A stretch of 64,000 bases of DNA from Halobaculum magnesiiphilum (GTDB lineage Archaea; Halobacteriota; Halobacteria; Halobacteriales; Haloferacaceae). Shown piece by piece: positions 1 through 64,000 of this stretch. The notes under the pieces were generated by a model. The model was not told the origin of the DNA. It ran no database searches and worked only from the letters and a program-made list of their open reading frames with translations. The DNA is taken from NCBI RefSeq assembly GCF_019823105.1, contig NZ_CP081958.1:1612001-1676000 (forward strand). The letters run 5' to 3'. A program made the position numbers and the translations under genes. Position 1 is the first letter of the stretch, and each line of letters begins with the position of its first letter.

Positions 1-894
1 GTCGAACTCCAACAGCGCCGCCAGCGAGATGAACACGAACGAGAGGACCAGCAGCGTGATGTCGCCCTTGAAGTCCGTGATCTGTTCCTCGTAGGGGATG
101 TCGGCGTTCCCGAGCAGGATGCCGGCGACCGCAACCGCCGCGATCCCCGCCTCCGTTCGCACGAAGTTCGCCTCGCCGTACGCGACCAGCGCGCCGGCGA
201 GCACGAGCAGGCGCGCGTTCTGCGGGGCGTTGCCCGGCGAGAGGTCGATGTACCGGAGCGCGTAGTAGACGATCCCGGCCACGGCGACGCCGACGACGAC
301 CCCGACGCCGAGGCGTTCGGCGAACAGCGCGATCAGCTCGACGGGGTCGGTCGTGTCGGAGACGATCGCCTCGAAGATGACGACCGCGAGGATCGCCGCC
401 GTCACGTCGTTGACGATCCCCTCGGTGTCGAGCGCGGTGGCGACCTTGTCGCGAACGGGAACCACCCCCAGAATGGGCGCGATCACCGTCGGCCCCGTCG
501 CCACGAGCAGCGCCCCGATGAGCGCGGCGACGAGCCACTCGACGCCGATCGCGACCCGCACGACCGCGGTCGTCGCGACGAACGCGATGGCGGCGCCGAC
601 CGTGACGAGCCGCAGCGACGCCGCGGGCGCCTGCCGGAGCTCGTCGATCTTGAGGTGGAACGCCCCCTCGAACACGATGATCGCGACCGAGAGCCCGACG
701 ATGGTCGACAGCCCCGTCAGCCCGAACGTCTCCTGGGTGACGATCCCCAACCCCTCGGGTCCGAGGGCGATCCCAGAGGCGATGAGGAAGATAATGCTCG
801 GGAGCTGAAACCGGTCGGAGAGGACCTGTGCGGCGACGCCGACGGCGATGATGACTGCGACGATCGCGATCAGTTGTCCGGCGCCGGCCGACAT
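1..894 (-). CDS. Cation:proton antiporter (CPA1/NhaP type), C-terminus beyond window
   Basis: This integral membrane protein would exchange Na+ or K+ for H+ across the cytoplasmic membrane. About 298 codons are visible and the gene runs off the left edge. Nearly every stretch of 20 residues is hydrophobic, giving at least eight membrane segments. The family-typical segments TGPTVIAPIL and TEGIVNDVTAAI (the ND of the ion-binding region) are present. The ATG at 894 is followed directly by hydrophobic sequence with no signal peptide. Many relatives carry cytosolic TrkA-type domains after the membrane part, which cannot be checked here. Substrate ion is not readable from sequence. Confidence 0.88.
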   Translation of the reverse strand, partial: MSAGAGQLIAIVAVIIAVGVAAQVLSDRFQLPSIIFLIASGIALGPEGLGIVTQETFGLTGLSTIVGLSVAIIVFEGAFHLKIDELRQAPAASLRLVTVGAAIAFVATTAVVRVAIGVEWLVAALIGALLVATGPTVIAPILGVVPVRDKVATALDTEGIVNDVTAAILAVVIFEAIVSDTTDPVELIALFAERLGVGVVVGVAVAGIVYYALRYIDLSPGNAPQNARLLVLAGALVAYGEANFVRTEAGIAAVAVAGILLGNADIPYEEQITDFKGDITLLVLSFVFISLAALLEFD

Positions 895-1034
895 GTCCTC
901 ACCTCCATATCGTGTACTCGGTCGGGGTCGGTAAAAAGACGGCTACCGCGGCGAGTGGAATCGGGACGCTTCGGTCGAATCGGCGGCGTGCGACCGGCCG
1001 AATCTCGTCGGCGGGTGCGTGGGTCGAGGAGTCG

Positions 1035-2990
1035 CTACGACTCCGCGTACATGCTCCCGATATCGTCCGCGTACCGGTCGAGGATGTTGCGCCGCTTCTT
1101 CTTCATCGTGGGGGTGAGCAGGTCGTTCTCCTCGGAGAACTCCTCGGCGACGACCCGGAACTGCTTGATCGTCTCGTGGGACTCGAAGTCCTCGTTGACC
1201 CGGTCGACCTCCTCCTGGATCAGCCCACGAACGCGGTCGTCGCGACACAGCGCGTCGTCGTCCTCCGGGAGGTCGTACCCCTGCGCGTCGCCCCACTCTC
1301 GCACCGCCGGGAGGTTCGGGACGACGAGCGCGGAGACGAACTTCCGCGCGTCGCCGATCACCATGGCCTGCTCGACGTACTCGCTCGCGGCGAAGGCGTC
1401 CTCGATGGCGCCCGGCGGGACGTACTTGCCCGTCGACAGCTTCATCAGCTGCTTGGCGCGCTCGCGGAACGCGACGTAGTCGTCCGCGCGGATCTCGACC
1501 ACGTCGCCGGTGCGGAACCAGCGCTCGCCGTCGATCTCGACGAACGCCTCCTCGGTCCGATCGGGGAGGCGGTGGTACCCACGGAACACGTTAGGCCCGC
1601 GGACGAGCAGCTCGCCCACCTCGCCGCCGTCGGCGTCACCGTCGACCGCGCCGTCGCCGCCGGCGCCCTCGACGGCGTCGTCGACGCGGACCTCGACGCC
1701 GTGGACGGGCGGCCCGATCGTGCCGACCTTCGGCTCCTCGGGCGGGTTCACGGCGACGACCGGCGCCGTCTCCGTGAGCCCGTACCCCTCCAGGATTGGG
1801 ACGCCCATCCCGTGATACAGCTCACAGAGGTCCGCCGACAGCGACCCGCCGCCCGAGATGAAGAACTCGACGTTGCTGCCCAACGCCTCCTTCACGTTCG
1901 AGAAGACGAGCCGGTCCGCGAGCGCGTAGCGCGCCCGGAGGAGAGGGCCGGGGTCGGCGGCGCGGTGGTACTCGCGCCCGATGCCGGTCGCCCAGTTGAA
2001 GATCCGCTCCTTCACCCTCGATTCCGACGCCTGCTCGCGGATCGCCGCGTACAGCTTCTCGTAGACGCGGGGGACGCTCGTCGCCGTCGAGGGACGGACG
2101 AGCCCGAAGTCCTCCCGGAGCGTGTCCGGCGACTCGGCGTACGCGACGGTGGCGCCCGCGGCGAACATCATGAAGTTGCCCGCGAGGCGCTCGAACACGT
2201 GCGCGAGCGGGAGGAACGACAGCGTGACGCTCTCCTCGTCGACGACCGGGAGGTCCGCCGGCTTGTCCGGCCGGGGGCCGAACCGGCGCATGCACTGGTC
2301 GACGTTGGCGAGGAAGTTGCGGTGGGTGAGTTCGACCCCCTTCGGGGTGCCGGTGGTGCCGGAGGTGTAGATGAGGCTCGCGAGGTCGTCGAGGTCGCGG
2401 TCGATCACCCAGCCGTCGCCGGGGTCGACCGCGGCGCCGAGGTCGTGGACCTCCCCGAGCGTGTACACGTCATCGCGCTCGTGGGTCTCGCCGTCGATCA
2501 GGACGACGAACTCGAGGTCGAGGTCGTCCTCGACGGCGACCACGCGGTCGAGCAGGTCGCGGTTCTCGACGACGACGCCGGAGGCGCCGGGATCGTCGAG
2601 GAGGTGACGGACCTGCTCGGGCGACGACGACTTGTACACCGTCGTGACGACCGCGCCCGCCCCGAGCAGGGCGAAGTCGCTGTGGGCCCACTCCATGCGC
2701 GTGTTCGAGAAGATCCCGACGCGGTCGCCGGGGGCGACACCGAGTTCGCGGAAGCCGGCCGAGAGCCGACGCACGAGGTCGCGCATCTCGGCGTACGTGA
2801 GGTCCGCGAACTCGCCGTCCGGCGCCGCGTCGACGACGCCCGACCGGACGAGCGACCTGTCGTACACCCCGCCCTTGTACCGCTGTGCCACCCGATCGGC
2901 GTGCTCGCGGGCGCTCGCATCGAACGTCGCCGCCAGCGAGTCCCGGGTGACCCCCGGGTCGTACTCGCGTTCCGCCTGGCGCCAATCCAT
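1035..2990 (-). CDS. Long-chain acyl-CoA synthetase, AMP-forming
   Basis: This 651-residue cytosolic enzyme of the ANL superfamily activates fatty acids with ATP and CoA. The AMP-binding P-loop SLIYTSGTTGTPKG lies near residues 205-218, EGYGLTE is the adenylate motif, and WFRTGDVVEI is the hinge region. Length fits FadD-type ligases. The ATG at 2990 follows a TATA-like CTTATTACGG about 25 bases upstream, so the mRNA is probably leaderless. The next gene downstream on the same strand (ending at position 1) is an antiporter and looks unrelated. Chain-length preference is not evident. Confidence 0.92.
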   Translation of the reverse strand: MDWRQAEREYDPGVTRDSLAATFDASAREHADRVAQRYKGGVYDRSLVRSGVVDAAPDGEFADLTYAEMRDLVRRLSAGFRELGVAPGDRVGIFSNTRMEWAHSDFALLGAGAVVTTVYKSSSPEQVRHLLDDPGASGVVVENRDLLDRVVAVEDDLDLEFVVLIDGETHERDDVYTLGEVHDLGAAVDPGDGWVIDRDLDDLASLIYTSGTTGTPKGVELTHRNFLANVDQCMRRFGPRPDKPADLPVVDEESVTLSFLPLAHVFERLAGNFMMFAAGATVAYAESPDTLREDFGLVRPSTATSVPRVYEKLYAAIREQASESRVKERIFNWATGIGREYHRAADPGPLLRARYALADRLVFSNVKEALGSNVEFFISGGGSLSADLCELYHGMGVPILEGYGLTETAPVVAVNPPEEPKVGTIGPPVHGVEVRVDDAVEGAGGDGAVDGDADGGEVGELLVRGPNVFRGYHRLPDRTEEAFVEIDGERWFRTGDVVEIRADDYVAFRERAKQLMKLSTGKYVPPGAIEDAFAASEYVEQAMVIGDARKFVSALVVPNLPAVREWGDAQGYDLPEDDDALCRDDRVRGLIQEEVDRVNEDFESHETIKQFRVVAEEFSEENDLLTPTMKKKRRNILDRYADDIGSMYAES

Positions 2991-3098
2991 GCCACTGCCT
3001 GTCGCGGCGCCCGTAATAAGTCGGTCCCCTCGCGTCGCCCGTTGTTCGGCGTTGTTTTCGCCGGCGGCGGCGAGCCCGAACCCGAGCCGCCCCTCTCC

Positions 3099-4031
3099 TC
3101 AGATCGTCTCGCCCTGCTTCTCCATGTAGTCGAGGTAGCCGAGCACGCCGCGGGTGTTCATGCGCTGTTCCTCCCGCGCTTTCCGTTCGCCCCACACGTC
3201 GATGAGCTCCTGGGGCGCGTGCTCGGCGAAGTGGTCGAGCACGGCCTCGTCGTCGCCCAACTCCTCGCGCCGCTGGCGCACCGCCTCGACCCACTCGGCG
3301 AGCGTGCGCTTGTAGCCGGCGAGCATCCCGTCGTCGAACTCGCGGGGACCGAAGTGGCCGAAGCAGAGGTACCGGGGGTCGAGGTCGCGGATCATGTCGG
3401 CGTCGTCCTGACAGCCGTGGAGGTCGAACTGCGAGGGGGGCGAGGTCTGCTCGATGGTGTCCAGTTGCGGGACGTAGATGCCGGCGGCGTCGGCGGTGAA
3501 CACCACGTCGTCGCCGCGGTCGTGGAAGATCACCTGATGGGGGGCGTGCCCCGGCGCGTGGTGCACGTCGAGGTCGCGATCGCCCAGGTCGAGCGTCTCT
3601 CCGCCCGAGAGCGGCTCCACCCGCTCCTCGGGGATCGGCTCGGGTTCGACGTAGAACTGCCACTGGTCGCCAACGGCGGCCTTCGTCCCCGCGACGAGTC
3701 GGCTCGGGTCGACGAGGTGCTCGACCCCCGACTCGTGGATCAGCACCGTCGCGTCCGGGTAGCGCTCTGCGAGGAAGCCGGCGCCGCCGGCGTGATCGAG
3801 GTGGACGTGCGTGGGGAGAATGAACTCGGGCGTGATCCCGAGGTCGTCGAGCGCGTCGAAGAGGTACTCGCGGTTGGAGCCGAGTCCGGTGTCGATCACC
3901 GCGGGGCGCTCGGCGTCGAGGAGGTACACCGAGCCGTAGTTGGCGGTGGCGTACATGTCCGTGTCGAGGTAGTACAGGTCCGTACAGCCGGGAACGGGGG
4001 CGTACTCGCCGGGCTCGATGTCCGTGTCCAT
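3099..4031 (-). CDS. MBL-fold metallohydrolase
   Basis: This 310-residue protein of the metallo-beta-lactamase fold carries the zinc motif THVHLDHAGG, then a further His in HHAPGHAPHQ, an Asp in FTADAAG and a late His in CFGHFG, which together complete a binuclear metal site. The fold is shared by glyoxalase II, lactonases and other hydrolases, so the substrate is open. I chose the ATG at 4031 rather than the upstream in-frame start because a TATA-like CCTTTTGGTACC sits about 26 bases before it, which implies a leaderless transcript. The gene stands alone between fadD and a small reading frame. Confidence 0.88.
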   Translation of the reverse strand: MDTDIEPGEYAPVPGCTDLYYLDTDMYATANYGSVYLLDAERPAVIDTGLGSNREYLFDALDDLGITPEFILPTHVHLDHAGGAGFLAERYPDATVLIHESGVEHLVDPSRLVAGTKAAVGDQWQFYVEPEPIPEERVEPLSGGETLDLGDRDLDVHHAPGHAPHQVIFHDRGDDVVFTADAAGIYVPQLDTIEQTSPPSQFDLHGCQDDADMIRDLDPRYLCFGHFGPREFDDGMLAGYKRTLAEWVEAVRQRREELGDDEAVLDHFAEHAPQELIDVWGERKAREEQRMNTRGVLGYLDYMEKQGETI

Positions 4032-4257
4032 ACCCGAACCCGCGTCAGTCGGTACCAAAAGGATTCGGGAGCCGTCGGACGAGGATGCCGTCCGAACGCG
4101 TCGCCCGCGACGAGCCCGGGGCTCGGGGACCGGGCCACGCGGAGGGCGGGGCGGAGGGGTCGGGGATCGGGCGGGGTCGCGTGCGGCGGCGGCGACGCGG
4201 AGGGAAGGCTGCGACGGAGGGTGCGACGGCGCCGACGCGTGCCGGCGCGGGCGCTCC

Positions 4258-4551
4258 TCAGGCGTTCACGTCCGGGCCGTCGTCGACGAACCGGACCGTG
4301 AACCGCTCGTAGCCGCCGTAGGCGGTCTCCAGCGAGCCGAGCCACCAGTTCCATCGTTCGACCAGGTCGTGGTCGTCGGGGGCGTCCGCCATGTTCTCGA
4401 TGACGTCCGCCACGGTGAACTCGTGGCCGCGGTCCGCCTCGATCACGCCGGAGTCGGCCAGGTCCCGCGCCTGGCGGGCGACGGTCCGACGGGCCGCCTC
4501 GGTCCCCCCGAACTCGCGCTCGAGGGCCGCCGTGAGTTCTCTGCTGTCCAC
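4258..4551 (-). CDS. Conserved small protein, winged-helix-like
   Basis: A 97-residue acidic protein with no recognised family name. The first 50 residues (RELTAALEREFGG to HEFTVADVIENM) have the helix pattern and late basic residue of a winged-helix unit. The tail is rich in Trp and Tyr (WNWWLG). The GTG at 4551 is preferred because a TATA-like AACTAAAACC lies about 25 bases upstream and no earlier start fits. The longer open frame reaching back to 5226 is an artefact: it runs antisense through the RNase P RNA. Function unknown. Confidence 0.7.
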   Translation of the reverse strand: MDSRELTAALEREFGGTEAARRTVARQARDLADSGVIEADRGHEFTVADVIENMADAPDDHDLVERWNWWLGSLETAYGGYERFTVRFVDDGPDVNA

Positions 4552-4687
4552 ACCGGGAGTTGGTGGTCCATCGGTTTTAGTTAGTCGGGTGCGTGTCAGA
4601 CACTCGCACGACCGTCGTCGGACGGTAGTCGCCCGCCTACCGTCCGGGTTCGCGGGATCGCGGCGCGGTCGCTGACGAGCGCGAGAG

Positions 4688-5152
4688 CGGCTGAGGGGAG
4701 TAAGCCCCCTTCTGTTCGGCCCGACATTCGGCTGAGCGTCCGCGTCGGTCGCGGGGCGCGTGCCCCGGTCGCTCGCGCGGGGCGCGAGCACCCGGACTAC
4801 CATCGGGGCGGCCGCCGCGGCCGCCCGTCGACGCGGACTTGCACCGGCGAGGATTCGCCGTTCCATCCGTTCCCGCCCGTCTCGCGGCGTGAACCGCGGC
4901 CCTCGGTGGGTTAGCTCCCTTCCCTCTCGGGTCGGTTCGCCCGCCCGCGGCGACGCCGCGGGCGGTCGCGGCGACCGTTCGGTCGCCGCGCGCACCTCAT
5001 CGGTCGGGGCGGGGGGTCTCGTTGCTGTTCCAGAGCCAGCCGTCTCCGACTCCGGGCTTGCGCCCGGTCGCCCGTCCGGGGGTGGGGGGACTTTCCTCAT
5101 GCGCCGTCGCCCGAGAGGGTCGAGCGCACGGGGGTCGGGCTCCCTCTGCCGA
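4688..5152 (-). ncRNA. rnpB: RNase P RNA (archaeal type)
   Basis: This is the catalytic RNA that trims 5' leaders from tRNA precursors. The universal element GAGGAAAGTCC lies at 5099-5089 and its 3' partner ACAGAA-N3-GGCTTA at 4715-4701, both on the minus strand. GGTGCAAGTCC and AGGGAAGGGAG-CTAACCCACC occur between them. The ends pair as helix P1: CGGC plus GAGGGAG near 5151 with CTCCCCTC plus GCCG near 4690. A TATA-like GCTTTATCC at 5182-5174 puts transcription start near 5150. Length of about 465 nt fits haloarchaeal RNase P RNAs. Exact ends are inferred from P1 and may shift by a few bases. Confidence 0.93.
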
Positions 5153-5173
5153 TCCGAGGTACGCCGGTCCCTC

Positions 5174-5182
5174 GGATAAAGC
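5174..5182 (-). promoter_or_regulatory. TATA element of rnpB
   Basis: GCTTTATCC on the minus strand, about 24-30 bases before the P1 start of the RNase P RNA. It is the only AT-rich patch in this very GC-rich stretch. Confidence 0.6.
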
Positions 5183-5333
5183 GTTCGGGGCCGCGACGGG
5201 CGTGCGTGAGCCGGCCGCACGGGCACGCGTGAGACGGCCGCGATCGGTCGCGTCGCCGCCCCTTCGAAGATAGCGTGTGAGTAACTCGCATGAAGAGGGA
5301 AGACTTCAAGTTAGCACGGGCCCCAGCAGAGGT

Positions 5334-5936
5334 ATGTCCGAAGCGAAGACCGCGCAGCTCACCTACGAGGACGGTGCACGCGCGGTCGAGCTCGCCCGGG
5401 AGTCGGTCGAGGCGTACGTACTTCAGGGCCAGCGCGAACAGCCGGGTAGCATGCGCGACGCCTTCTACGCGCGAACCGGGGCGTTCGTCCGACTCCAGTC
5501 GACGCGGGGCAGAGGGCGGATGCGCGGCTGTGCGGGGTCGTATCGGGGGAAAGACCAGCTCGGCCACGCCATCGTCGAGGCGGCGATCAAGGCGGCCTCC
5601 GACGACACCGGCGGCTCCGAACTCGAACCGAAGGAACTGGACTCCGTTCTCGTCTCGACGTACGTCGTCTCCGAGGTCACGCTCACCAACGACCCGGTGG
5701 CCGACCTCGAACTCGGCCGCCACGGCGTCGCCATCGACCACAACGGCCACCACGGCTGGCTCTACCCGACGATCCCGGTCGAGAACGACTGGAGCAAGGA
5801 GCGGTACCTCTCGCGCGTCTGCCGCAAGGCGGGCCTCTCGCCGATGGCCTGGCAGGACGACGACACCATGGTGACGCTCATCGACGGCCAGGTGTTCCGC
5901 GAGCGCCGCGACGGCGGCAGCGTCGAGCAACTGTAG
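5334..5936 (+). CDS. AMMECR1-domain protein (TIGR00296 type)
   Basis: A 200-residue protein with one AMMECR1 domain across nearly its whole length. RMRGCAGSYR corresponds to the signature LRGCIG region, and HGVAIDHNGHHGWLYPTIPVEND to the conserved second half. The biochemical role of AMMECR1 proteins is not settled in archaea; a nucleic-acid or redox-related role has been discussed because of the exposed Cys motif. The ATG at 5334 is chosen over the upstream in-frame ATG at 5277 because family homology starts at SEAKTAQLTYEDG and a TATA-like AAGTTAGC lies about 25 bases before it. It is transcribed away from rnpB. Confidence 0.88.
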   Translation: MSEAKTAQLTYEDGARAVELARESVEAYVLQGQREQPGSMRDAFYARTGAFVRLQSTRGRGRMRGCAGSYRGKDQLGHAIVEAAIKAASDDTGGSELEPKELDSVLVSTYVVSEVTLTNDPVADLELGRHGVAIDHNGHHGWLYPTIPVENDWSKERYLSRVCRKAGLSPMAWQDDDTMVTLIDGQVFRERRDGGSVEQL

Positions 5937-6046
5937 CGAGGATCGACCGCGACGACGCTCACTAACTGATTCGAGAAGCCGAAGGCTCACGCCCCGTTGT
6001 GTCTCCGCATCTCGACCGATTCACGTACTCCCCGCCGAATCCGACG

Positions 6047-7210
6047 TTATTCCCCGCCGAACCCGACCTGTGTCGCGTCCGCCAGCGCCCGCCCGGCCGC
6101 GTCGTCGATGTCGAACTCCCGGACGACCTCGCCGTCGCGGACCAGCGGCTCCATGAGCGACTCGCCGTCCGCGGGCCCGTCGCGCCCGCGCAGGCCGACG
6201 TGGTGGCCGCCTTCGGGGGTGCGGTACACCTCCTTGGTTCCGGAGAGTTTCCCGCGTTTGGCCGCGGGCTCGCCGTCGACCTCGACGATGTCGAGCGCGA
6301 AGTCGACGGGGTCGGCGTTGGAGACGTGGCCGCCGACGCCGAAGCCGTCGGCGACGTCCCGGAGCCGGGTGAGCTCCACGGGGCCGAGCCCGCCCGAGAG
6401 GAACACGTCCACGTCTCCGTAGCCGCGGGCCTCGAGTTCCCATCGCACCTCGCGGACGATGTGGCGGAAGTCGCCCCGCCGCGAGCCGGTGGTGTCGAGG
6501 CGGACGCCGTCGAGGCGGTCGCCGAGCGTCTCGACGGCCCGGATCACCTCCTCCTTCTCGTCTGAGTAGGTGTCACACAGGGCGATCCGCGGAACCGACT
6601 CGGGGACGGCCTCGTCGAAGGCGCGCCAGGCGTCCGCCTGGTTGCCGCGGCCGAAGCAGATGAGCAGCGCGTGGGGCATCGTCCCCGACGGCTCCCGGCC
6701 GAGCACCTCGCCGGCGGCCACGTGCGAGAAGCCGTCGAGCCCGCCCACGAGCGCGCTGCGCTCGACCATCGCGGCGATCGAGGGGTGGACGTGGCGCGCG
6801 CCGAAGGAGAGCACGTTCGAGTCGGGCGCGGCGCGGCGGCACTCCAGCGCGGCGGTGGCGACCCCGGAGGCGTGCGAGAGGAAGCCCAGCAGCGAGGTCT
6901 CCAGCGCCGCGAACTCCAGATACGTCCCCTCGATCCGCAGGACCGGGCCGCCGTCGAACAGGGTTCCCTCCGGCAGGGCGTCCGCGTCGACGTCGTGGCC
7001 CGAAAGCAGCGCGGCGGCGTCCTTCACGCCCGCCAGCAGCTCGAAGTCGCCGTCGGGGAACTGGTCGGCGGTCACCTCGGCGACGACGTGCGGGTTCCGG
7101 TCGGCGTGGCGCAGCGTCTCGACGGTCCGGTCGAAGTACGCGTCCGTCGCCGACCCGTCGCGGACGGCGTCGGCCCCGACGATGTCGAACGCGGGGGGCG
7201 AGGAGGTCAT
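6047..7210 (-). CDS. pncB: Nicotinate phosphoribosyltransferase
   Basis: This 387-residue enzyme makes nicotinate mononucleotide from nicotinate and PRPP in the NAD salvage (Preiss-Handler) route. It matches the archaeal/Thermoplasma-type family: SFGARHVHPSIAAMVERSALVGGLDGFSH, the LDTTGSRRGD substrate loop and FLSGGLGP phosphate-binding loop are intact. The ATG at 7210 has a TATA-like GACTTTTTGCG about 27 bases upstream. A nicotinamidase-like hydrolase (10648-11235) that would provide nicotinate lies 3.4 kb away, with two secreted-protein genes between. Confidence 0.93.
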   Translation of the reverse strand: MTSSPPAFDIVGADAVRDGSATDAYFDRTVETLRHADRNPHVVAEVTADQFPDGDFELLAGVKDAAALLSGHDVDADALPEGTLFDGGPVLRIEGTYLEFAALETSLLGFLSHASGVATAALECRRAAPDSNVLSFGARHVHPSIAAMVERSALVGGLDGFSHVAAGEVLGREPSGTMPHALLICFGRGNQADAWRAFDEAVPESVPRIALCDTYSDEKEEVIRAVETLGDRLDGVRLDTTGSRRGDFRHIVREVRWELEARGYGDVDVFLSGGLGPVELTRLRDVADGFGVGGHVSNADPVDFALDIVEVDGEPAAKRGKLSGTKEVYRTPEGGHHVGLRGRDGPADGESLMEPLVRDGEVVREFDIDDAAGRALADATQVGFGGE

Positions 7211-7282
7211 GGTCCCGGATTCGCCGCGGCGACGCAAAAAGTCACGCCATCCGCCCGACAGGGTGCGGCCGTCGTAGGTCTG

Positions 7283-8695
7283 TCAGCCGGGCGGCTCGCG
7301 CACCCCGTCGAGGGCGCTCGCGGTCGGGGCGTTCGTGATCACGACCGTTCGGCCGTCGCGCTCGATGCGGAAGGCGTCCGCGAACGGGCCGTCCGGGACC
7401 CGATACACGCCGGCCTCGCGGTCGACGACGCGGGCGCCCAGCCGGAGCTGGAGCATCGCGCGGTAGGACCGCCGGAACTCGACGGCCTCCGCGACGCTGT
7501 CGAACCGGATCGCCCAGACGTAGCCGTAGGCGGCGTGCTCCCCGTCGCCGCGGCGGTACGGGACGAGGCGGTCGCCCGCCCAGCCGTCGGAGGGGCCGGC
7601 GGTGTAGTTCCGTGTCGAGTACGGCAGGTCGCCGGCGCGGTAATCCTCGCCGGCGTAGTCGTTGTACCAGAACGTCGCGAACAGCCCCGCCTCCCCGAGT
7701 CGCTCGGTCGATCGGTCGAGATCGAACCGCGACCAGCGCTCGCCCGACCGGTCCGAAACCGTGACCTCCTCGGGGCGGTCGTCGGGGTAGCGCTCGGGGT
7801 GGATCGTCTGCTCGGTCGAGACGGGACGGTCGTCGTAGGCGTCGTTCACCGCGTCCCACCCGCCGCGCTCGCGGAGGCGGTGGACGAACGCCGGGCCGTC
7901 GGCGTACGGCTGGTAGACGTACGTGAACAGGCCCTGATTCACCGGCTCGCCCCCGCCCCCGCCGCCGGTGCGCTCGGGGCGCGGGACGCACGCCCAGCCG
8001 ACGGCGCCGGTCTCGGTCTCGTTGCCGGGGCCGGCGGCGCATCGATCGAGGTAGCGCGTCTCGACGTAGCGGGCGTCGCCCTCGGTGAGGCCGTTGTGCG
8101 CGAGGCCGGCGTCGCGCGTGCGGGTGCCGACGAAGCCGAAGTGCTGGTCCTGGAGCGCGTGGACCAGTTCGTGTGCCAGCGTCGCGCGATCGATTCGGGG
8201 CTCGTCGGCGTCCGAGACGACGACGATCCGATCCTCCGATGGCGTGTAGTACCCCTGGACAGATCCGCCGTACAGCGCGTCGAACTCCCGGGCGACATCG
8301 CGGTCCTCGCCGACGATCAGCGCCGCCTCCCACACCTGGTTGTGCCAGGCGCCGTACCCGTCGGGACGGTCGCCGCCGAACACGGAGCGCTCGCGGTACT
8401 CGGCTCGGGAGATCACCTCCACCGGCACGCGCTCGCTGAACTCCAGCCCGCGGATCCGCTCGATCCGCGCCATCGTCCGGGCGACGAGCGCCTCGCGTTC
8501 GGCGGCGTCGAGGCCGTCGCTCTGGTTCACGTCGATCGACTCGTTCCACCAGACGCCCGCCTCCCAGCCGAGGCGATCGCTCGGCGGGTCCTCGGGGTAC
8601 GACCAGTCGTCGCCCGGAGACGGGGTGGCGGTGGGGGCGCTACAGCCGGCGAGCGCGAGCATCGCGGCCATCAGGACGGGGAACGCGGCGCGCAC
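7283..8695 (-). CDS. Hvo_1808-type surface lipoprotein with HExxH motif
   Basis: A 470-residue exported protein. The N-terminus MRAAFPVLMAAMLALAGCSA is a signal peptide with lipobox LAGC at residues 15-18, so it is probably lipid-anchored outside the membrane. ATLAHELVHALQDQ contains HELVH at residues 175-179 and is followed about 26 residues later by EGDARYVE, the spacing and pattern of a gluzincin metallopeptidase. YWY- and Asp-rich segments repeat those of the neighbour 8816-10537, clearly a paralog. The family is known mainly as an uncharacterised haloarchaeal surface protein; peptidase activity is my inference from HExxH plus the downstream Glu. Confidence 0.85.
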   Translation of the reverse strand: MRAAFPVLMAAMLALAGCSAPTATPSPGDDWSYPEDPPSDRLGWEAGVWWNESIDVNQSDGLDAAEREALVARTMARIERIRGLEFSERVPVEVISRAEYRERSVFGGDRPDGYGAWHNQVWEAALIVGEDRDVAREFDALYGGSVQGYYTPSEDRIVVVSDADEPRIDRATLAHELVHALQDQHFGFVGTRTRDAGLAHNGLTEGDARYVETRYLDRCAAGPGNETETGAVGWACVPRPERTGGGGGGEPVNQGLFTYVYQPYADGPAFVHRLRERGGWDAVNDAYDDRPVSTEQTIHPERYPDDRPEEVTVSDRSGERWSRFDLDRSTERLGEAGLFATFWYNDYAGEDYRAGDLPYSTRNYTAGPSDGWAGDRLVPYRRGDGEHAAYGYVWAIRFDSVAEAVEFRRSYRAMLQLRLGARVVDREAGVYRVPDGPFADAFRIERDGRTVVITNAPTASALDGVREPPG

Positions 8696-8815
8696 GGTCG
8701 TCGGCGGAGCCAGGAGAGCCGGCGCGAAAAGCGTTCGGCCGGCGCCGACGGGAGCGACGACTCGGGAACCTTCGCGAGGACGGAACCACGGAGACCCCGC
8801 CGCGGGGTGGCCGCG

Positions 8816-10537
8816 TCAGCGTCGTCGTCGGGCCAGCAGCCCCGCGAACGCGACCGCGACGGCGGCGACGCCGAAGCCGAACCCGGCGCCGCCGACCTCG
8901 GTCGTGCGGGAGGTGTCGTCGCCGGCGGCCGCGTTGTCGCCGCTGTCGTCGCCGGCGTTGTCGCCGCCGTCACCCGCGTCGGTGTCGGAGGGCGTTGCCG
9001 TCGCGTCGGCCCCGTTGCCGTTCTCCGCGGTGTCCGTGTCGGCGGGTTCCAGCGAGGGACGGATGTCCCGCACGTCGTCGACGGTGGGCCCGTTCACGAT
9101 CGTGACCCGCTCGCCGTCGAGGCGGACGAGGAACGCGTCCTCGAAGGGCCCGTCGGGGACGACGTAGTAGCCCTCGTCGGTCTCGCGCACGTCGTGGGCG
9201 TCGAGCATCCGGAGGTACGTGTCGTGGAACTCCCGGGCGTCCGCCTCGGTGTCCCACTCGGTGAGCCACACGTAGCCGTACTCGGCGTCGTCGCCCTCGC
9301 CGTTCCGGTACGGGAACAGCCGGTCGTTGGCCCAGCCGCTCGACGGCTCGGCGTCGTAGTTGTACGTGTCGTACGGGCCGCTCGTCTGGAACAGCCCGTT
9401 GGGGTTGATCGTGTCGGCGCGGTACTCGCGCGCCTGGTACCAGAACATCGCGTAGATCGACGCCTCGCCGACGGTGTCGGAGCCGTTCTGTCCGAGCTGC
9501 GGGTTCTCGCGCGGGAACGTGCTCCAGCCGTTGGTCCCCTCGTCGTCGAACTCGATGGGCCGCGGCGTCTCGTCGGTCCGGTGGATCACCTGCTCGGAGG
9601 AGACCGGCGGGTCCCGGAACCGCTCCTCGAAGGCGTCCCAGCCGCCCTCCTCGACGATCTCGTTCACGTACACCGGGCCGTCGGAGTAGGGGTTGAGCAG
9701 CGTGAGCAGGATGCCGAGGTTCGGGCCGTTCCCGCCCCCGCCGCCGCCCCCGCTCGCCTGCGGCGTGTCGACGCACTCCCACTCGTCGCCGCAGCGCTGT
9801 GCGTAGTTCGTCTCGATGTAGTTCGCCTCCCCCTCGACGACGCCGTCGACCGCGAGGTCACCGTCCTGGGTGGAGGCGCGGTACGTCTCGTTCGTCAGGT
9901 CGTAGCGCTGGTCCTGCAGCGCGTGGACCAGCTCGTGGATCAGCGTCGCGTTGTTGATCGTCGGCGAGTCGGGGGAGTCGGTGACGATCGTGATCTGGTC
10001 TTGCGCCGGCGAATAGAAGCCGAGGACCGAGGAGCCGGCGGTCTCGCCGATCGCGTCGCCGGAGCCGGTCGACTCGCCGACGATGAACAGGCCCTCCCAC
10101 ACCTGGTCGTTCCAGCGGTTGTACTCGGTGCGGTTCGCGTTGGGACCGCCGGCGCTCCGGTTCCGGTACTCCTCGCGGGAGATGACCGACACCGGGACGT
10201 CGCCGTCGAACTCGGCGTCGCGGAGGTACTCGACGCGGGCCATCGCGCGCGAGACGTACGCGTCGAGCTCCTCGTCGCTCAGCCCGTCGGACTGGTCGAC
10301 GTCGATGCTCTCGTTGTGCCAGTAGCCGCCTTCCCACCCGATCACGTCGGAGTCGGGATCGGGCGGGGCCTCCTGTTGTGCAGCGGTCGCGCTCCCGTTC
10401 GCGAGCCGGTCGGTCCCCGCGTCCGCCGCGGGGGGCGCCGCCGCGGCGAGCGGTGCCGCCGCGGCGGTACACACGAGCGCGAGCGCGAACACGAGGGCGG
10501 CGAGGCGCGAGAGCGGGTGCGGGGCCGATCGTCGCAT
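8816..10537 (-). CDS. Hvo_1808-type surface protein with C-terminal anchor
   Basis: This 573-residue paralog of the protein at 7283-8695 has a classical signal peptide (about residues 10-34, ending AAAAPPAADA) without a lipobox. The C-terminus is a Ser/Asp/Gly-rich stalk followed by a hydrophobic helix GFGFGVAAVAVAFAGLLARRRR, resembling sorting signals of the PGF-CTERM type although the PGF triplet itself reads GAGFGFG. HELVH at 201-205 and EGEANYIE near 235 conserve the possible zinc site. A run of Gly (SGGGGGGGGN) lies mid-protein. The ATG at 10537 has a TATA-like GGTACTTC upstream. The two paralogs are adjacent, same strand, 120 bases apart. Confidence 0.85.
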   Translation of the reverse strand: MRRSAPHPLSRLAALVFALALVCTAAAAPLAAAAPPAADAGTDRLANGSATAAQQEAPPDPDSDVIGWEGGYWHNESIDVDQSDGLSDEELDAYVSRAMARVEYLRDAEFDGDVPVSVISREEYRNRSAGGPNANRTEYNRWNDQVWEGLFIVGESTGSGDAIGETAGSSVLGFYSPAQDQITIVTDSPDSPTINNATLIHELVHALQDQRYDLTNETYRASTQDGDLAVDGVVEGEANYIETNYAQRCGDEWECVDTPQASGGGGGGGNGPNLGILLTLLNPYSDGPVYVNEIVEEGGWDAFEERFRDPPVSSEQVIHRTDETPRPIEFDDEGTNGWSTFPRENPQLGQNGSDTVGEASIYAMFWYQAREYRADTINPNGLFQTSGPYDTYNYDAEPSSGWANDRLFPYRNGEGDDAEYGYVWLTEWDTEADAREFHDTYLRMLDAHDVRETDEGYYVVPDGPFEDAFLVRLDGERVTIVNGPTVDDVRDIRPSLEPADTDTAENGNGADATATPSDTDAGDGGDNAGDDSGDNAAAGDDTSRTTEVGGAGFGFGVAAVAVAFAGLLARRRR

Positions 10538-10647
10538 ACCACCGCATGGGTCTGGGGGTAGAAGTACCTTGTCCGCGTACCGGAGTGAGCGAAACCGACG
10601 GGGCCGCCCGCCGATCGGTTTTGTGATCCCGGCCCGAAGCGTCGGAC

Positions 10648-11235
10648 ATGGCCTCTGATCAGGACGCGTTCGATCCGGATCGAACCGCCGTCGTCGTCGT
10701 CGACATGCAGAACGGCTTCTGTCACCCCGACGGGAGCCTCTATGCCGAACCCAGCGAGACGGCCATCGACCCCGTCGGGACGCTCGTCGAGCGCGCGAGC
10801 GACGCCGGCGCACCGGTGGTCTACACCCGCGACGTGCACCCGCCCGAGCAGTTCGAGGACGCCCACTACTACGACGAGTTCGACCGCTGGGGCGAGCACG
10901 TCGTCGAGGGAAGCTGGGACGCGGAACTGATCGAGGACCTCCCGACCGAGGACGCCGATCACGTCGTCGAGAAGCACACCTACGACGCCTTCTACCGCAC
11001 CGACCTGGAGGGGTGGCTCGACGCCCACGGGGTCGACGACCTGCTGATCTGCGGGACCCTCGCGAACGTCTGCGTCCTCCACACCGCGGGCTCGGCAGGA
11101 CTGCGTGATTATCGGCCGGTCGTGATCGAGGACGCGCTCGGGTACATCACCGAGGACCACCGCGAGTACGCCGTCGAGCACGCCGACTGGCTGTTCGGCG
11201 AGACGGCGACGTTGGAAGACGTGGCGTTCGTGTAG
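10648..11235 (+). CDS. pncA: Isochorismatase-fold cysteine hydrolase, probable nicotinamidase
   Basis: A 195-residue cysteine hydrolase of the isochorismatase fold. The catalytic triad is readable: Asp19 in VVVVDMQNGF, Lys109 in VVEKHTYDAF and Cys142 in GTLANVCVLHT. RDVHPPEQFE matches the metal-site loop of nicotinamidases. The likely reaction is nicotinamide to nicotinate, feeding the nicotinate phosphoribosyltransferase at 6047-7210. The ATG at 10648 follows a TATA-like GGTTTTGTGATC about 27 bases upstream, and the gene diverges from the surface-protein gene. Isochorismatase or another amidase cannot be excluded from sequence alone. Confidence 0.85.
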   Translation: MASDQDAFDPDRTAVVVVDMQNGFCHPDGSLYAEPSETAIDPVGTLVERASDAGAPVVYTRDVHPPEQFEDAHYYDEFDRWGEHVVEGSWDAELIEDLPTEDADHVVEKHTYDAFYRTDLEGWLDAHGVDDLLICGTLANVCVLHTAGSAGLRDYRPVVIEDALGYITEDHREYAVEHADWLFGETATLEDVAFV

Positions 11236-11296
11236 CGCCCGTCCGCCGGTCGGCGACCGCGACGGCGACCGCGGCTGCGACCCGATCTGCGGCGGG

Positions 11297-11836
11297 TTAC
11301 TCCTCGTCCGTCGGTTCGCCCCAATCCTCGGGATACAGCGTCCCGGGATCCGCGAGCGAGAACACGACGCGTTCGGAGTCGTCCAGCGGGCGGAGGTACG
11401 TTCGGAGTTCGCCCGCGGCGTCGGCGCGCTCAAGCATCGGCTCTGCCTGCCGCTCGGCGTAGTACAGCGGGAACGCGACCGCGTGCCCCGCGGCCTCGGC
11501 CTTCATCACGACGACGAGGAACACGACCTCCGACTGCTGGGCGCGGTAGGCGTCGTACTCGTCGAACGCGGCCTCCTCCTCGGTCGTCTCCGACTCCTCG
11601 ACGAGTTCCTGTACGGCGGCGAACTCGTCGCCCGGGAGGAGCACGTCGAACCCGGTGCGATCCACCTCGATCCCGGTGCCGACGGTGGAGACGTTGGGCA
11701 GGGGCGTCACGTCGCCCGGGTGGAGTTCGAGCACGTCCCAGCCCGCCTCGCGGTACTCCTCGGCGGTGGCCTCCATGTCGGCCATCACGTCGTCCCAGAA
11801 CTCGGTGTATCCAGCGAGCGGGTGGCTTCCGGCCAT
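11297..11836 (-). CDS. Conserved haloarchaeal protein of unknown function
   Basis: A 179-residue acidic soluble protein without signal peptide or membrane segment. The first half (WDDVMADMEATAEEYREAGWDVLELHPGDVTPL) is followed by VVFLVVVMKAEAAGHAVAFPLYY and a charged tail. It resembles single-domain proteins that occur once per haloarchaeal genome, but I recognise no catalytic motif. It ends 62 bases from the stop of the convergent nicotinamidase gene. Confidence refers to its being a real gene. Confidence 0.78.
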   Translation of the reverse strand: MAGSHPLAGYTEFWDDVMADMEATAEEYREAGWDVLELHPGDVTPLPNVSTVGTGIEVDRTGFDVLLPGDEFAAVQELVEESETTEEEAAFDEYDAYRAQQSEVVFLVVVMKAEAAGHAVAFPLYYAERQAEPMLERADAAGELRTYLRPLDDSERVVFSLADPGTLYPEDWGEPTDEE

Positions 11837-11949
11837 GAGTCAGCGACGGCGGCGAGAGGGGAAAACCGTTGCCGTGTCGACTCGTCGCGGCGGCGCGCCG
11901 GGCGCCGGTCGCCGGCGGCGTAAGCGCGGGCGCGGCAGTCGACCCGCGC

Positions 11950-13272
11950 TTACGCCCGGACGTTCTCGCCGACGGCGTCGCCGAAGCGTTCGCCGTCGCC
12001 GCGGGCGTCGTAGGCGACGTGGCCGCGCACGAGCGTCAGTTCCGGGAAGACGGCCTCGCGGCCCTCGAACGGCGTCCACCCGCACTTCGAGTGGAGGTCG
12101 TCGCCGCGGATCTCGCGGGCGTCGTCGAGGTCGACGAGCACGAGGTCGGCGTCGTTCCCCTCGTCGACGCGGCCCTTGCCCGCCACGTCGAATATCTCGG
12201 CGGGGGTCGCGGCGACGAGGTCCCGCACGCGCTCCAGCGTGAGAGTCCCCGTCCGAACCTCCTGCAGGAGCAGCGGGAGCATCGTCTCGACGCCGGGCAC
12301 GCCCGACGGGGCGTCCCGGACGGTCGCGTCCTTCTCCGCGCGGGTGTGCGGGGCGTGGTCGGTGGCGACGATGTCGACGGTGCCGTCGGCGACGCGCTCG
12401 AAGACGGCTTCCCGGCGCTGCTCGCTGCGCAGCGGCGGGTTCATCCGGCCGAAGGTGCCGAGGTCGTCGAGGTTTTCGCGCGAGAGGAACAGGTGGTGGG
12501 GCGTCACCTCGCAGGTCGCGCCCGCGGCGCCTGCGGCGTCGATTCCCTCCGGCGTCGAGGTGTGGGCGATGTGAATGGCAGCCTCGGAATCGGCACCGAC
12601 TTCCAGGGCGCGATCGACGGCCGCGGCCTCCGCCTCGGCGGTGCGGAAGGCGCTCCAGGCGTCCACGTCGGCGTCGCGGCCGGTTCCGTCGCCCGCGCCC
12701 TCCAGGGCCGCCCGGTCGAACAGGCCGGCGTCCTCGGCGTGGACCGTGACGACGGTGTCCTCGGCGGCCGCGCGGGCGACCGCGTCGGCGAACAGGTCCG
12801 CCTCGATACCCATGTCGCCGGTGGAGTCGGCGAGGAACACCTCGCCGAGCGCGAAGATCGGCCGCTCGAACAGCGAGTCGGGGGCCCACTCTTCCGTCAC
12901 ACCGCCGTTGATCCCGAAGTCGACGAGCGACTTCCCGGCCAGCGTGGCCTTCTCGTCGACGGCCTCGCCCGTGACGGTCGGCGGATCGGTGTTCGGCTGG
13001 TCGACGACCGTCGTGACGCCCCCGGCGGCCGCAGACCGCGACCCGGTGTGCCAGTCCTCCTTGTGTGCGAAGCCGGGCTCGCGGAAGTGGACGTGCGCGT
13101 CGATGGCGCCCGGAAGCAAGTGGTACCCGTCGCAGTCGACGGTCTCGTCGGCGTCGGCGTCCGCGGTGTCGAGCGTGCCGGCGTCGGCGACGCGGGCGAT
13201 CGTCTCGCCTTCGACGAGCACGTCGCGGACGCGGCCGTCCGCGAGCGTGGCGTTCGTGAACAGCGTGGTCAT
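11950..13272 (-). CDS. pyrC: Dihydroorotase
   Basis: This 440-residue amidohydrolase closes carbamoyl-aspartate to dihydroorotate in pyrimidine synthesis. The binuclear zinc motif DAHVHFREPG lies near residue 59, followed by KEDW (carbamylated-Lys region is more distal), VVTVHAEDAGLF, IHIAHTSTPEG and the final metal Asp in IVATDHAPHT. Length and motif order fit class I bacterial/archaeal dihydroorotases. It lies 39 bases downstream of a lipoate ligase gene on the same strand, so the two may share a transcript. Confidence 0.93.
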   Translation of the reverse strand: MTTLFTNATLADGRVRDVLVEGETIARVADAGTLDTADADADETVDCDGYHLLPGAIDAHVHFREPGFAHKEDWHTGSRSAAAGGVTTVVDQPNTDPPTVTGEAVDEKATLAGKSLVDFGINGGVTEEWAPDSLFERPIFALGEVFLADSTGDMGIEADLFADAVARAAAEDTVVTVHAEDAGLFDRAALEGAGDGTGRDADVDAWSAFRTAEAEAAAVDRALEVGADSEAAIHIAHTSTPEGIDAAGAAGATCEVTPHHLFLSRENLDDLGTFGRMNPPLRSEQRREAVFERVADGTVDIVATDHAPHTRAEKDATVRDAPSGVPGVETMLPLLLQEVRTGTLTLERVRDLVAATPAEIFDVAGKGRVDEGNDADLVLVDLDDAREIRGDDLHSKCGWTPFEGREAVFPELTLVRGHVAYDARGDGERFGDAVGENVRA

Positions 13273-13311
13273 TGGCGGCGATGCGCGGGCGGCGGGCGTA
13301 AGTTCGGCGGA

Positions 13312-14043
13312 TCAGTCGTCGCTCGCCGGGAGGCTCGCCACGTCGCGCACGTCGGCCGCTCTGTCGCCGACGAACCCGGATTCGAGCGCCTCCCGGACCG
13401 TCTCGGGGTCGGCGGGGCCGCCGGCTCGCGCGACGGAGCCGACCGAATGGGGGTCGAAGGGAACGTCGAGCGCCTCGTAGACGGGGCGAAGGACCGCCCG
13501 GATCGGCCCGCGCTCGGCGACCGTGACGCAGCCGGAGACGAGCGCGGCGTCCTGCCGGACGCGCTGGGCGACGCCGGCGACCTTGCCGCCGCCGGCGACG
13601 CGGACGGAGTAGTCGCCCGGGCAGTAGGAGGCGGGCGGCTCCCCGCGATCCACGTCGGCGCCGGCGTCGCGGAGGGCCGCGAGGACGGTCGCGACCGCCG
13701 ACTCGTAGCGGTCGTTCAGACCCGTGCGGGCGTCGTCGAGGGGGATCGCGTGCGCGAACGCCAGCGTCGACTCGGCGTACGCGACCGCGCGGCCGCCGAC
13801 CGAGCGCTCGACCGGCGGGAACCCGTGTTCGCGGGCGACGGACTTCGCCCGGTCGTAGCCGTCCGCGTGGGCGTCGCGGCGCCCGAACGCGAGCGAGCGC
13901 CCCGGCGCCCACACGCGAACCGCGGGGACGCCGGACTTCCCGGCCGCGGCGAGCATCGTGGCGGTGGCGTCGCGGTCGGCCTCGCGAGACTCGCGGCGGC
14001 CGCGGTACACACGAACGCACCCCGAACCGTCGCTGGTCGTCAC
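13312..14043 (-). CDS. Lipoate-protein ligase A family protein
   Basis: A 243-residue member of the biotin/lipoate ligase fold (LplA_LipB type), expected to attach lipoyl or octanoyl groups to carrier domains of 2-oxoacid complexes or glycine cleavage H protein. RSVGGRAVAYAESTLAFAHA replaces the usual RRxSGGGAVxHD motif and YCPGDYSV with GGGKVAGVAQR gives the lysine-containing binding loop. The GTG start at 14043 has a TATA-like AACGCTTAGG about 25 bases upstream. Only 52 bases separate it from the divergent gene at 14096. The degenerate first motif leaves room for another acyl-transfer role. Confidence 0.82.
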   Translation of the reverse strand: MTTSDGSGCVRVYRGRRESREADRDATATMLAAAGKSGVPAVRVWAPGRSLAFGRRDAHADGYDRAKSVAREHGFPPVERSVGGRAVAYAESTLAFAHAIPLDDARTGLNDRYESAVATVLAALRDAGADVDRGEPPASYCPGDYSVRVAGGGKVAGVAQRVRQDAALVSGCVTVAERGPIRAVLRPVYEALDVPFDPHSVGSVARAGGPADPETVREALESGFVGDRAADVRDVASLPASDD

Positions 14044-14095
14044 GCCCGTCGCTCGGAGTCGGGTCGCCTAAGCGTTTGCGTCGCCTGCGACGGGT

Positions 14096-15031
14096 ATGAA
14101 CGAGCCGGTGGCGGACGACGGGCGGGCGGAACCGGAGCCCGTGGTTCTCCCCGGGTCGCTGCTCGCGCGCTACCGGAAGTTCTCCCTGTACAACTCGCCG
14201 TATCCGGCTCACGACCGCGCGTGCGCCGTCGACCTGTACCCGGCCTCGAACGTCGGCGCCTCGCCCGTCGCCGGCGAGGTGCTCGACACCCGAACGGTCG
14301 GCTGTCCGGACCGCGAGTACGCCGTCGACCGCGACCACCTCATCGTGATCGACGCGGGCGACCGAATCGCGCGCGTACTCCACGTCGATCCCGCGGTGGA
14401 GGCGGGCGACGAGGTGACCGTCGGCGACCCCCTCGGCGAGATGGTCCGCTCGGGCTTCTTCGGCCGGTGGGTCGACAACCACGTTCACCTGGAGTTCCGC
14501 GATCAGGGGAAGAACCCCTACCGCGCGTCGGGGTCGCTCCCGCTGGTCGCCGACTGCGAGGTGACGCCGCTGCCGTGGGACGGCACGGGCACCGTCGTCG
14601 AGACGGGCGACTCCTACGCGGTGCTGGACGCGCCGACCCGCCCCGGCGACCTCGCGACAGACGACTTCACCGCGGTCGCCGACGACGACGGCCGACCGCT
14701 CGACGGCGGCCTCGCGCACTACTCCGGCGGCGGCGTTCCGGGCGCGGGTGCCGACGACGCGGGCGACACGGGCGACGCCGTCGACGGCCCGGTCTCGCTG
14801 CTCGACGCTGAGGTCGGCGAGCGCGACGGCCGGCACATCGACTGGGCCGACGTGGCCGTGCTGGCGAACGGCGAGCGGATCACGGGCCTGTCGCTGTTCG
14901 CCTCGCGTGGCTCGGACGCCGGCGGCGCGAAGCTCGTCACGCGGCCCGACGCCGGCGATCCGCAGTTCGCCGTCGGCGACGCGGTCCGCGTGGAGATCGT
15001 CCCCGACGACGATCCGGTCCGTCTCGGGTGA
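14096..15031 (+). CDS. M23-like beta-barrel protein, unknown function
   Basis: A 311-residue protein. Residues 35-145 resemble the lysostaphin-type fold of peptidase M23: HDRACAVDLYP supplies a His and Asp, SPVAGEVLD the biotinyl-like hinge, AGDEVTVGDPLGEM the turn before the last strand and DNHVHLEFRD the His-x-His. The spacing from first His to Asp (seven residues) is longer than the usual His-x3-Asp, so metal binding is uncertain. No signal peptide is visible, which is odd for a wall hydrolase, and haloarchaea lack murein. Residues 190-240 are Gly/Asp-rich linker. Real gene by codon use; catalytic role only inferred. Confidence 0.75.
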   Translation: MNEPVADDGRAEPEPVVLPGSLLARYRKFSLYNSPYPAHDRACAVDLYPASNVGASPVAGEVLDTRTVGCPDREYAVDRDHLIVIDAGDRIARVLHVDPAVEAGDEVTVGDPLGEMVRSGFFGRWVDNHVHLEFRDQGKNPYRASGSLPLVADCEVTPLPWDGTGTVVETGDSYAVLDAPTRPGDLATDDFTAVADDDGRPLDGGLAHYSGGGVPGAGADDAGDTGDAVDGPVSLLDAEVGERDGRHIDWADVAVLANGERITGLSLFASRGSDAGGAKLVTRPDAGDPQFAVGDAVRVEIVPDDDPVRLG

Positions 15032-15144
15032 GTCGCGAGCGTGGTCGCGGTCGCCCCCGCTCGCGTCGACCGTCGCGCGGATGAGGACGGCCTCGCCGCC
15101 CGCAGCGGTGACGTTTTAATGACACGAGGCGACCGGTCGTCCTG

Positions 15145-15999
15145 ATGAACCGTCGCCTCCGGATCGCCGTCGCCGCGGGGCTGGTCGTGCTCCTCGTCGC
15201 GGCGGCGGTCCTCGCGTTCGGGTTCTGGCAGTTCACGCGCCCGGTCCCCGAGTCGTACAGCCACACGGCCGAGTACCGGGCGTACCTCCAGCCGGACGCG
15301 ACGCTGACGGACGTCACGCTGTACCTCCCGCTGCCGGTCGAGAACGGGAGCAGCCCCGCCGGCGACGCGCTCGTCTCCGGGTCGCCGGGCGTCGTCGACG
15401 CGCCGCCCGGGTGGTCGTTCGCGGTCGAGGACACCGCGTACGGCCCGATGCTGGCGCTGTCGTTCCCGGAGCTGGCGCCGAACTACGTCGAGCGCCCGCC
15501 GCCGCGCACCGTCGACCCCGACGGCACGACCGCCGCTCCGGGGACGGCGACGCCGACGGTCGCGCCGGGACGGACGCCGATCCGGACGCTCGACTCCTAC
15601 CTCGTGAGCGTCGAGTTGGCGTTCGAGGAGCCGATCGACACGCGCTCGCCGGCCGACTCGGGGCCGGTGTTGCGGCCGCGACTGAACGCGACCGAAGTTC
15701 CCTGCGACGAGCTGACCGGCGAGGAGGCCGGCTGCCGGCGGTTCGGTACCCGAATGTACCTCTCGTATGACGCCCCCGAGAACGCGACCGTCGACGTGCT
15801 CGTCACCTACGAGGGCCGAAACGACTGGTTCGCCGGCGGCTGGACGGGCAACTCCTACCGGCAGTCGACCCGGGTCGTCGCGACCGGCGACGGGCCCGGC
15901 TGGGTCGCCGTGGACGGCGAGGAGACGACCGGCGTCGGGACGTATCGTGGAGCGCCGAGCGCCGTCGTCGACGCCGGCGCAGTCGAGCGAACGGAGTGA
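15145..15999 (+). CDS. Membrane-anchored extracytoplasmic protein, unknown function
   Basis: A 284-residue protein with an N-terminal hydrophobic helix (residues 7-29) behind a basic MNRRLR start, which fits a signal anchor or uncleaved signal peptide. The rest is outside the cell if so: Thr/Pro-rich central linker near residues 125-145, then two Cys (VPCDELTGEEAGC) and a Trp-rich end. No known domain. The ATG at 15145 has a TATA-like GTTTTAATGAC about 30 bases upstream. Confidence 0.75.
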   Translation: MNRRLRIAVAAGLVVLLVAAAVLAFGFWQFTRPVPESYSHTAEYRAYLQPDATLTDVTLYLPLPVENGSSPAGDALVSGSPGVVDAPPGWSFAVEDTAYGPMLALSFPELAPNYVERPPPRTVDPDGTTAAPGTATPTVAPGRTPIRTLDSYLVSVELAFEEPIDTRSPADSGPVLRPRLNATEVPCDELTGEEAGCRRFGTRMYLSYDAPENATVDVLVTYEGRNDWFAGGWTGNSYRQSTRVVATGDGPGWVAVDGEETTGVGTYRGAPSAVVDAGAVERTE

Positions 16000-16488
16000 A
16001 CGAGACCGCGGGGGACGGCGGAGCGGTTCTGGTGCCGCTCCGGCCACGAACGGGCGCGGTGGCGGTCGCTCGGTAGCGACTCGGACGGTGGGAGTCCTGG
16101 CTCGCGGACCGGGACGAACGTTTTATGAGCGGCCCGCCCACGAGTGCGCCGCCGTTAGCCGTGGTCCTTCCTCTGCGGCTCGGCACGAGGACCCCGCTGT
16201 TCACGAGACCTGCGGTCTCGTGAGCTCACAAATCGCAGAGCGATTTGTGAACGCCGCTAGCCGTGGCCTCGTTCGCTACGCTCGCTCGACCACGCTTTCT
16301 CTGTAGGCGGCGCGCCCACGAGCGCGCCGCCGTTTCCCGTGGTCCTCGGCCTCACGGCCTCGGACCACGCTTTCGTTCCTCTGCGGCTCGGCCCCAAGAC
16401 CTCGCCGCACACGGCCGTGGCCTCGAACCTTCGGTTCTCGGCCACGCTTTCGACGGTCTTTTCTCTCACCGCCGAGCATGACCCCGTA
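16000..16488. repeat. Intergenic array of stem-loop modules before the eS6 gene
   Basis: No gene is supported in these 489 bases although frames stay open by composition. Three modules share the layout CGTGG, a stem-loop, then CCACGCTTTC; they start at 16262, 16338 and 16416 and end at 16298, 16374 and 16451. A fourth, incomplete unit starts at 16160. Two perfect hairpins precede them: TCACGAGACC-TGC-GGTCTCGTGA (16200-16222) and CACAAATCGC-AGA-GCGATTTGTG (16226-16248). A 38-base segment beginning GGCCCGCCCACGAG at 16131 recurs at 16309. ORFs crossing this region change hydropathy erratically and have no start signals. Confidence 0.7.
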
Positions 16489-16959
16489 ATGGCTGAATTC
16501 AAGATCGTCGTGGGCGACGACGCCGGCGACACGCGGCAGTTCGACGTGGACGGACAGGACGCGAACCGATTCCTCGGCCGGGAACTCGGCGACGAGGTCG
16601 ACGGCGCGGCCGTCGGCATCGACGGCGTCGACCTGACGCTGACCGGCGGCTCCGACAAGGCCGGCCGCCCGATGCGTGAGGACGTCCCCGGCGGCGAGCT
16701 GAAGGAACTCCTCCTTGAGGGCGGCGTCGGCTACAAGCCCTCGCGCGACGGCGAGCGCAAGCGCGTCACCGTCCGCGGCCGCCAGGTCTCCGAGGAGACC
16801 GTCCAGATCAACGCCCGCGTCGAGGGCTCCATCGCCCAGGCGCTCGGCGAGGAGGAGGCCGACGACGAGGAGGCCGAAACCGAGGAAGCTGAGACTGAGG
16901 ACGCCGACGCCGAAGCGGACGACGAAGCCGAGGAAGCCGACGAAGACGACGAGGAGTAA
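16489..16959 (+). CDS. rps6e: Small-subunit ribosomal protein eS6
   Basis: A 156-residue structural protein of the 30S subunit, known only in archaea and eukaryotes. The family core [43 protein letters not shown] and [19 protein letters not shown] is complete in the first 115 residues. The last 40 residues are almost only Glu, Asp and Ala, a haloarchaeal type of acidic tail. The ATG at 16489 is fixed by homology; the in-frame extension to 16339 crosses the stem-loop array and is rejected. It is followed 24 bases later by a same-strand gene. Confidence 0.95.
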
Positions 16960-16983
16960 CGCGGACATTCCCTTCTACCGCCC

Positions 16984-17430
16984 ATGAGCGACAGACTCGC
17001 CAGCGACGCCGCCGAGGTCACCAGTCACCGCGCCCGCCTCGCGCGCTCGGGCGGCACACGCCTCCCCTGCCTGCGGATCCCCGAGGAGGCCGCCCTCTCG
17101 GCCGGCGAGGAGATCCGGCTCGTCCTCGACGGCGACCAGCGCCACGCGACGGTAACGAGCGACGCCAAGGGCCTGCTCGTGCGCGGCGCCTACGACGATC
17201 GCAAGCGCATGCGAGAGGCCGGCACCGCCGGCGGCGACGCCGAGAACCGTCTCGTGGAGTGGGCCCGCGAGCACGACCGCGATCCCGGCGACGCGGTCGA
17301 GTTGGACGAGGTCGACCCCGGCTACCTCTACGGCCTGCGCGTCCCCGGCGAGCGCGCCGTCTACACCGTGACGAAGCGCCCCGACAAGGGGTTGCAGGAC
17401 TTCGCCGACTCGCTGTACGACGACAACTGA
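16984..17430 (+). CDS. Conserved haloarchaeal protein downstream of eS6
   Basis: A 148-residue soluble protein with a beta-rich first half (RLPCLRIPEEAALSAGEEIRLVLDGDQRHATVTSD) and a Tyr-containing end (GYLYGLRVPGERAVYTV). The conserved pattern suggests a small barrel, perhaps nucleic-acid binding, but I see no named domain. The 24-base gap after eS6 argues for co-transcription and a possible tie to translation; that is inference from position. Confidence 0.78.
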   Translation: MSDRLASDAAEVTSHRARLARSGGTRLPCLRIPEEAALSAGEEIRLVLDGDQRHATVTSDAKGLLVRGAYDDRKRMREAGTAGGDAENRLVEWAREHDRDPGDAVELDEVDPGYLYGLRVPGERAVYTVTKRPDKGLQDFADSLYDDN

Positions 17431-17499
17431 GCCGGGCGGGAGGACGGTCGCCGACCCGCGACGGACGACCTTATACGACTCGCGCGCCGATTCCGGGGT

Positions 17500-18006
17500 A
17501 TGACCGACGACGCCGACGACGACGCCGAGGCGGGCATCGACGCCGACGACGGGAAGCTCGCGGAGTTCCTCGCGGGCGAACGCCTCGACGACGTCGCCAT
17601 CTACCTCACGCACGACCACCTCGACGAGCAGGGGAAGATCGCCAACATGGGTCAGGCCGTCGACGAGGGGGTCGTCCTCGTCGTCCCCGGCGACGACGGC
17701 CGCAAGGCGTTCGCCGCCGGCACCGGCATGGACCCGATGCAGTTCTCGAAGGGCGCGATGGCCCGCGACGGCGTCATCTACCCCGACCTCGGCGGCGGCG
17801 AGTGCCCCGACGCGGCCGAGGAGCCCGAGGCGGACCACCGCGCGGAGTTCGTCTTCGCGTTCGCCGAGGAACGAAACGAGGAGGTCGGCGGCCTGTACGC
17901 CGAGGGCGACGTGATGCACGCGTACGCCCACTGCGCCTGTGGCACCGACTACTCCCACAAGTGGCTCATGGGCGAGTACAGCGAGGAGCCGGCCGTCGAG
18001 GAATAG
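17500..18006 (+). CDS. Conserved haloarchaeal protein (DUF5807-like)
   Basis: A 168-residue acidic protein. DVAIYLTHDHLDEQGKIANMGQ, VLVVPGDDGRKAFAAGTGMDPM and the Cys-rich HAYAHCACGTDYSHKW segment match a haloarchaeal family without known function; the family number is from memory. The Cys/His cluster near residues 145-155 could bind metal. The ATG at 17500 follows a TATA-like CCTTATACGAC about 28 bases upstream, indicating its own promoter rather than read-through from the gene before it. Confidence 0.8.
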   Translation: MTDDADDDAEAGIDADDGKLAEFLAGERLDDVAIYLTHDHLDEQGKIANMGQAVDEGVVLVVPGDDGRKAFAAGTGMDPMQFSKGAMARDGVIYPDLGGGECPDAAEEPEADHRAEFVFAFAEERNEEVGGLYAEGDVMHAYAHCACGTDYSHKWLMGEYSEEPAVEE

Positions 18007-18241
18007 AGCAGGTCGCCGGAGGAACCGGCTTCGAGGAGCGGAGCGTTGCAGCGCGCCGTCGATACCCGTCGCTCACGAGTGTAGAGCGACGGGGTAGGTC
18101 AGTCGACGATACCCGCGGCGGGGTGACCCACCTGGGTGAAAGGTGCCGCCTGACCGTGCCGTCCTCCTATCGGAGCGGCCGCGCGTACAAAGGGGCTCCG
18201 GTCGAGCGGCCGGGAACGAACGCTACGGTCTGCTCCTCCGG
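18007..18241. other. Gap between convergent genes with possible RNA fold
   Basis: No protein gene is visible in 235 bases between two converging genes. GGTCAG at 18097 pairs with CTGACC at 18149, GCGGC at 18115 with GCCGC at 18144, and shorter complements lie inside (CACCT/AGGTG). On the minus strand CCTTTGTACG near 18193 could be a TATA element placing a start near 18170. This is suggestive of a small structured RNA or paired terminators, not proof. Confidence 0.25.
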
Positions 18242-19453
18242 TTACTCCGCGTCCGTATCCGCCGCCTCCGTCTCCTCCTCGGCGAGCGACTCGAACGCCC
18301 GAAGGATGACGCGCTTGGCGGTCGCGCCCTCGGTGGTCCAGTGGTGGCCGTAATCGAGCATGTCGTCGTAGATGTCGGGCATGCAGCCGGCGGCCTTCGG
18401 GTGGCCGCCGCCGTTCACCTGCCCGGCCACCTCGTGACAACGTTCGAAGTCCTCGGAGCCGCGGATCGACGCCGAGCCGGAGGGCTTGACGATCACCGCG
18501 GCGTCCATCCCCTGCTCGCGCAGGGCGTCGGCGACCTCGTTCTGCGAGCACCGGCCGTAGGTGACGCCGACCGACCACTCGCCGACCTCGTGTTCGACGG
18601 CGCGGTCGACCGCCTTCTCGATGAGCAGCCCCTTCTCGACGCGGCGCTGTTCGACGTACTCCACGACGACCGGCGGCAGGTCGACGCCGTAGGCGCCGAC
18701 GACCGCGGCGTACTCCTCGCCGCCGGTCCAGTAGGCGAAGTCGGCCAGGTCGTCGGACCTGTCGTCCTCCTTCAGCCAGAGGTCGTGGTCGCGGGTGACC
18801 GCCGCCAACTCCGTGAACCGCTCGTCGAAGTCGTACTCGAGCGAGCGGAGCGTCACGTCCGTCGAGCACTCCTCGTCGCTCTCGCCGACGACCAGATCGA
18901 TCCCCAGCTCGCGGACCGACGCCGCCAGCTCCTCGTCCCACTGGTGGTGGTCGAACCAGCGGACGGAGTCGGCGCGGCGGACGATCGCCCGGAGGTCCTC
19001 GGCGATGTACTCGAAGGCGTCGGGGCAGATGTCGCAGACGAACACGTCGGTTCCCTCCTCCAGATACTCGGCGGCGTATTCGAGGTCCTCCTCGAAGGAG
19101 TGTGGGCCGGAGGGCAGCAGCGCGACCGACGATTCGGCGCGGTCATCCACCTCGTCGTCGGCCTCCTCGCCGTATTCCTCCTCGTAGGTGCCGTCGAGCT
19201 TCGCGCGGCGGCGCTCCTCGAACGGCGCCGGGTCGAGGGCGGCGTCGTACACCTCACGGATCAGCGCGACGCAGCCGAGCCCGTCGGCGTCGGAGTCGGT
19301 GATCACGACCGCCTCGGCGCCCTCGACGGCCTCCTTCGCGCGTTCCTCGGCCCGATCCTCGTCCAGCGAATCCGGGTAGAAGAAGCCCGTCCCGGGGAGT
19401 CGCGACTTGCGGTCCAGCGGGAGGGTGTCGCTTTCGATGAGTTCGTCGTCCAT
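18242..19453 (-). CDS. DHH-family phosphoesterase
   Basis: A 403-residue member of the DHH/DHHA1 superfamily, which includes RecJ-type nucleases and nanoRNases. VVITDSDADGLG near residue 50 and RWFDHHQWDEE near 165 provide the metal Asp and His residues; the C-terminal DHHA1 domain ends in VNGGGHPKAAGC, the substrate-recognition GGGH motif. Likely a Mn-dependent exonuclease or short-oligo hydrolase in DNA or RNA turnover. The ATG at 19453 is used because homology begins at MDDELIESDTLPLDRKSRLPG; upstream in-frame sequence is repeat DNA. Confidence 0.9.
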   Translation of the reverse strand: MDDELIESDTLPLDRKSRLPGTGFFYPDSLDEDRAEERAKEAVEGAEAVVITDSDADGLGCVALIREVYDAALDPAPFEERRRAKLDGTYEEEYGEEADDEVDDRAESSVALLPSGPHSFEEDLEYAAEYLEEGTDVFVCDICPDAFEYIAEDLRAIVRRADSVRWFDHHQWDEELAASVRELGIDLVVGESDEECSTDVTLRSLEYDFDERFTELAAVTRDHDLWLKEDDRSDDLADFAYWTGGEEYAAVVGAYGVDLPPVVVEYVEQRRVEKGLLIEKAVDRAVEHEVGEWSVGVTYGRCSQNEVADALREQGMDAAVIVKPSGSASIRGSEDFERCHEVAGQVNGGGHPKAAGCMPDIYDDMLDYGHHWTTEGATAKRVILRAFESLAEEETEAADTDAE

Positions 19454-19496
19454 ATCCGGGGGTCGCGACGCGGGGGCAAAACAGCGGTGGTGTGCG

Positions 19497-19672
19497 CGGG
19501 CGAGCGACGCGAGCCCGCGATGGCGAGCGGGGAGGGACGACCCGCGAGCAGTGCGTGGCCGAACGCAGTGAGGCCACGAGAACGCGAACGGCGAGCGTAC
19601 GCGGTCGAACGAATGTGAGACCGCGGCAGCGAACGGTGAACGAAGTGAGCCGTGAGCGACGCGAGCCCGCGG
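19497..19672. repeat. Imperfect intergenic repeats
   Basis: GAGCGACGCGAGCCCGCG occurs at 19502 and again at 19654, with related GAACG/GAGCG-type words between them. Open frames here have no start signal and only mirror the repeat composition. Such GCGAGC-type filler is common between haloarchaeal genes. Confidence 0.55.
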
Positions 19673-19748
19673 GGAGTCAGCGGCGCGGTCCCGTGCCACG
19701 TACCCGCCGAACCGGTGCCGGGTCGCGGGGAGCGGGGGCCGCCGCGCG

Positions 19749-20213
19749 TCAGACCGGCGCGCCGCCGTAGCCGTCGCCGTTCTCGCCGGCCAGCTGTCGG
19801 ACCGTGAGCACCGGGACGGGGCAGGTGCGGACGACGCGCTCGGCGACCGAGCCGATGAGGAACCGGTTCTCGCCGTGGCGCCCGCGGGTGCCGGTGGCGA
19901 CCAGGTCGGCGTCGATCTCGCGGGCGTAGTCGGCGATCTCGTTGGCGGGGCGGCCCTCGCGGACGACGGCGGTCACGTCGCGGTCGGCGCGCTTTTGCAC
20001 GTCGACGATGGCCTCGCCGCCGCGCTCCTGGAGGGCGTTGCGCATCTGCTCGCGCACCGCCTCCGGCGAGGAGTCGACCTCGCCGCTGTCGACGACGTAC
20101 AGCGCGTGGACCGCGGCGTCGAACCGCTCGGCCAGATCGAGCGCGACCGCGACGGCACGCGAGACGCTGTCGGAGCCGTCGGTGGCGACGACGATGGTGT
20201 CGAACCCGGGCAT
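19749..20213 (-). CDS. Universal stress protein, UspA family
   Basis: A 154-residue single-domain Usp protein. VVATDGSDSV opens the fold, and the ATP-binding signature is present as GTRGRHGENRFLIGSVAERVV (G-x2-G-x9-G-S), so it is of the nucleotide-binding class. C-terminal VPVLTVRQ is standard. The gene is single and shares a 150-base divergent promoter region with the sensor kinase at 20364. Its physiological trigger is not readable. Confidence 0.92.
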   Translation of the reverse strand: MPGFDTIVVATDGSDSVSRAVAVALDLAERFDAAVHALYVVDSGEVDSSPEAVREQMRNALQERGGEAIVDVQKRADRDVTAVVREGRPANEIADYAREIDADLVATGTRGRHGENRFLIGSVAERVVRTCPVPVLTVRQLAGENGDGYGGAPV

Positions 20214-20363
20214 TACCCGGACGTTCCTCGGGCGCGTGCTTAAAACTCCGCGCTCCCCGGCGTCCGCGAGCGCCGGCCGACGACGGGGTTCTCAACATCG
20301 GTACGCCGACGGCCACCGCTTAAGTTCCCCCGGTGCCTCCGACGACAGAAGCAGATCCCCATC

Positions 20364-23147
20364 ATGGCCGACACTCTCGACGCGATACGGGTGCTCCACG
20401 TCGACGACGAGCCGGAGTTCGCCGAGTTGGTCGCGACGTTCCTCGAACGCGAACACGATCGGATCGAGGTCCGCGGCGCGAGCGACGCCGAGGCGGGGCT
20501 GGAGGTGCTTGCCGACCACGACATGGACTGCATCGTGTCCGACCACGACATGCCGGGCAAGGACGGGATCGAGTTCCTCCGGTCGGTCCGCGAGGAGTAT
20601 CCGGACCTCCCGTTCCTGTTGTTCACCGGGAAGGGGAGCGAGGAGGTCGCGAGCGACGCGATCTCCGCGGGGGTGACCGACTACATCCAGAAGGGCGGCG
20701 GCACCGACCAGTACGCGCTGCTCGCCAACCGGATCGTGAACGCCGTCGAGGCGGTCCAGTCGCGCCGGATGTTGACCGAGCGGACGCGGCGTCTGGAGAC
20801 GCTCATCGGCAACCTCCCGGGGGTCGTCTACCGCTGCCGCAACGAGCCGAGTTGGCCGATGGAGACCGTCGACGGGGAAGCCGAGGCGCTGACGGGGTAC
20901 ACCGCCGCGGAGCTGGAGTCGAATCGCGTCGACTGGGGGAACGAGGTCATCCATCCCGACGACCGCGATGCCATGTGGGACGCCGTCCAGGAGGGGCTCG
21001 CGGACGACGGCGCGTTCGAGGTCACCTACCGGATCCTGACGCGCGACGGGGACACGAAGTGGATGTGGGAGCGGGGCCGCGGCGTGTACGCTGACGACGG
21101 GACCCTCGAGGCGCTGGAAGGGTTCATCACCGACGTCACCGAGCGAAAAGAGCGCGAGGACCGGCTGGAACAGACGACCGCCCGCCTGGAGGCGCTGTTC
21201 GAGGAGTCGCCGGACATGATCGACATCCACGACGCCGAGGGGAACGTCCTCGACGCGAACCCCCAGTTCTTCGCGGAGACGGGCTACACCGAGGAGGAGG
21301 TCACCTCGATGAAGGTGTGGGAGATCGACCGGACGCTCGATCCCGCCACCGCACGCGAGATCTGGGAGGACATGGCGGTCGGCGACCGGCGGGAAATGGA
21401 GGGGGAGTACACCCGGCGCGACGGCTCGACGTTCCCCGTCACCATCCACATCAGGCGGCTCGATCTCGACGGGTCCGATCGGTACCTCGTGAGCAGTCGC
21501 GACGTGTCCGAACGCAAGCGTCGTGACCGCAAGCTCGAACGCCTCCGCGAGCGTTCGCGCGCGCTCAACTACACCCGGACGGTCGAGGAGACGGCGCAGC
21601 TGTCGACGGACGCCGCCGCGGAGATCATCGGGGCCGAGTTGAGCTCCGTCCACCTCCTGAACGACGCGGGCGACCGACTGGAGCCGGTCTCGATCGCCGA
21701 CTCCGTCGAGGAAGTGTTCGGCGATCCCCCGTCGTACGATCGATCCGCACCTCAGGGGACCCGGTCACACTTCGCGTGGGAGGCGTTTCGGGCCGGCGAG
21801 CCGACGCACGTCCGTTCGGTGTCAGACCACGACCGGGTGACCGAGGAGACGCCGGCCGAGAGCGTCCTGTTCCACCCGGTCGAGGATCACGGCCTGTTCA
21901 TCATCTCGTCGACGAACGCCGGCGCGTTCACCGAGACCGACGTCCTCCTCGTCGAGATCCTCGCGAACTACCTCGAGGCCGCCCTCGACCGCGTGACCCG
22001 CGAGGAGACGCTCAGGGAGCGCCAGAACCGGCTCGAACTGCTGCACGACGCGACGCAGGAACTCATCCGGGCGGACTCCGAGGGGGCGATCGCCGACCGG
22101 ATCGTCGGGGCGGCCGAGGAGATCCTCGGCTTCAGCGTCGTCGTGGTGCGGTTTTTCGACCCCGACAGGGGCGAGTTGGTTCCGGTCGCGGAGTCCGACT
22201 CGGTCGCGGACGTGATCCCCGAGCGCCGCCCGTTCACCGCCGACTCCGGCAGTCTCAACTGGGACAGCTTCGAGGCCGGCGAGGTCAGGGTGTACGACGA
22301 CATCGAGGCCAACACCGGCGCGGTCGACTCGGGGACCGGGCTCCGGAGCCTCATGTTGCTCCCCCTGGGCTCGCACGGAACCGTCTCCGTCGGCGAGACC
22401 ACGCCCGGCGCGTTCGACGCGACCGACGAGTTCCTCGCGCGGATCTTGACGACGGCCGCGGAGACGGCGCTCGACGAGCACGATCGCGAACGTCGGCTCC
22501 GCGAGAGCCGCGACGAGCTCCGGCGGCAAAACGAGCGGCTTGAGGAGTTCGTCTCCGTCGTCAGCCACGACCTCCGGAACCCGCTGAACGTCGCCACCGG
22601 CCGGCTGGACCTCGCCCGCGACGACTGCGACAGCGAGAACCTCGACGCCGTCGAGCACGCGCACGACCGGATGGAGGCGCTGATCGAGGACCTCCTCGCG
22701 CTGGCGCGGGAGGACGACACGGCGACCGATCTCGCGGCCGTCGACCCCGCGGCGACGGTCCGGGAGTGCTGGGCGAACGTCGAGACGGGCGAGGCGTCGC
22801 TCGCCGTCGAGGTCGACGGGGCGATCCTGGCCGACGAACGACGACTCAGGCAACTGTTCGAGAACCTCGTCCGCAACGCGGTCGAACACGGCGGCGACGG
22901 GGTCACCGTCACCGTCGGCGAGTTGGACGACGGGTTCTTCGTCGAGGACGACGGCGTCGGGATCCCCGCCGGCCGGCGCGAGTCGGTGTTCGAGGCGGGC
23001 TACTCGACGAGCAACGAGGGGACCGGCTTCGGACTGCGGATCGTCAAACAGGTGGCCGACGCCCACGGCTGGGAGATCCGCGCGACCGAGGGGCGCGACG
23101 GCGGCGCCCGGTTCGAGGTCACCGGCGTGGCGTCGGCCGACGAGTAG
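20364..23147 (+). CDS. Hybrid sensor histidine kinase (REC-PAS-PAS-GAF-GAF-HisKA-HATPase)
   Basis: A 927-residue cytosolic sensor kinase. An N-terminal receiver domain (residues 1-125) has VLHVDDEPEF and the phospho-acceptor Asp in CIVSDHDMPG. Two PAS domains follow (about 140-265 and 268-395, the second with DVSERKRRD at its end), then two GAF domains (about 400-545 and 555-695). The HisKA box VSVVSHDLRNPLNVA places the phosphorylated His at residue 735; the ATPase has RNAVEHGGDG, DDGVGIPAG and GTGFGLRIVKQ. No membrane helix. Receiver-first, kinase-last order is common in haloarchaea; the partner regulator is not adjacent. Ligand of the PAS/GAF domains unknown. Confidence 0.93.
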   Translation: MADTLDAIRVLHVDDEPEFAELVATFLEREHDRIEVRGASDAEAGLEVLADHDMDCIVSDHDMPGKDGIEFLRSVREEYPDLPFLLFTGKGSEEVASDAISAGVTDYIQKGGGTDQYALLANRIVNAVEAVQSRRMLTERTRRLETLIGNLPGVVYRCRNEPSWPMETVDGEAEALTGYTAAELESNRVDWGNEVIHPDDRDAMWDAVQEGLADDGAFEVTYRILTRDGDTKWMWERGRGVYADDGTLEALEGFITDVTERKEREDRLEQTTARLEALFEESPDMIDIHDAEGNVLDANPQFFAETGYTEEEVTSMKVWEIDRTLDPATAREIWEDMAVGDRREMEGEYTRRDGSTFPVTIHIRRLDLDGSDRYLVSSRDVSERKRRDRKLERLRERSRALNYTRTVEETAQLSTDAAAEIIGAELSSVHLLNDAGDRLEPVSIADSVEEVFGDPPSYDRSAPQGTRSHFAWEAFRAGEPTHVRSVSDHDRVTEETPAESVLFHPVEDHGLFIISSTNAGAFTETDVLLVEILANYLEAALDRVTREETLRERQNRLELLHDATQELIRADSEGAIADRIVGAAEEILGFSVVVVRFFDPDRGELVPVAESDSVADVIPERRPFTADSGSLNWDSFEAGEVRVYDDIEANTGAVDSGTGLRSLMLLPLGSHGTVSVGETTPGAFDATDEFLARILTTAAETALDEHDRERRLRESRDELRRQNERLEEFVSVVSHDLRNPLNVATGRLDLARDDCDSENLDAVEHAHDRMEALIEDLLALAREDDTATDLAAVDPAATVRECWANVETGEASLAVEVDGAILADERRLRQLFENLVRNAVEHGGDGVTVTVGELDDGFFVEDDGVGIPAGRRESVFEAGYSTSNEGTGFGLRIVKQVADAHGWEIRATEGRDGGARFEVTGVASADE

Positions 23148-23235
23148 CGGTGTGTCCGCGGCGGCCTCCCGGCGGCCGGCCGCCGAGCCACAACCACGAC
23201 ACCTAAGCCGTCGACCCACACAACACACGATACTC

Positions 23236-23823
23236 GTGCCCCGGTTCGCGTACCCCTGTCCCGGCTGTCGCACCACGAACAGCCTGCACGACGCCGGCTG
23301 CGACTTCGAGGGGACCGAGTGGCACCACGTCGAGCAGGCGTACACGGACATCCTGACTGTGCTCGTCGACGGCCCGGTCACCGAGTCCGCCCTCCAGCAC
23401 GCCGTCCACGACGAGTGGTCGGGGCTCCACCGGGCCGCCCTCGACGTACTCCGGCGCGAGGGCCGCGTCGAGGAGACCGACGCCGGCCTCGAACTGCTCA
23501 CCGCCGAGCGCTACCGCGAGGAGGTGTCCGAGCCGACGCGCGAGCCGATGGCGACCATCTACCGCGAGGGGAGCTACCCCGGCTGCCACGACAACGCGAT
23601 ATTCGCGCTCATCGCTTGGTACGAGATGGTCGGCCTCTCGTGGGCGGAGACGCGCCAGAACGTCATCGAGTGGCTCCACCGCTCGGGGACGTGGGACCGC
23701 GGCGGCTTCGAGGAGTCGAGCCCCGAACAGCTCGTCGACAGCAAGCGCCACGTGTACGAGGCCGGCTACGGTTGGAAGGAGAAGGCGCAGGCGGCAAAGC
23801 GCGTGATCGAACGACACGGCTGA
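23236..23823 (+). CDS. Zinc-ribbon and winged-helix protein, unknown function
   Basis: A 195-residue protein beginning VPRFAYPCPGCRTTNSLHDAGCDFEG, where CPGC and the later His/Cys could form a zinc site. Residues 40-95 (TDILTVLVDGPVTESALQHAV to LLTAERYREE) have winged-helix character, and the second half holds a helical WAETRQNVIEWLHRSGTWDRGG segment. I prefer the GTG at 23236 over the ATG at 23152 because the Cys motif is the natural N-terminus and the earlier part is Pro/Arg-rich filler. A nucleic-acid-binding role is likely but not specific. Confidence 0.75.
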   Translation: MPRFAYPCPGCRTTNSLHDAGCDFEGTEWHHVEQAYTDILTVLVDGPVTESALQHAVHDEWSGLHRAALDVLRREGRVEETDAGLELLTAERYREEVSEPTREPMATIYREGSYPGCHDNAIFALIAWYEMVGLSWAETRQNVIEWLHRSGTWDRGGFEESSPEQLVDSKRHVYEAGYGWKEKAQAAKRVIERHG

Positions 23824-23865
23824 GTTCGAGGGGGTTCTCCGGGTCGAGCGAGCGTCGAGGAGGCG

Positions 23866-24618
23866 CTACGACCGCCACCGATTGTACACGAGCGTCCCCG
23901 CCCCGCCCAGCACTGCGACGACGCCGACTCCCGCGGCGACGAGGCCGAGCAACAGCCCGTCGGGGAAGTTGAAGTCGTCCGTATGCGACGTGACCTCGAC
24001 GGCGTAGTACGTCCCGTCGCGCTCGACGATCGGGGCGTCCGGCACGGGCTCGTCGCTCCACGGCCGGTAGTCGTACGCCTCCTCGGAGACGGTCGCGTTC
24101 CGGATCTTCCGGAAGGTGCGCCGCTCGGCGGGCGGGAGCGCGCTGTAGTTCGCGACCAGCCGCTCGCGGACGGCGGCCGCGATCTCGGAGTCGTTCGCGG
24201 CGGTCGTCGTCAGTTCGCCGTCCGCGAGGCCAAACGCGTAGTACGTGTCGTACTCGGCCGTCAGGAACGTGTAGTTCCGTTCGAGCCGCCGAACGTCGGC
24301 GGCGACGGCGTCCGACTCGACGGACGCTTCGCCGTCGCTCATCGCGGTTTCGAGCGCCTCGCGGGTCTCGTTGGGCGCGCGGTACTCCTCGCGAACGTGG
24401 CGGTACTCGAAGCTCGACGGCCGGAACGTGAGGTCCGCCGCGTACCGGTCCGCCAGCACCGTGTCGTTCGAGGCGTCGATCTCGGCGGCGGAGTAGCCCG
24501 CGGAGCTTCGGTACCGTTCTTCGCCGCCGAGGTCGTCGAGCGCGAACGCGTACGCCGGCCCGGGAACCAACAGGAGGCCGACGAGGACGACCGCGACGGC
24601 GACGCGATCGGAGGGCAT
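23866..24618 (-). CDS. Exported, C-terminally anchored protein, unknown function
   Basis: A 250-residue protein with a signal peptide (residues 1-24, VAVAVVLVGLLLVPGPAYAF) and a C-terminal membrane helix (LLLGLVAAGVGVVAVLGGAGTLVY) followed by a short basic NRWRS tail. The middle 190 residues are acidic and would face outside. No domain recognised. The stop is 42 bases from that of the converging gene 23236-23823. Confidence 0.78.
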   Translation of the reverse strand: MPSDRVAVAVVLVGLLLVPGPAYAFALDDLGGEERYRSSAGYSAAEIDASNDTVLADRYAADLTFRPSSFEYRHVREEYRAPNETREALETAMSDGEASVESDAVAADVRRLERNYTFLTAEYDTYYAFGLADGELTTTAANDSEIAAAVRERLVANYSALPPAERRTFRKIRNATVSEEAYDYRPWSDEPVPDAPIVERDGTYYAVEVTSHTDDFNFPDGLLLGLVAAGVGVVAVLGGAGTLVYNRWRS

Positions 24619-24703
24619 CGTCGGCGGTGGGCCCGAGCGCGGTAAATGTCTTGTCGTGGGAACCCACCACGACCGCTAAGTCCCCGCCGGCCGTCGATCC
24701 CCC

Positions 24704-26197
24704 GTGCGCGCGTCCCGCGACCGATCCGGGAGTGACGGCGGTCACGCCGCCGCCGGCGATGACGGGGGCGACGGCGGCGACGGCGGCGACGGTACCGGCG
24801 CCGGTGTCGATGCCGACGCCGGCGCTGACGGTGGCGATGGCGATGGCGATGGCGACGGTGCCGACGGTGGCAATGGCGGGTCCCGCCGCGCCGTCGCGGT
24901 CGTGATCGCCGTCGTCTTCCTCGACCTGCTCGGCTTCGGCGTCGTCATCCCGATCCTCCCCTTCTACGTCCGGTCGTTCGGCGTCAGCGACGTGTTCATC
25001 GGGCTCATCGCCGCCACCTACTCGCTGGCGCAGTTCCTCGCGGCGCCGACGCTCGGGCGGATCTCCGACGAGCGGGGTCGCCGCCCGGTGATCGCCTTCT
25101 CGGTCGCGATGGCGGGCGTCGCCTGGCTCGTCTTCGGCTTCGCCACCGAGGTCGGCGCCGTCGCCGGCACCGCGGCCGCCGTCGCGACCCTCCTCCTGTC
25201 GCGGACGCTCGCCGGCGCCGCCGGCGGCAACATCTCCGCCGCGCAGGCGTACATCGCCGACGTGACTCCCCGCGACCGGCGGGCCGGCGCGCTCGGGCTC
25301 GTCGGCGCCGCCTTCTCGCTGGGGTTCGTGTTCGGCCCCGCGCTCGGCGGGCTCGCCGCCAGCGAGGAGGTCGTCGCGGGCGCGGACGCGCTCCTCCCGG
25401 CGTTCGTCCCGACGACGCGGTTCACGCTCCCGAGCTTCCTCGCCGCGGGGCTGTCCTTCCTCGCCGCGGGCGCGGCCGTGCTCGTGTTGCGCGAGCCCGA
25501 GCGAACGCGGACGCCGGAGGCGCCACGTCGGTCGCTGGTCGCGCAGTTCCGTGATGCGCTGTCCGACGACGCGTTGCGGCCGCTGGTGGCATCCTACTTC
25601 GTGGCGAGCGTCGCCTTCGCGGGCATCCAGGTGATGTTCATCCCGTTCGCCGCGGACTTCTACGGCTACGACGCGACCGCGGCGGCCGTCTTCCTCACCT
25701 ACATCGGCGTCCTCGGGACGATCAATCAGGGCGCGCTCGTGGGCCCGCTGGAGCGCCGACTCGGCGCGGTCCGGCTGGCGGGAATCGGCGGAAGCGCGCT
25801 CGCGGCGTCGCTCGGGCTCCTCCCGTTCACCCCACAGATCGGCGCCGCGCTCCCGCTCGCGGGAGACCCCGGGAGCGGACTGCTGTCGGGGGCGCTGGTG
25901 ACCGGACCGACTGTCGCGCTGTTCGCCGTGGGCGCGCTGCTGTCGTTCGGCAACGGCGCCTTGAACGTCTCGCTGTCGACGCTCGTCTCCGAGCGCGCCA
26001 GCGACGAGACCCAGGGGGCGGCCTTCGGCGTCACGCAGGGCGCCGGGAGCCTCGGCCGGACCGTCGGCCCGCCGGCCGCCGCCGCGGCGTACGTGCTGGC
26101 GTACTGGTCGCCGTTCGTCGCCGGCGCGGTGCTGCTGGTTCCGGTAGTGTGGGTGCTGGCCCGCGGCGCGGCGACCGAACCGGCGGGAGCGTGGTGA
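24704..26197 (+). CDS. MFS transporter, TetA/drug-exporter-like
   Basis: A 497-residue major-facilitator protein with twelve expected membrane helices. FLDLLGFGVVIPILPFYVRSFG and the loop GRISDERGRRPVI (motif A) and SRTLAGAAGGNISAAQAYIADVTPRDRRAG (motif B/C region) match the TetA-like exporter group. The first 60 residues are unusual: Gly/Asp repeats (GDGGDGGDG, DGDGDGDGADGG) with no predicted fold. I kept the GTG at 24704 because a TATA-like CCGCTAAGTCC lies about 28 bases upstream, but the true start could be later, near residue 60. Substrate not inferable. Confidence 0.85.
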   Translation: MRASRDRSGSDGGHAAAGDDGGDGGDGGDGTGAGVDADAGADGGDGDGDGDGADGGNGGSRRAVAVVIAVVFLDLLGFGVVIPILPFYVRSFGVSDVFIGLIAATYSLAQFLAAPTLGRISDERGRRPVIAFSVAMAGVAWLVFGFATEVGAVAGTAAAVATLLLSRTLAGAAGGNISAAQAYIADVTPRDRRAGALGLVGAAFSLGFVFGPALGGLAASEEVVAGADALLPAFVPTTRFTLPSFLAAGLSFLAAGAAVLVLREPERTRTPEAPRRSLVAQFRDALSDDALRPLVASYFVASVAFAGIQVMFIPFAADFYGYDATAAAVFLTYIGVLGTINQGALVGPLERRLGAVRLAGIGGSALAASLGLLPFTPQIGAALPLAGDPGSGLLSGALVTGPTVALFAVGALLSFGNGALNVSLSTLVSERASDETQGAAFGVTQGAGSLGRTVGPPAAAAAYVLAYWSPFVAGAVLLVPVVWVLARGAATEPAGAW

Positions 26198-26306
26198 GCG
26201 GCCGCGCGGACCCGGGCACGGATCCGGGCACGAACGCCATGACGCGCTCCACAGCCGGCCGGGAACGTCCCCGGGGGTATTAGCCGGCGGGGCGCCAGTG
26301 GCCGGT

Positions 26307-26705
26307 ATGCACACGGGGCGTCCCTCCACCCCGAAGCGGACGGTGAGTCGATCCTTGAGCGCGCTCGCGGCGGCCGTCGCGGTCGGCGCCGCCCTCGCGT
26401 TCCCGTCGGCGCGGGCGATCGGCGACCCCTTCGCGGCGCTGCTCGCCGTCGGCGCCGTCGCCGCCGCGGTCGTCGGAGCCGGCGCCGCGTGGACGGACCG
26501 CGGCGGGCTGCTGTGGCGCGCGGCGGCGGCGGCGAGCGCGGTCGCGGCCGTCGCCGCGGCGACCGTCGGCTTCGCGTTCGCGCCCGCGGCCGCCTGTCTC
26601 GCGAGCGCCGCGCTCGTCGGCGGGTGTGGCGACCGGACGGGCGACGCGGGTCGGGCCGGGCCGTCCGGATCGAACCCGGTCGCTCGGGAACGCGACCGAG
26701 GATGA
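26307..26705 (+). CDS. Small Ala-rich membrane protein
   Basis: A 132-residue protein with three to four hydrophobic stretches between residues 12 and 105, rich in Ala and Val, and a hydrophilic tail. The ATG at 26307 sits about 28 bases after TATA-like GGGTATTAGCC. No family recognised. Ala-rich frames can arise by chance in such GC-rich DNA, but hydropathy, promoter and start agree. Confidence 0.6.
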   Translation: MHTGRPSTPKRTVSRSLSALAAAVAVGAALAFPSARAIGDPFAALLAVGAVAAAVVGAGAAWTDRGGLLWRAAAAASAVAAVAAATVGFAFAPAAACLASAALVGGCGDRTGDAGRAGPSGSNPVARERDRG

Positions 26706-26728
26706 GTTTCTGGTGACTCCCGCGTCGG

Positions 26729-27349
26729 CTATCGAACAGAGTCGACGGCCTCCGGCACGTCCGCGGGACCCTCGACGTGAACCGCCTCCCAGCCGCGCTC
26801 GCGGGCGCCCGCCACGTCCGCGTCCTCGCCGTCGCCGATCATCACCCGGCGGGTCGCGTCGATCGCCGCCTCGGCGCGCTCGAACGGCGCGGGGTCGGGC
26901 TTGTGCGCGCCCGCCTCGTCGCTGACGACGGTCGCGTCGACGTACTCCGCGAGGCCGGCCGCGCGGAGCTTCCCCCGTTGCCAGTCGCTCACGCCGTTCG
27001 TGCAGACGCCGACGGCGACGTCCTCCTCGCCCGCGAGCCCCGCGAGCGTCTCCCGGACGGCGGGGGGCGCCGGCATCGCGTCGTACTCGGCGTCCCGCAG
27101 CGCGGCGACGAACTCGGGGGCGGCGGCGTCGCTGCCGACCGCCGCGAGCCCGGCGGCGGCCGCGCGGCGGTACGGCTCGGGATCGAGCGCGTCGAGGTGA
27201 TCGAAGAACGCGTCGTCGTAGGCCTCCCGGAAGTCGTCGACGGCGTCGACGCCGACGGCGCCGCAGGCGCGCGCCACGACCGCGCCGTACTCGGGAAACC
27301 GCAGGAGCGTGCCGTCGAGGTCGAACCAGATGGCGGTGTCGACGGTCAC
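26729..27349 (-). CDS. HAD-superfamily hydrolase
   Basis: A 206-residue phosphatase-fold protein. WFDLDGTLL provides the nucleophile and acid Asp pair of motif I (residues 8-14), VGVCTNGVSDW motif II and KPDPAPFERA with VMIGDGEDADVAGARERGW motifs III/IV. The helical cap between motifs I and II is of the C1 type seen in phosphoglycolate phosphatase and haloacid dehalogenase. Substrate not assigned. It lies 37 bases downstream of pcn on the same strand and may be its operon mate. Confidence 0.9.
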   Translation of the reverse strand: MTVDTAIWFDLDGTLLRFPEYGAVVARACGAVGVDAVDDFREAYDDAFFDHLDALDPEPYRRAAAAGLAAVGSDAAAPEFVAALRDAEYDAMPAPPAVRETLAGLAGEEDVAVGVCTNGVSDWQRGKLRAAGLAEYVDATVVSDEAGAHKPDPAPFERAEAAIDATRRVMIGDGEDADVAGARERGWEAVHVEGPADVPEAVDSVR

Positions 27350-27386
27350 GGGAGCGTTCGGTGAGCGGAGTTGGTCCGTCTGGGCG

Positions 27387-28130
27387 TCAGTCGCTCTGGA
27401 TGCGCGGCGCGAGCATGTAGGTTACCTGTCCCATGCCCTCGCCGAACTCGTAGTGCAGCTTCACCGGGAACTCCTCGCCGAGTTCGACCCGGACCTCCGC
27501 GTCCTTCGGGATGGCCTTGTTCATGTCCTTGAGGTAATCGAGGCTGAACAGCGAGTCGGCCGGGCCGGCCTGCAGGTCGATGAGGTCCTCGCGGTCGAGC
27601 CGGAGGTCCACGTCGTCGGTGTCGCCCTCCGCCTCGATGAAGAACGCCTCCTCGGCCTCGTCGACGCGCAGGCGGATGTGGTCGCTCACCATGTCGGCGG
27701 CGGTGATCCCGCGGGCGATCTGGGCGCCCTCGACGACGATCTCCGCCGGAAGGTCCAGGTCCGGGATGTCCGGCTCCTGGCGGATGGAGTCGGGGTCGAT
27801 GAGCGCGAGCGTGTAGCTCAGGCCGTCGATCTGGATGTGGAGCTTGCGGGTCTCCTCGTCGAGCTCTAGCTGGACGAGGTCGCCCGAGTTCGCCATCCCG
27901 GCGATGTCCTCCAGGCGGTTGAGGTTGACCCCGATGACCCCTCCGTCGGCCTCGTAGGATTCGAACGCGGCGGCCTCGAGCGTGAGATCGACCATGCCGA
28001 CGTTGGCCGGGTCGACGGCGCGGATCGCGAGTTCGTCCTCGTTGAGCCGGATCTTGCACTCGTCGACCAGCACGCTCACCGAGTCGAGCGCGTCGCGGAG
28101 GGTAGACGCACTCACGATGGCCTTGAACAT
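27387..28130 (-). CDS. pcn: DNA polymerase sliding clamp PCNA
   Basis: This 247-residue subunit forms the ring that tethers replicative polymerases, FEN1 and ligase to DNA. The sequence is complete from [19 protein letters not shown] to [10 protein letters not shown], with the interdomain loop region ([11 protein letters not shown]) intact and the family-typical [16 protein letters not shown] segment. The ATG at 28130 has a TATA box TTTTTATGG about 27 bases upstream, giving a leaderless mRNA. A second, divergent clamp gene lies at the right end of the window (63446 onward). Confidence 0.97.
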
Positions 28131-28152
28131 ATATCGCGGGGTACGGGTGTGC

Positions 28153-28161
28153 CCATAAAAA
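28153..28161 (-). promoter_or_regulatory. TATA box of pcn
   Basis: TTTTTATGG on the minus strand, about 23-31 bases before the pcn start codon; the clearest archaeal TATA in the left part of the window. Confidence 0.65.
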
Positions 28162-28220
28162 TACCCGCGGTTCGGGTCGCCCGCGTTCGGCCCGCGGACG
28201 CCGCGGCGTCCCCCAGCACC

Positions 28221-29090
28221 TCACTCGAACGTCGACAGCGTCGTCCGTCGCTGGCGGGCCTCGGGGACGTTCGTGATCAGCACCTCCGCGACCTCGCCGC
28301 GGTTGTCGGCGTCGCTGTTGATCGCCCGCGTCGCCTCCACGACGTGGACGGTGAACCCCTCGGCGTCCTCGTACAGCTCCGCGACCGGCGGCGAGTTCGA
28401 GAGGACGACCGAGACGCCCATCGCGTCGAGGTCGACCGCGAGGTCGCGCAGGCGTCGCTGGTCGTCTCTGTCGAACCCCTCGGCGTGGTAGTCGGTGAAG
28501 TCCGCGGTCGTCGACACCGGCTCGTACGGCGGGTCGAAGTAGACGAGGTCGCCCTCCGACGCCTCCTCGCGGACGTACTCGAAGTCCCCGTTGTGGATCG
28601 CCGTGTCCCGCAACACGTCGTGGAGCGCGCGGATCCGGTCGGCCTGCACCCAGTCGGGGTTGGCGTAGCGGCCGACGGGGACGTTGAACTCGCCGCTGTT
28701 GTTCTCGCGGTAGAGGCCGTTGAAGCAGGTGCGGTTCAGGTAGACGAACAGCGACGCCTCCCGGAGCCGTTCGTCCGCGGTCTTGTCGTCGAGCTCGTGG
28801 AGCTCGTTGAACTCGTCGCGGGCGTCGTAGTAGTACTCCTCGTCGTGCTCGTGGGACCTGTTCTCCGCGATCAGGGCTTCGGGATCGCGGTCGCGGATGA
28901 CCTCGTACAGCGTCACCAGCCGGTCGTTGAGGTCGTTGATCGAGCCGCCCTCCGGTTCGAGGTGGAAGTAGACGGCGCCGCCGCCGACGAACGGCTCGTG
29001 GTACCGCTCGAACTCGACGGGGAACCGGCCCGTGATCTCCGGGAGGAGTTGGCGTTTGCCGCCGGCCCACTTGAGGATCGGCTCGACCAT
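28221..29090 (-). CDS. DNA N6-adenine methyltransferase, Dam (D12) class
   Basis: A 289-residue methyltransferase. KWAGGKRQLLPEI at the N-terminus and EPFVGGGAVYF form the AdoMet site, NDLNDRLVTLYEVI is the D12-class DxN motif and VYFDPPYEP the catalytic DPPY. SNSPPVAELY and the final NRGEVAEVLITN match Dam-type enzymes; GATC is the usual target but specificity here is unknown. No cognate endonuclease flanks it. It ends 90 bases before the pcn start on the same strand, a suggestive neighbour for a replication-coupled methylase. Confidence 0.92.
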   Translation of the reverse strand: MVEPILKWAGGKRQLLPEITGRFPVEFERYHEPFVGGGAVYFHLEPEGGSINDLNDRLVTLYEVIRDRDPEALIAENRSHEHDEEYYYDARDEFNELHELDDKTADERLREASLFVYLNRTCFNGLYRENNSGEFNVPVGRYANPDWVQADRIRALHDVLRDTAIHNGDFEYVREEASEGDLVYFDPPYEPVSTTADFTDYHAEGFDRDDQRRLRDLAVDLDAMGVSVVLSNSPPVAELYEDAEGFTVHVVEATRAINSDADNRGEVAEVLITNVPEARQRRTTLSTFE

Positions 29091-29190
29091 CCTGTTGGCG
29101 ACACTCGCGCGGCGGCGTTCTTAAACGCTGGCAAGCGTCGCGTCGGCGACCCGGACGCGTGGTGCATCCGGCGCAGGGATGTCTCCGAGG

Positions 29191-29802
29191 CTACGCGGCC
29201 CGTCCCGGGGCGTCGACGCCCGCGACCGACGCGTACGCCGCCAGCGCCGCGACGCCGAGGACCAACCCGCCGATCGACTCGGCCCAGGTGTGGGCGCCCG
29301 CGATTGGACGGGCGACGACCATCCCGAGCGCGACGAGCGCGAGCGGCGCCGCCCGGCGGTCGACGAGCGTCAGGAACCCGGCGGGAACCACCGCGTACAG
29401 CACGTGGCTCGACAGGTCCCACACCGGCGTGATCACGAGATGCGGCACGGTGACGGCGACGAGCAACAGCGCGTATTCGGGGACGACCGGTCCCCAGTCG
29501 GCGCGTCGCCACCAGCCCCGGATGACCAGCAGCCCGACGGCGAGCCCCACGCTTCCGGTGGCGTTCGTCGTCCACGCAGGCGCGGTCGCGAGGAGCACTG
29601 GGATCCCTTGATAGACCGCGAACGCGACGGCCCAGCCGAACCCGAGTACGCCCAGCCGGGCGGCGACCGCCGCCCACGACCGCCGACTCGACCGCCCGTC
29701 CGACCGTCGTAACTCGTAGCCGACGGCCGCCAGCCCGCACAGGAGGACGAACAGCTCCGGCGCGAACGCCGCGGAGTACGTCGACGCGATCGAGGCGGAC
29801 AT
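29191..29802 (-). CDS. PAP2-superfamily-like membrane protein
   Basis: A 203-residue membrane protein with about six helices. Near the C-terminus, LSSHVLYAV resembles the PAP2 phosphatase motif 2 (SGH), and ARPIAGAHTWAESIGG fits motif 3 (R-x5-H-x3-D) with Glu in place of the last Asp. The first motif (K-x6-RP) is not seen, so catalysis is uncertain; a lipid-phosphatase-related role is inferred. It diverges from what was originally the rlmE promoter at 29950-29986. Confidence 0.72.
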   Translation of the reverse strand: MSASIASTYSAAFAPELFVLLCGLAAVGYELRRSDGRSSRRSWAAVAARLGVLGFGWAVAFAVYQGIPVLLATAPAWTTNATGSVGLAVGLLVIRGWWRRADWGPVVPEYALLLVAVTVPHLVITPVWDLSSHVLYAVVPAGFLTLVDRRAAPLALVALGMVVARPIAGAHTWAESIGGLVLGVAALAAYASVAGVDAPGRAA

Positions 29803-29986
29803 ACCGTGACGCAGTCCCCGGGATCTCCCTGGGCGTTTCGGTTCGGGTCGACGCGAGCCGCTCGATCTCGTTCGGTTTCTCCCGGTTCCTCCCGATCCCG
29901 TCGCCTCCGACCGGCTCCGCTCGGTTCGCGTGCCCGCCGAGCGAACGAGTTACCCGCGTCCACACGAAACGGACGGGTAACTGACC

Positions 29987-30052
29987 ATGGCTCGCAAGGA
30001 CGACTACTACAACTATTCGTCTCGGCCTGTTGTGCCTACTGATTAGATCAGA
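29987..30052 (+). pseudogene. Displaced 5' end of rlmE (first nine codons)
   Basis: ATG GCT CGC AAG GAC GAC TAC TAC AAC encodes MARKDDYYN, which corresponds to MAGKDEYYN at the start of the working rlmE gene (42917). Immediately after AAC the reading frame leaves rlmE and reaches a stop (TAG) eight codons later. It is the remnant left on the far side of the inserted element. The original gene would have joined codon 9 here to CGG GCG AAA at 42944. Confidence 0.85.
29999..30013 (+). other. Left attachment site (attL core)
   Basis: GACGACTACTACAAC, matching the copy at 42929-42943 in 14 of 15 bases (GACGAMTACTACAAC, M = C or A). The strictly shared core is TACTACAAC. The rlmE reading frame is intact up to this point and lost after it. 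Confidence 0.8.
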
Positions 30053-30158
30053 GTACTCTTGTTTTCATATGTGACTAATTCGTCGCGTAGATAATCACCG
30101 AGCGACCATTTTCGCGACCATGTCGCTACGGAGGGGGTGACAGGCTGTCCTCGCCGAT

Positions 30159-30506
30159 CTATCGAGCTCGATCCCAGCGCCATGCGATAGAGAGGGCGCC
30201 GACAGCTGTCACGAGACTCACGAGCGTAGAGAGGCTGAGGAAGCCAAGTAGGTCAGGGGCAACGAACCGGAGCCCCATCGCGAGGTCGCTGACGAGCGCG
30301 TAATCGGCCACGACGATGATGGCCGCATATCCAGCCCCGAGGAGCAGCTGGAACGGCCGGATGACCCCGAGGTACGCGAGGACGGCCAGCCCGGTGACCG
30401 CTCCGGTGATGAAGGTCGTCAGCACCCGTACGCCGTGCGCGAACGCGGCGGCCTTGTTGTGGCGGTAGTCCCCGACCGCTTTCCGGAGGAGATTCGAGAG
30501 ACCCAT
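30159..30506 (-). CDS. Small membrane protein of the integrative element
   Basis: A 115-residue protein with three membrane helices (about 27-50, 53-75 and 85-108) and a basic start MGLSNLLRKAVGDYRHNK. No family recognised. It is the last gene of a three-gene run with 30512-31114 (5-base gap) and 31098-31409, so it is likely co-transcribed with them. A function in membrane sensing or abortive defence would be speculation. Confidence 0.7.
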   Translation of the reverse strand: MGLSNLLRKAVGDYRHNKAAAFAHGVRVLTTFITGAVTGLAVLAYLGVIRPFQLLLGAGYAAIIVVADYALVSDLAMGLRFVAPDLLGFLSLSTLVSLVTAVGALSIAWRWDRAR

Positions 30507-30511
30507 CGTGT

Positions 30512-31114
30512 TCAGATGAGGTGGTAGCGGTAGGCCTTGTGCCGGAACACAACCTTGCCGTACGTGTCGCGCTTTTCCACCTCGTCGGCGTCGAGGATCG
30601 CGTCGATGGCGTCGTTGAGGCGCTCACGCTGGGTATCCCGGCTGCCGCTGTGTAGGAACTCCTCGACCCGCTCGGGGTCTATGTCGGCGTCGGCGGCAAT
30701 CACCTCTCGAACGGTGACACCCCGGCCGTCCGCAGTCAGCAGGAGTTCGTCCTCGTCGTCGGGGTCGTCGTCGTGGATGTGTTCGATTAGCGCGGCGCGG
30801 TCATGACGAACGGTCTCCTCAACCTCATCGAAGATGACCTCGTCCCGACGCTCGCTGATGGGGACGTACTTCGATCCGGGCGGGAAGCGTCCCACGATCA
30901 CCGGAATGTCGCGGAGGTTATCGAGGCACGTCCGGAGCTTGTACTCCAGCTCGATGCCTCGCTTCTCAAGCAGCTCCTCGATCTCGTTCTCCTTCAGGGC
31001 CTCGTCCTTGGAGGTGATGCCCTCGGCGTAGAGGAACTGGGCGACGGTCACTTGATCGTCGACGCTGGGCTGGTGGCCGTTCTCCTCGCGGATGATGCTA
31101 AACTCGTGACTCAT
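30512..31114 (-). CDS. Element-borne soluble protein, unknown function
   Basis: A 200-residue charged protein. Residues 20-70 (VAQFLYAEGITSKDEALKENEIEELLEKRG) and 150-190 (RERLNDAIDAILDADEVEKRD) look helical, with an Asp-run DDDPDDEDE between. RFPPGSKYVPISER could be a conserved loop. The C-terminus KVVFRHKAYRYHLI is basic. No catalytic motif known to me. It overlaps the gene upstream (31098-31409) by 17 bases, so the two are translationally coupled. Confidence 0.75.
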   Translation of the reverse strand: MSHEFSIIREENGHQPSVDDQVTVAQFLYAEGITSKDEALKENEIEELLEKRGIELEYKLRTCLDNLRDIPVIVGRFPPGSKYVPISERRDEVIFDEVEETVRHDRAALIEHIHDDDPDDEDELLLTADGRGVTVREVIAADADIDPERVEEFLHSGSRDTQRERLNDAIDAILDADEVEKRDTYGKVVFRHKAYRYHLI

Positions 31115-31409
31115 TCACGGGAGGGGAGGTGACGAACACGTCGAGCCCGGAGGGAATGTCCGCGTCATGCCTGTCGAGGTAGCGCAGTACCTCTTGGAGG
31201 CTCGATAAGCAGACTCGTGGGCCGTCCTGTACTGGTCGGAGCGGAGCATCTGGGTCGGAGGCCATCCGTTGGATCTCACGCTCGACCCGTTCCCTCTCAC
31301 CTGCTGGAAACCAGTCAGTGACAGCGGTAGGCGAAACGGGGTTCGCCGCAAAGCGGCGTTGGTAGAGGAGCTTCTGGATGACCTTGGTGTGTATCTGCCG
31401 GCCGGTCAC
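31098..31409 (-). CDS. Element-borne small protein, first gene of three-gene operon
   Basis: A 103-residue basic/acidic mixed protein (MTGRQIHTKVIQKLLYQRRFAAN at the start). It has no transmembrane segment and no recognised domain; YQRRFAANPVSPTAVTDWF and EREIQRMASDP suggest a helix-turn-helix-like fold but weakly. It is followed by 30512-31114 with overlapping ends. A divergent regulator gene starts 105 bases upstream at 31515, so the pair probably shares a control region. Confidence 0.68.
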   Translation of the reverse strand: MTGRQIHTKVIQKLLYQRRFAANPVSPTAVTDWFPAGERERVEREIQRMASDPDAPLRPVQDGPRVCLSSLQEVLRYLDRHDADIPSGLDVFVTSPPVNESRV

Positions 31410-31514
31410 GAGAGGATACAGAACGCCCCTCTACTTAATACTTGTTGTGAAATCCAACAGAGGCGTGAGTTTACCCAACTACTATATATCGCGCCATTAC
31501 AACATCGTAGTGTG
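31410..31514. promoter_or_regulatory. Divergent promoter between element operon and winged-helix regulator
   Basis: AT-rich stretch with CTACTATATATCGCG at 31479-31493, a strong TATA element about 28 bases before the regulator ATG at 31515, and TACTTAATACTTG near 31433-31445 that could serve the minus-strand operon. The regulator is a natural candidate to bind here. Confidence 0.5.
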
Positions 31515-31862
31515 ATGTCGACCGAATTTAAGAGCGATGGGCGGGAGAATGACGAATCATACCCGGAAAACGCACCACTCGTCCACGTGTTTGGTTCGTC
31601 TGGCAAGGTGAAGATTATCTCGGCACTTCTGAGCGAGCATGACCGCGATCTGAACGTGAGCGACATCGCTGATATTGGCGATGTTGCCCGGAGTACCGTT
31701 TACGAGAACATTGACGACCTGTGTGAGATGGACGTCGTCGTCAAGACGCGCGAGGTCGGGGGCGGCCCAATGTACCAGATCAACACCGAGAACGAGATGG
31801 TTGCCCACATCCGCGAGGTTCGGGACTTGGGGCTCGAGCGGTTACTTGAACTCGAGAAATGA
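31515..31862 (+). CDS. Winged-helix transcriptional regulator
   Basis: A 115-residue DNA-binding protein. GSSGKVKIISALLSEHDRDLNVSDIADIGDVARSTVYENIDDL is a canonical winged-helix core of the ArsR/MarR-like archaeal type, with the recognition helix VARSTVYENI, followed by a wing GGGPMYQINTEN. The ATG at 31515 is set by the TATA 28 bases upstream and by the family N-terminus; the frame remains open further upstream without start signals. It probably controls the divergent three-gene operon or itself. Confidence 0.85.
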   Translation: MSTEFKSDGRENDESYPENAPLVHVFGSSGKVKIISALLSEHDRDLNVSDIADIGDVARSTVYENIDDLCEMDVVVKTREVGGGPMYQINTENEMVAHIREVRDLGLERLLELEK

Positions 31863-32386
31863 GTACAGCAACTGGACTACATAACTAGAAGAACACCGCG
31901 GGGCGTGCGGTCGAGAAGTCGTCGCCCTACGTGAAGCGGGGCGGGAAGTGGTTCATCGTCCACGTTCAGACGCCGCTCCTCTTTTACCTCAAGGAGATCG
32001 CAGTCGCTGCCGCCGCCACGTTGCTCGCGGGTACCTGAACTTCTGGAACCACAGTCATGAGTGAAGACCCTGTGAACGAGATCGACGGCGAGATCGTCCA
32101 ACAAGACGGCACGTTCGCGTCGAAGAGGAGTTCGAATCGACTGAGTGATGGGCGCGTTTCGTACCCCACGCTCTCGAGCTGTCGTACCTACGGACTTGCA
32201 GCCGCACACTCCCACTCGTTGAACGCGTTCCTTCGCTCGTTGAATTATCGGCTTAACTCCGTTGCCATGACGTACTGCCGACTCCGAACCCAGCGGTGCC
32301 GCTGTAGCTAAGTTAGTATATGAATTGATACCCCCAATCATTGATAACGTTTAAGTGTAGACGCTAAGCTAGTCTTTACGATAACA
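31863..32386. other. Gene-poor stretch with decayed coding remnants
   Basis: This stretch of 524 bases has no intact gene. 31889-32038 is a start-less coding remnant (separate entry). A frame beginning ATGAGTGAAGACCC at 32057 starts like a gene (MSEDPVNEIDGEIVQQDGTF) but becomes composition noise after about 25 codons. The last 80 bases are AT-rich promoter sequence for the gene at 32387 (ACGTTTAAGTG near 32347). Confidence 0.55.
31889..32038 (+). pseudogene. Start-less remnant of a small membrane-associated protein
   Basis: The frame 31889-32038 reads KNTAGRAVEKSSPYVKRG, then a Trp/Phe/Val stretch and a hydrophobic end LKEIAVAAAATLLAGT before the stop TGA. It looks like a true protein C-terminus but no start codon precedes it: a TAG lies just upstream. 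Probably the tail of a gene lost when the element was rearranged. Family unknown. Confidence 0.4.
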
Positions 32387-33088
32387 ATGAGCTCGAACGG
32401 TAATTCGGGTGAGAATACACGGGTGACGGTCGATATACCCCTCCGAGACGGTCGCTTATTCAAGAGCGAAGCCACAGACGACATCCTTCTCTTTTTAATC
32501 CGGCATCACGGCGAGTCGTTCTCCATGACGGAGATCGCCGAGGCTGTCGACTACACGCGTCCGACGATTACCAAGGCGGTGGATGTCCTCTCGAATAACG
32601 ACCTCGTCGTCGAAGAGCGCGACGGCTCGCGTCGGCTCGTGCAGATCAACCGCGACCGGGTGACCCGACCAGACGACCCCTATCTCGAAATTCCACAGTC
32701 GGAGTTCCACGCTCCGGTGGCGGCCGCGACGGAGGCGATACTGGACGAACTCGACGACGTCCTCGCCGTCGTCCTCTATGGGAGCGTCGCTCGTGGCGAG
32801 GCCGACCGCCGCAGCGACATCGACCTCTGGGTGTTGGTACGTGAGGACAGGATGGGCAACCAGCGACGGGCGAACCAAGTCAGGCAATCCCTCGAAGCGG
32901 ACACGTTCACCGATAACACGCTGAATGTCCGCCGCATCGGCCGCATCATGAACGATCTGCCAGACGTCCTGATTGTCGATGCTACCGGATTTTTCTCCGA
33001 CGAAGAGGTAGTCACTGTCCGATCCGATGTACGAGGGACGCTCTTCGTTCAGCCAGATCTTGAGCATGAACCCGAGATCGCGATGTAG
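32387..33088 (+). CDS. HTH-nucleotidyltransferase (MNT type), C-terminus replaced
   Basis: A 233-residue reading frame. Residues 28-90 form a winged helix (SMTEIAEAVDYTRPTITKAVDVLSNNDLV), and residues 110-175 a minimal nucleotidyltransferase with YGSVARGEADRRSDIDLWVL (Ser133, Asp144, Asp146). Such HTH-MNT proteins often act as antitoxin or adenylating partner of HEPN toxins, but no HEPN gene is next to it. From about residue 176 the sequence stops resembling the family and is the exact antisense of the integrase gene, so the gene has lost its natural end by fusion. Active-site residues are intact; activity of the chimeric protein is unknown. Confidence 0.75.
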   Translation: MSSNGNSGENTRVTVDIPLRDGRLFKSEATDDILLFLIRHHGESFSMTEIAEAVDYTRPTITKAVDVLSNNDLVVEERDGSRRLVQINRDRVTRPDDPYLEIPQSEFHAPVAAATEAILDELDDVLAVVLYGSVARGEADRRSDIDLWVLVREDRMGNQRRANQVRQSLEADTFTDNTLNVRRIGRIMNDLPDVLIVDATGFFSDEEVVTVRSDVRGTLFVQPDLEHEPEIAM

Positions 33089-33652
33089 CGACAGAGTGCG
33101 ACTCTTGTTGTTCTTACTGCGTTTGATCTCGACCCGTCCGTCTTCACGTCGGAGGTGCTGGAGCTTGATCCCCGCCGTCTCAGAGGCCCGAAGTCCCTCG
33201 AAGTAGGTGATCGCAATGATCAAGGACTCCCGCAGCGTGTCAGCCGCATCGATGAGCCGTCTCACTTCCTCGGGGTCAATTGGTTTGCGTTCGATGCTCG
33301 GAGCGAGATTACTGTAGCGGTTGGGAAGTTTGCTGACGTCCGGCATGTTCTCCCCTTTGAAGTGGTTGAGGAACTCGTGGAGCATGCTGATCGAACTGAT
33401 GTAGACCTTGAGCGTCTCCTCGGTCACCCCGTTACTGACCAGTACGTCTGCATACTCGGCGACATCAGAGTACTCGGCATCCTCGACCGCCATCTCGCCG
33501 AGCGAGTCGGTATATTGACGGAGAGAAGTGATGTTCCCCCCCACCGTTCTCTTGCTGACCTCCTTACACCGCTTGTCGAGGAATTCGCGGACGTAGGGGT
33601 CGTCAAATTCCGAGAAGTCGAACCCATAGGCTGGGTCTGGCTGGGAACTCAT
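32495..33652 (-). pseudogene. Tyrosine recombinase (integrase), 3' half lost
   Basis: Residues 1-247 are a normal archaeal XerC/D-like integrase: an SAM-like arm/core-binding domain (residues 15-105) and the start of the catalytic domain with YFEGLRASET (catalytic Arg155) and KRSKNNKSRTLSL. After DVWQIVHDAADAADIQRVIGE the frame runs into antisense of the nucleotidyltransferase gene and continues open to 32495 without the required HxLRH box, second His and nucleophile Tyr. The break lies at about 32905-32920. The ATG at 33652 overlaps the stop of the upstream regulator (ATGA). It was presumably the enzyme that inserted this element into rlmE. Confidence 0.85.
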
Positions 33653-34233
33653 GCCGTAGCCACCCACCCAGTTCCGCCGGACTGGGTTTCTACCTCCCGG
33701 GCGACGTGGCTGTCACGGAGTCTGTTCAAGCCGCGATGCACCTGTCGACGGTCAAGTTCCGTGTCTTCCATAATTTCGAGGGTCGTGAGCGTCTCGTCTT
33801 TGTCCAGAATTTTCCACAGTTCGTCGGCCAGCTCCTCGTCGGAGAGATCCGACCTGTCCGAGTCGCCCTCGAAAGATTCACTCAGGTCGTCAAGTCGACT
33901 ACCAAGTGCCTCAATGAGGGTGGCCTGTGATTCGAGTTGGTCGCTGTGCTTCCGGATCTCGTGCAGCAACGGTTGGAGTTCCCGCGCAGTCTGGTCGTTC
34001 TCGTGTTGGTTACGGAAGTGTGCGCAGCTGCGCCTCACCAGTTCGCTGAAAGTCATTCCGTTCTCTTTCGCGAAGTCAACGAGGGTCTCGTGCTGTCCCT
34101 CGCTGATCGTTATGTTCACCCGCTTTGCCGTTCGCGTTGCGGTGTCGTTTTCGTCCGGATCGCCCTTCGACTGTGCATCTTCCGAGCCACACCCTCGTTC
34201 TCGGGACGGGTGGGTGTCGTCATTCTCGCTCAT
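33649..34233 (-). CDS. Integrase-linked DNA-binding protein (RHH-like, coiled coil, winged helix)
   Basis: A 194-residue protein. After an acidic leader, residues 35-75 (AKRVNITISEGQHETLVDFAKENGMTFSELVRRSCAHF) resemble a ribbon-helix-helix unit, residues 80-125 (LLHEIRKHSDQLESQATLIEALGSRLDDL) a coiled coil, and residues 140-190 (TLEIMEDTELDRRQVHRGLNRLRDSHVAREV) a winged helix. It overlaps the integrase start by four bases (ATGA), the usual coupling of such accessory proteins to haloarchaeal integrases; a role as recombination directionality factor or repressor is inferred. Confidence 0.78.
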   Translation of the reverse strand: MSENDDTHPSRERGCGSEDAQSKGDPDENDTATRTAKRVNITISEGQHETLVDFAKENGMTFSELVRRSCAHFRNQHENDQTARELQPLLHEIRKHSDQLESQATLIEALGSRLDDLSESFEGDSDRSDLSDEELADELWKILDKDETLTTLEIMEDTELDRRQVHRGLNRLRDSHVAREVETQSGGTGWVATA

Positions 34234-34587
34234 TTCGTGTCACCCATAGCTTTGGGCCGGTGCGACGGCCACGCGTGGCAACCCTTGTTCGACCGCGAGT
34301 ACCGACCGGGCATCAGTGCGACCGTCACGGCGAGCCCGGAATGTCGGAGGGTAATGAATTGGGCAGTTCATTTCTGAACTCCCCATTAATTACTTATGCT
34401 TATGGCGAGGTCGCGGGGAAAAACACATCCGTTACAAAATGTCTCGTTAAGCATATCATTCAAGATACCAGATCTGAACGTTGTACTCTTGTTTTGAATT
34501 ATTCTCCGGGATACAGGTAGTAAGTCACACGCGAACTCCTATCGTCGATGAGTGATCATCCAGTTCGTCCACCAAATTATATACTGA
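34234..34587. other. AT-rich non-coding stretch with palindrome
   Basis: No gene is supported in these 354 bases: stops are frequent in all frames. It carries the upstream region of the minus-strand regulator (CAAAGCTATGG near 34248-34258 may be its TATA) and the palindrome at 34361-34383. GTACTCTTGTTTT at 34484-34496 repeats a 13-base word found near the left border at 30052. Confidence 0.6.
34361..34383. promoter_or_regulatory. Inverted repeat, possible operator
   Basis: GGGcAGTTCA-tttc-TGAACTcCCC: ten-base arms that match except for one position, separated by four bases. It lies about 130 bases upstream of the integrase-linked regulator. Either an operator for that protein or an accessory recombination site; no T-rich tail marks it as a terminator. 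Confidence 0.4.
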
Positions 34588-35310
34588 TTAGAGGTCATCC
34601 TCTGTGAAGATCAGACGGGAGCTATTCTCGGTGAGCCAGTCGACGTGTGACTCATAGTCCGGGACGTGATTTCCAACAATGCTCCAGAAATTCCGTGTGT
34701 GATTCTTTTCCCGAAGGTGAGCGAGCTCGTGGACAACGACATAGTCGATCACATCGTCAGGAGCCATCACGAGCCGCCAATTGAAACTGAGTGTCTTCTG
34801 TGGAGAACAGCTCGCCCACCTAGTTCGCTGATTTCGGAGTTCCAACTTGCCGGGTTCGACCGCCATTTCAGCGGCGAAGTAGTCGATCCGAGACTGAAAC
34901 AAAGATCTCGCCTCCCGCCGATAGAGTGCCTCTAGCTCACTTCGAACACTCGTCCCATCGACAGCGTTGGAAGCGAGGACGAACGCTCCCGGCTCAACGT
35001 GTGACTGCTCGACATCGTCGATTGCCAACTGCAAGTCCTCTCCCCGGTAGGGAAAGACCTCGCCCTCCTCGAACGATCGGGAAGGTGCCCGGTTGCGATG
35101 GCCTTGAAACACACGCCACTTCTTCAACAGCCATCGCGAGTTTTCCTCGACGAGACCGTGAGGATCGACGTCGCTGCCTGTCGGAAGCACCACGACCACA
35201 CCGTGAATGTCGACATCGATTCGAGGTTGGGTGGCGTCATCGCTTCGTCGTACCTCGTACTCGATCGTCTCGTCGAACACCTGAATCGATCCCGTAGCCT
35301 CAATCCGCAT
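34588..35310 (-). CDS. YgjP-type (DUF45/SprT-like) zinc metallopeptidase
   Basis: A 240-residue protein with the YgjP-like fold in its C-terminal half. VVVHELAHLREKNHTRNFW contains HELAH plus a third His, the zinc site, and RWASCSPQKTLSFNWRLVMAP is the conserved segment before it. The N-terminal part (IQVFDETIEYEVRRSDD) is beta-rich. I set the ATG at 35310 because it overlaps the hsdR stop by 11 bases and the frame upstream is antisense-like. YgjP proteins occur frequently beside type I restriction genes; their substrate is not firmly known. It is the last gene of the operon. Confidence 0.87.
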   Translation of the reverse strand: MRIEATGSIQVFDETIEYEVRRSDDATQPRIDVDIHGVVVVLPTGSDVDPHGLVEENSRWLLKKWRVFQGHRNRAPSRSFEEGEVFPYRGEDLQLAIDDVEQSHVEPGAFVLASNAVDGTSVRSELEALYRREARSLFQSRIDYFAAEMAVEPGKLELRNQRTRWASCSPQKTLSFNWRLVMAPDDVIDYVVVHELAHLREKNHTRNFWSIVGNHVPDYESHVDWLTENSSRLIFTEDDL

Positions 35311-38300
35311 TCTCGATGAGGTACTCGATGGTCTGCTCGAGGAACCTGTCGTCCTTGGCGAGCGCAACCTTCCCGTGTTCCTTCGCCAGTCGGCGGATGA
35401 GGAGGCGACGGATCTTCTTGCGAGTCTCGGAGCTGGTCTCCCAGCCTTCAAACCGCTCAATCTCGGCATCGAACTGCTCCGAGATGTCAGTCGCGATGCG
35501 CTCTGCCTCGTCCTCACCAGCTACCTCGTCCCCGTAGTTATCCGTCAGCTCGGAGTAGATGGCGTGAGCCCCTTCACTGAGGCCGTGTTCATCGAGTTCC
35601 ACCTCGAAGTCGATGACGTCGCGTTCGACCCGCTCAAGCTTCTCGACGGCATCGGGATCGGTGAGGTCGCCGCGCTGCCAGCGGTCGACGATGTCCTCCA
35701 ACTTCTCACTGAGCGACTTGTATTTCGGGTTCCGGTCGACCCGCGGCTGGAGGTGTTCCCGGGTGGCGTGCTCAATGGCGTTCGCCTTCGCGGCCGGCTC
35801 GGTCATTTGGTCGACCTGCTGGAGGTGCTTCTCCCCTAGCTTGTACACCGGGTAAGTGTCCTTGATCTCGCCGATCTCGACGTTGTCGGCGATGATCTTC
35901 TTCGTCTTTTCCCGGAGGTTCTCTTCGGGGTTCTCCTCGCGGTTGTTGTTCAGACGGTAGGCGACGAACACGTTCGTCAGCCATTTGTAGTCGTCCTGAA
36001 TCCCGCGCCCGACGAGTTCCTTGTCGGGCGACAGGGTCTCGTAGAGATCCTGTAGCTCACGGTAGCCCTGCTTGAAGTCGCGCTTCGGCTGGGGCTTGCT
36101 GAGTCGAGCGAGACACTTGTTGAGCGTCTCCTGCCGATTGTCGCGAGGGATGTCGTCGAACAGACCTAACAGGTCGTCGACGAGCGCCTCGATGTCTTCG
36201 AGCAACTGCTTGCGCGACCGATCGATCTCGGAACGGACATCGGCTCCGTAGTCAAGGGCGTCGTCGAGGTTCGCGAACACTCCCTGATAGTCGACGATCT
36301 CGCCGTTGTGCTTCCCGTCTGCCGGGCGGTTCGTCCGCGCGATTGCCTGCAGGAGGTTGTGGTTCTTCAGGTTCCGGTCGAGGTACATCGTCTTCAGCAC
36401 CGGCGCGTCGAACCCGGTGAGGAGCATATCCACGACGACGAGTAGCTTCGGATCCCCGTCGGGGTCTTTGAAGTTCTCGACGATGGCGTCGCGCTCCTCG
36501 GGCGTCGTGTGGAACTGACGGACGGTCTCGGAGTCGTTTCCGGTGCTGGTGTACAACACCTCGACCTCCTCGGGATCGTAGTACTTCCGCAGCTCCTCGC
36601 CGTAGATGGCAGCGGCCTTGCGGCTTGGCGTGACCACCATGCCCTTCCAGTGGTTGGGCCGCACCGTCTTCTCGAAGTGGTCAATGATGCCCCGTTGATC
36701 GCCTGCCCAGACGACCTCCTCGACTCGAGGCCGGAGTTCCGAGATCTCCGTTGTGGTCAGGTACTTCTCGATCACATCCTGCCTCTCGTCGACACTGAGT
36801 GTCGAGAACTCCCGGTCGAAGTCGAGGTCGATCGCGTCGGCGTCGATCTCCCACTCCATGTCGTGGCGGAGGGTGAAGTGAACCGGCAGGATCAGGCCGT
36901 CGTCGATCCCGTCACCGATGGAGTAGTAGTGCAGGTACAACTCCTCGGGCTTCCCCTCCGGACGGTAGTTGGAGAACGTGTCCCGCTCGGACTCGCGCAC
37001 AGGCGTGCCAGTGAACCCGAAGTGGAACGCGTCCGGGAGCGCGGCGGCCAGCTTGTTGCCGAGATCCTTCTCCATGAACCGGTGGGCCTCGTCGGACATG
37101 ACGACAGTCGGCTGATCGCGCTGGAGGTTGGACTCGACGTCCTCGAACTTCTGGATGGTCGTGACGATGAGTTCGCTCTGGTCGGTCTGGAGCCTACGCT
37201 CGAGGTGGTCGATGTTCTTGGCCCGGGTGAACATCTCGAAGTTCCCGAGATTGTTGAGCGTCTGGGCCATCTGATCCTCGAGATCCTTCGTGTCGACCAC
37301 GAGGACGACCTTCGGGTGGTCGAGGACGCCGCGCTCCAGCAGCATTCGGGCGGCGTACAGCATGGTGAACGACTTCCCGCTGCCCTGCGTGTGCCAAATC
37401 AGTCCTCGACGCATGGCCTCGTCGGTGCGCCCCTCGCGCACCCGATCGAGAATCCGGTTGGCCGCGTAGTACTGCATGTACCGCGGGATTATCTTCGTCG
37501 TCCCGCCGGTGCGGTGCTCGTAGAAGACGAAGTTTCGGAGGACGTCCAGCAGGGTCTCGTGGTTGCACATCGCCAGCACCGGCTCTTTGAGCGGGTTGGC
37601 GTCCTCCTCCTCCTCCACGCGGTATTCAGGCGGCGTCGCCTCCTCGTCGGCCTCCCACGGCATGTAGAACGACGAGGTCGCGCCGACGGCGCCGTAGCGG
37701 TACGCCATCGAGTCGACGGCGACGTTCCAGAGGTTCGGGACGAACAGCCGCGAGACGTCCTCCTCGTAGTCGCGGAGGTCGCTGATGGCGTCGTAGTAGT
37801 CGTTTTCCTGCGCGAGCGACTTCAGCTCCATCGTTACCAGCGGGATGCCGTTGACGAACAGGTTCACGTCGGGCCGAATGGAGTTACCCCCGCGCTTCAC
37901 GCGGAACTCGTCAGCGGCGACGAAGCGGTTGTTCTCGATGTCGCGGAGGTCGACGAGGCGCACGAAGATGCGCTTCGTCTCCTTGCCCTCCTCGCTCGTG
38001 ACGGCGAACCGCTTCCCGCGGACGAGCAGTCGGTGGAACTCCTCGTTGGCCTCCACGAGGTTGGCGCTGTCGTGGGCGAGATCGCGCCGGAGCGAGGTCA
38101 GGAAGTCGTCGACGTTGTCCTCGGTGATCTGGTCGTTGTTGCCGACCTCAGATTCCACGAGCCACTCACGGAGCATCCCGTAGTAGATGACTTCTGTCGG
38201 GTCACGACCGTACTTTTCGTCGAGGGTAGTCGCACCCTCGCCTTCATCCTCCCCGAGGCCGTAGGTGTCGTAATTCAGGCACTCTAACCATCTGAGGACA

Positions 38301-38344
38301 TCCTCTTTGACTCCAGATTCGTCAGGAGTGGCGGATTTAGCCAT
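35300..38344 (-). CDS. hsdR: Type I restriction enzyme, R subunit
   Basis: A 1014-residue motor-nuclease subunit that translocates and cleaves unmethylated DNA. The N-terminal HSDR_N nuclease has Asp159 and MELKS (Glu173, Lys175), a PD-(D/E)xK site. The superfamily 2 motor follows with Walker A GSGKS (321-325), DEAH in VMSDEAHRFM near 415, FTGTPV, and motif VI ARTNRPADGKHNGEIVDYQG. The C-terminal 350 residues are helical and bind HsdM/S. The start ATG at 38344 overlaps the hsdS stop by 8 bases. All key residues are present, so it should be active. Confidence 0.95.
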   Translation of the reverse strand: MAKSATPDESGVKEDVLRWLECLNYDTYGLGEDEGEGATTLDEKYGRDPTEVIYYGMLREWLVESEVGNNDQITEDNVDDFLTSLRRDLAHDSANLVEANEEFHRLLVRGKRFAVTSEEGKETKRIFVRLVDLRDIENNRFVAADEFRVKRGGNSIRPDVNLFVNGIPLVTMELKSLAQENDYYDAISDLRDYEEDVSRLFVPNLWNVAVDSMAYRYGAVGATSSFYMPWEADEEATPPEYRVEEEEDANPLKEPVLAMCNHETLLDVLRNFVFYEHRTGGTTKIIPRYMQYYAANRILDRVREGRTDEAMRRGLIWHTQGSGKSFTMLYAARMLLERGVLDHPKVVLVVDTKDLEDQMAQTLNNLGNFEMFTRAKNIDHLERRLQTDQSELIVTTIQKFEDVESNLQRDQPTVVMSDEAHRFMEKDLGNKLAAALPDAFHFGFTGTPVRESERDTFSNYRPEGKPEELYLHYYSIGDGIDDGLILPVHFTLRHDMEWEIDADAIDLDFDREFSTLSVDERQDVIEKYLTTTEISELRPRVEEVVWAGDQRGIIDHFEKTVRPNHWKGMVVTPSRKAAAIYGEELRKYYDPEEVEVLYTSTGNDSETVRQFHTTPEERDAIVENFKDPDGDPKLLVVVDMLLTGFDAPVLKTMYLDRNLKNHNLLQAIARTNRPADGKHNGEIVDYQGVFANLDDALDYGADVRSEIDRSRKQLLEDIEALVDDLLGLFDDIPRDNRQETLNKCLARLSKPQPKRDFKQGYRELQDLYETLSPDKELVGRGIQDDYKWLTNVFVAYRLNNNREENPEENLREKTKKIIADNVEIGEIKDTYPVYKLGEKHLQQVDQMTEPAAKANAIEHATREHLQPRVDRNPKYKSLSEKLEDIVDRWQRGDLTDPDAVEKLERVERDVIDFEVELDEHGLSEGAHAIYSELTDNYGDEVAGEDEAERIATDISEQFDAEIERFEGWETSSETRKKIRRLLIRRLAKEHGKVALAKDDRFLEQTIEYLIENAD

Positions 38345-39722
38345 GTTTACTCACCCGTGGGTTGATCTCGATGTCCGCTTGGTTTGTTCGAACATCTCCG
38401 GAAATAAGGTCACTCAGTAGACCTCGCTTGATCCTCGCTAACTGAGACTTATACTGCTCGTTCGATTCGATCTGCCTGTCGAATTCTCTGATCACTTCGG
38501 CGATCTCCTGCTGTTCTTCGACGGGGGGCCGAGGCATCAGAATGCGCTGGACGTTTTGGGCGTTGATGTTCGCTTGGCTGACCCCCTTGGTGGCGAAGGC
38601 CATCAATCGGTCTTGTCCCTTCTTCGAGTTGAGATAGTAGTTCAGATAATAGGGGTCGGCATGGCTGTTAGCACGCAGTCGAACTAGATACGAGGCGAAC
38701 ACGTAGTCTCCTTCAAGATTGAAGAGCCCCGTCTTGCCTACTAGCTCGTAACTGTTCGTTCTATTGAACAGGATGTCCCCCTTCTCGACTTTGTACTTCT
38801 CGAACTCGTCGTCCTCCAAGTCGATGTACTTCATCGGGGAGTCCACCATGTACCCGTTCTCGATGTTGTTCATCCGGAAAACGGGGTATTCTCCCTCTGT
38901 CGACAGACTTTCTGATAGGCCGTATTGGGCCAGCTCAACGACGTCACCGATTGAGCAAACCTCCCACTCCGAAGGTATGCGACCGACCGCGGTATCTTTA
39001 AAGTCATCGTGCGACCGAGTACCCTCTCGAAGGAGTTCCTGCGTCACTCCCTTCTTTACCCGGTGCGTCTGTTGAAGGATCTCGTTCGTTTTTTCGATGG
39101 CCTGATCAATGTCCATCAAGATGCTAGCGGTCTTCTGCTGCTCTTCCATCGGAGGGAGCGAGATCTCCAACTCCTTTCGGAACACGTCGAAGGGCACCCG
39201 CTGACGCCCCGTCGACCCGCGCATCCGTGAGATGGCGTAGTTCCGAACGGGATAGGATTTGGCCACGTAGTAGAGGTACAGGGGGTGGATGCGCTCGCGG
39301 TCGGGCGACAGGACGGCATACTCGGTTGAGCCGATGCCCACGTTGGTCTCCATCGCGTCGACGAAGGCCGCCTTGCCGTTCTCTGTACAGGGCGTAATGC
39401 GGGCGAACAGGGTGTCGCCCTCTCGGAAGAGCTTCCCACTGTAGTCCGCCGCCTTGCGCTTCGTAGCGTACTTCGGGAACGGCAGTTCCGTGTCGAGGGC
39501 ATCCATCTCGATGTACGTGATTTCCTCCTCCTCGGGCGTGTATGAGGGGTTCACGTCGTAGACCTCGGTGCCATCGACTAGTTCCCACTCTGTAGGCACC
39601 ACGCCCCAAAAACGGCTCTGCAGCGCCTCGGTCGCCACGGCGCCACCGTCGGCGGCCGTCTCGGTGGCGTCCGTCGTGGGCGAGTCGTCGGGCTGGTCGG
39701 TGGGGATGTCGTCGTCACTCAT
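38337..39722 (-). CDS. hsdS: Type I restriction-modification specificity subunit
   Basis: This 461-residue subunit chooses the two-part DNA target. Two target-recognition domains are seen: the first from about residue 40 to 185, closed by the conserved helix start LPPMEEQQKTASILMDIDQAI, and the second from about 245 to 405, closed by PRPPVEEQQEIAEVIREFDRQI. The two repeats of PP-xEEQQ mark the helical spacers that set the gap length. The ATG at 39722 overlaps the hsdM stop by 8 bases. The recognition sequence cannot be read from sequence alone. Confidence 0.93.
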   Translation of the reverse strand: MSDDDIPTDQPDDSPTTDATETAADGGAVATEALQSRFWGVVPTEWELVDGTEVYDVNPSYTPEEEEITYIEMDALDTELPFPKYATKRKAADYSGKLFREGDTLFARITPCTENGKAAFVDAMETNVGIGSTEYAVLSPDRERIHPLYLYYVAKSYPVRNYAISRMRGSTGRQRVPFDVFRKELEISLPPMEEQQKTASILMDIDQAIEKTNEILQQTHRVKKGVTQELLREGTRSHDDFKDTAVGRIPSEWEVCSIGDVVELAQYGLSESLSTEGEYPVFRMNNIENGYMVDSPMKYIDLEDDEFEKYKVEKGDILFNRTNSYELVGKTGLFNLEGDYVFASYLVRLRANSHADPYYLNYYLNSKKGQDRLMAFATKGVSQANINAQNVQRILMPRPPVEEQQEIAEVIREFDRQIESNEQYKSQLARIKRGLLSDLISGDVRTNQADIEINPRVSKHG

Positions 39723-41331
39723 AGTTGAGAGCCTCCATGTGCTGGTCGAGTCGGGCCTCGATGTCGGCACGCTCCTGCCGGAGTTCGCGCAGCTCGTCGA
39801 ATTCCTCGGCGACGTCGATGTCCTCTTCTGGTTCGGTCGTGTCGACGTACAGCGCGATGTTGAGGTTGTAATCGTTCTTGCGGATCTCTTCACGGGTGGC
39901 CGTTCGACTGACCTTCTCCTCGGTCGTCCAGTCGTGGTAGTTGTCGACGATGTGGTCGACACCCGTCTCCGTCAGCTCATTCTGGCTGTTGTTGGAGACG
40001 TCCCGGTAGAACGGCTCGTCGACCGCGTGGTTGTCCGCGGCGTGGAGGAACAGGACTTCGTCCTCGCGCTCCTCCGGCTTGTCCTCGTTTAGCACGAGGA
40101 CAGACGTCGGGATGGCGTTGTTCTGGAAGAGGTCAGCGGGCAATCCAATGATCGCTTCCACGAGATCACGCTCTACCATCGGCTCCCGGTACCTCCCCTC
40201 GTGCTTGCGGAACAGCACGCCGTTCGGAACGACGATGGCGGCCCGACCAGTCTCGTTGAGCTGCTCGGCGATATGCATGATGAACGCGTAGTCGCCGCGG
40301 TCGGCCCGGGGAAGCTTCTCCGTCCAGTCGAACCGGCTGTACGGGTCGTCCTGCAGCCCGTCCTTGTCCCAGTTGGCCGAGAACGGGAAATTGGCGAGGA
40401 CGTAGTCGAACTTGGTCAGAGTGGTGTCGTCCTCGGTGAACAGCGGTTCACTGAGCGAGTCCTGTCGCTTGACCTCCCCCTTCAGCCCGTTGAGGAACAG
40501 GTTCATCTTCGCGATGGACGCGATGTCGGGGTTGACCTCCTGTCCTGTCATCGTGAGTTGGGAGGGGTCGCCGCCCTGCTCCTCCCGGAAGTGGTGGGCC
40601 GCTTCGATGAGGAAGCCAGCGGAACCACAGGTAGGGTCGTGGAAGGTGTCGCCCGACTCGTAGGGTGCGAGCAGCCGCACCATCATCCGGACGATCTGTG
40701 GCGGGGTGAAGAACTCGCCCCCATCGCGACCCTCCTCGGATGCGAAGTGCCGCACTAAATCCATGTATGCCTCCCCGAGCATATCGTCGGGAAGCCGCTG
40801 CTGACTCAGGTTGTGGGTGCTGAGGTGTTCGACGAGGCGGATGAGCTTGCCGTCGGACTCAGCGAGGGCATCCGCGGCCATGAAGTCCGAGCGGAACACC
40901 CCATTGAGCTGGTCGGGGTTGGCGTTCTCGATCTCGGTGAACGCCTCGTCGATGAACGACGCGACGTTCTCCTTCTGACTCCGGAGATCCTGCTCGGCGT
41001 CCTTCCCCTCCCACTCGTACCCGTCCGGGAGCGCGTCGTCGTCGGCCTCCCAGAGGTACCCCTCCGGGATCTGGAAGTCGTGGAACGCCTCGTCGCGAGC
41101 GAGTTCGGCGTCCTCGAACTCATCAAGGTTTGCCGCGTACTCGTCGACGAAGGTGTCGCTGATGCTCTTGTAGAACACCAGCGGGAGGATATAGTCCTTG
41201 TAGTCGGTCTTGTCGACCGTGTTGCGGATGATGTCCGCGCACTTGAACAAGTGCTTCTCGAGCTGGTCGGTCGTGAGGTTGGTCGTCGGCTGGCTGTCGG
41301 CGAGCGTCTGCTGATTGGGATCGTCAGTCAT
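39715..41331 (-). CDS. hsdM: Type I DNA adenine methyltransferase, M subunit
   Basis: This 538-residue methylase protects host DNA and is part of the restriction complex. An N-terminal helical domain (residues 20-190) precedes GGEFFTPPQIVRMMV, AdoMet motif I DPTCGSAGF (232-240) and motif IV NFPFS (314-318), the form of NPPF used by many type I M subunits. The C-terminal 100 residues contain a coiled coil (FDELRELRQERADIEARLDQH). The ATG at 41331 overlaps the previous stop as ATGA, so translation is coupled to the winged-helix gene. Confidence 0.95.
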   Translation of the reverse strand: MTDDPNQQTLADSQPTTNLTTDQLEKHLFKCADIIRNTVDKTDYKDYILPLVFYKSISDTFVDEYAANLDEFEDAELARDEAFHDFQIPEGYLWEADDDALPDGYEWEGKDAEQDLRSQKENVASFIDEAFTEIENANPDQLNGVFRSDFMAADALAESDGKLIRLVEHLSTHNLSQQRLPDDMLGEAYMDLVRHFASEEGRDGGEFFTPPQIVRMMVRLLAPYESGDTFHDPTCGSAGFLIEAAHHFREEQGGDPSQLTMTGQEVNPDIASIAKMNLFLNGLKGEVKRQDSLSEPLFTEDDTTLTKFDYVLANFPFSANWDKDGLQDDPYSRFDWTEKLPRADRGDYAFIMHIAEQLNETGRAAIVVPNGVLFRKHEGRYREPMVERDLVEAIIGLPADLFQNNAIPTSVLVLNEDKPEEREDEVLFLHAADNHAVDEPFYRDVSNNSQNELTETGVDHIVDNYHDWTTEEKVSRTATREEIRKNDYNLNIALYVDTTEPEEDIDVAEEFDELRELRQERADIEARLDQHMEALNYE

Positions 41332-42023
41332 GCGTTGTTGGTGAAGTAGGTAGTCATCGTTGCCGCCGGCGCGTCGCCGGGGAGGTACTCTGCTACGTCT
41401 GCGTGCGCGTCCGCGAGGGCGTCGAGGCCAGCGTGGACGCGGTCGAGGGCGACCGCGAGTTGGAGCAAGGGACGCACCGTCTCCCACGCCGGGTCGTCTC
41501 GGCCCTCGAAGTCCGAGTGCGTCACAACGTGGGTAGCTGCGCTCCGCACCAGCTGGTCGGCGTGCAGCATCACCTCGCGAATCGTCTGGATGCGACTATC
41601 GTCGAGCGCGTCGACGAGCGCCGCGACGAGGACGTCGACGAAAAGGTCATTGTCCTCGAACGTGTTCCGGAGGCCGCGCTTGGTGGCCGTACGCGTCTCG
41701 TTGTACGCGGCCACTTCGTCGGCGAACCGGTCAGACTCGGCCTCGCGTGCGAGGTAACGGTCGACGTGCTCGCGGTACAGCGCCAGCAGCTCCGACTCGA
41801 CGACCTCATACCGGCGTCCATCTGTCTCGCGCACGAGGTCAGTCTCGACGAGCTTCCGGCAGTTGTTGGAGATGGCGCCCTTCGAGACCGGGAGCAACTC
41901 GTCGAGGTCGCTCTGCCTTGGGGCCGTTCCATCGCGGAACTGCAGCTTCGCGATGGCCGCCACGATGTCCGTCTGCGTACGGCCCTCTCGGGCATCCAGT
42001 AGGGAGGTCGCCGGCATCCTCAC
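41328..42023 (-). CDS. Restriction-operon winged-helix protein
   Basis: A 231-residue protein placed between the coiled-coil/TRAM gene and hsdM with overlapping starts and stops on both sides. Residues 15-70 form a helix-turn-helix (TQTDIVAAIAKLQFRDGTAPRQSDLDELLPVSKGAISNNCRKLVETDLV); the rest is helical with Glu/Arg-rich segments. The GTG at 42023 gives a GTGA overlap with the gene before it; an ATG two codons later is an alternative. It may regulate the operon or assist the complex. I do not know a family name for it. Confidence 0.8.
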   Translation of the reverse strand: MRMPATSLLDAREGRTQTDIVAAIAKLQFRDGTAPRQSDLDELLPVSKGAISNNCRKLVETDLVRETDGRRYEVVESELLALYREHVDRYLAREAESDRFADEVAAYNETRTATKRGLRNTFEDNDLFVDVLVAALVDALDDSRIQTIREVMLHADQLVRSAATHVVTHSDFEGRDDPAWETVRPLLQLAVALDRVHAGLDALADAHADVAEYLPGDAPAATMTTYFTNNA

Positions 42024-42634
42024 TCCCCGAGGGTCTCGGTCAGTGCGGCGTGAGCCGCTGTTCCGTTGAGATCAGTGATGGTTACGTCTACGAGGTCACC
42101 CTCTTTGTACTCCGAGGGGTCATCCACGTCGACGAAGGTCTGTACCTTCTCGATCTTCCCGCGGAGGGTGGCGTCCGGCCGTCCTTCTACCTCCTCGACG
42201 ACGAGTTCGCGCTCGTCGCCGCGATTGAAGGGGATCGAGGAGTTCTGTGCGTCGACGTGCGCCGTCTGCTTCTCCAATAGGTCAGGATTCAAGCACCCCT
42301 CGACGGCGTCGAGGCGTGCCGCGAGGTCGTCTTGCCGACTTCGGAGGTCGTCGACTTCCTCCTCAAGCATCTCCTCGAGGTCGGCCACGTTCGCGGTCAA
42401 GTGACGAAGCGCCTCGGAGAGGTCGCCGATCTCAGCCTGCAGTTCACCCTTGTCGCCGTTCAGTTCGTCAATGCTCTCGTCGAGGGCGTCCACGTGGGCG
42501 GCGAGGGCGCGCAGATCCTCGTCAATCTCCGGAACGGCCGAGCACAACACCGCGATTGTCTCCAGATCGGTGGACAGACGGTTGAATGCGCCGATACCGG
42601 CTCCGACCGGACTCCCCTGAGTTTGAGCAGACAT
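42020..42634 (-). CDS. Coiled-coil protein with C-terminal TRAM-like domain
   Basis: This 204-residue protein is the first gene of the restriction operon. Residues 35-110 are a long heptad-rich coiled coil (LNGDKGELQAEIGDLSEALRHL; LEEMLEEEVDDLRSRQDDL). Residues 140-204 (GKIEKVQTFVDVDDPSEYKEGDLVDVTITDLNGTAAHA) match the small beta-barrel pattern of TRAM/OB RNA-binding domains. Such a protein is not a standard part of type I systems. The ATG at 42634 is preceded by a TATA-like GTACTAAGTTACC about 26 bases upstream. Its role with HsdRMS is unknown. Confidence 0.78.
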   Translation of the reverse strand: MSAQTQGSPVGAGIGAFNRLSTDLETIAVLCSAVPEIDEDLRALAAHVDALDESIDELNGDKGELQAEIGDLSEALRHLTANVADLEEMLEEEVDDLRSRQDDLAARLDAVEGCLNPDLLEKQTAHVDAQNSSIPFNRGDERELVVEEVEGRPDATLRGKIEKVQTFVDVDDPSEYKEGDLVDVTITDLNGTAAHAALTETLGE

Positions 42635-42916
42635 CTCGACTCATTCAATGTGCGGGGGTAACTTAGTACTTGGGTTTTGGATAAGCCGCTCATTCTTTAT
42701 AAAATCGTTTAGCATTCCTGACTTCTGTATTGATGGCCAGTAAGAGCGCTGTGGGCGTGAAAATACATTTGTAAATGGTGTAGGTAGGTGTGGCAGGTTT
42801 CCCTTCACATACATAAGCGATGTGCCTTTCCGGTTCGACCACGTCGCACCGAACATGAACGCGTATTCGCTCGAATCGGCAGTCAAGAACATGTCAGCGA
42901 TTTCAGTAAGGTAGTC
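42635..42916. promoter_or_regulatory. Right border region, divergent promoters of restriction operon and rlmE
   Basis: 282 AT-rich bases. The minus strand has the restriction-operon TATA near 42655-42667 and CGATTTTATAAAG at 42697-42709. The plus strand must now drive rlmE; no strong TATA lies 25-30 bases before 42917, so rlmE may use a weak or more distant element start. The frames open here are not convincing genes. Confidence 0.5.
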
Positions 42917-43720
42917 ATGGCAGGTAAAGACGAATACTACAACCGGGCGAAACAGGAGGGCTACCGCGCGCGCTCGGCCTACAAGCTCCGGCAGATCGAC
43001 GAGGAGGTCGACCTCTTCGACCACGGCGACACCGTCGTCGACCTCGGCGCAGCCCCCGGCGGCTGGCTCCAGGTCGCCGCCGAGGAGGTGACCGAGGCCG
43101 GCCGCGTCGTCGGCGTCGACCTCCAGCGCATCGACGACCTCGACCACCCGCACGTCGAGACGGTCCGCGGCGACATGACCGAGGAGCGCACGCGCTACTA
43201 CCTCCGGAAGGCGCTCGGCGTCGACCCAGATCCCGACGATGACACCGAGCCCGAGCGACCCGTCGACCTCGTCGTCTCCGACATGGCGCCGAACATGACC
43301 GGCGAGTACCAGCTCGACCACGCCCGGTCGATCCACCTCTGCCGGCAGGCGTTCGACACCGCGCTCGAACTCCTGACGCCCGGCGGCGACTTCGTCGTGA
43401 AGGTGTTCGACGGCCCCGACCTCGCCGACTTCCGCGAGGACGTGGAGGCGCAGTTCCAGTACGTCCGGGCGTACACCCCGGAGGCGAGCCGGAAGCGTTC
43501 CTCCGAGCGCTACCTGATCGCCCGCGGCCGCACCGACTCGCCCGTCGCGGCGGGCGACCGGCTCACCGTCGAGGTGACCGACGTCGGCGAGGAGGGCGAC
43601 GGGATCGCCCGCGTCGACGGGTACACGCTGTTCGTTCCCGGCACCGAGGCCGGCGAGACCGTCGAGGTCGTCGTCGACGACGTGAAGCCGCGGTTCGGGT
43701 TCGCCGAGCGCGTCGACTGA
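42917..43720 (+). CDS. rlmE: 23S rRNA 2'-O-methyltransferase RlmE with TRAM domain
   Basis: This 267-residue enzyme methylates the 2'-OH of a uridine in the peptidyl-transferase A loop of 23S rRNA. Residues 1-200 are the FtsJ/RrmJ fold: RSAYKLRQIDEE (catalytic Lys), VDLGAAPGGWLQVA (AdoMet loop), VVSDMAPNMTGE (catalytic Asp) and DFVVKVFDG (second Lys). Residues 205-267 form a TRAM domain (GEEGDGIARVDGYTLFVPG). The first nine codons (MAGKDEYYN) were supplied by the integrative element and differ from the displaced host copy at 29987 (MARKDDYYN) in five bases and two residues. Start fixed by family and by this comparison. Confidence 0.95.
   Translation: MAGKDEYYNRAKQEGYRARSAYKLRQIDEEVDLFDHGDTVVDLGAAPGGWLQVAAEEVTEAGRVVGVDLQRIDDLDHPHVETVRGDMTEERTRYYLRKALGVDPDPDDDTEPERPVDLVVSDMAPNMTGEYQLDHARSIHLCRQAFDTALELLTPGGDFVVKVFDGPDLADFREDVEAQFQYVRAYTPEASRKRSSERYLIARGRTDSPVAAGDRLTVEVTDVGEEGDGIARVDGYTLFVPGTEAGETVEVVVDDVKPRFGFAERVD
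42929..42943 (+). other. Right attachment site (attR core)
   Basis: GACGAATACTACAAC, codons 5-9 of the functional rlmE; one mismatch to the left copy at 29999-30013. Core chromosome sequence resumes at 42944 (CGGGCGAAACAGG). Confidence 0.8.
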
Positions 43721-43742
43721 TCCCCGTTTTTGCGTTGCCGCC

Positions 43743-44468
43743 TCAGGCGCTCACGCCGGCGGCGTCGGCCTCATCGCGGCGGACGAGCGCGACCGCGGCG
43801 TACACCAGCGGCGTGTCGACCAGCGCGATGAGGAGCTTGAGGACGTACTGCCCGACGATGAGCGAGACGAGCACCGGGGTGGGCAGCGCCGCGCCGACGC
43901 CGAACAGCGCGGGCGCGACCGCGAACGCGACGAGCGTGAACACGACGGTGTCGATGAGCTGGCTCGACGCGGTCGAGCCGACGTTGCGCAGCCACAGCGC
44001 GTCGCCGTCGGTGAACTCGCGGATGCGGTGGAAGGCGATCACGTCCCAGTTCTGGCTGATCACGTAGGCGGCCAGCGAACCGAGCACGACGTTCCCGGAG
44101 AGGCCGAGCACCGTCTCGAAGGCGGCGGGGTCAACCGACCCCTGCGCCGCCGGCGTCGCGATGGTCGCGAACACCAGCGCCAGCAGGACGAAGTTCATCG
44201 CGAACGCGACGTTGACCACCTTCCGGGCGTACGACTTGCCGTACAGCTCCGAGAGGCAGTCGGAGGCGAAGAAGGTGACCGCGTACGCGAGCGTCCCGCC
44301 GGGCGCAGTGACGGCGCCGAGCACCGGCAGCGAGACCGCGAGCAGCTTCGCCGAGATGACCTGCGCGGTGACCAGCGCGGCGACGAACAGCGCGGTGAGC
44401 ACGACCGCCGCCAGCGGCACGTTCAGCCGGCGGGGTTCCGCGACGGCGACGCCGTCGGCGCCGCTCAT
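43743..44468 (-). CDS. YhhQ/VUT-family transporter, probable queuosine-precursor importer
   Basis: A 241-residue membrane protein with six to seven helices. VISAKLLAV, PGGTLAYAVTFFASDCLSELYGKSYARKVV and ISQNWDVIAFHRIREFT are the conserved features of the YhhQ family, which in bacteria imports preQ0/preQ1. In archaea the precursor would serve archaeosine in tRNA; that role is inferred. The ATG at 44468 overlaps the stop of a CopG-like gene (ATGA), so the two are one operon and the CopG protein may regulate it. Confidence 0.87.
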   Translation of the reverse strand: MSGADGVAVAEPRRLNVPLAAVVLTALFVAALVTAQVISAKLLAVSLPVLGAVTAPGGTLAYAVTFFASDCLSELYGKSYARKVVNVAFAMNFVLLALVFATIATPAAQGSVDPAAFETVLGLSGNVVLGSLAAYVISQNWDVIAFHRIREFTDGDALWLRNVGSTASSQLIDTVVFTLVAFAVAPALFGVGAALPTPVLVSLIVGQYVLKLLIALVDTPLVYAAVALVRRDEADAAGVSA

Positions 44469-44677
44469 TCGGCGTCTCCCCCGCTCGCCGTCTCCCCCTC
44501 AGCGCCCTCCTCGGCCAGCCGACCGTGGCGCGCGTCGATCTCGTCGAGCACGTCCAGCGTCTTGCGAACCGACGCGCGGATCGCGTCGCTGCGGTTGACG
44601 AACTTCCCGTCGTCGCCGACGTGCTCGTCCAGATCCGCGAGGAGTTCCCCGGGCATCTCGACGCTTATCTTGGGCAT
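44465..44677 (-). CDS. Ribbon-helix-helix (CopG-type) regulator
   Basis: A 70-residue protein. MPKISVEMPGELLADLDEHVGDDGKFVNRSDAIRASVRKTLD is a complete RHH unit with the beta-strand KISVEMP and the NRSDAIR turn; the rest is an acidic tail. It binds DNA as a dimer of dimers by family rule. The four-base overlap with the YhhQ transporter gene suggests control of precursor uptake. The in-frame extension upstream to 47305 is antisense of tatCt and is rejected. Confidence 0.9.
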   Translation of the reverse strand: MPKISVEMPGELLADLDEHVGDDGKFVNRSDAIRASVRKTLDVLDEIDARHGRLAEEGAEGETASGGDAE

Positions 44678-44865
44678 ACCACGAGGTTCGTATGCGAATA
44701 ATTGAAGCTTCGCACTCGGCGCCGGCTCGTCGAGCGCGACCGCTCGCGAGAGCCGAGATCGGGCGGGGCGGTCTGGGCCACCGACACGGCGAGCGCGAAC
44801 GACGCGGTCGTCCCGTCTCCGGGGGCGAAGACCTCCGGGCGAAGGCGGCGGGCGCGAGCGCGCCG

Positions 44866-47652
44866 TCAGCGGGTCAGGTCGACGGTCGGCTCGGCGAGGT
44901 TGCGCCGACCCCCGAGGGTCATCACCCACAGGATCAGCAGGCCGACGCCGTAGGCGGCCATCAGCGGGATCGTCACGAGGAACATCGTGAACACGTCCGC
45001 CGGGGTGAACAGCGCCGCCACGAGCATGATGCCGACCGTCACTTCCCGCCAGCGCGAGCGCATCGCCTGATACGACACGCCCGTCGTGTTGAGCAGGACC
45101 ATCAGGACGGGCACGTCCGCGAGGAACCCGATCCCCACGGTGGTGAAGAAGACGAGCCACGCGAAGTCGCTGATGCGGTAGCTGATCACCATGCCGGCCG
45201 CGAGCGCGTCGCTGACGAGCCACGAGATGACCGCCGGCGCGATGACGGTGTAGCCGAGCGCGAGCCCGCCGAGGAGCCCCGCCAACAGCGCGGCGACCCA
45301 GCCGAACACGACCTGCCTCCGTCCGCGGACGAACCCCCGGTCGCGCAGCGCGGGCCACGCGTAGTACGCCATGAAGGGGAGGACCGCGACGGCGCCCGCG
45401 ATGGTCGAGATCTTCACCTCGAAGATGAGCGCCTCGACCGGGTGGAGCACGATGACGCCGAAGTTCTCGGCGCCGACGCCGACGATCTCCTCGGGGATGC
45501 GGTTCACGAAGTTGTTCTTCACGTCGCCGATCCCGCCGAGGTAGAGGAACGCGAACACGCTCGCGAGCGTGACGCCGAACACCGACACCAGGACGAACAG
45601 CCGCGAGCGCAACGAGGCGGCGATGAAGGCGAGGTCGTCGTAGTAGCCCCCGATGTCGTCCTCGTCGCGCTCGCCGTCGGTGACCCCCTCGAGGAGCGTC
45701 CCGGTGGCGCGCGAGGCCCGGTCGCCGGCGTCGTCCGACAGGCCGGGGATCGACGGGCCGCCGCCCCCGCTCCCGCCCGCGGCGTCGGCGCCCGACGACG
45801 ACTCGGCGGCCTCGCGAGCCGCCTGCAGTTCGTCGAACCGGTCCAACACCGCGCGCGCCTTCGCCGAGTCGCCGGCGGCGGCCGCGCGGTCCGCGAGGTA
45901 GTTCACCCGTCGCTCGGAGAGCCCCGCGAACACCGCGTCGGGGGCGCGGCGGACCTCGTCGACCGTGAGCACCTCGATGTCGACGGCATCGGGGTCGGTA
46001 CCCGCGGCGTAGGCGAAGTACAGCCCCAGGAGCCCGGCGAGCAACAGCGCCAGCGCGATCCCGGCGGCGACGAACGCGACGAGCGCCGCGGTGCCGCTCA
46101 CGCCGAGTGCGGCGAGGATCGCTCCCGCGCTCGTCCCGTACTCGACGAGGACCGAGTCCGCGAGCGTCGGGCGCTCGACGAGCACGTAGCCGACGGCGGC
46201 GACGACGCCGGCGATGCCGAGGAGGACGTTCCACAGCGAGCCGAACCGGCCGCGCCAGTCGACGAGGCCCGAACCGCGCCGGATCGACCCGACGACGCCC
46301 ACGTCGCCGGCGAACAGGTCGCGGGGCGGGCCGGACCGCGCTGGCGCGTCGCCGTCGCCGGCGTCCTCCTCGGCCGCCCCGGCCGCGCCGGCGGCGACGG
46401 CCTCGTCGAAGCGGTCGAGGATCGCCTGCGCCTTCCCGGGCTCGTCGGCCTCCATGGCGGTGGAGGCGGCCTCGAGCGCCTCCGGCTCGGTCATCCCCTC
46501 GAACGCCTCCGGCGGGGCGGCGCGCACGCCCGCCTCGTCGAGCGTCAGCAGGTCGATCGCGTCGGGGTCGCCGGCGTCGCCGACGACGGCGGTCGTCTCG
46601 TCGAGTTCGGCGTACACGTAGTACGCGAGCGCCACGACGGCCGCGGCGATCCCGAGGCCGCCCGCCAGCGCCGCCAGCGCCGGGACCGGGAGGTCGGTCG
46701 CGAACCGATAGTTCGTCAGCCCGGTTCCGGCGACGACGTCGTTGACCGCGGCGGCGCCGCCGCGAGCGAAGAACAGGTACATCGCGGCGGCGACGGCGAC
46801 ACCGATGCCGGCGAGCACGTTCCAGTGGAGCCGCGCGGTCGCGGTCGCGTCGATGCGCTCGCTGCCGCGTCTGGCGGTGACGACGATCTTCGCGAGGTAC
46901 AGCGACGCGCCGTACAACAGCAGCAGGGGCGCCGCCCACATCACCTGCGTGAACGGGTCCGGCGGCGAGAACACCGCGCCGAACACGAAGATACCGACGG
47001 TCGCGTGGCGCCACTTCTCGCGGAACGTCTCGTAGGGGACGATCTCGGCGTACGACAGCCCGGTGATCGCCAGCGGCATCTGGGCGGCGAAGCCGAACGA
47101 GAACGTGAGCAGCGCGATGAACTGCGCCCACTTCACGATGGAGTAGGTGGGGAGGATGCCCGCCGAGAGCGCGTTGTTCGCGAGGAACGCGAACATGAAC
47201 GGGAAGAACACCAGGTAGCCGTAGGCGACCCCGCCGGCGAACAGGGCGACGGCGAGCACGAAGATGACCACGAGCTTCCAGCGGGCGACCGGCGCCTGCG
47301 GCCACGCCCCGCGCTCCCGGAGGGCGTCCCGGGAGAAGTACAGTAACGGCGGGATCCCGACGATGATCCCCACGATGAGGCCGATCTTCGCCTGGAGGAG
47401 GATCACGTCGAACGGCGTCTGCGCGATGATCTCGACCTCCTGGCCGGCGGTCTCGCTGAGTTGCGCGCGCGTGACGGACTTCAGGAAGTCCCAGACGTAC
47501 AGCCGGAGGGCGTAGAACGTCCCCATGAACCCGGCGAGGAAGACGAGGAACACCTTCTGGAGGTCCTTCTGGGCGGACCGAAGCATCGCGCCGGCGGTGG
47601 CCCTGCCGTCCGCCAACGACCGTCGGGTGTCCTCGTCGAGCGCGCTCGACAT
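44866..47652 (-). CDS. tatCt: Fused double TatC translocase component
   Basis: This 928-residue protein of two TatC domains in one chain is known only from haloarchaea. The first TatC unit spans roughly residues 30-275 (FMGTFYALRLYVWDF; YETFREKWRHATVGIFVFGAVFSPPDP), the second about 650-915 (MRSRWREVTVGIMLVAALFTPADVF), joined by a long linker with extra helices and Gly/Asp-rich segments near 425 and 615. Haloarchaea export most secreted proteins folded through Tat. The ATG at 47652 is chosen over 47694 because the N-terminus MSSALDEDTRRSLADGRATAG matches the family and a TATA-like AAGGTTGATAACC lies upstream. Confidence 0.93.
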   Translation of the reverse strand: MSSALDEDTRRSLADGRATAGAMLRSAQKDLQKVFLVFLAGFMGTFYALRLYVWDFLKSVTRAQLSETAGQEVEIIAQTPFDVILLQAKIGLIVGIIVGIPPLLYFSRDALRERGAWPQAPVARWKLVVIFVLAVALFAGGVAYGYLVFFPFMFAFLANNALSAGILPTYSIVKWAQFIALLTFSFGFAAQMPLAITGLSYAEIVPYETFREKWRHATVGIFVFGAVFSPPDPFTQVMWAAPLLLLYGASLYLAKIVVTARRGSERIDATATARLHWNVLAGIGVAVAAAMYLFFARGGAAAVNDVVAGTGLTNYRFATDLPVPALAALAGGLGIAAAVVALAYYVYAELDETTAVVGDAGDPDAIDLLTLDEAGVRAAPPEAFEGMTEPEALEAASTAMEADEPGKAQAILDRFDEAVAAGAAGAAEEDAGDGDAPARSGPPRDLFAGDVGVVGSIRRGSGLVDWRGRFGSLWNVLLGIAGVVAAVGYVLVERPTLADSVLVEYGTSAGAILAALGVSGTAALVAFVAAGIALALLLAGLLGLYFAYAAGTDPDAVDIEVLTVDEVRRAPDAVFAGLSERRVNYLADRAAAAGDSAKARAVLDRFDELQAAREAAESSSGADAAGGSGGGGPSIPGLSDDAGDRASRATGTLLEGVTDGERDEDDIGGYYDDLAFIAASLRSRLFVLVSVFGVTLASVFAFLYLGGIGDVKNNFVNRIPEEIVGVGAENFGVIVLHPVEALIFEVKISTIAGAVAVLPFMAYYAWPALRDRGFVRGRRQVVFGWVAALLAGLLGGLALGYTVIAPAVISWLVSDALAAGMVISYRISDFAWLVFFTTVGIGFLADVPVLMVLLNTTGVSYQAMRSRWREVTVGIMLVAALFTPADVFTMFLVTIPLMAAYGVGLLILWVMTLGGRRNLAEPTVDLTR

Positions 47653-47765
47653 ACCGGATGAGAGCGACTTGCCGGTTATCAACCTTTTCAACAACCGCGT
47701 CGCGTCGCCGTCTCCGGTGACGCCATCAGAAAAGGCCTATAACGGACCGGTGGCGAACCCCTTCC
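47653..47765. promoter_or_regulatory. Divergent promoter of the two tatC genes
   Basis: 113 bases between tatCt (minus) and tatC (plus). AAGGTTGATAACC at about 47676-47688 on the minus strand and AAGGCCTATAACGG at about 47733-47746 on the plus strand are TATA-like elements about 25-30 bases from each start codon. The two translocase genes are thus positioned for joint control. Confidence 0.6.
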
Positions 47766-49091
47766 ATGACCGGGGACTCGGATCCGCCCGAGGAGCCGTC
47801 GGCCGCGCCCGACGGCGACGGCGACGCCGAGACGGCCGAGTCCACCGACCCCGCGGAGTCCGTCGAGCCGTCGGAGTCCGCGGCCGACGAACACGAGGAC
47901 GGTGTCGACGACGATGTCGACGCCGGCGACGATGTCAGATCCGACGACGATGGCGAACGCGACGACGGTACCGAAGCCAGCGACGACGGCGAGACCGACG
48001 ACTCGACCGGGTCCGAGGATCGACCCACCGACGAGGAGTCGGAAATCGACCGTCGCAGCCCGTTCGAGGACGACGATGATGCCGACGACGACGGCGATGG
48101 TGACGCCGACGCCGATGGTGACGACCCGATCGACCGCGGATCGAGCGAGCCGGCACCGGCCGCCGGCGAGGCCCCGAGGATCGACGAGTCACAGCCCGTA
48201 CCCGACGCGGTCGCCGGCGAGCGCTCCGGCGGCGGACAGTCCGCCGCGAACGACGGGAACGGAGGCGGGGGCACCATGACCGCCGCGGAGAAGGGGATGC
48301 AGGCGGTGAACAAGGGCGTCGGCGCGCTCGGCGGCGGCGAGGGCGGCGGCCCCGACTCCGACCAGGAGATGCCGCTGGCCGCGCACATCGAGGAGATGAT
48401 GCGCCGGCTCGGCATCGTGTTCGGCATCGCCGGCGTCGTCGTCGTCGCGGTGCTGTTGATCGGCACCGTCTCGCCGACCGTGCCCAGCGCCGAGCAGATC
48501 ATCGAGTTCCTGTGGGACACCCACGTCGGCTTCGAGCAGAACCGCCCCCGCGTGTACGGCCCGCTGGAGTTCCTGCTCACCAAGCTGAAGGTGGCGTCGC
48601 TCGCGGGCCTGCTCGTCGGGCTGCCGGTGTTCGTCTACGAGACGTACCGGTTCATGCGCCCCGGGCTGTACCCACACGAACGCCGCTACTACCTCGCGGC
48701 GGTGCCGACGAGCCTGATCCTCGGGATCATCGGCGTCGCGTTCACACACTTCATCGTCCTCCCGGTCATCTTCGACTACTTCATCAGCTACACCGAGGAG
48801 AGCGCGGTCCTCGCGTTCAGCCTCCGGGAGACGTTCAACCTCATCCTCCTGATGATGGGCTACATGGCCGTCGTCTTCCAGATCCCGCTGTTCATCCAGC
48901 TCGCCATCATGATGGGGCTGGTGACGCGCGAGTGGATGGAGGACCGCCGGCTGCTGTTCTGGTCGGCGTTCGTCGGCCTCGCGTTCATCGTCTCGCCGGA
49001 CCCCACCGGGATGGCGCCCATCATCGTCGGCGCGACGATGATCGCGCTGTTCGAGGGGACGCTCGCGCTGTTGCGCTGGACCGGGAACTAG
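47766..49091 (+). CDS. tatC: Sec-independent translocase TatC with long acidic N-terminus
   Basis: A 441-residue TatC. The conserved core is residues 205-440: MPLAAHIEEMMRRLGIVFGIAG (start of helix 1 and the signal-binding Glu), FVYETYRFMRPGLYPHERRYY and SFVGLAFIVSPDPTGMAP. The first about 200 residues are extremely acidic and low in complexity (Asp, Glu, Ser, Gly), with SQPVPDAV-type interruptions; ordinary TatC proteins lack such an extension. The ATG at 47766 has a TATA-like CCTATAACGG upstream, so the extension should be translated. Partner of the double TatC at 44866-47652. Confidence 0.93.
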   Translation: MTGDSDPPEEPSAAPDGDGDAETAESTDPAESVEPSESAADEHEDGVDDDVDAGDDVRSDDDGERDDGTEASDDGETDDSTGSEDRPTDEESEIDRRSPFEDDDDADDDGDGDADADGDDPIDRGSSEPAPAAGEAPRIDESQPVPDAVAGERSGGGQSAANDGNGGGGTMTAAEKGMQAVNKGVGALGGGEGGGPDSDQEMPLAAHIEEMMRRLGIVFGIAGVVVVAVLLIGTVSPTVPSAEQIIEFLWDTHVGFEQNRPRVYGPLEFLLTKLKVASLAGLLVGLPVFVYETYRFMRPGLYPHERRYYLAAVPTSLILGIIGVAFTHFIVLPVIFDYFISYTEESAVLAFSLRETFNLILLMMGYMAVVFQIPLFIQLAIMMGLVTREWMEDRRLLFWSAFVGLAFIVSPDPTGMAPIIVGATMIALFEGTLALLRWTGN

Positions 49092-49237
49092 CCGACCGCA
49101 CGGATCGCGGCTCCCGCGTTCGTTCGAGGACCGACAGCGACAGATCCGTCACGCTGGCGCCTCACGACGGTGTGTTCCGAGGGCCGTTCCGAGGGTCGTC
49201 CGTCACGACTCCGACGAGCGCTGCCGGGAGAACACTT

Positions 49238-49257
49238 ATATTAGCAGAATCTAATAT
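49238..49257 (+). promoter_or_regulatory. ars operator: inverted repeat overlapping the TATA region
   Basis: ATATTAG-N6-CTAATAT, perfect seven-base arms, about 15-34 bases before the arsR ATG at 49272, with TTATATTAG doubling as the TATA element. This is where an ArsR-type repressor would block transcription, and release would follow arsenite binding. Confidence 0.75.
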
Positions 49258-49271
49258 TAGCATGTACTGAA

Positions 49272-49646
49272 ATGGCTGGGCAGAAACCGGAACTCGGGAC
49301 GGAGGACGGACGGAGCGACCGGCCGTCGGGGTGTTGTTCGGCCGAACACGACCTGCGGGACGACGACGTCGCCGCCGATGTCGAGACGCTCTCGGCGCTG
49401 GGCAACGACACGCGCTACGAGGCGCTCCGGCTCATCGCGGGCGCCGAGGACGACATCTGCGTCTGCGAGCTGGAGCCGTCGCTCGGCGTGAGCCAGAGCG
49501 CGGTGAGTCAGGCGCTCTCGCGGCTGTTCGGCGCCGGACTGGTCGAGCGGCGCAAGGAGGGCCGGTGGCGCTACTACAGCGCGACGCCGCGCGCGGAGCG
49601 ACTCCTCGACGTGCTCGACGAGACGAGGGGGGTCGGCGATGACTGA
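49272..49646 (+). CDS. arsR: ArsR-family arsenic-responsive repressor
   Basis: A 124-residue winged-helix metalloregulator. ALGNDTRYEALRLIAGAEDDICVCELEPSLGVSQSAVSQALSRL is the typical core, with the ICVCEL motif whose two Cys bind As(III) or similar. RSDRPSGCCSAEHD near the N-terminus adds a Cys pair. The operator at 49238-49257 lies directly upstream and the next gene, arsM, overlaps by 8 bases. Assigned to arsenic because of arsM and arsN2 downstream. Confidence 0.92.
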   Translation: MAGQKPELGTEDGRSDRPSGCCSAEHDLRDDDVAADVETLSALGNDTRYEALRLIAGAEDDICVCELEPSLGVSQSAVSQALSRLFGAGLVERRKEGRWRYYSATPRAERLLDVLDETRGVGDD

Positions 49647-50508
49647 CGACGACGCTCCGACGGCGGACCGCACAGGCCTCGATCCCGCACGACAGCGAGC
49701 CGCGGTGCGGGAGCGCTACGGGGAGATCGGGGAAATCGGCACGGGGTCGTCGTGCTGCGGCGACGACGCTGACGACTGCGGAACGTCGGAGAACCGCCCG
49801 GGCGAGGGAGGAACGGAACTCGGGTACACCGAGGACGACCTCGACGCCGTCGCCGCGGGCGCGAACCTCGGCCTCGGCTGCGGCAACCCGACCGCCATCG
49901 CGAGCCTCGATCCGGGCGAGACGGTCCTCGATCTTGGGTCCGGCGGCGGCTTCGACTGTTTCCTCGCGGCGCGGGAGGTCGGCGAGGAGGGGCGTGTCGT
50001 CGGCGTCGACATGACCCCCGAGATGGTCGAGCGTGCCCGCGGGAACGTCGGGGCGAACGACGCCACGAACGTCGAGTTCCGCCTCGGCGAGATCGAACAC
50101 CTCCCCGTCGCCGACGGGACCGTCGACGTGATCCTCTCGAACTGCGTGATCAACCTCTCGGCGGACAAGCGACGGGTGTTCGCGGAGGCGTACCGCGTGC
50201 TCCGGCCCGGCGGTCGCCTCGCCGTCTCCGACGTGGTGGCGACGGCCGACCTCCCGAGCGACATCCGCGGGGACGCCGCGTCCGTGAGCGCCTGCCTCGG
50301 CGGCGCGGCCGCGATCCCGACGCTCGAATCGATGCTCGCCGACGCCGGGTTCGTCGACGTCGCGATCGAGCCGAAGGACGACAGCGAGTCGTTCATCCGC
50401 GAGTGGGACCCCGACCGCGACCTCGCCGACTACCTGACCGCGGCGACGATCGAAGCGCGCAAGCCGACGAACGACCCCGAATCCGCAACCGAAGAGACGG
50501 CGGCGTGA
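49639..50508 (+). CDS. arsM: Arsenite S-adenosylmethionine methyltransferase
   Basis: A 289-residue enzyme that methylates As(III). AdoMet motif VLDLGSGGGFDCFLAAREVG and GVDMTPEMVERAR are typical, and the conserved cysteines are present in SSCCGDD, GLGCGNPTA, SNCVINLSADK and SACLGGAAAIP, matching the four positions used by ArsM to hold arsenite. The ATG at 49639 overlaps the arsR stop, so it is translationally coupled. The product is more volatile or exportable methyl-arsenic. Confidence 0.93.
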   Translation: MTDDDAPTADRTGLDPARQRAAVRERYGEIGEIGTGSSCCGDDADDCGTSENRPGEGGTELGYTEDDLDAVAAGANLGLGCGNPTAIASLDPGETVLDLGSGGGFDCFLAAREVGEEGRVVGVDMTPEMVERARGNVGANDATNVEFRLGEIEHLPVADGTVDVILSNCVINLSADKRRVFAEAYRVLRPGGRLAVSDVVATADLPSDIRGDAASVSACLGGAAAIPTLESMLADAGFVDVAIEPKDDSESFIREWDPDRDLADYLTAATIEARKPTNDPESATEETAA

Positions 50509-50554
50509 CCGCCGTCGCGACACCACACTACGGACACCACTTCCGACACCAACC

Positions 50555-50842
50555 ATGCACAGAGCACCCGACCCGAGCGATCGTACAGGAATCGAACAGC
50601 CGAGCTGGCGGAGCATCCTGGCGGGCTACGTCCTGATCGCGGGGCTCCTCGCGTCCCTGTGGGCAGTCAGCAACCCGGCGGCCGCCCTGACGCTCCTCCT
50701 CGCCGGCGTCGCCGTGCGCCGCGGAACCCCCCGGGCGGCCGCCGCGGTCCGTTGTGTCCGCGTCTGTCGCGAGTTCACCGTCGATCTGGGCGGCCGGCTC
50801 AGGATCACCGTCGCGAAGCCGCCGGTCGACGATGCCGCCTGA
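50555..50842 (+). CDS. Small membrane protein in the ars operon
   Basis: A 95-residue protein with one clear hydrophobic segment (ILAGYVLIAGLLASLWAVSNPAAALTLLLAGVAV, about 20-53, possibly a hairpin), followed by CVRVCREF with two Cys. It overlaps the start of arsN2 by 11 bases. No recognised family. Its place between arsM and arsN2 and the Cys pair suggest an arsenic role, which is inference. Confidence 0.7.
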   Translation: MHRAPDPSDRTGIEQPSWRSILAGYVLIAGLLASLWAVSNPAAALTLLLAGVAVRRGTPRAAAAVRCVRVCREFTVDLGGRLRITVAKPPVDDAA

Positions 50843-51356
50843 TCGACCCGGCGAGGGGGCGGACGAGGGCGCGGACGAACGGCGAGACCCCGGTGGGTCA
50901 ACCGTCCTGCTGACGGAAGCCGACGCCGCGGACCTCGACCGCGTCGAGGCGCTGCTCGCCGCGAACGACCTCCCGACGAGCGACGTGCGAACGGGACCCG
51001 GACGGTTCTATCTCGCCCGTGACGGCGACGGCGACGCCGTCGTCGGCGCCGGCGGCGTCGAGCGGTACGGCTCCGACGGCCTCCTGCGGTCGGTCGTCGT
51101 CGAGAGATCGAGCCGCGGCGACGGGTACGGGACGGCGCTGTGTGCCGCTCTGGAGGATCGCGCCCGGAGGGAGAGCATCGAGACGCTCTATCTCCTGACG
51201 ACGACCGCGGCCGGGTTCTTCGAGCGGCTCGGATACGAGCCGCTCTCCCGCGAGCACGTCCCGGCGAGCGTCCGGTCGACGACGGAGTTCGCCGACCTGT
51301 GTCCGTCGTCGGCGACCTGCATGCGCAAACGAGTCTGGGAACGAGCGACCGAGTAG
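50832..51356 (+). CDS. arsN2: ArsN2-type GNAT acetyltransferase
   Basis: A 174-residue GNAT protein. GAGGVERYGSDGLLRSVVVERSSRGDGYGTAL is the acetyl-CoA site, and LLTTTAAGFFERLGYEPLSREHVPASVRSTTEFADLCPSSA is characteristic of ArsN2, associated with resistance to arsenicals. The ATG at 50832 gives an 11-base overlap with the gene before it. It closes the four-gene ars operon. The exact acetylated substrate in archaea has not been shown to my knowledge. Confidence 0.9.
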   Translation: MPPDRPGEGADEGADERRDPGGSTVLLTEADAADLDRVEALLAANDLPTSDVRTGPGRFYLARDGDGDAVVGAGGVERYGSDGLLRSVVVERSSRGDGYGTALCAALEDRARRESIETLYLLTTTAAGFFERLGYEPLSREHVPASVRSTTEFADLCPSSATCMRKRVWERATE

Positions 51357-51390
51357 CGGGCGACCCGGGCCGCTGCCGGCGCCGCCGGTG

Positions 51391-51462
51391 TCGCGTTCGG
51401 CGTCGGCGTCGCGTTCGACGTCGATATCGCGTCCGGCGTCGGCGTCGCGTCCGGGGTCGACG
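51391..51462. repeat. 18-bp tandem repeat, four copies
   Basis: Units TCGCGTTCGGCGTCGGCG with scattered changes begin at 51391, 51409, 51427 and 51445. They lie between arsN2 and the histidine phosphatase gene and are not part of a credible reading frame. A different 18-base repeat occurs at 55787. Confidence 0.75.
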
Positions 51463-51503
51463 CTCGGGCATACTTTTCTCGTCTCCCCGTCCACCCATGC
51501 TCG

Positions 51504-52187
51504 ATGGGAACGATCCTCCTGTGTCGCCACGGCGAGACGCCGTGGAACCGCGACCGCCGCGTGCAGGGCTGGGCGCCGACGGAGCTGACCGAACGCGGCC
51601 GCGAGCAGGCCGACGCCCTCGCCGGTTTTCTCACCGACGAGTACGCCGTCGACCGGATCGTCGCCTCCGATCTGGAGCGCGCGGCCGAGACCGCCCGGGC
51701 CATCTCGCGTGCGACGGGCGCGGCGGCGACGTTCGACGCCCGGTGGCGCGAGCGCGACTTCGGCCGGTTCCAGGGGCTCACCTACGACGGCCTGTTCGGC
51801 ACGTACCCCGAGTACACCCTCTCGGAGATCGGCTACGCGGCCGCCGAGACCGTCCCCGAGAGCGGCGAGTCGCTGCTGGAGATGAGAGCGCGCGTCCGCG
51901 AGGGCTTCGCCGACCTCCGCGGGGAGGTCGAGCCGGACGAGACGGTCGCCGTCGTCGCCCACGGCGGCCCGCTGTACGTCGTCACGGGCGAGTTGAAGGG
52001 ACTCGACGTGGTCGCCGCGGTGCTCGACCAGGACCAGGGGAACTGTGCCGTCAACGAGGTGCACGTCGCCGACGATTCCGCCCGCGACGGCGACGGCGTC
52101 GCGACCGGCGGGTCGGCGACGGCCGAGTTGGTCCGCGAGAACGTCACGTCGTTCCTGCCGGAGGCGACGACGCAGGAGAACTACTGA
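51504..52187 (+). CDS. Histidine phosphatase family protein (PGAM-like)
   Basis: A 227-residue phosphatase of branch 1. LLCRHGETPWNRDRRVQG has the catalytic RHG, ERDFGRFQG the acid region and VVAHGGPLYVV the second His. Length and motif order fit phosphatases acting on small molecules or cofactors (CobC/PhoE-like), but the substrate is open. The ATG at 51504 is preceded by TATA-like CATACTTTTC near 51469. The last 40 residues are family-atypical and acidic. Confidence 0.88.
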   Translation: MGTILLCRHGETPWNRDRRVQGWAPTELTERGREQADALAGFLTDEYAVDRIVASDLERAAETARAISRATGAAATFDARWRERDFGRFQGLTYDGLFGTYPEYTLSEIGYAAAETVPESGESLLEMRARVREGFADLRGEVEPDETVAVVAHGGPLYVVTGELKGLDVVAAVLDQDQGNCAVNEVHVADDSARDGDGVATGGSATAELVRENVTSFLPEATTQENY

Positions 52188-52228
52188 GCGGGAGCTGGAG
52201 CGGCAGCGGCGGTGCTTCTGGTTCGACC

Positions 52229-53137
52229 CTACGAGGTCGGGTAGTCGCGCGCGAACACGTCCTCGACGACGGGGTCGCCGTCGCGGTTCACGGCTTTCTC
52301 CCCCTCGCCATCGGCCTCCTCGGCGTCGTTCGCGGGGCTGACACTCCCGGTCTCGTACCCCTGGAGGTCGAGCGTGACGTGGTCGAAGCCGAGATCGAGC
52401 ATGTGGTCGCGGGCGGCCGCGACGAAGTCGGCGTTCAGCGCCGACTCCAGCTCGTCGGCGCCGACCTCGATGCGCGCGAGACCGTCGTGGTCGCGGACGC
52501 GGAACTGCGAGAACCCCCACGTGCGCAGCAGGCGCTCGGCCTTCTCGATGCGGGTGAGACGCTCCTCGGTCACCTCCAGCCCGGTCGGGATGCGCGAGGA
52601 GAGGCACGCCATCGAGGGCTTGTCGGCCACGTCGAGGCCGTAGTGGTCGGCGATCTGGCGGACCTCCGCCTTCGTGATGCCGGCCCGCAGCAGGGGGGAC
52701 ACCACGTCGAGTTCCTCGACGGCCTGGAGCCCCGGCCGGTGCCCCTCGCCGGGATCGGAGGCGTTCGTTCCGTCGCAGACGGTGCCGATGCCGCGCTCCG
52801 TGGCCGCCTCGTACATCCGCGAGAGGCGCATCGTCCGGCAGTGGTAACACCGGTCGTCGTCGTTGGCGACGAAGTTCGGGTCGTCCAGCTCGGAGAACTC
52901 CACGATCGCGTGGTCGATACCGATGTCGTCGGCGACGCGCGTCGCGTCGTCCAACTCCTCGGCCGGCAGCGTCTCGCTTTTCGCGGTGCAGGCGACCGCG
53001 TCGTCGCCGAGCGCGTCGCGCGCGAGCGCCGCGACGACCGACGAGTCCACGCCCCCCGAGAAGGCGACGAGGGCGCCGTCGCGCTCGGCGAGTAGCTCGC
53101 GCGCGGCCGCCGCCTTCGCCGCCACGTCGTCGTCCAT
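52229..53137 (-). CDS. larE: Sacrificial sulfur transferase LarE
   Basis: This 302-residue PP-loop enzyme makes the thiocarboxylate sulfurs of the nickel-pincer cofactor. VAFSGGVDSS (residues 25-33) is the ATP P-loop, and ACLSSR at residues 177-182 holds Cys178 at the position of the sacrificial cysteine of single-Cys LarE proteins. CYHCRTM adds a CxxC near residue 97. LarB and LarC are not seen nearby. The ATG at 53137 is preferred because homology begins at MDDDVAAKAAAARELLAERDG. The C-terminal 25 residues are acidic and loosely conserved. Confidence 0.9.
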   Translation of the reverse strand: MDDDVAAKAAAARELLAERDGALVAFSGGVDSSVVAALARDALGDDAVACTAKSETLPAEELDDATRVADDIGIDHAIVEFSELDDPNFVANDDDRCYHCRTMRLSRMYEAATERGIGTVCDGTNASDPGEGHRPGLQAVEELDVVSPLLRAGITKAEVRQIADHYGLDVADKPSMACLSSRIPTGLEVTEERLTRIEKAERLLRTWGFSQFRVRDHDGLARIEVGADELESALNADFVAAARDHMLDLGFDHVTLDLQGYETGSVSPANDAEEADGEGEKAVNRDGDPVVEDVFARDYPTS

Positions 53138-53273
53138 GCGCCGAACGAGGAGGTGACGACGCAAAAGTCGTCCGAACGTGGCGACGCGCGGAGCCGACCC
53201 GACACACGGTCGTCTGCGGACGCGAACTGGACCCGTCCCGCCACAACGTTCACCATGTTGGCAGTTGACATGG

Positions 53274-53558
53274 GTGAACGTGTCCACGTCCGGTCCCGAC
53301 GCGGTCGACCCGGAGGACATGAACGGGAGCGACCACTCCGACGTGCCGGCCGACATCGACGGCGCGTACCTGTTCGGGATCAGCCGCGACGGAACCCCGT
53401 TCTACTACGACGACGACCGCGGCCGGGTCGTCGAGGGGGACCGACACGGCGGCGTCGCGGACGACCACGGCCCCGTCGACAGCGCGGAGTCGTTCATCGC
53501 CGAGGTCGACCGGGGCGTCGGCTGGGACCTCCTCGGCAGCGCGGACAACGGGGGCTGA
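53274..53558 (+). CDS. Small acidic protein, unknown function
   Basis: A 94-residue acidic protein; VPADIDGAYLFGISRDGTPFYYDDDRGRVVEGD is the most structured part and could be a small beta-domain, with VGWDLLGS near the end. The GTG at 53274 is proposed because the codons that follow have normal GC-rich third positions, but GTG at 53280 or ATG at 53319 are possible starts. It diverges from larE. No family name known to me. Confidence 0.6.
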   Translation: MNVSTSGPDAVDPEDMNGSDHSDVPADIDGAYLFGISRDGTPFYYDDDRGRVVEGDRHGGVADDHGPVDSAESFIAEVDRGVGWDLLGSADNGG

Positions 53559-53737
53559 CGGGGCGGTCTCGCCGCGCTCACGGTTCACTCCGTTCGCCGT
53601 TCGCATCGAGGTCTCCCGCTGGTCGGCCTCGCCCTGCTCGCGAGTCACTCCGTTCCTCGCTCGCGTTTTCGCGGTCTCCCTTCGGTCGACCGCGCCCCCG
53701 GCACGGTTTTGACCCCCGCCGCGCTACCGGGTGCCGA
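53559..53737. repeat. Repetitive intergenic filler
   Basis: The words CACTCCGTTC and CGAGTCACTCCGTTC recur (53584 and 53645), with CTCGC/GTCTCCC-type motifs around them. No reading frame is supported. TATA-like GGTTTTGAC at 53705 may serve the MutS-related gene. Confidence 0.5.
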
Positions 53738-55756
53738 ATGGAGTTCACGTCGGTCCCCGGCGTCGGCGAGAAGACCGCCGACGCCCTCGCGGATCTGGAC
53801 GGCGCGGAGGCCGCGCTGCGCCGCGGCGACGTGGCGACGCTCGCCCGGGCCCGCGGGCTCACCGAGGGCCGGGCGGCCGCCATCGCCCGCGGCGCCATCC
53901 AGGAACGCCACGACGACCCCGGCGGCTGGCTGGCGACCGACCGCGCACGCGAGGTGTACGAGGACGCCCTCGGCCTCCTGCAGGAGCGCGCCGTCACCGA
54001 CTACGCCGAGAAGCGCCTTCGGACGATATACCCCTCCGCGACCCCCTCGCGCATCCAGGAGGTGCGCGAGTGGGCCGCCGACGCGGTCGAGCGCGACCCC
54101 GACGGGGCGGTTCTCGACGCGCTGGAGGACGTAGAACAGCCGAGTGAACCCCGTGGCCTTCGGGTGCGCGAGCGGGCGCTCGCGACCGCCGACGCCGAGC
54201 GCTACGCGGCCGTGAAGGACGCGTTCCCAGAGCTCTCGGTCGAGGTCGTCGAGGACGCCCGCGATCTGGCCGAGCTCGCGCGGTCGTACGCCACCGTCGT
54301 CGCGCTCGACGAGGAGTTCGCCGGCGTCGACGTCGACGGCGACGTGCGCGTCATCACCGACCCGGAGAACCACCCGGAGGAGGTCGTTCCCGAGCGCCTG
54401 CTGGCGTTCTTCGCGGAGAACCGCGCCGAGTTGCTGGCGGCGCTCGACGTGCACGAGGCCGCCGGCATCGAGCCCGCCCTCGACCCCGAGGCGCTCCGGG
54501 ACGCGCTCTCGCGGCTCGACGACGACGGCACCGTCCGCGGCGACGAGGAGCTGACTCGGCTCGCGAACGCCGTCGACGACCTCGACGCCGCCGTCTCGAC
54601 GGCCGAGTCGGTCGCCAACGACCACCTCCGCGAGGCCATCCGCGAGCAGGACGTGACCATCGAGGGAACCGACTTCCTCTCCTTAGTCGAGCAGGGCGCC
54701 CGCGTCGACAGCCTCCTCTCGCGGGAGCTGGCCGACGAGTACGACGCCGCGATCCGGAAGGCCCGCGAGCACCTCGCCGACGCGCTCCGACTGGACGAGA
54801 GCGAGGCGGAGTTCACCGAGCGGATCTTCGCGGGCGACCCGACCTTCCCGACCGAGCACAACGAGGAGCCGCTGAACCGCCTGCGCACCGAGCTGAAGAC
54901 CGCCCGCGACCGGCGGGCGGCCAGGCTCAAGTCCGACCTCGCGACGGATCTGGCCGCGCTGCGCGAGCCCGCCGACGACCTCGTCGCCGACGCGCTCGAA
55001 CTCGACGTGGAGCTCGCGGTCGCCCGGTTCGCCCGCGACTTCGACTGCGTCGTCGCCGAGATCGACGACGAGGGGACCGGCTTCGACATCGAGGGCGGGC
55101 GTTCCCCGCTGCTGGACGTGCCGTTCGCGGAGGCCGAGCCCGTCGACTACGCCGTTTCGGGCGTAACGCTGCTGTCGGGGGTGAACTCCGGCGGGAAGAC
55201 CTCGACGCTGGATCTCGTCGCGTTGATCGTCACCCTCGCGCACATGGGGCTGCCCGTCCCCGCGGATTCGGCGCGCGTCGGGCGCGTCTCGGAGCTGCAC
55301 TACTACGCGAAGTCGCAGGGAACGCTCGACGCCGGCGCGTTCGAGTCGACGCTGCGCGACTTCGGCGACCTCGTCGCCGGCGCGGAGGGGCGGCTCGTCC
55401 TCGTCGACGAGCTGGAGTCGATCACCGAGCCCGGCGCCTCCGCGAAGATCATCGCCGGCATCCTCGAGGCCCTCGACGAGCAGGGCGCCACCGGCGTGTT
55501 CGTCTCCCACCTCGCGCGCCAGATCCGCGAGGCCGCCGCCGTCGACGTGGCCGTCGACGGGATCGAGGCCGTGGGGCTGGAGGACGGCGAGCTGGTGGTG
55601 AACCGCTCGCCCCGGAAGGACCACCTCGCGCGGTCGACGCCCGAGCTGATCGTCGAGAAGCTGGCGCGGGAAGCCGGCGACGACACGGCCGGCGGATCCG
55701 GGTCCGGTTCGGGCGGCGACCCCGCGTTCTACGAGGGGCTGCTGGAGAAGTTCTGA
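53738..55756 (+). CDS. MutS-related ATPase with N-terminal helix-hairpin-helix
   Basis: A 672-residue protein. Residues 3-50 (SVPGVGEKTADALADLDG) form a helix-hairpin-helix. A MutS core/connector region follows (about 180-460), then the ATPase with Walker A SGVNSGGKTST near 485, QGTLDAGAFESTLRDF (signature region) and Walker B GRLVLVDELESIT. The mismatch-reading domain I with its Phe-x-Glu is absent, as in MutS2/MutS5-type proteins, so a role in recombination or structure recognition is more likely than classical mismatch repair. The ATG at 53738 is used; upstream frame is repeat DNA. The last residues (YEGLLEKF) are typical of the archaeal subgroup. Confidence 0.87.
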   Translation: MEFTSVPGVGEKTADALADLDGAEAALRRGDVATLARARGLTEGRAAAIARGAIQERHDDPGGWLATDRAREVYEDALGLLQERAVTDYAEKRLRTIYPSATPSRIQEVREWAADAVERDPDGAVLDALEDVEQPSEPRGLRVRERALATADAERYAAVKDAFPELSVEVVEDARDLAELARSYATVVALDEEFAGVDVDGDVRVITDPENHPEEVVPERLLAFFAENRAELLAALDVHEAAGIEPALDPEALRDALSRLDDDGTVRGDEELTRLANAVDDLDAAVSTAESVANDHLREAIREQDVTIEGTDFLSLVEQGARVDSLLSRELADEYDAAIRKAREHLADALRLDESEAEFTERIFAGDPTFPTEHNEEPLNRLRTELKTARDRRAARLKSDLATDLAALREPADDLVADALELDVELAVARFARDFDCVVAEIDDEGTGFDIEGGRSPLLDVPFAEAEPVDYAVSGVTLLSGVNSGGKTSTLDLVALIVTLAHMGLPVPADSARVGRVSELHYYAKSQGTLDAGAFESTLRDFGDLVAGAEGRLVLVDELESITEPGASAKIIAGILEALDEQGATGVFVSHLARQIREAAAVDVAVDGIEAVGLEDGELVVNRSPRKDHLARSTPELIVEKLAREAGDDTAGGSGSGSGGDPAFYEGLLEKF

Positions 55757-55786
55757 GTCGGGATCGAACGGCGGGCGAATCCGAAC

Positions 55787-55868
55787 TCGGGAGCGGAATC
55801 GAGATCGGGAGCGGAATCGAGATCGGGAGCGGAATCGAGATCGGGAGCGGAATCGAGATCGGGAGCGG
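55787..55868. repeat. 18-bp tandem repeat, four and a half copies
   Basis: Perfect units of TCGGGAGCGGAATCGAGA begin at 55787, 55805, 55823 and 55841, with a partial copy from 55859. They fill the gap between the converging MutS-related and response-regulator genes. Near-identity of the units points to recent expansion. Confidence 0.9.
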
Positions 55869-55873
55869 TCGCG

Positions 55874-56506
55874 TCAGGCGTACAGATCGGCGGGGGAGTC
55901 GTGTCCGCCGTCCCCGAGGTCGCGAAACAGGAGTTCGTAGTCCTCGTGGTCGAGGCGCGCGTGGAGGTCGTCGAACCCCGCCTCCAGCGCCTCGCGACGG
56001 CGGGCGAGTTCGCCGTACTCGCCGTCGGTCGGCGCGACGCCCGACCCCTCCAGGGCGGCCCGCTTGTGCATCACCGCGAAGTACTGGCGGACGCGGTCGC
56101 CGTACCGGGCGACCCGAACCAGGCGGTCGACCGCGTCCCGGAGGTCCGCGGGGTCGACCGGCTTCTCGAGGTACGCGTCGACCGGGAGGCCGACCACGTC
56201 GACGCCGACGGCGACGCCGGAGACGGCCGCGACGCGCACGTCGGCCCCGGACGCGCGGATCCGTTCGAGCGTATCGTCGCCGTGGAGCCCCGGCATCCGC
56301 CGGTCCAACAGGACCACGTCGACCGAGTCGTCGAGCACGTCGAGCGCCTCCGATCCCGATGCAGCCGTCGACACCGTGTACTCGGCGGCGAGCTGATCCG
56401 CGTACAACTCGCGCACGTCGGCCTCGTCGTCGACGACGAGCACGTGGGGACGGCCCGTCCGGGTCGAACCGTCCTCACCCTCGGTGTCGTCGATGTCTTC
56501 CGTCAT
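55874..56506 (-). CDS. Response regulator, REC plus HalX domain
   Basis: A 210-residue regulator. Residues 20-135 are the receiver domain: VLVVDDEADVREL, phospho-acceptor Asp in VVLLDRRMPGL and the Lys in YLEKPVDPADL. The C-terminal 70 residues (REALEAGFDDLHARLDHEDYELLFRDL) are the HalX helical domain, typical of haloarchaeal regulators, with no classical DNA-binding fold. The ATG at 56506 starts an acidic leader. Its kinase is not next door; the hybrid kinase at 20364 is one candidate among many. Confidence 0.9.
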   Translation of the reverse strand: MTEDIDDTEGEDGSTRTGRPHVLVVDDEADVRELYADQLAAEYTVSTAASGSEALDVLDDSVDVVLLDRRMPGLHGDDTLERIRASGADVRVAAVSGVAVGVDVVGLPVDAYLEKPVDPADLRDAVDRLVRVARYGDRVRQYFAVMHKRAALEGSGVAPTDGEYGELARRREALEAGFDDLHARLDHEDYELLFRDLGDGGHDSPADLYA

Positions 56507-56831
56507 CGATCCGGGCCACGACCGGGATCCCCCTCAACCCCCTCGACGCGTTCGCCGGATTAAGTCGGATTCAGCCGGCGAAAGCGCCGGTTGGGAGGGG
56601 ACGGCGTTCCGATCGGCGCGGCCGGTCGCGGGTGGGCCGCCCGTCGCGAGGACGGCGGCGAACCCCACCCGTCGGCCGGACCACTCCCGCCGGAGACACG
56701 GCCGACGACCGGGGCGATACTGAAACCGTATCGTGGCTGAACCGCCGGTATTCGGCGTATCGATCTCTATTTCACTTTCACTCCGCCACCGGGGAACGAT
56801 TAAGTGGTCGGGCGAGCGAGGGTTCGGTATC
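56507..56831. other. Divergent region between response regulator and orc gene
   Basis: 325 bases without a gene. TATA-like ACTTAATCC on the minus strand (near 56560) and CGATTAAGTGG on the plus strand (56795-56805, about 30 bases before the orc start) are visible. I looked for origin recognition boxes (conserved G-rich, AAAC-containing repeats in opposed orientation) and an AT-rich unwinding stretch and saw neither. Confidence 0.6.
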
Positions 56832-57962
56832 ATGGCCGGGGACCCCGAAGACGGGATGCTGTCGTGGGACGAGTCCGTCTTCCGGGACGAACACGTCTTC
56901 GAGATCGACTACGTCCCCGAGACGTTCCGCCACCGCGAGAGCCAACTGGAGTCGCTGAAGTACGCGCTCCGGCCGGCCGCGCGCGGCTCGCGCCCGCTCA
57001 ACACCGTCGTCCGCGGGCCGCCGGGAACCGGGAAGACCACCTCGGTCCAGAAGCTGTTCTCGGAGCTTCGCGCGCAGACGGACGTGCGCACGGTCAGGGT
57101 GAACTGTCAGGTCGATTCGACCCGCTATGCGGTGTTCTCGCGCATCTTCGAGGGGATCTTCGACTACGAGCCGCCCTCCTCGGGCATCTCGTTCAAGAAG
57201 CTGTTCGGCCAGATCGCCGACCGACTCGTCGAGGACGACGAGGTGCTCGCGGTGGCGCTCGACGACGTGAACTACCTGTTCTACGAGAACGAGGCCTCCG
57301 ACGCGCTGTACTCGCTGCTGCGGGCCCACGAGGCCCACGCCGGCGCGAAGGTCGGCGTGATCTGCGTCTCCTCGGACCTCTCGCTGTCGGTGATCGAGGA
57401 GCTGGACTCGCGCGTGCAGTCGGTGTTCCGCCCCGAGGAGGTGTTCTTCCCGAAGTACGACGTGGACGAGGTGGTCGACATCCTCCGCGAGCGCGCGAAG
57501 CGCGGCTTCCACGACGGCGTCCTCGGCGCCACGGAACTCGACCGTGTGGCGGAGCTGACCGCCGAGTCGGGCGACCTCCGGGTCGGCATCGACCTGCTCC
57601 GCCGGGCGGGGCTCAACGCCGAGATGCGCGCCTCCAGAACGATCAGCGTCGAGGACGTGGAGGAGGCGTACGAGAAGTCGAAGTACGTCCACCTCTCGCG
57701 TAGCCTTCGGGGCCTCTCGGAGTCGGAGACGGCGCTCGTCGAGGTGCTCGCGGAGCACGACGGCGAGCAGGCCGGCTCCGTGTACGAGGCGTTCCACGAA
57801 CGGACCGACCTCGGCTACACCCGGTACTCGGAGATCGTCAACAAGCTCGACCAGCTCGGACTCGTGGAGACGGAGTACGCCGAGGTCGAGGGGCGCGGGC
57901 GGTCGCGGTCGATCTCGCTGGCGTACGACCCCGAGCCGGTGCTGGAGCGGATCGAAGGGTAG
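56832..57962 (+). CDS. Orc1/Cdc6-family AAA+ replication initiator
   Basis: A 376-residue AAA+ ATPase. RGPPGTGKTTS (Lys68) is Walker A, VLAVALDDVNYL the Walker B region, with Asp-Val-Asn where most family members have Asp-Glu-Ile. Sensor 1 lies in GVICVSSDLSLS and sensor 2 in SGDLRVGIDLLRRAG. Residues 300-376 are the C-terminal winged helix (GSVYEAFHERTDLGYTRYSEIVNKLDQLGLVETE). Start at the ATG 56832, about 28 bases after TATA-like GATTAAG. Haloarchaea have many orc paralogs, and without adjacent recognition boxes this one may not mark an active origin. Confidence 0.92.
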   Translation: MAGDPEDGMLSWDESVFRDEHVFEIDYVPETFRHRESQLESLKYALRPAARGSRPLNTVVRGPPGTGKTTSVQKLFSELRAQTDVRTVRVNCQVDSTRYAVFSRIFEGIFDYEPPSSGISFKKLFGQIADRLVEDDEVLAVALDDVNYLFYENEASDALYSLLRAHEAHAGAKVGVICVSSDLSLSVIEELDSRVQSVFRPEEVFFPKYDVDEVVDILRERAKRGFHDGVLGATELDRVAELTAESGDLRVGIDLLRRAGLNAEMRASRTISVEDVEEAYEKSKYVHLSRSLRGLSESETALVEVLAEHDGEQAGSVYEAFHERTDLGYTRYSEIVNKLDQLGLVETEYAEVEGRGRSRSISLAYDPEPVLERIEG

Positions 57963-58025
57963 CGTCGCCGACACGGCGTCGCACACATCCGAAAGACATA
58001 CTCGGCGCACGCGACACCCTCGGGT

Positions 58026-59039
58026 ATGGACGCCTACGAGCTGATCACCCGGAACGCGACCGAGGTGGTCACCGACGAGGAGGTACGCGCGCTAGCCGAC
58101 GACCCGGATGGCAAGCGAGTGTACGTCGGGTACGAGCCGTCGGGCGTCCTCCACATCGGCCACATGCTGACGGCGAACAAGCTGATCGACCTGCAGGAGG
58201 CGGGCTTCGAGGTCGTCGTCCTGCTGGCGGACGTGCACGCCTACCTCAACGACAAGGGGACGTTCGCCGAGATCCGCGAGACGGCCGAGCGCATGCGCGA
58301 CCAGTTCCTCGCGTACGGACTCGACGCCGAGTCGACGGAGTTCGTCTACGGCTCGGAGTTCCAGCTCGACGAGGAGTACGTCCTCGACACCCACGAGCTG
58401 GAGGTGTCGACGACGCTCAATCGCGCCCGGCGCGCGATGGCCGAGATCCAGGGCGGCGACACCGCGAAGGTGAGCCACCTGGTGTACCCGCTGATGCAGG
58501 CGCTGGACATCGTCTACCTCGATCTCGACCTGGCCGTCGGCGGCCTCGACCAGCGGAAGGTCCACATGCTCCACCGCGAACAGATCCCGACGATGGACGG
58601 CGAGAGCGACCACGCCTACGAGGCGCGGCCGTGTCTCCACACGCCGATCCTCGCCGACCTCGACACCGGCGTCGGCAAGATGTCCTCCTCGTCGGGCACC
58701 ACCATCTCGATGGAGGACTCCGAGGCGGACATCGCCGAGAAGATCAACGGCGCGTTCTGCCCGCCGACGCGCGACCCCGAGCCGGACGACGAGGGCAACG
58801 AGCGCGAGAACCCGGTGCTCGAGATCTTCGAGTACTCCGTGTTCCCGCGGTTCGACACGGTCGTCGTCGAGCGACCCGAGGAGTACGGCGGCGACCTGGA
58901 GTACGACGACTACGAGTCGCTGGCGGCGGACCTGGAGTCGGGCGAGCTTCACCCCGCGGACGCGAAGGGCGCGCTCGCGGACTACCTGAACGAGCTGATC
59001 GCGCCCGGCCGCGAGGTACTACGGGAGCTGGACGCCTAA
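58026..59039 (+). CDS. tyrS: Tyrosyl-tRNA synthetase
   Basis: A 337-residue class I aminoacyl-tRNA synthetase of the archaeal/eukaryotic form without a C-terminal S4 domain. HIGHM in GVLHIGHMLTANK and KMSSSSGTT are the ATP signature motifs; YVGYEPSG, YPLMQALDIVYLDLDLAVGG and DQRKVHML form the tyrosine and tRNA sites. Length matches archaeal TyrRS. The ATG at 58026 follows TATA-like GACATACTCGG about 30 bases upstream. It stands alone. Confidence 0.96.
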   Translation: MDAYELITRNATEVVTDEEVRALADDPDGKRVYVGYEPSGVLHIGHMLTANKLIDLQEAGFEVVVLLADVHAYLNDKGTFAEIRETAERMRDQFLAYGLDAESTEFVYGSEFQLDEEYVLDTHELEVSTTLNRARRAMAEIQGGDTAKVSHLVYPLMQALDIVYLDLDLAVGGLDQRKVHMLHREQIPTMDGESDHAYEARPCLHTPILADLDTGVGKMSSSSGTTISMEDSEADIAEKINGAFCPPTRDPEPDDEGNERENPVLEIFEYSVFPRFDTVVVERPEEYGGDLEYDDYESLAADLESGELHPADAKGALADYLNELIAPGREVLRELDA

Positions 59040-59157
59040 CGCTGGACCGGAGCTGAACGCGTAACGCGACGAAAAACCGATTCGAGTTCGTGACCACGGC
59101 CGCCGCGGTCGCGACGGCGGCCGCGGGCAGTCGACTACGCCGGCGGCGCCGGCGACG

Positions 59158-59538
59158 CTATCCTTCGATGGGGATCGGCGTGCCGGTCGGCTTCGCGCCG
59201 ACGACGGCCGGGAGGGTTACCTCGAGGACGCCGTTCTCGTAGCGGGCGCCGATCTCGTCCTCGTCGACCTCGCGCGGGAAGCGGAAGCGTCGGTGGTACG
59301 TCTTCTTGCGGCCGCGCTCCTCGTCGGTGTGCTCGGCCGCGACGTTGAGGACGCCCTCCTCCCACGTGAGATCGATCTCCTCCCGGTCGAAGCCGGGCAT
59401 GTCGATCGTGAGGACGAACTCGTCGTCCTCCTCGTACAGTTCGTAGTCGGTGCCACCGAAGCCGCCCTCGCCGAGGACGCGGGACGGCAGATCGAGGTTC
59501 TGCATCCAGGAACTCGCCGTGCTGCTCGGGAGTGCCAT
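59158..59538 (-). CDS. hsp20: Small heat-shock protein, Hsp20 family
   Basis: A 126-residue alpha-crystallin-type chaperone. EDDEFVLTIDMPGFDREEIDLTWEEGVLNVAAEH and ARYENGVLEVTLP are the hallmark strands; the C-terminal PIPIEG resembles the I-x-I anchoring motif. The N-terminal arm of about 35 residues is short. Upstream on the minus strand TTCTTTACG is a TATA-like element near 59580, and GAGGTGA lies 6 bases before the ATG, a rare visible ribosome-binding site for this window. Confidence 0.93.
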   Translation of the reverse strand: MALPSSTASSWMQNLDLPSRVLGEGGFGGTDYELYEEDDEFVLTIDMPGFDREEIDLTWEEGVLNVAAEHTDEERGRKKTYHRRFRFPREVDEDEIGARYENGVLEVTLPAVVGAKPTGTPIPIEG

Positions 59539-59644
59539 GGCTGGTCACCTCGTGTGCATCGGATCGTTGTACGTGGTTCGTAAAGAATGTTTCGTTGACA
59601 CGACATCCGGTGTGGCGGCGACCGTCGTGTGCGGCCGCCTCCGA

Positions 59645-59824
59645 CTACGCGAACCCGAACTGTCGCATCAGGCTGGTCGTGAGTCCCTTCACCACGAGGC
59701 CGGTGCCGGCCAGCACCATCGCGAGGCCGACCGCGACGATCGGCGCCGTCCACGCGACGAGCGCGAGACCGGCGAGCAGCAGCACCGCGCCGGCGACGCC
59801 GGCGGTGCCGAGTTTGTCGATCAT
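59645..59824 (-). CDS. Small two-helix membrane protein
   Basis: A 59-residue protein with two membrane helices (GVAGAVLLLAGLALVAWT and VAVGLAMVLAGTGLVVKGL), a short hairpin between them and a hydrophilic LMRQFGFA end. It belongs to a small-protein family conserved in haloarchaea (similar to DUF7470, from memory). The ATG at 59824 is chosen over the longer frame because upstream residues are Arg/Pro-rich noise. Function unknown. Confidence 0.78.
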   Translation of the reverse strand: MIDKLGTAGVAGAVLLLAGLALVAWTAPIVAVGLAMVLAGTGLVVKGLTTSLMRQFGFA

Positions 59825-59890
59825 ACCCGGTCGTGACGGTAGTTCTTGAAAAGGCCGGCGGGTTCCGCGCGGGTCACATTCGTTCCCCGC

Positions 59891-60055
59891 TCGATTCGAG
59901 GTGCTCGCTGCGTTCGGCCTCGCACCCACTCACGGGTCGTTACACTCCCCGTTCGATTCGAGGTGCTCGCTGCGTTCGGCCTCGCACCCACTCACGGGTC
60001 GTTACACTCCCCGTTCGAATCGAGGCCTCACTGCGTTCGGCCTCGCACCCACCGA
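59891..60055. repeat. 62-bp tandem repeat, about 2.7 copies
   Basis: Copies start at 59891, 59953 and 60015, each opening TCGATTCGAG (third: TCGAATCGAG) and containing TGCGTTCGGCCTCGCACCCA. First and second are nearly identical; the third is shorter and diverged. It lies between a small membrane-protein gene and eif1A. Frames are open through it, but they read the same text repeatedly, and I treat it as non-coding. Confidence 0.85.
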
Positions 60056-60086
60056 GTTTAACTGTCGGACGCGAGAACACAGGAGT

Positions 60087-60377
60087 ATGAGCGACGGCGA
60101 CGGGTCCGGACGCAAGAACCTCAGAATGCCGGACGACGACGAGGTGTTCGCCGAGGTGACCGAGATGCTCGGCGCCAACCGCGTGAAGGTCCGGTGCAAC
60201 GACGGCGTCGAACGCACCGCGCGGATCCCCGGACGGATGCAGAAACGGACCTGGATCCGCGAGGGCGACCTCGTCCTCGTGAGTCCGTGGGACTGGCAGG
60301 ACGAGAAGGCCGACATCGAACACCGCTACGAGAGCCAGGACGCCGACCAGCTTCGCGAGGAAGGCCACATCGCCTGA
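60087..60377 (+). CDS. eif1a: Translation initiation factor aIF1A
   Basis: This 96-residue OB-fold factor works in the small-subunit A site during start selection. [69 protein letters not shown] is the full conserved domain. The ATG at 60087 has TATA-like GAGTTTAACTG about 27 bases upstream. In many archaea it lies close to rio1 and a KH protein; here a SatD-type operon separates them. Confidence 0.95.
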
Positions 60378-60415
60378 TCGACGAGAGGCGTTGCCGGAAC
60401 GAACGCCACCGGCCC

Positions 60416-60837
60416 TCAGACGATCGCCGGCAGCGCCGCCGCGGCGACGCTCGTGACGACCCCGACGACGATGGAGTACGTGAAGTTCACGAGCGTCCCC
60501 GCGAGGTACCAGGTCGTGTCGCCGCTGGTCATGTCCTCGCGTCGGACGACCGATTTGGCCGCGAACACCAGCCCGAGGGCGGTGTACGCGCCGACGAACA
60601 CCAGCGTGAGCACGAGCACGTTCTCGCACTTGCCGATCACGCGGCCGCTGTCACGCTGGTCCGCATCGACGCCGGCGGACAGATCCGTCCCGGTCCAGCG
60701 TTCGAGGAAGTAGCTGACGACCGACGTACTCGTCGCGAGCAGCGCGACGTAACCGGCGAGATACACGCCGCCGCGACGACGACTAGGTCGCCGGCGGCCG
60801 CCGGAGCGCCCGGCAGCGCCGACGTTTCGATCTGCAT
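60416..60837 (-). pseudogene. Membrane protein resembling the DUF3307 partner of SatD, apparent frameshift
   Basis: The long downstream part (60416-60766) reads VYLAGYVALLATSTSVVSYFLERW, then GRVIGKCENVLVLTLVFVGAYTALGLVFAAKSVVR, like the end of DUF3307 proteins found beside SatD. No good start opens this frame. A start at 60837, 28 bases after the satD stop, reads MQIETSALPGAPAAAGDLVVVAAA in the next frame. Adding one G in the GCGGCGGCG run near 60766-60772 would join the two into one hydrophobic helix. Either a real one-base deletion or a sequencing slip. A GTG at 60766 could start a shortened protein. Confidence 0.6.
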
Positions 60838-60864
60838 CGTTTTCGCCGGCGTCTCACTACCGAA

Positions 60865-61509
60865 TCAATCCTCCGGTTCGGCACCCAGCGCCCGGTCGAT
60901 CAGTGCCTCGTTACGCCGGACGCGGTCGTAGCTTGCGGCCGCGAGCGTCTTCGACACCGCCTGGGTACTCACCCCGAACGCCTCCGCAACGGCCGTCTGA
61001 GTGCCCCGGCGACGGTAGGCGCGTGCGATCTCGGTCTGGCGTTCGGTCCACTCCTCGCGGATTGCCAGCGCGAGATCGCCCGCCGCCGTCACGGGACCGT
61101 TCACGCGATCGTCGGCAGTATCGAGGAAAAAGTGGCCGTCCTCCGCGTTCAGCTCCGACAGCGCCTCGTCCGCCCGATGAAACGCCGGTCCGTCCATCGC
61201 GGTCACGTCGGTCGCGCCGGGGTTAACGTCGACCGCCCCCGCGACGACGACGTATCGAGCGACCGTCGGATGGAGCCGTTCCTGGATCGCCCGGACGACC
61301 CCGTAGGCTGCCGCTGGATCCTCGAGCGTCCCGCCGAACTCGTCGGCGCCCTTGATCGGCGCGAAACGGGCGCCGATCGCCTCGGCGTGTGCGTCGTTGG
61401 CCGCGGCGAGCGCGTCCTCGATCCGTTCGCGCAGTCCCTCCCGGTCCGGCTCGCCTCGCGAGTCGATCACGTCGCCGAGGACGACGTGGGTCCGTTCGGT
61501 CCCGGTCAC
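60865..61509 (-). CDS. SatD-family protein with C-terminal helix-turn-helix
   Basis: A 214-residue protein of the SatD family. VVLGDVIDSRGEPDREGL at the start and FAPIKGADEFGGTLED are family-typical; the C-terminal third (AEAFGVSTQAVSKTLAAASYDRVRRNEALID) is a helix-turn-helix with recognition helix STQAVSKTL. SatD was first linked to acid tolerance and secretion in streptococci; its molecular role is not clear. The GTG at 61509 follows TATA-like TATTTATGG, which lies inside the inverted repeat 61545-61573, so self-repression is a fair hypothesis. Confidence 0.8.
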   Translation of the reverse strand: MTGTERTHVVLGDVIDSRGEPDREGLRERIEDALAAANDAHAEAIGARFAPIKGADEFGGTLEDPAAAYGVVRAIQERLHPTVARYVVVAGAVDVNPGATDVTAMDGPAFHRADEALSELNAEDGHFFLDTADDRVNGPVTAAGDLALAIREEWTERQTEIARAYRRRGTQTAVAEAFGVSTQAVSKTLAAASYDRVRRNEALIDRALGAEPED

Positions 61510-61544
61510 GGCTGTTCTGAGTACCGCATCGTGTTACAACCATA

Positions 61545-61573
61545 AATAGTTGATTCCTATAAATTCAACTATT
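61545..61573 (-). promoter_or_regulatory. Operator-like perfect inverted repeat before satD
   Basis: AATAGTTGA-N11-TCAACTATT, nine-base arms without mismatch. The proximal arm overlaps the TATA element (TATTTATGG) of the satD-type gene. A DNA-binding dimer here would compete with TBP/TFB. Confidence 0.65.
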
Positions 61574-61701
61574 TTGGGTTGAACCTGGCGCACGAAGGGT
61601 CACCCCCCCACACGAGCAAGCGACCGAGGCGCCGTCCGTAGGCCGGGGGCGGCGACCGCGGTGCCGGTGCTTTTCATGTCGGAGCGCGTACGCGGTGATA
61701 G

Positions 61702-62703
61702 ATGAACGGAGAGTTCGGGTTCGTCGAACCCGACGAGGCGGACGCGCCGGGCGACGAGTGGGAGGACCTCGACCTGGCCGACATCGCCCAGACCGAGGCC
61801 GACAAGATCGCCCGCAGACAGGACGACGAGTTCGACGAGTTCCGCAAGCGCGTCAAGAACACCGAGCAGTTCAAAGTCGAGGCGTCGGTGTTCGACGACG
61901 CCACCCTCGCGGCGCTGTACAAGCTCACCCGCGACGGCCACATCGCCGCGTTCGGCGGACCCCTGTCGACGGGCAAGGAGGCCAACGTGTACGAGGCGCT
62001 CGGCGCCGACGAGCGCGAGGTGGCCGCGAAGGTGTACCGGATCAACACCTCGAACTTCCGGCACATGCGCGACTACCTCGAGGGCGACCCCCGCTTCGAG
62101 GGGATCGGCTCCGACAAGAAGCAGGTCGTCGTCGCGTGGGTGCGCAAGGAGTTCTCGAACCTCCAGCGCGCCCGGAAGGCCGGCGTGCGCGTCCCCGAGC
62201 CGATCGCCGTCCAGCGAAACGTCCTCGTGATGGAGCTGGTCGGCCACGCCGACGACCGCGCGCGCCGCCTCGCGGAGGTCGACGTGGAGAACCCCGAGAC
62301 CGCCTTCGAGGTCGTCCGCGAGTACATGCGCCGCCTCTACTCGGCGGGGCTGATCCACGGCGACCTCTCGGAGTACAACCTCATCATCCACGACGGGGAG
62401 CTGGTCGTCATCGACCTGGGGCAGGCGGTGACGGTCCACCACCCGAACGCCGAGGAGTTCCTCCGGCGCGACTGCCGCAACGTCGCCTCCTTCTTCTCCC
62501 GGCAGGGGCTCGACACCGACGCGGACGACCTCCACGACTACGTCACCACGCCCGAGCCGGAACCGTCGGCCGATCCCGACCCCGCGACGGATCCGAACCC
62601 GACGGACCGCGCCGGCGACGACGATGACCGCGCCGGCGACGACGGCGGTGGCAGCGACGACAGCGGCGGCGATAGTAGCGGCGATGACGGCGGCGACGAA
62701 TAG
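61702..62703 (+). CDS. rio1: RIO1-type serine/threonine protein kinase
   Basis: A 333-residue atypical kinase/ATPase needed in archaea and eukaryotes for late maturation of the small ribosomal subunit. GPLSTGKEANVYEALG is the nucleotide loop, AAKVYRINTSNFRHMR contains the RIO1 Lys, GLIHGDLSEYNLIIHD is the catalytic loop and VVIDLGQAV the metal loop. The last 60 residues are Asp/Gly/Pro-rich low-complexity (DDGGGSDDSGGD). It is followed by the KH-domain gene, a known archaeal gene neighbour. Confidence 0.95.
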   Translation: MNGEFGFVEPDEADAPGDEWEDLDLADIAQTEADKIARRQDDEFDEFRKRVKNTEQFKVEASVFDDATLAALYKLTRDGHIAAFGGPLSTGKEANVYEALGADEREVAAKVYRINTSNFRHMRDYLEGDPRFEGIGSDKKQVVVAWVRKEFSNLQRARKAGVRVPEPIAVQRNVLVMELVGHADDRARRLAEVDVENPETAFEVVREYMRRLYSAGLIHGDLSEYNLIIHDGELVVIDLGQAVTVHHPNAEEFLRRDCRNVASFFSRQGLDTDADDLHDYVTTPEPEPSADPDPATDPNPTDRAGDDDDRAGDDGGGSDDSGGDSSGDDGGDE

Positions 62704-62808
62704 TCGGATACCCTCGCCGCCCTGTGATCGGCGGTTCGCGCGTGTGACCCGCTGACGCGGCGGGTTCCCGAGGGAACCCTTATCCGCGTCCGGCCGAAAT
62801 TCGGGTGT

Positions 62809-63372
62809 ATGCAGCACGTGAAGGTTCCGCAGGACCGCATCGGCGTGCTCATCGGCGAGGGCGGCGAGACGATGCGGGAGATCGAAGACCGCGCCGAGGT
62901 CCGACTCGACATCGACTCCGAGTCGGGCTCGGTCGCCATCGACAGCGTCGGCGACCCGGTCGCCGGGCTGGTCGCTCCCGACATCGTCCGCGCCATCGGC
63001 CGCGGGTTCACCCCCGAGTCCGCCCTCTCGCTGCTGGAGCACGACCTGCGACGGTTCGAGTTGGTCGACCTCGCATCGGAGACCCGCAACAAGAACGACC
63101 TCCAGCGCCAGAAGGGCCGCCTCATCGGCGAGAACGGCCGAACGCGCGAGCTGATGGAGGACCTCTCGGGCGCCGAAGTCGTCATCAAGGGGACCACCCT
63201 CGGCGTCATCGGCCAGCCCGAGGAGGTCGAGGCCGTCCGCCGCGCGGCGGGGATGATCCTCGACGGCGCCCCCCACGGCGCCGTCTACTCGTTCCTCGAA
63301 CGCAAGCACAACGAGATCCACGGCGCGCCCGACCTCTCGACCCCCTCGGGGAGCGCCGAGGAACCGCGGTAA
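62809..63372 (+). CDS. KH-domain protein, archaeal Dim2/Pno1 homolog
   Basis: A 187-residue RNA-binding protein with two KH domains. The first (residues 1-60) contains VLIGEGGETMREIED; the second (about 95-150) has RLIGENGRTRELMEDLSGAEVVIKG with the GxxG loop GENG. LERKHNEIHG at the end matches archaeal Dim2. It acts with Rio1 and aIF1A in small-subunit assembly. The ATG at 62809 follows TATA-like CCTTATCCG about 28 bases upstream. Confidence 0.93.
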   Translation: MQHVKVPQDRIGVLIGEGGETMREIEDRAEVRLDIDSESGSVAIDSVGDPVAGLVAPDIVRAIGRGFTPESALSLLEHDLRRFELVDLASETRNKNDLQRQKGRLIGENGRTRELMEDLSGAEVVIKGTTLGVIGQPEEVEAVRRAAGMILDGAPHGAVYSFLERKHNEIHGAPDLSTPSGSAEEPR

Positions 63373-63445
63373 CGCGGTTCCCGATCCCGCCCGTCGCCGT
63401 CCGGTCCGTTCTCCTGGTGCCCCGTCGTACCGCCGTCCCGAGCCG

Positions 63446-64000
63446 TTATACCGCCTTGAGCCGCGGCGCCACGAACGCCTCGACGCGGCCGTCGCCCCCC
63501 GAGATGTCGTAGGCGACGCCGAGGGGGGCCTTTCGTCCGAGCGTGAGCCGCACGTCCGTCCCCGCCGGGATGGCTCGCTCGATGTCGATCAGGTACGACA
63601 GCGACAGCAGCGACCCCGCATCGCCCGGCGAGAACGCGACCGCCTCCTCGGCCGTGACCGTGAACTGCACGTCGTCGGTGTCGCCGTCGGCGGCGGCGAC
63701 GAACGTCTCGGCGTCCGGGTCGACGCTGAGCGCGAGGTGGTCCGCGACCATCCCCGCGGCCGTCACGAACCGGCCGACCATGTCGACCGGGACCGTCAGC
63801 GACGCGGTGTGTTCGAAGCCGAGGTCGTCCACGTCGGGCGGCCCGCGGACGCTGTCGGGGTCGAACAACCCCATCGCGTACTCCAGGCCGTCGGCGACGA
63901 CGTGGAGGCGGAACGACTCGGGGTCGAGCGCGAGCGTCACGGGGTCGTCGCCGGCGGCCATCGAGAGGATGTCCTCGAGTCGGGTCACGTCGACGCCGAC
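63446..64000 (-). CDS. Second, divergent PCNA-like sliding clamp (N-terminus beyond window)
   Basis: At least 184 residues, cut by the right edge. VGVDVTRLEDILSMA, LEYAMGLFDPDSVRGPPDVDDLG, MVADHLALSVD and the end VEAFVAPRLKAV align to [48 protein letters not shown] and [12 protein letters not shown] of the canonical pcn product at 27387-28130. It is therefore a PCNA paralog with many changes in the loops. Conserved DPDS and APR elements suggest that fold and client-protein pocket remain. Whether it forms rings alone or mixed with PCNA is not known. Confidence 0.88.
   Translation of the reverse strand, partial: VGVDVTRLEDILSMAAGDDPVTLALDPESFRLHVVADGLEYAMGLFDPDSVRGPPDVDDLGFEHTASLTVPVDMVGRFVTAAGMVADHLALSVDPDAETFVAAADGDTDDVQFTVTAEEAVAFSPGDAGSLLSLSYLIDIERAIPAGTDVRLTLGRKAPLGVAYDISGGDGRVEAFVAPRLKAV

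What the first reader, a model, noticed from the sequence alone, without database searches (positions are those of the whole stretch)
34588..42634. Six-gene type I restriction operon with two extra upstream genes and a metallopeptidase
The genes overlap or abut (ATGA, GTGA, 8- and 11-base overlaps), so they form one unit: coiled-coil/TRAM protein, winged-helix protein, hsdM, hsdS, hsdR, YgjP peptidase. The first two are not part of standard type I systems. A TRAM-like RNA-binding barrel on a long coiled coil could sense RNA or ribosome state, or guard against self-damage; the winged-helix protein may switch the operon. This is the best candidate in the window for an undescribed defence variant.
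Basis: partly seen in the sequence, partly recalled or inferred. Interest (0 to 1): 0.65.

Follow-up and report, generated by a model that had tools for sequence, protein, structure and literature searches.

The report
Archaeal restriction operon with dedicated regulator
A salt-loving archaeon carries, on a decayed integrated element, a complete type I restriction (DNA self/non-self) operon that begins with two extra genes, one of which is a DNA-binding protein found only in front of this lineage of restriction enzymes and probably switches the operon on and off.

Summary
The six-gene operon is real. Five overlapping junctions (4, 4, 8, 8, 11 bp) join CC/TRAM, winged-helix (WH), hsdM, hsdS, hsdR and a YgjP metallopeptidase.

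WH is not a stray neighbour. All 13 full-length relatives, from 12 of 391 Halobacteria genomes, lie directly before hsdM-hsdS-hsdR. None occurs in the 23 other relatives of this hsdM whose upstream DNA I read. On the HsdM tree the split needs one change. CC/TRAM is narrower: 5 loci, always just before WH, one of them a second copy in the same genome.

YgjP is ordinary: 17 of 17 WH-less operons checked have it, as do four bacterial plasmids.

WH operons share two promoter elements that WH-less hsdM promoters lack. The upstream one (AGTNANNNNTRCTAAAC) occurs once in the whole genome, at this promoter. WH is therefore most likely the operon's own transcription factor, analogous but unrelated to bacterial RptR. 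Binding is inferred, not shown. CC/TRAM's role is unknown; I suggest a nucleic-acid-binding cofactor.

The operon is cargo of a ~12.9-kb island inserted in the 5' end of rlmE; a sister genome shows the empty site. The island's integrase is truncated.

Verdict: new variant of a known kind.

The parts
42020..42634 (-). CC/TRAM protein, 204 aa: long coiled coil (about residues 12-114) and a C-terminal TRAM/OB domain (about 134-202)
   Evidence: ORF; model with helix 12-114 and five strands, pLDDT 78 but pTM 0.33; Foldseek best hits MiaB TRAM and archaeal stand-alone TRAM proteins; present in 5 loci only, always before WH
41328..42023 (-). WH protein, 231 aa: N-terminal winged helix-turn-helix (about 10-74) and an all-helical C-terminal domain; proposed operon regulator
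   Evidence: ORF; model pLDDT 87, pTM 0.83; winged-helix matches Z about 10; 13 of 13 full-length relatives directly before hsdM
39715..41331 (-). hsdM, type I N6-adenine methyltransferase subunit
   Evidence: Pfam N6_Mtase E 6.7e-82 and HsdM_N 4.9e-19
38337..39722 (-). hsdS, specificity subunit with two Methylase_S stretches
   Evidence: Pfam Methylase_S E 1.4e-34, 2 stretches
35300..38344 (-). hsdR, restriction/translocation subunit with nuclease and helicase motifs
   Evidence: NCBIfam hsdR E 2.7e-146 above cut-off; motifs PD...ELK, GSGKS, DEAH
34588..35310 (-). YgjP-like metallopeptidase (HEXXH), a generic companion of hsdR
   Evidence: Pfam YgjP-like E 6.8e-54; 17/17 WH-less operons
42707..42723 (-). 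Element U, AGTCAGGAATGCTAAAC, 73-89 nt before the first gene; candidate operator
   Evidence: Leave-one-clade-out p = 0.0025 (floor of 400 shuffles) for 5 of 13 promoters and at most 0.02 for 7; only match to AGTNANNNNTRCTAAAC in the whole genome
42657..42674 (-). Element D, CCCAAGTACTAAGTTACC, about 23-40 nt before the first gene; at the core-promoter position
   Evidence: Conserved in 10 of 13 WH promoters; best scores in 23 WH-less promoters at most 8.5 against at least 17.7 in those ten
30014..42943 (.). Integrated island (about 12.9 kb) that carries the operon; its right end supplies the start codon and first codons of rlmE
   Evidence: Empty site in sister genome G015: window 30013 joins 42916; displaced rlmE 5' end at 29986-30013; GC 0.54-0.65 against 0.68-0.78 outside
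32495..33667 (-). Tyrosine integrase of the island; catalytic C-terminus missing, so probably inactive
   Evidence: Phage_integrase match stops at profile position 125 of 172; the homologue in L053 continues into LRHSFATH

Best explanation
A complete type I restriction-modification operon with its own transcription factor. Shown: gene content, coupled gene order, exclusive association of WH with one HsdM lineage, and lineage-specific promoter elements. Inferred: WH binds as a dimer to element U, an imperfect dyad (GTNAG-N5-CTAAAC), and possibly to D over the core promoter, and sets expression of itself and of hsdM-hsdS-hsdR-ygjP, most likely as an autorepressor. This would keep restriction low until it is needed, or until methylation is complete after the island enters a new host. 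Also inferred, weaker: CC/TRAM is an oligomeric nucleic-acid-binding cofactor of WH that arose in one sub-lineage. HsdMS methylates and HsdRMS restricts in the ordinary type I way; YgjP is a general accessory of type I restriction.
For: Order and overlaps. WH in 13 of 13 cases directly before hsdM and in 0 of 17 WH-less operons read in full. One change of WH presence on the HsdM tree, WH-less clade 100/98. WH and HsdM distances correlate, r = 0.85, Mantel p = 2e-4. WH is a winged helix with a helical C-domain. Element U predicts held-out clades and stands once in the genome; WH-less promoters have no conserved block there. A bacterial precedent with the same layout (regulator first, M48 peptidase last) is experimentally established (PMC12255303).
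Against: No binding or expression data. Element U is not recovered in clade D promoters (p 0.23-0.85) and is borderline in L051/L054 (0.055); element D is not recovered in L051, L054 and L061. D lies where a core promoter would be, and WH-less operons have their own conserved block at that position, so D may be no more than a promoter. Shared ancestry of the promoters can produce conservation without WH binding. The C-terminal domain of WH has no recognised family, so a role as an HsdM/S partner is not excluded.
Confidence: 0.62

Rival explanations
1. WH and CC/TRAM are subunits or activity modulators of the restriction complex itself. They bind HsdM/HsdS or HsdR, or DNA beside the target, and adjust methylation or cleavage rather than transcription.
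For: 4-bp coupling of WH to hsdM and co-inheritance; long coiled coil in CC suits protein-protein contact.
Against: Closely related HsdM (59-64% identical over the aligned part) lie in complete operons without WH or CC; the promoter elements follow WH presence.
Confidence: 0.2
2. WH is a passenger: an unrelated DNA-binding gene fixed by linkage in one lineage, with no effect on restriction.
For: Most related operons do without it; the N-terminal domain belongs to a very common archaeal winged-helix type.
Against: Kept intact and adjacent in 13 of 13 loci, on plasmids and chromosomes, across several families, at 35-48% identity between clades.
Confidence: 0.1
3. WH and YgjP form a repressor-protease switch like CapH-CapP of CBASS: YgjP cleaves WH when phage or DNA damage is sensed and thereby releases the operon.
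For: Both in one operon in 9 of 13 loci; the CapH/CapP precedent is discussed for type I regulators in PMC12255303.
Against: YgjP is present in 17 of 17 operons that have no WH and absent from 4 of 13 that have it, so the two are not coupled.
Confidence: 0.05

Closest known systems
RptR-RMS-DarTG-M48 (RRDM) island of E. coli (PMC12255303)
   Same: First gene encodes a DNA-binding regulator; then hsdM, hsdS, hsdR; a zinc metallopeptidase gene at the end; repeated or dyad promoter elements near the start.
   Different: RptR is a 79-aa single-domain four-helix protein (PMC12255303), WH is a 231-aa winged-helix protein; sites differ (TAGCTA against AGTNANNNNTRCTAAAC); no DarTG here; an extra CC/TRAM gene comes first here; archaeal.
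Type I restriction-modification systems of Halobacteria without WH
   Same: hsdM, hsdS, hsdR and YgjP in the same order, HsdM about 59-64% identical over the aligned part.
   Different: No WH or CC/TRAM gene and a different conserved promoter block.
C (controller) proteins of type II restriction-modification systems
   Same: Small operon-encoded regulator acting on its own restriction genes, if the proposal here is right.
   Different: From general knowledge, C proteins are lambda-cI-like HTH proteins and control type II systems; WH has a winged helix and a helical C-domain and sits with type I genes.
Stand-alone archaeal TRAM proteins such as TRAM0076 (PMC6705878, PMC5572242)
   Same: Same TRAM/OB fold as the C-terminal domain of CC (MMP0076 structure); those proteins are RNA chaperones (abstracts).
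   Different: CC adds a ~100-residue coiled coil and lies in a restriction operon; RNA binding is untested.

Membership tests
Type I restriction-modification system | HsdM with N6-adenine methyltransferase domain and HsdM_N | tested here: met
   Pfam E 6.7e-82 and 4.9e-19; motif IV reads NFPF, as in all 35 related HsdM compared
Type I restriction-modification system | HsdS with two target-recognition domains | tested here: met
   Methylase_S, two stretches, E 1.4e-34
Type I restriction-modification system | HsdR with nuclease and SF2 translocase motifs | tested here: met
   TIGR00348 E 2.7e-146; PD...ELK, GSGKS, DEAH
Type I restriction-modification system | Methylation of a bipartite site and ATP-dependent cleavage | not testable with these tools
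   Needs methylome sequencing and a restriction assay
RptR regulator family | 79-aa single-domain four-helix protein with conserved helix alpha-4 | tested here: not met
   WH is 231 aa, a winged helix plus helical domain; RptR described in PMC12255303
RptR regulator family | At least two TAGCTA-type 6-bp palindromes in the promoter | tested here: not met
   No TAGCTA, TAGATA, TATCTA or TATATA in the window's 300-nt upstream sequence (read by eye in the output)
RptR-like arrangement (works like, not member) | DNA-binding gene directly before hsdM-hsdS-hsdR with lineage-specific promoter elements | tested here: met
MarR / winged-helix DNA-binding proteins | Winged helix-turn-helix fold | tested here: met
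   MarR_2 in 9 of 13 members, best E 8e-9; structural matches Z about 10 over residues 10-74
TRAM domain proteins | TRAM match above the Pfam cut-off | tested here: not met
   16.2 bits against a cut-off of 21
TRAM domain proteins | Five-stranded TRAM/OB fold | tested here: met
   Foldseek E 4.9e-4 to MiaB, TM-score 0.72-0.73 on MM1357 and MMP0076; Z up to 9.0. The domain is modelled at pLDDT about 60-75
TRAM domain proteins | RNA binding or chaperone activity | not testable with these tools
   Needs a biochemical assay
YgjP-like metallopeptidases | YgjP-like domain with HEXXH | tested here: met
   E 6.8e-54; HELAH

The most novel reading that the evidence does not exclude
WH and CC/TRAM together form a sensor switch. 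WH represses the operon from element U, and CC/TRAM, a coiled-coil nucleic-acid-binding protein, relieves or enforces this repression on binding RNA or DNA made during virus infection or entry of foreign DNA. It would be an archaeal restriction system that is induced by a nucleic-acid signal.
Probability: 0.12. Interest if true: 0.75.

Novelty: new variant of a known kind. Interest (0 to 1): 0.5.

Why it matters
How type I restriction genes are switched is poorly known, above all in archaea. Two surveys of archaeal restriction systems show no mention of accessory genes or peptidases in my term searches. Here a dedicated winged-helix gene is locked to one HsdM lineage and comes with a predicted operator that stands once in the genome. 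That makes regulation of an archaeal restriction system directly testable by a gel-shift and a deletion. It also suggests that bacteria (RptR) and archaea (WH) separately placed an unrelated regulator at the same position of the same kind of operon.

Tried and rejected
Viral contigs: no relative of WH in IMG/VR. The genome contigs pattern scan found only 4 loci and was less sensitive than genome search. The profile of WH hits a ~276-aa winged-helix protein in most methanogens, but only over residues 7-84; these are not relatives of the whole protein and were not counted. Coiled-coil hits of CC to SMC, Rad50, Jet and Lamassu models were rejected as composition effects. A relation of WH to the 198-aa gene before hsdM in Acetobacter was tested and not found. 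I considered that WH presence was scattered over the hsdM tree; the tree showed one change instead. Foldseek gave no full-length match for WH (best E 8e-3 to GntR proteins with poor superposition), so the fold of its C-domain remains open. I did not search WH in bacteria or in archaea outside the phylum.

Full report
Observation. Five junctions overlap by 4 (GTGA), 4 (ATGA), 8, 8 and 11 bases, which indicates one transcription unit. hsdM, hsdS, hsdR and the YgjP peptidase are unambiguous, and the catalytic motifs of HsdR and YgjP are intact. HsdM reads NFPF instead of the usual NPPF, but so do all the related haloarchaeal HsdM compared, so this is a clade feature.

The two upstream proteins. 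WH (231 aa) is predicted with good confidence (pLDDT 87, pTM 0.83) as an N-terminal winged helix and an all-helical C-terminal domain. The best structural matches cover mainly the winged helix (DtxR/IdeR, MntR, MarR-type and Z-alpha domains, Z about 10, rmsd from 1.0, over residues about 10-74). CC (204 aa) is a helix from 12 to 114 followed by a five-stranded domain. That domain matches MiaB TRAM and the stand-alone archaeal TRAM proteins MM1357 and MMP0076. The CC model is weaker (pTM 0.33, domain pLDDT 60-75), and the Pfam TRAM score is under its cut-off, so TRAM rests on fold similarity. With a profile of CC, relatives of the TRAM part alone also appear elsewhere in Halobacteria, several as small proteins with an N-terminal membrane-like stretch.

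Distribution. Among 391 genomes of the class, 12 hold full-length WH relatives, 13 in all, two of them in the window's genome. I fetched the neighbourhood of the 12 others: every one is directly before hsdM, hsdS and hsdR. CC-like genes occur in five loci: the window, the second replicon of the same genome, Ca. Halobonum tyrrellensis (G021; name), G104, and a Haloplanus aerogenes plasmid (G067). They are always just before WH. WH itself is annotated in public records only as a helix-turn-helix or hypothetical protein. In the other direction, 23 related hsdM genes without a WH gene upstream were read. Of these, 17 were followed downstream: all have hsdR and YgjP, none WH or CC.

Phylogeny. On a maximum-likelihood tree of HsdM, WH presence needs a single change, and the WH-less group is one side of a branch with support 100/98. 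Which state is ancestral depends on the root. Pairwise distances of WH and HsdM correlate (r = 0.85, Mantel p = 2e-4). WH is thus a fixed part of certain operons, not a sporadic neighbour. CC belongs to one sub-branch of five (support 90/89).

YgjP. The peptidase is a general companion of type I restriction. It follows hsdR in plasmids of Acetobacter, Vibrio and Providencia and lies beside hsdR in Jeotgalibaca. The RptR island of E. coli ends with an M48 metallopeptidase (PMC12255303). YgjP is absent from 4 of 13 WH operons, so it is not tied to WH.

Promoter elements. Upstream of the first gene, WH operons share element U (about AAGTNANNNNTRCTAAAC, its CTAAAC 69-78 nt before the start codon) and element D (about CAAGTACTAAGTGG, 29-32 nt before it). 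I built weight matrices from the other clades and scored each held-out promoter against 400 dinucleotide shuffles. U is recovered in clades A, B and C (p 0.0025 to 0.02; 0.0025 is the floor), borderline in L051/L054 (0.055), and not in clade D. D is recovered in clades A, B and D (p at most 0.0175) and not in L051, L054 and L061. With matrices from all clades (so the WH promoters are scored in-sample), the 23 WH-less promoters stay below the WH promoters for U (at most 11.0 against at least 11.5), and for D except in those three loci. U has the look of an imperfect dyad, GTNAG-N5-CTAAAC. Four promoters of clade D have instead a near-perfect dyad between D and the start (AAGTGGTGTG-CGGT-CACACAACTT). 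The U pattern has one match in the 3.7-Mb genome, at this promoter, as expected of a local regulator. WH-less promoters have no conserved block at the U position, but they do have another one at the position of D (about ACCRCAGRRNATA). D may therefore be the core promoter.

Island. In a sister genome (G015) the DNA that flanks the island is joined: window 30013 is followed by 42916. The insertion lies in the first codons of rlmE. The native 5' end, CATGGCTCGCAAGGACGACTACTACAAC, is left at 29986-30013, and the island supplies a diverged copy, CATGGCAGGTAAAGACGAATACTACAAC, that restores the frame. GC falls from 0.68-0.78 outside to 0.54-0.65 inside. The island's tyrosine integrase lacks its catalytic end. 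In G104 the same operon also lies near rlmE and carries an intact relative of that integrase.

Mechanism. Shown: anatomy, association, tree, promoter elements, island. Inferred: WH binds U (and perhaps D) and controls the operon. I favour autorepression, by analogy with RptR, which represses its own promoter and whose island rises on phage infection (PMC12255303). It is an analogy of layout only: RptR is a 79-aa four-helix protein with TAGCTA sites, so WH is not a member of that family. CC/TRAM as a nucleic-acid-binding cofactor of WH is a weaker inference. The rivals are a subunit role, a passenger, and a repressor-protease pair.

Novelty. The restriction enzymes are ordinary. The dedicated archaeal regulator with its predicted operator, and the CC/TRAM companion, were not found described in the papers searched. 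That library is incomplete and the two surveys were checked by term search only, so this is absence of evidence. I file it as a new variant of a known kind.

Noticed in passing
29986-30013 and 42916-42943: An island of about 12.9 kb is inserted in the 5' end of rlmE (FtsJ-type rRNA methyltransferase with a TRAM domain); it displaces the native start and supplies a diverged start that restores the gene, and so also a new upstream region for rlmE.
   Followed up: yes
32495-33667 (-): The island's tyrosine integrase is truncated: the catalytic end is missing and the reading frame runs on through the antisense of the neighbouring gene 32387-33088.
   Followed up: partly
L051 (second replicon of the same genome): A second complete six-gene copy of the system with a different HsdS (32% identical), WH 48% identical and a diverged U element, in the same genome.
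   Followed up: partly
L055, L056, L057: These WH operons carry two hsdM genes that flank hsdS (WH-M1-S-M2-R-YgjP); M2 is only 41-43% identical to the window's HsdM.
   Followed up: no
L131:1480-1854 (+): A 124-aa coiled-coil/TRAM protein resembling the end of CC lies between an ATPase-like and a DNA-methylase-like gene (judged by eye; Pfam did not name them), possibly another defence locus.
   Followed up: partly
L103-L126, about 30 nt before hsdM: WH-less haloarchaeal type I operons share their own conserved leader block, about ACCRCAGRRNATA, across many genera.
   Followed up: partly
32387-33088 (+): Protein with a MarR-type winged helix and a nucleotidyltransferase domain inside the island.
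   Followed up: no
4689-5150 (-): Archaeal RNase P RNA gene (Rfam RF00373).
   Followed up: no
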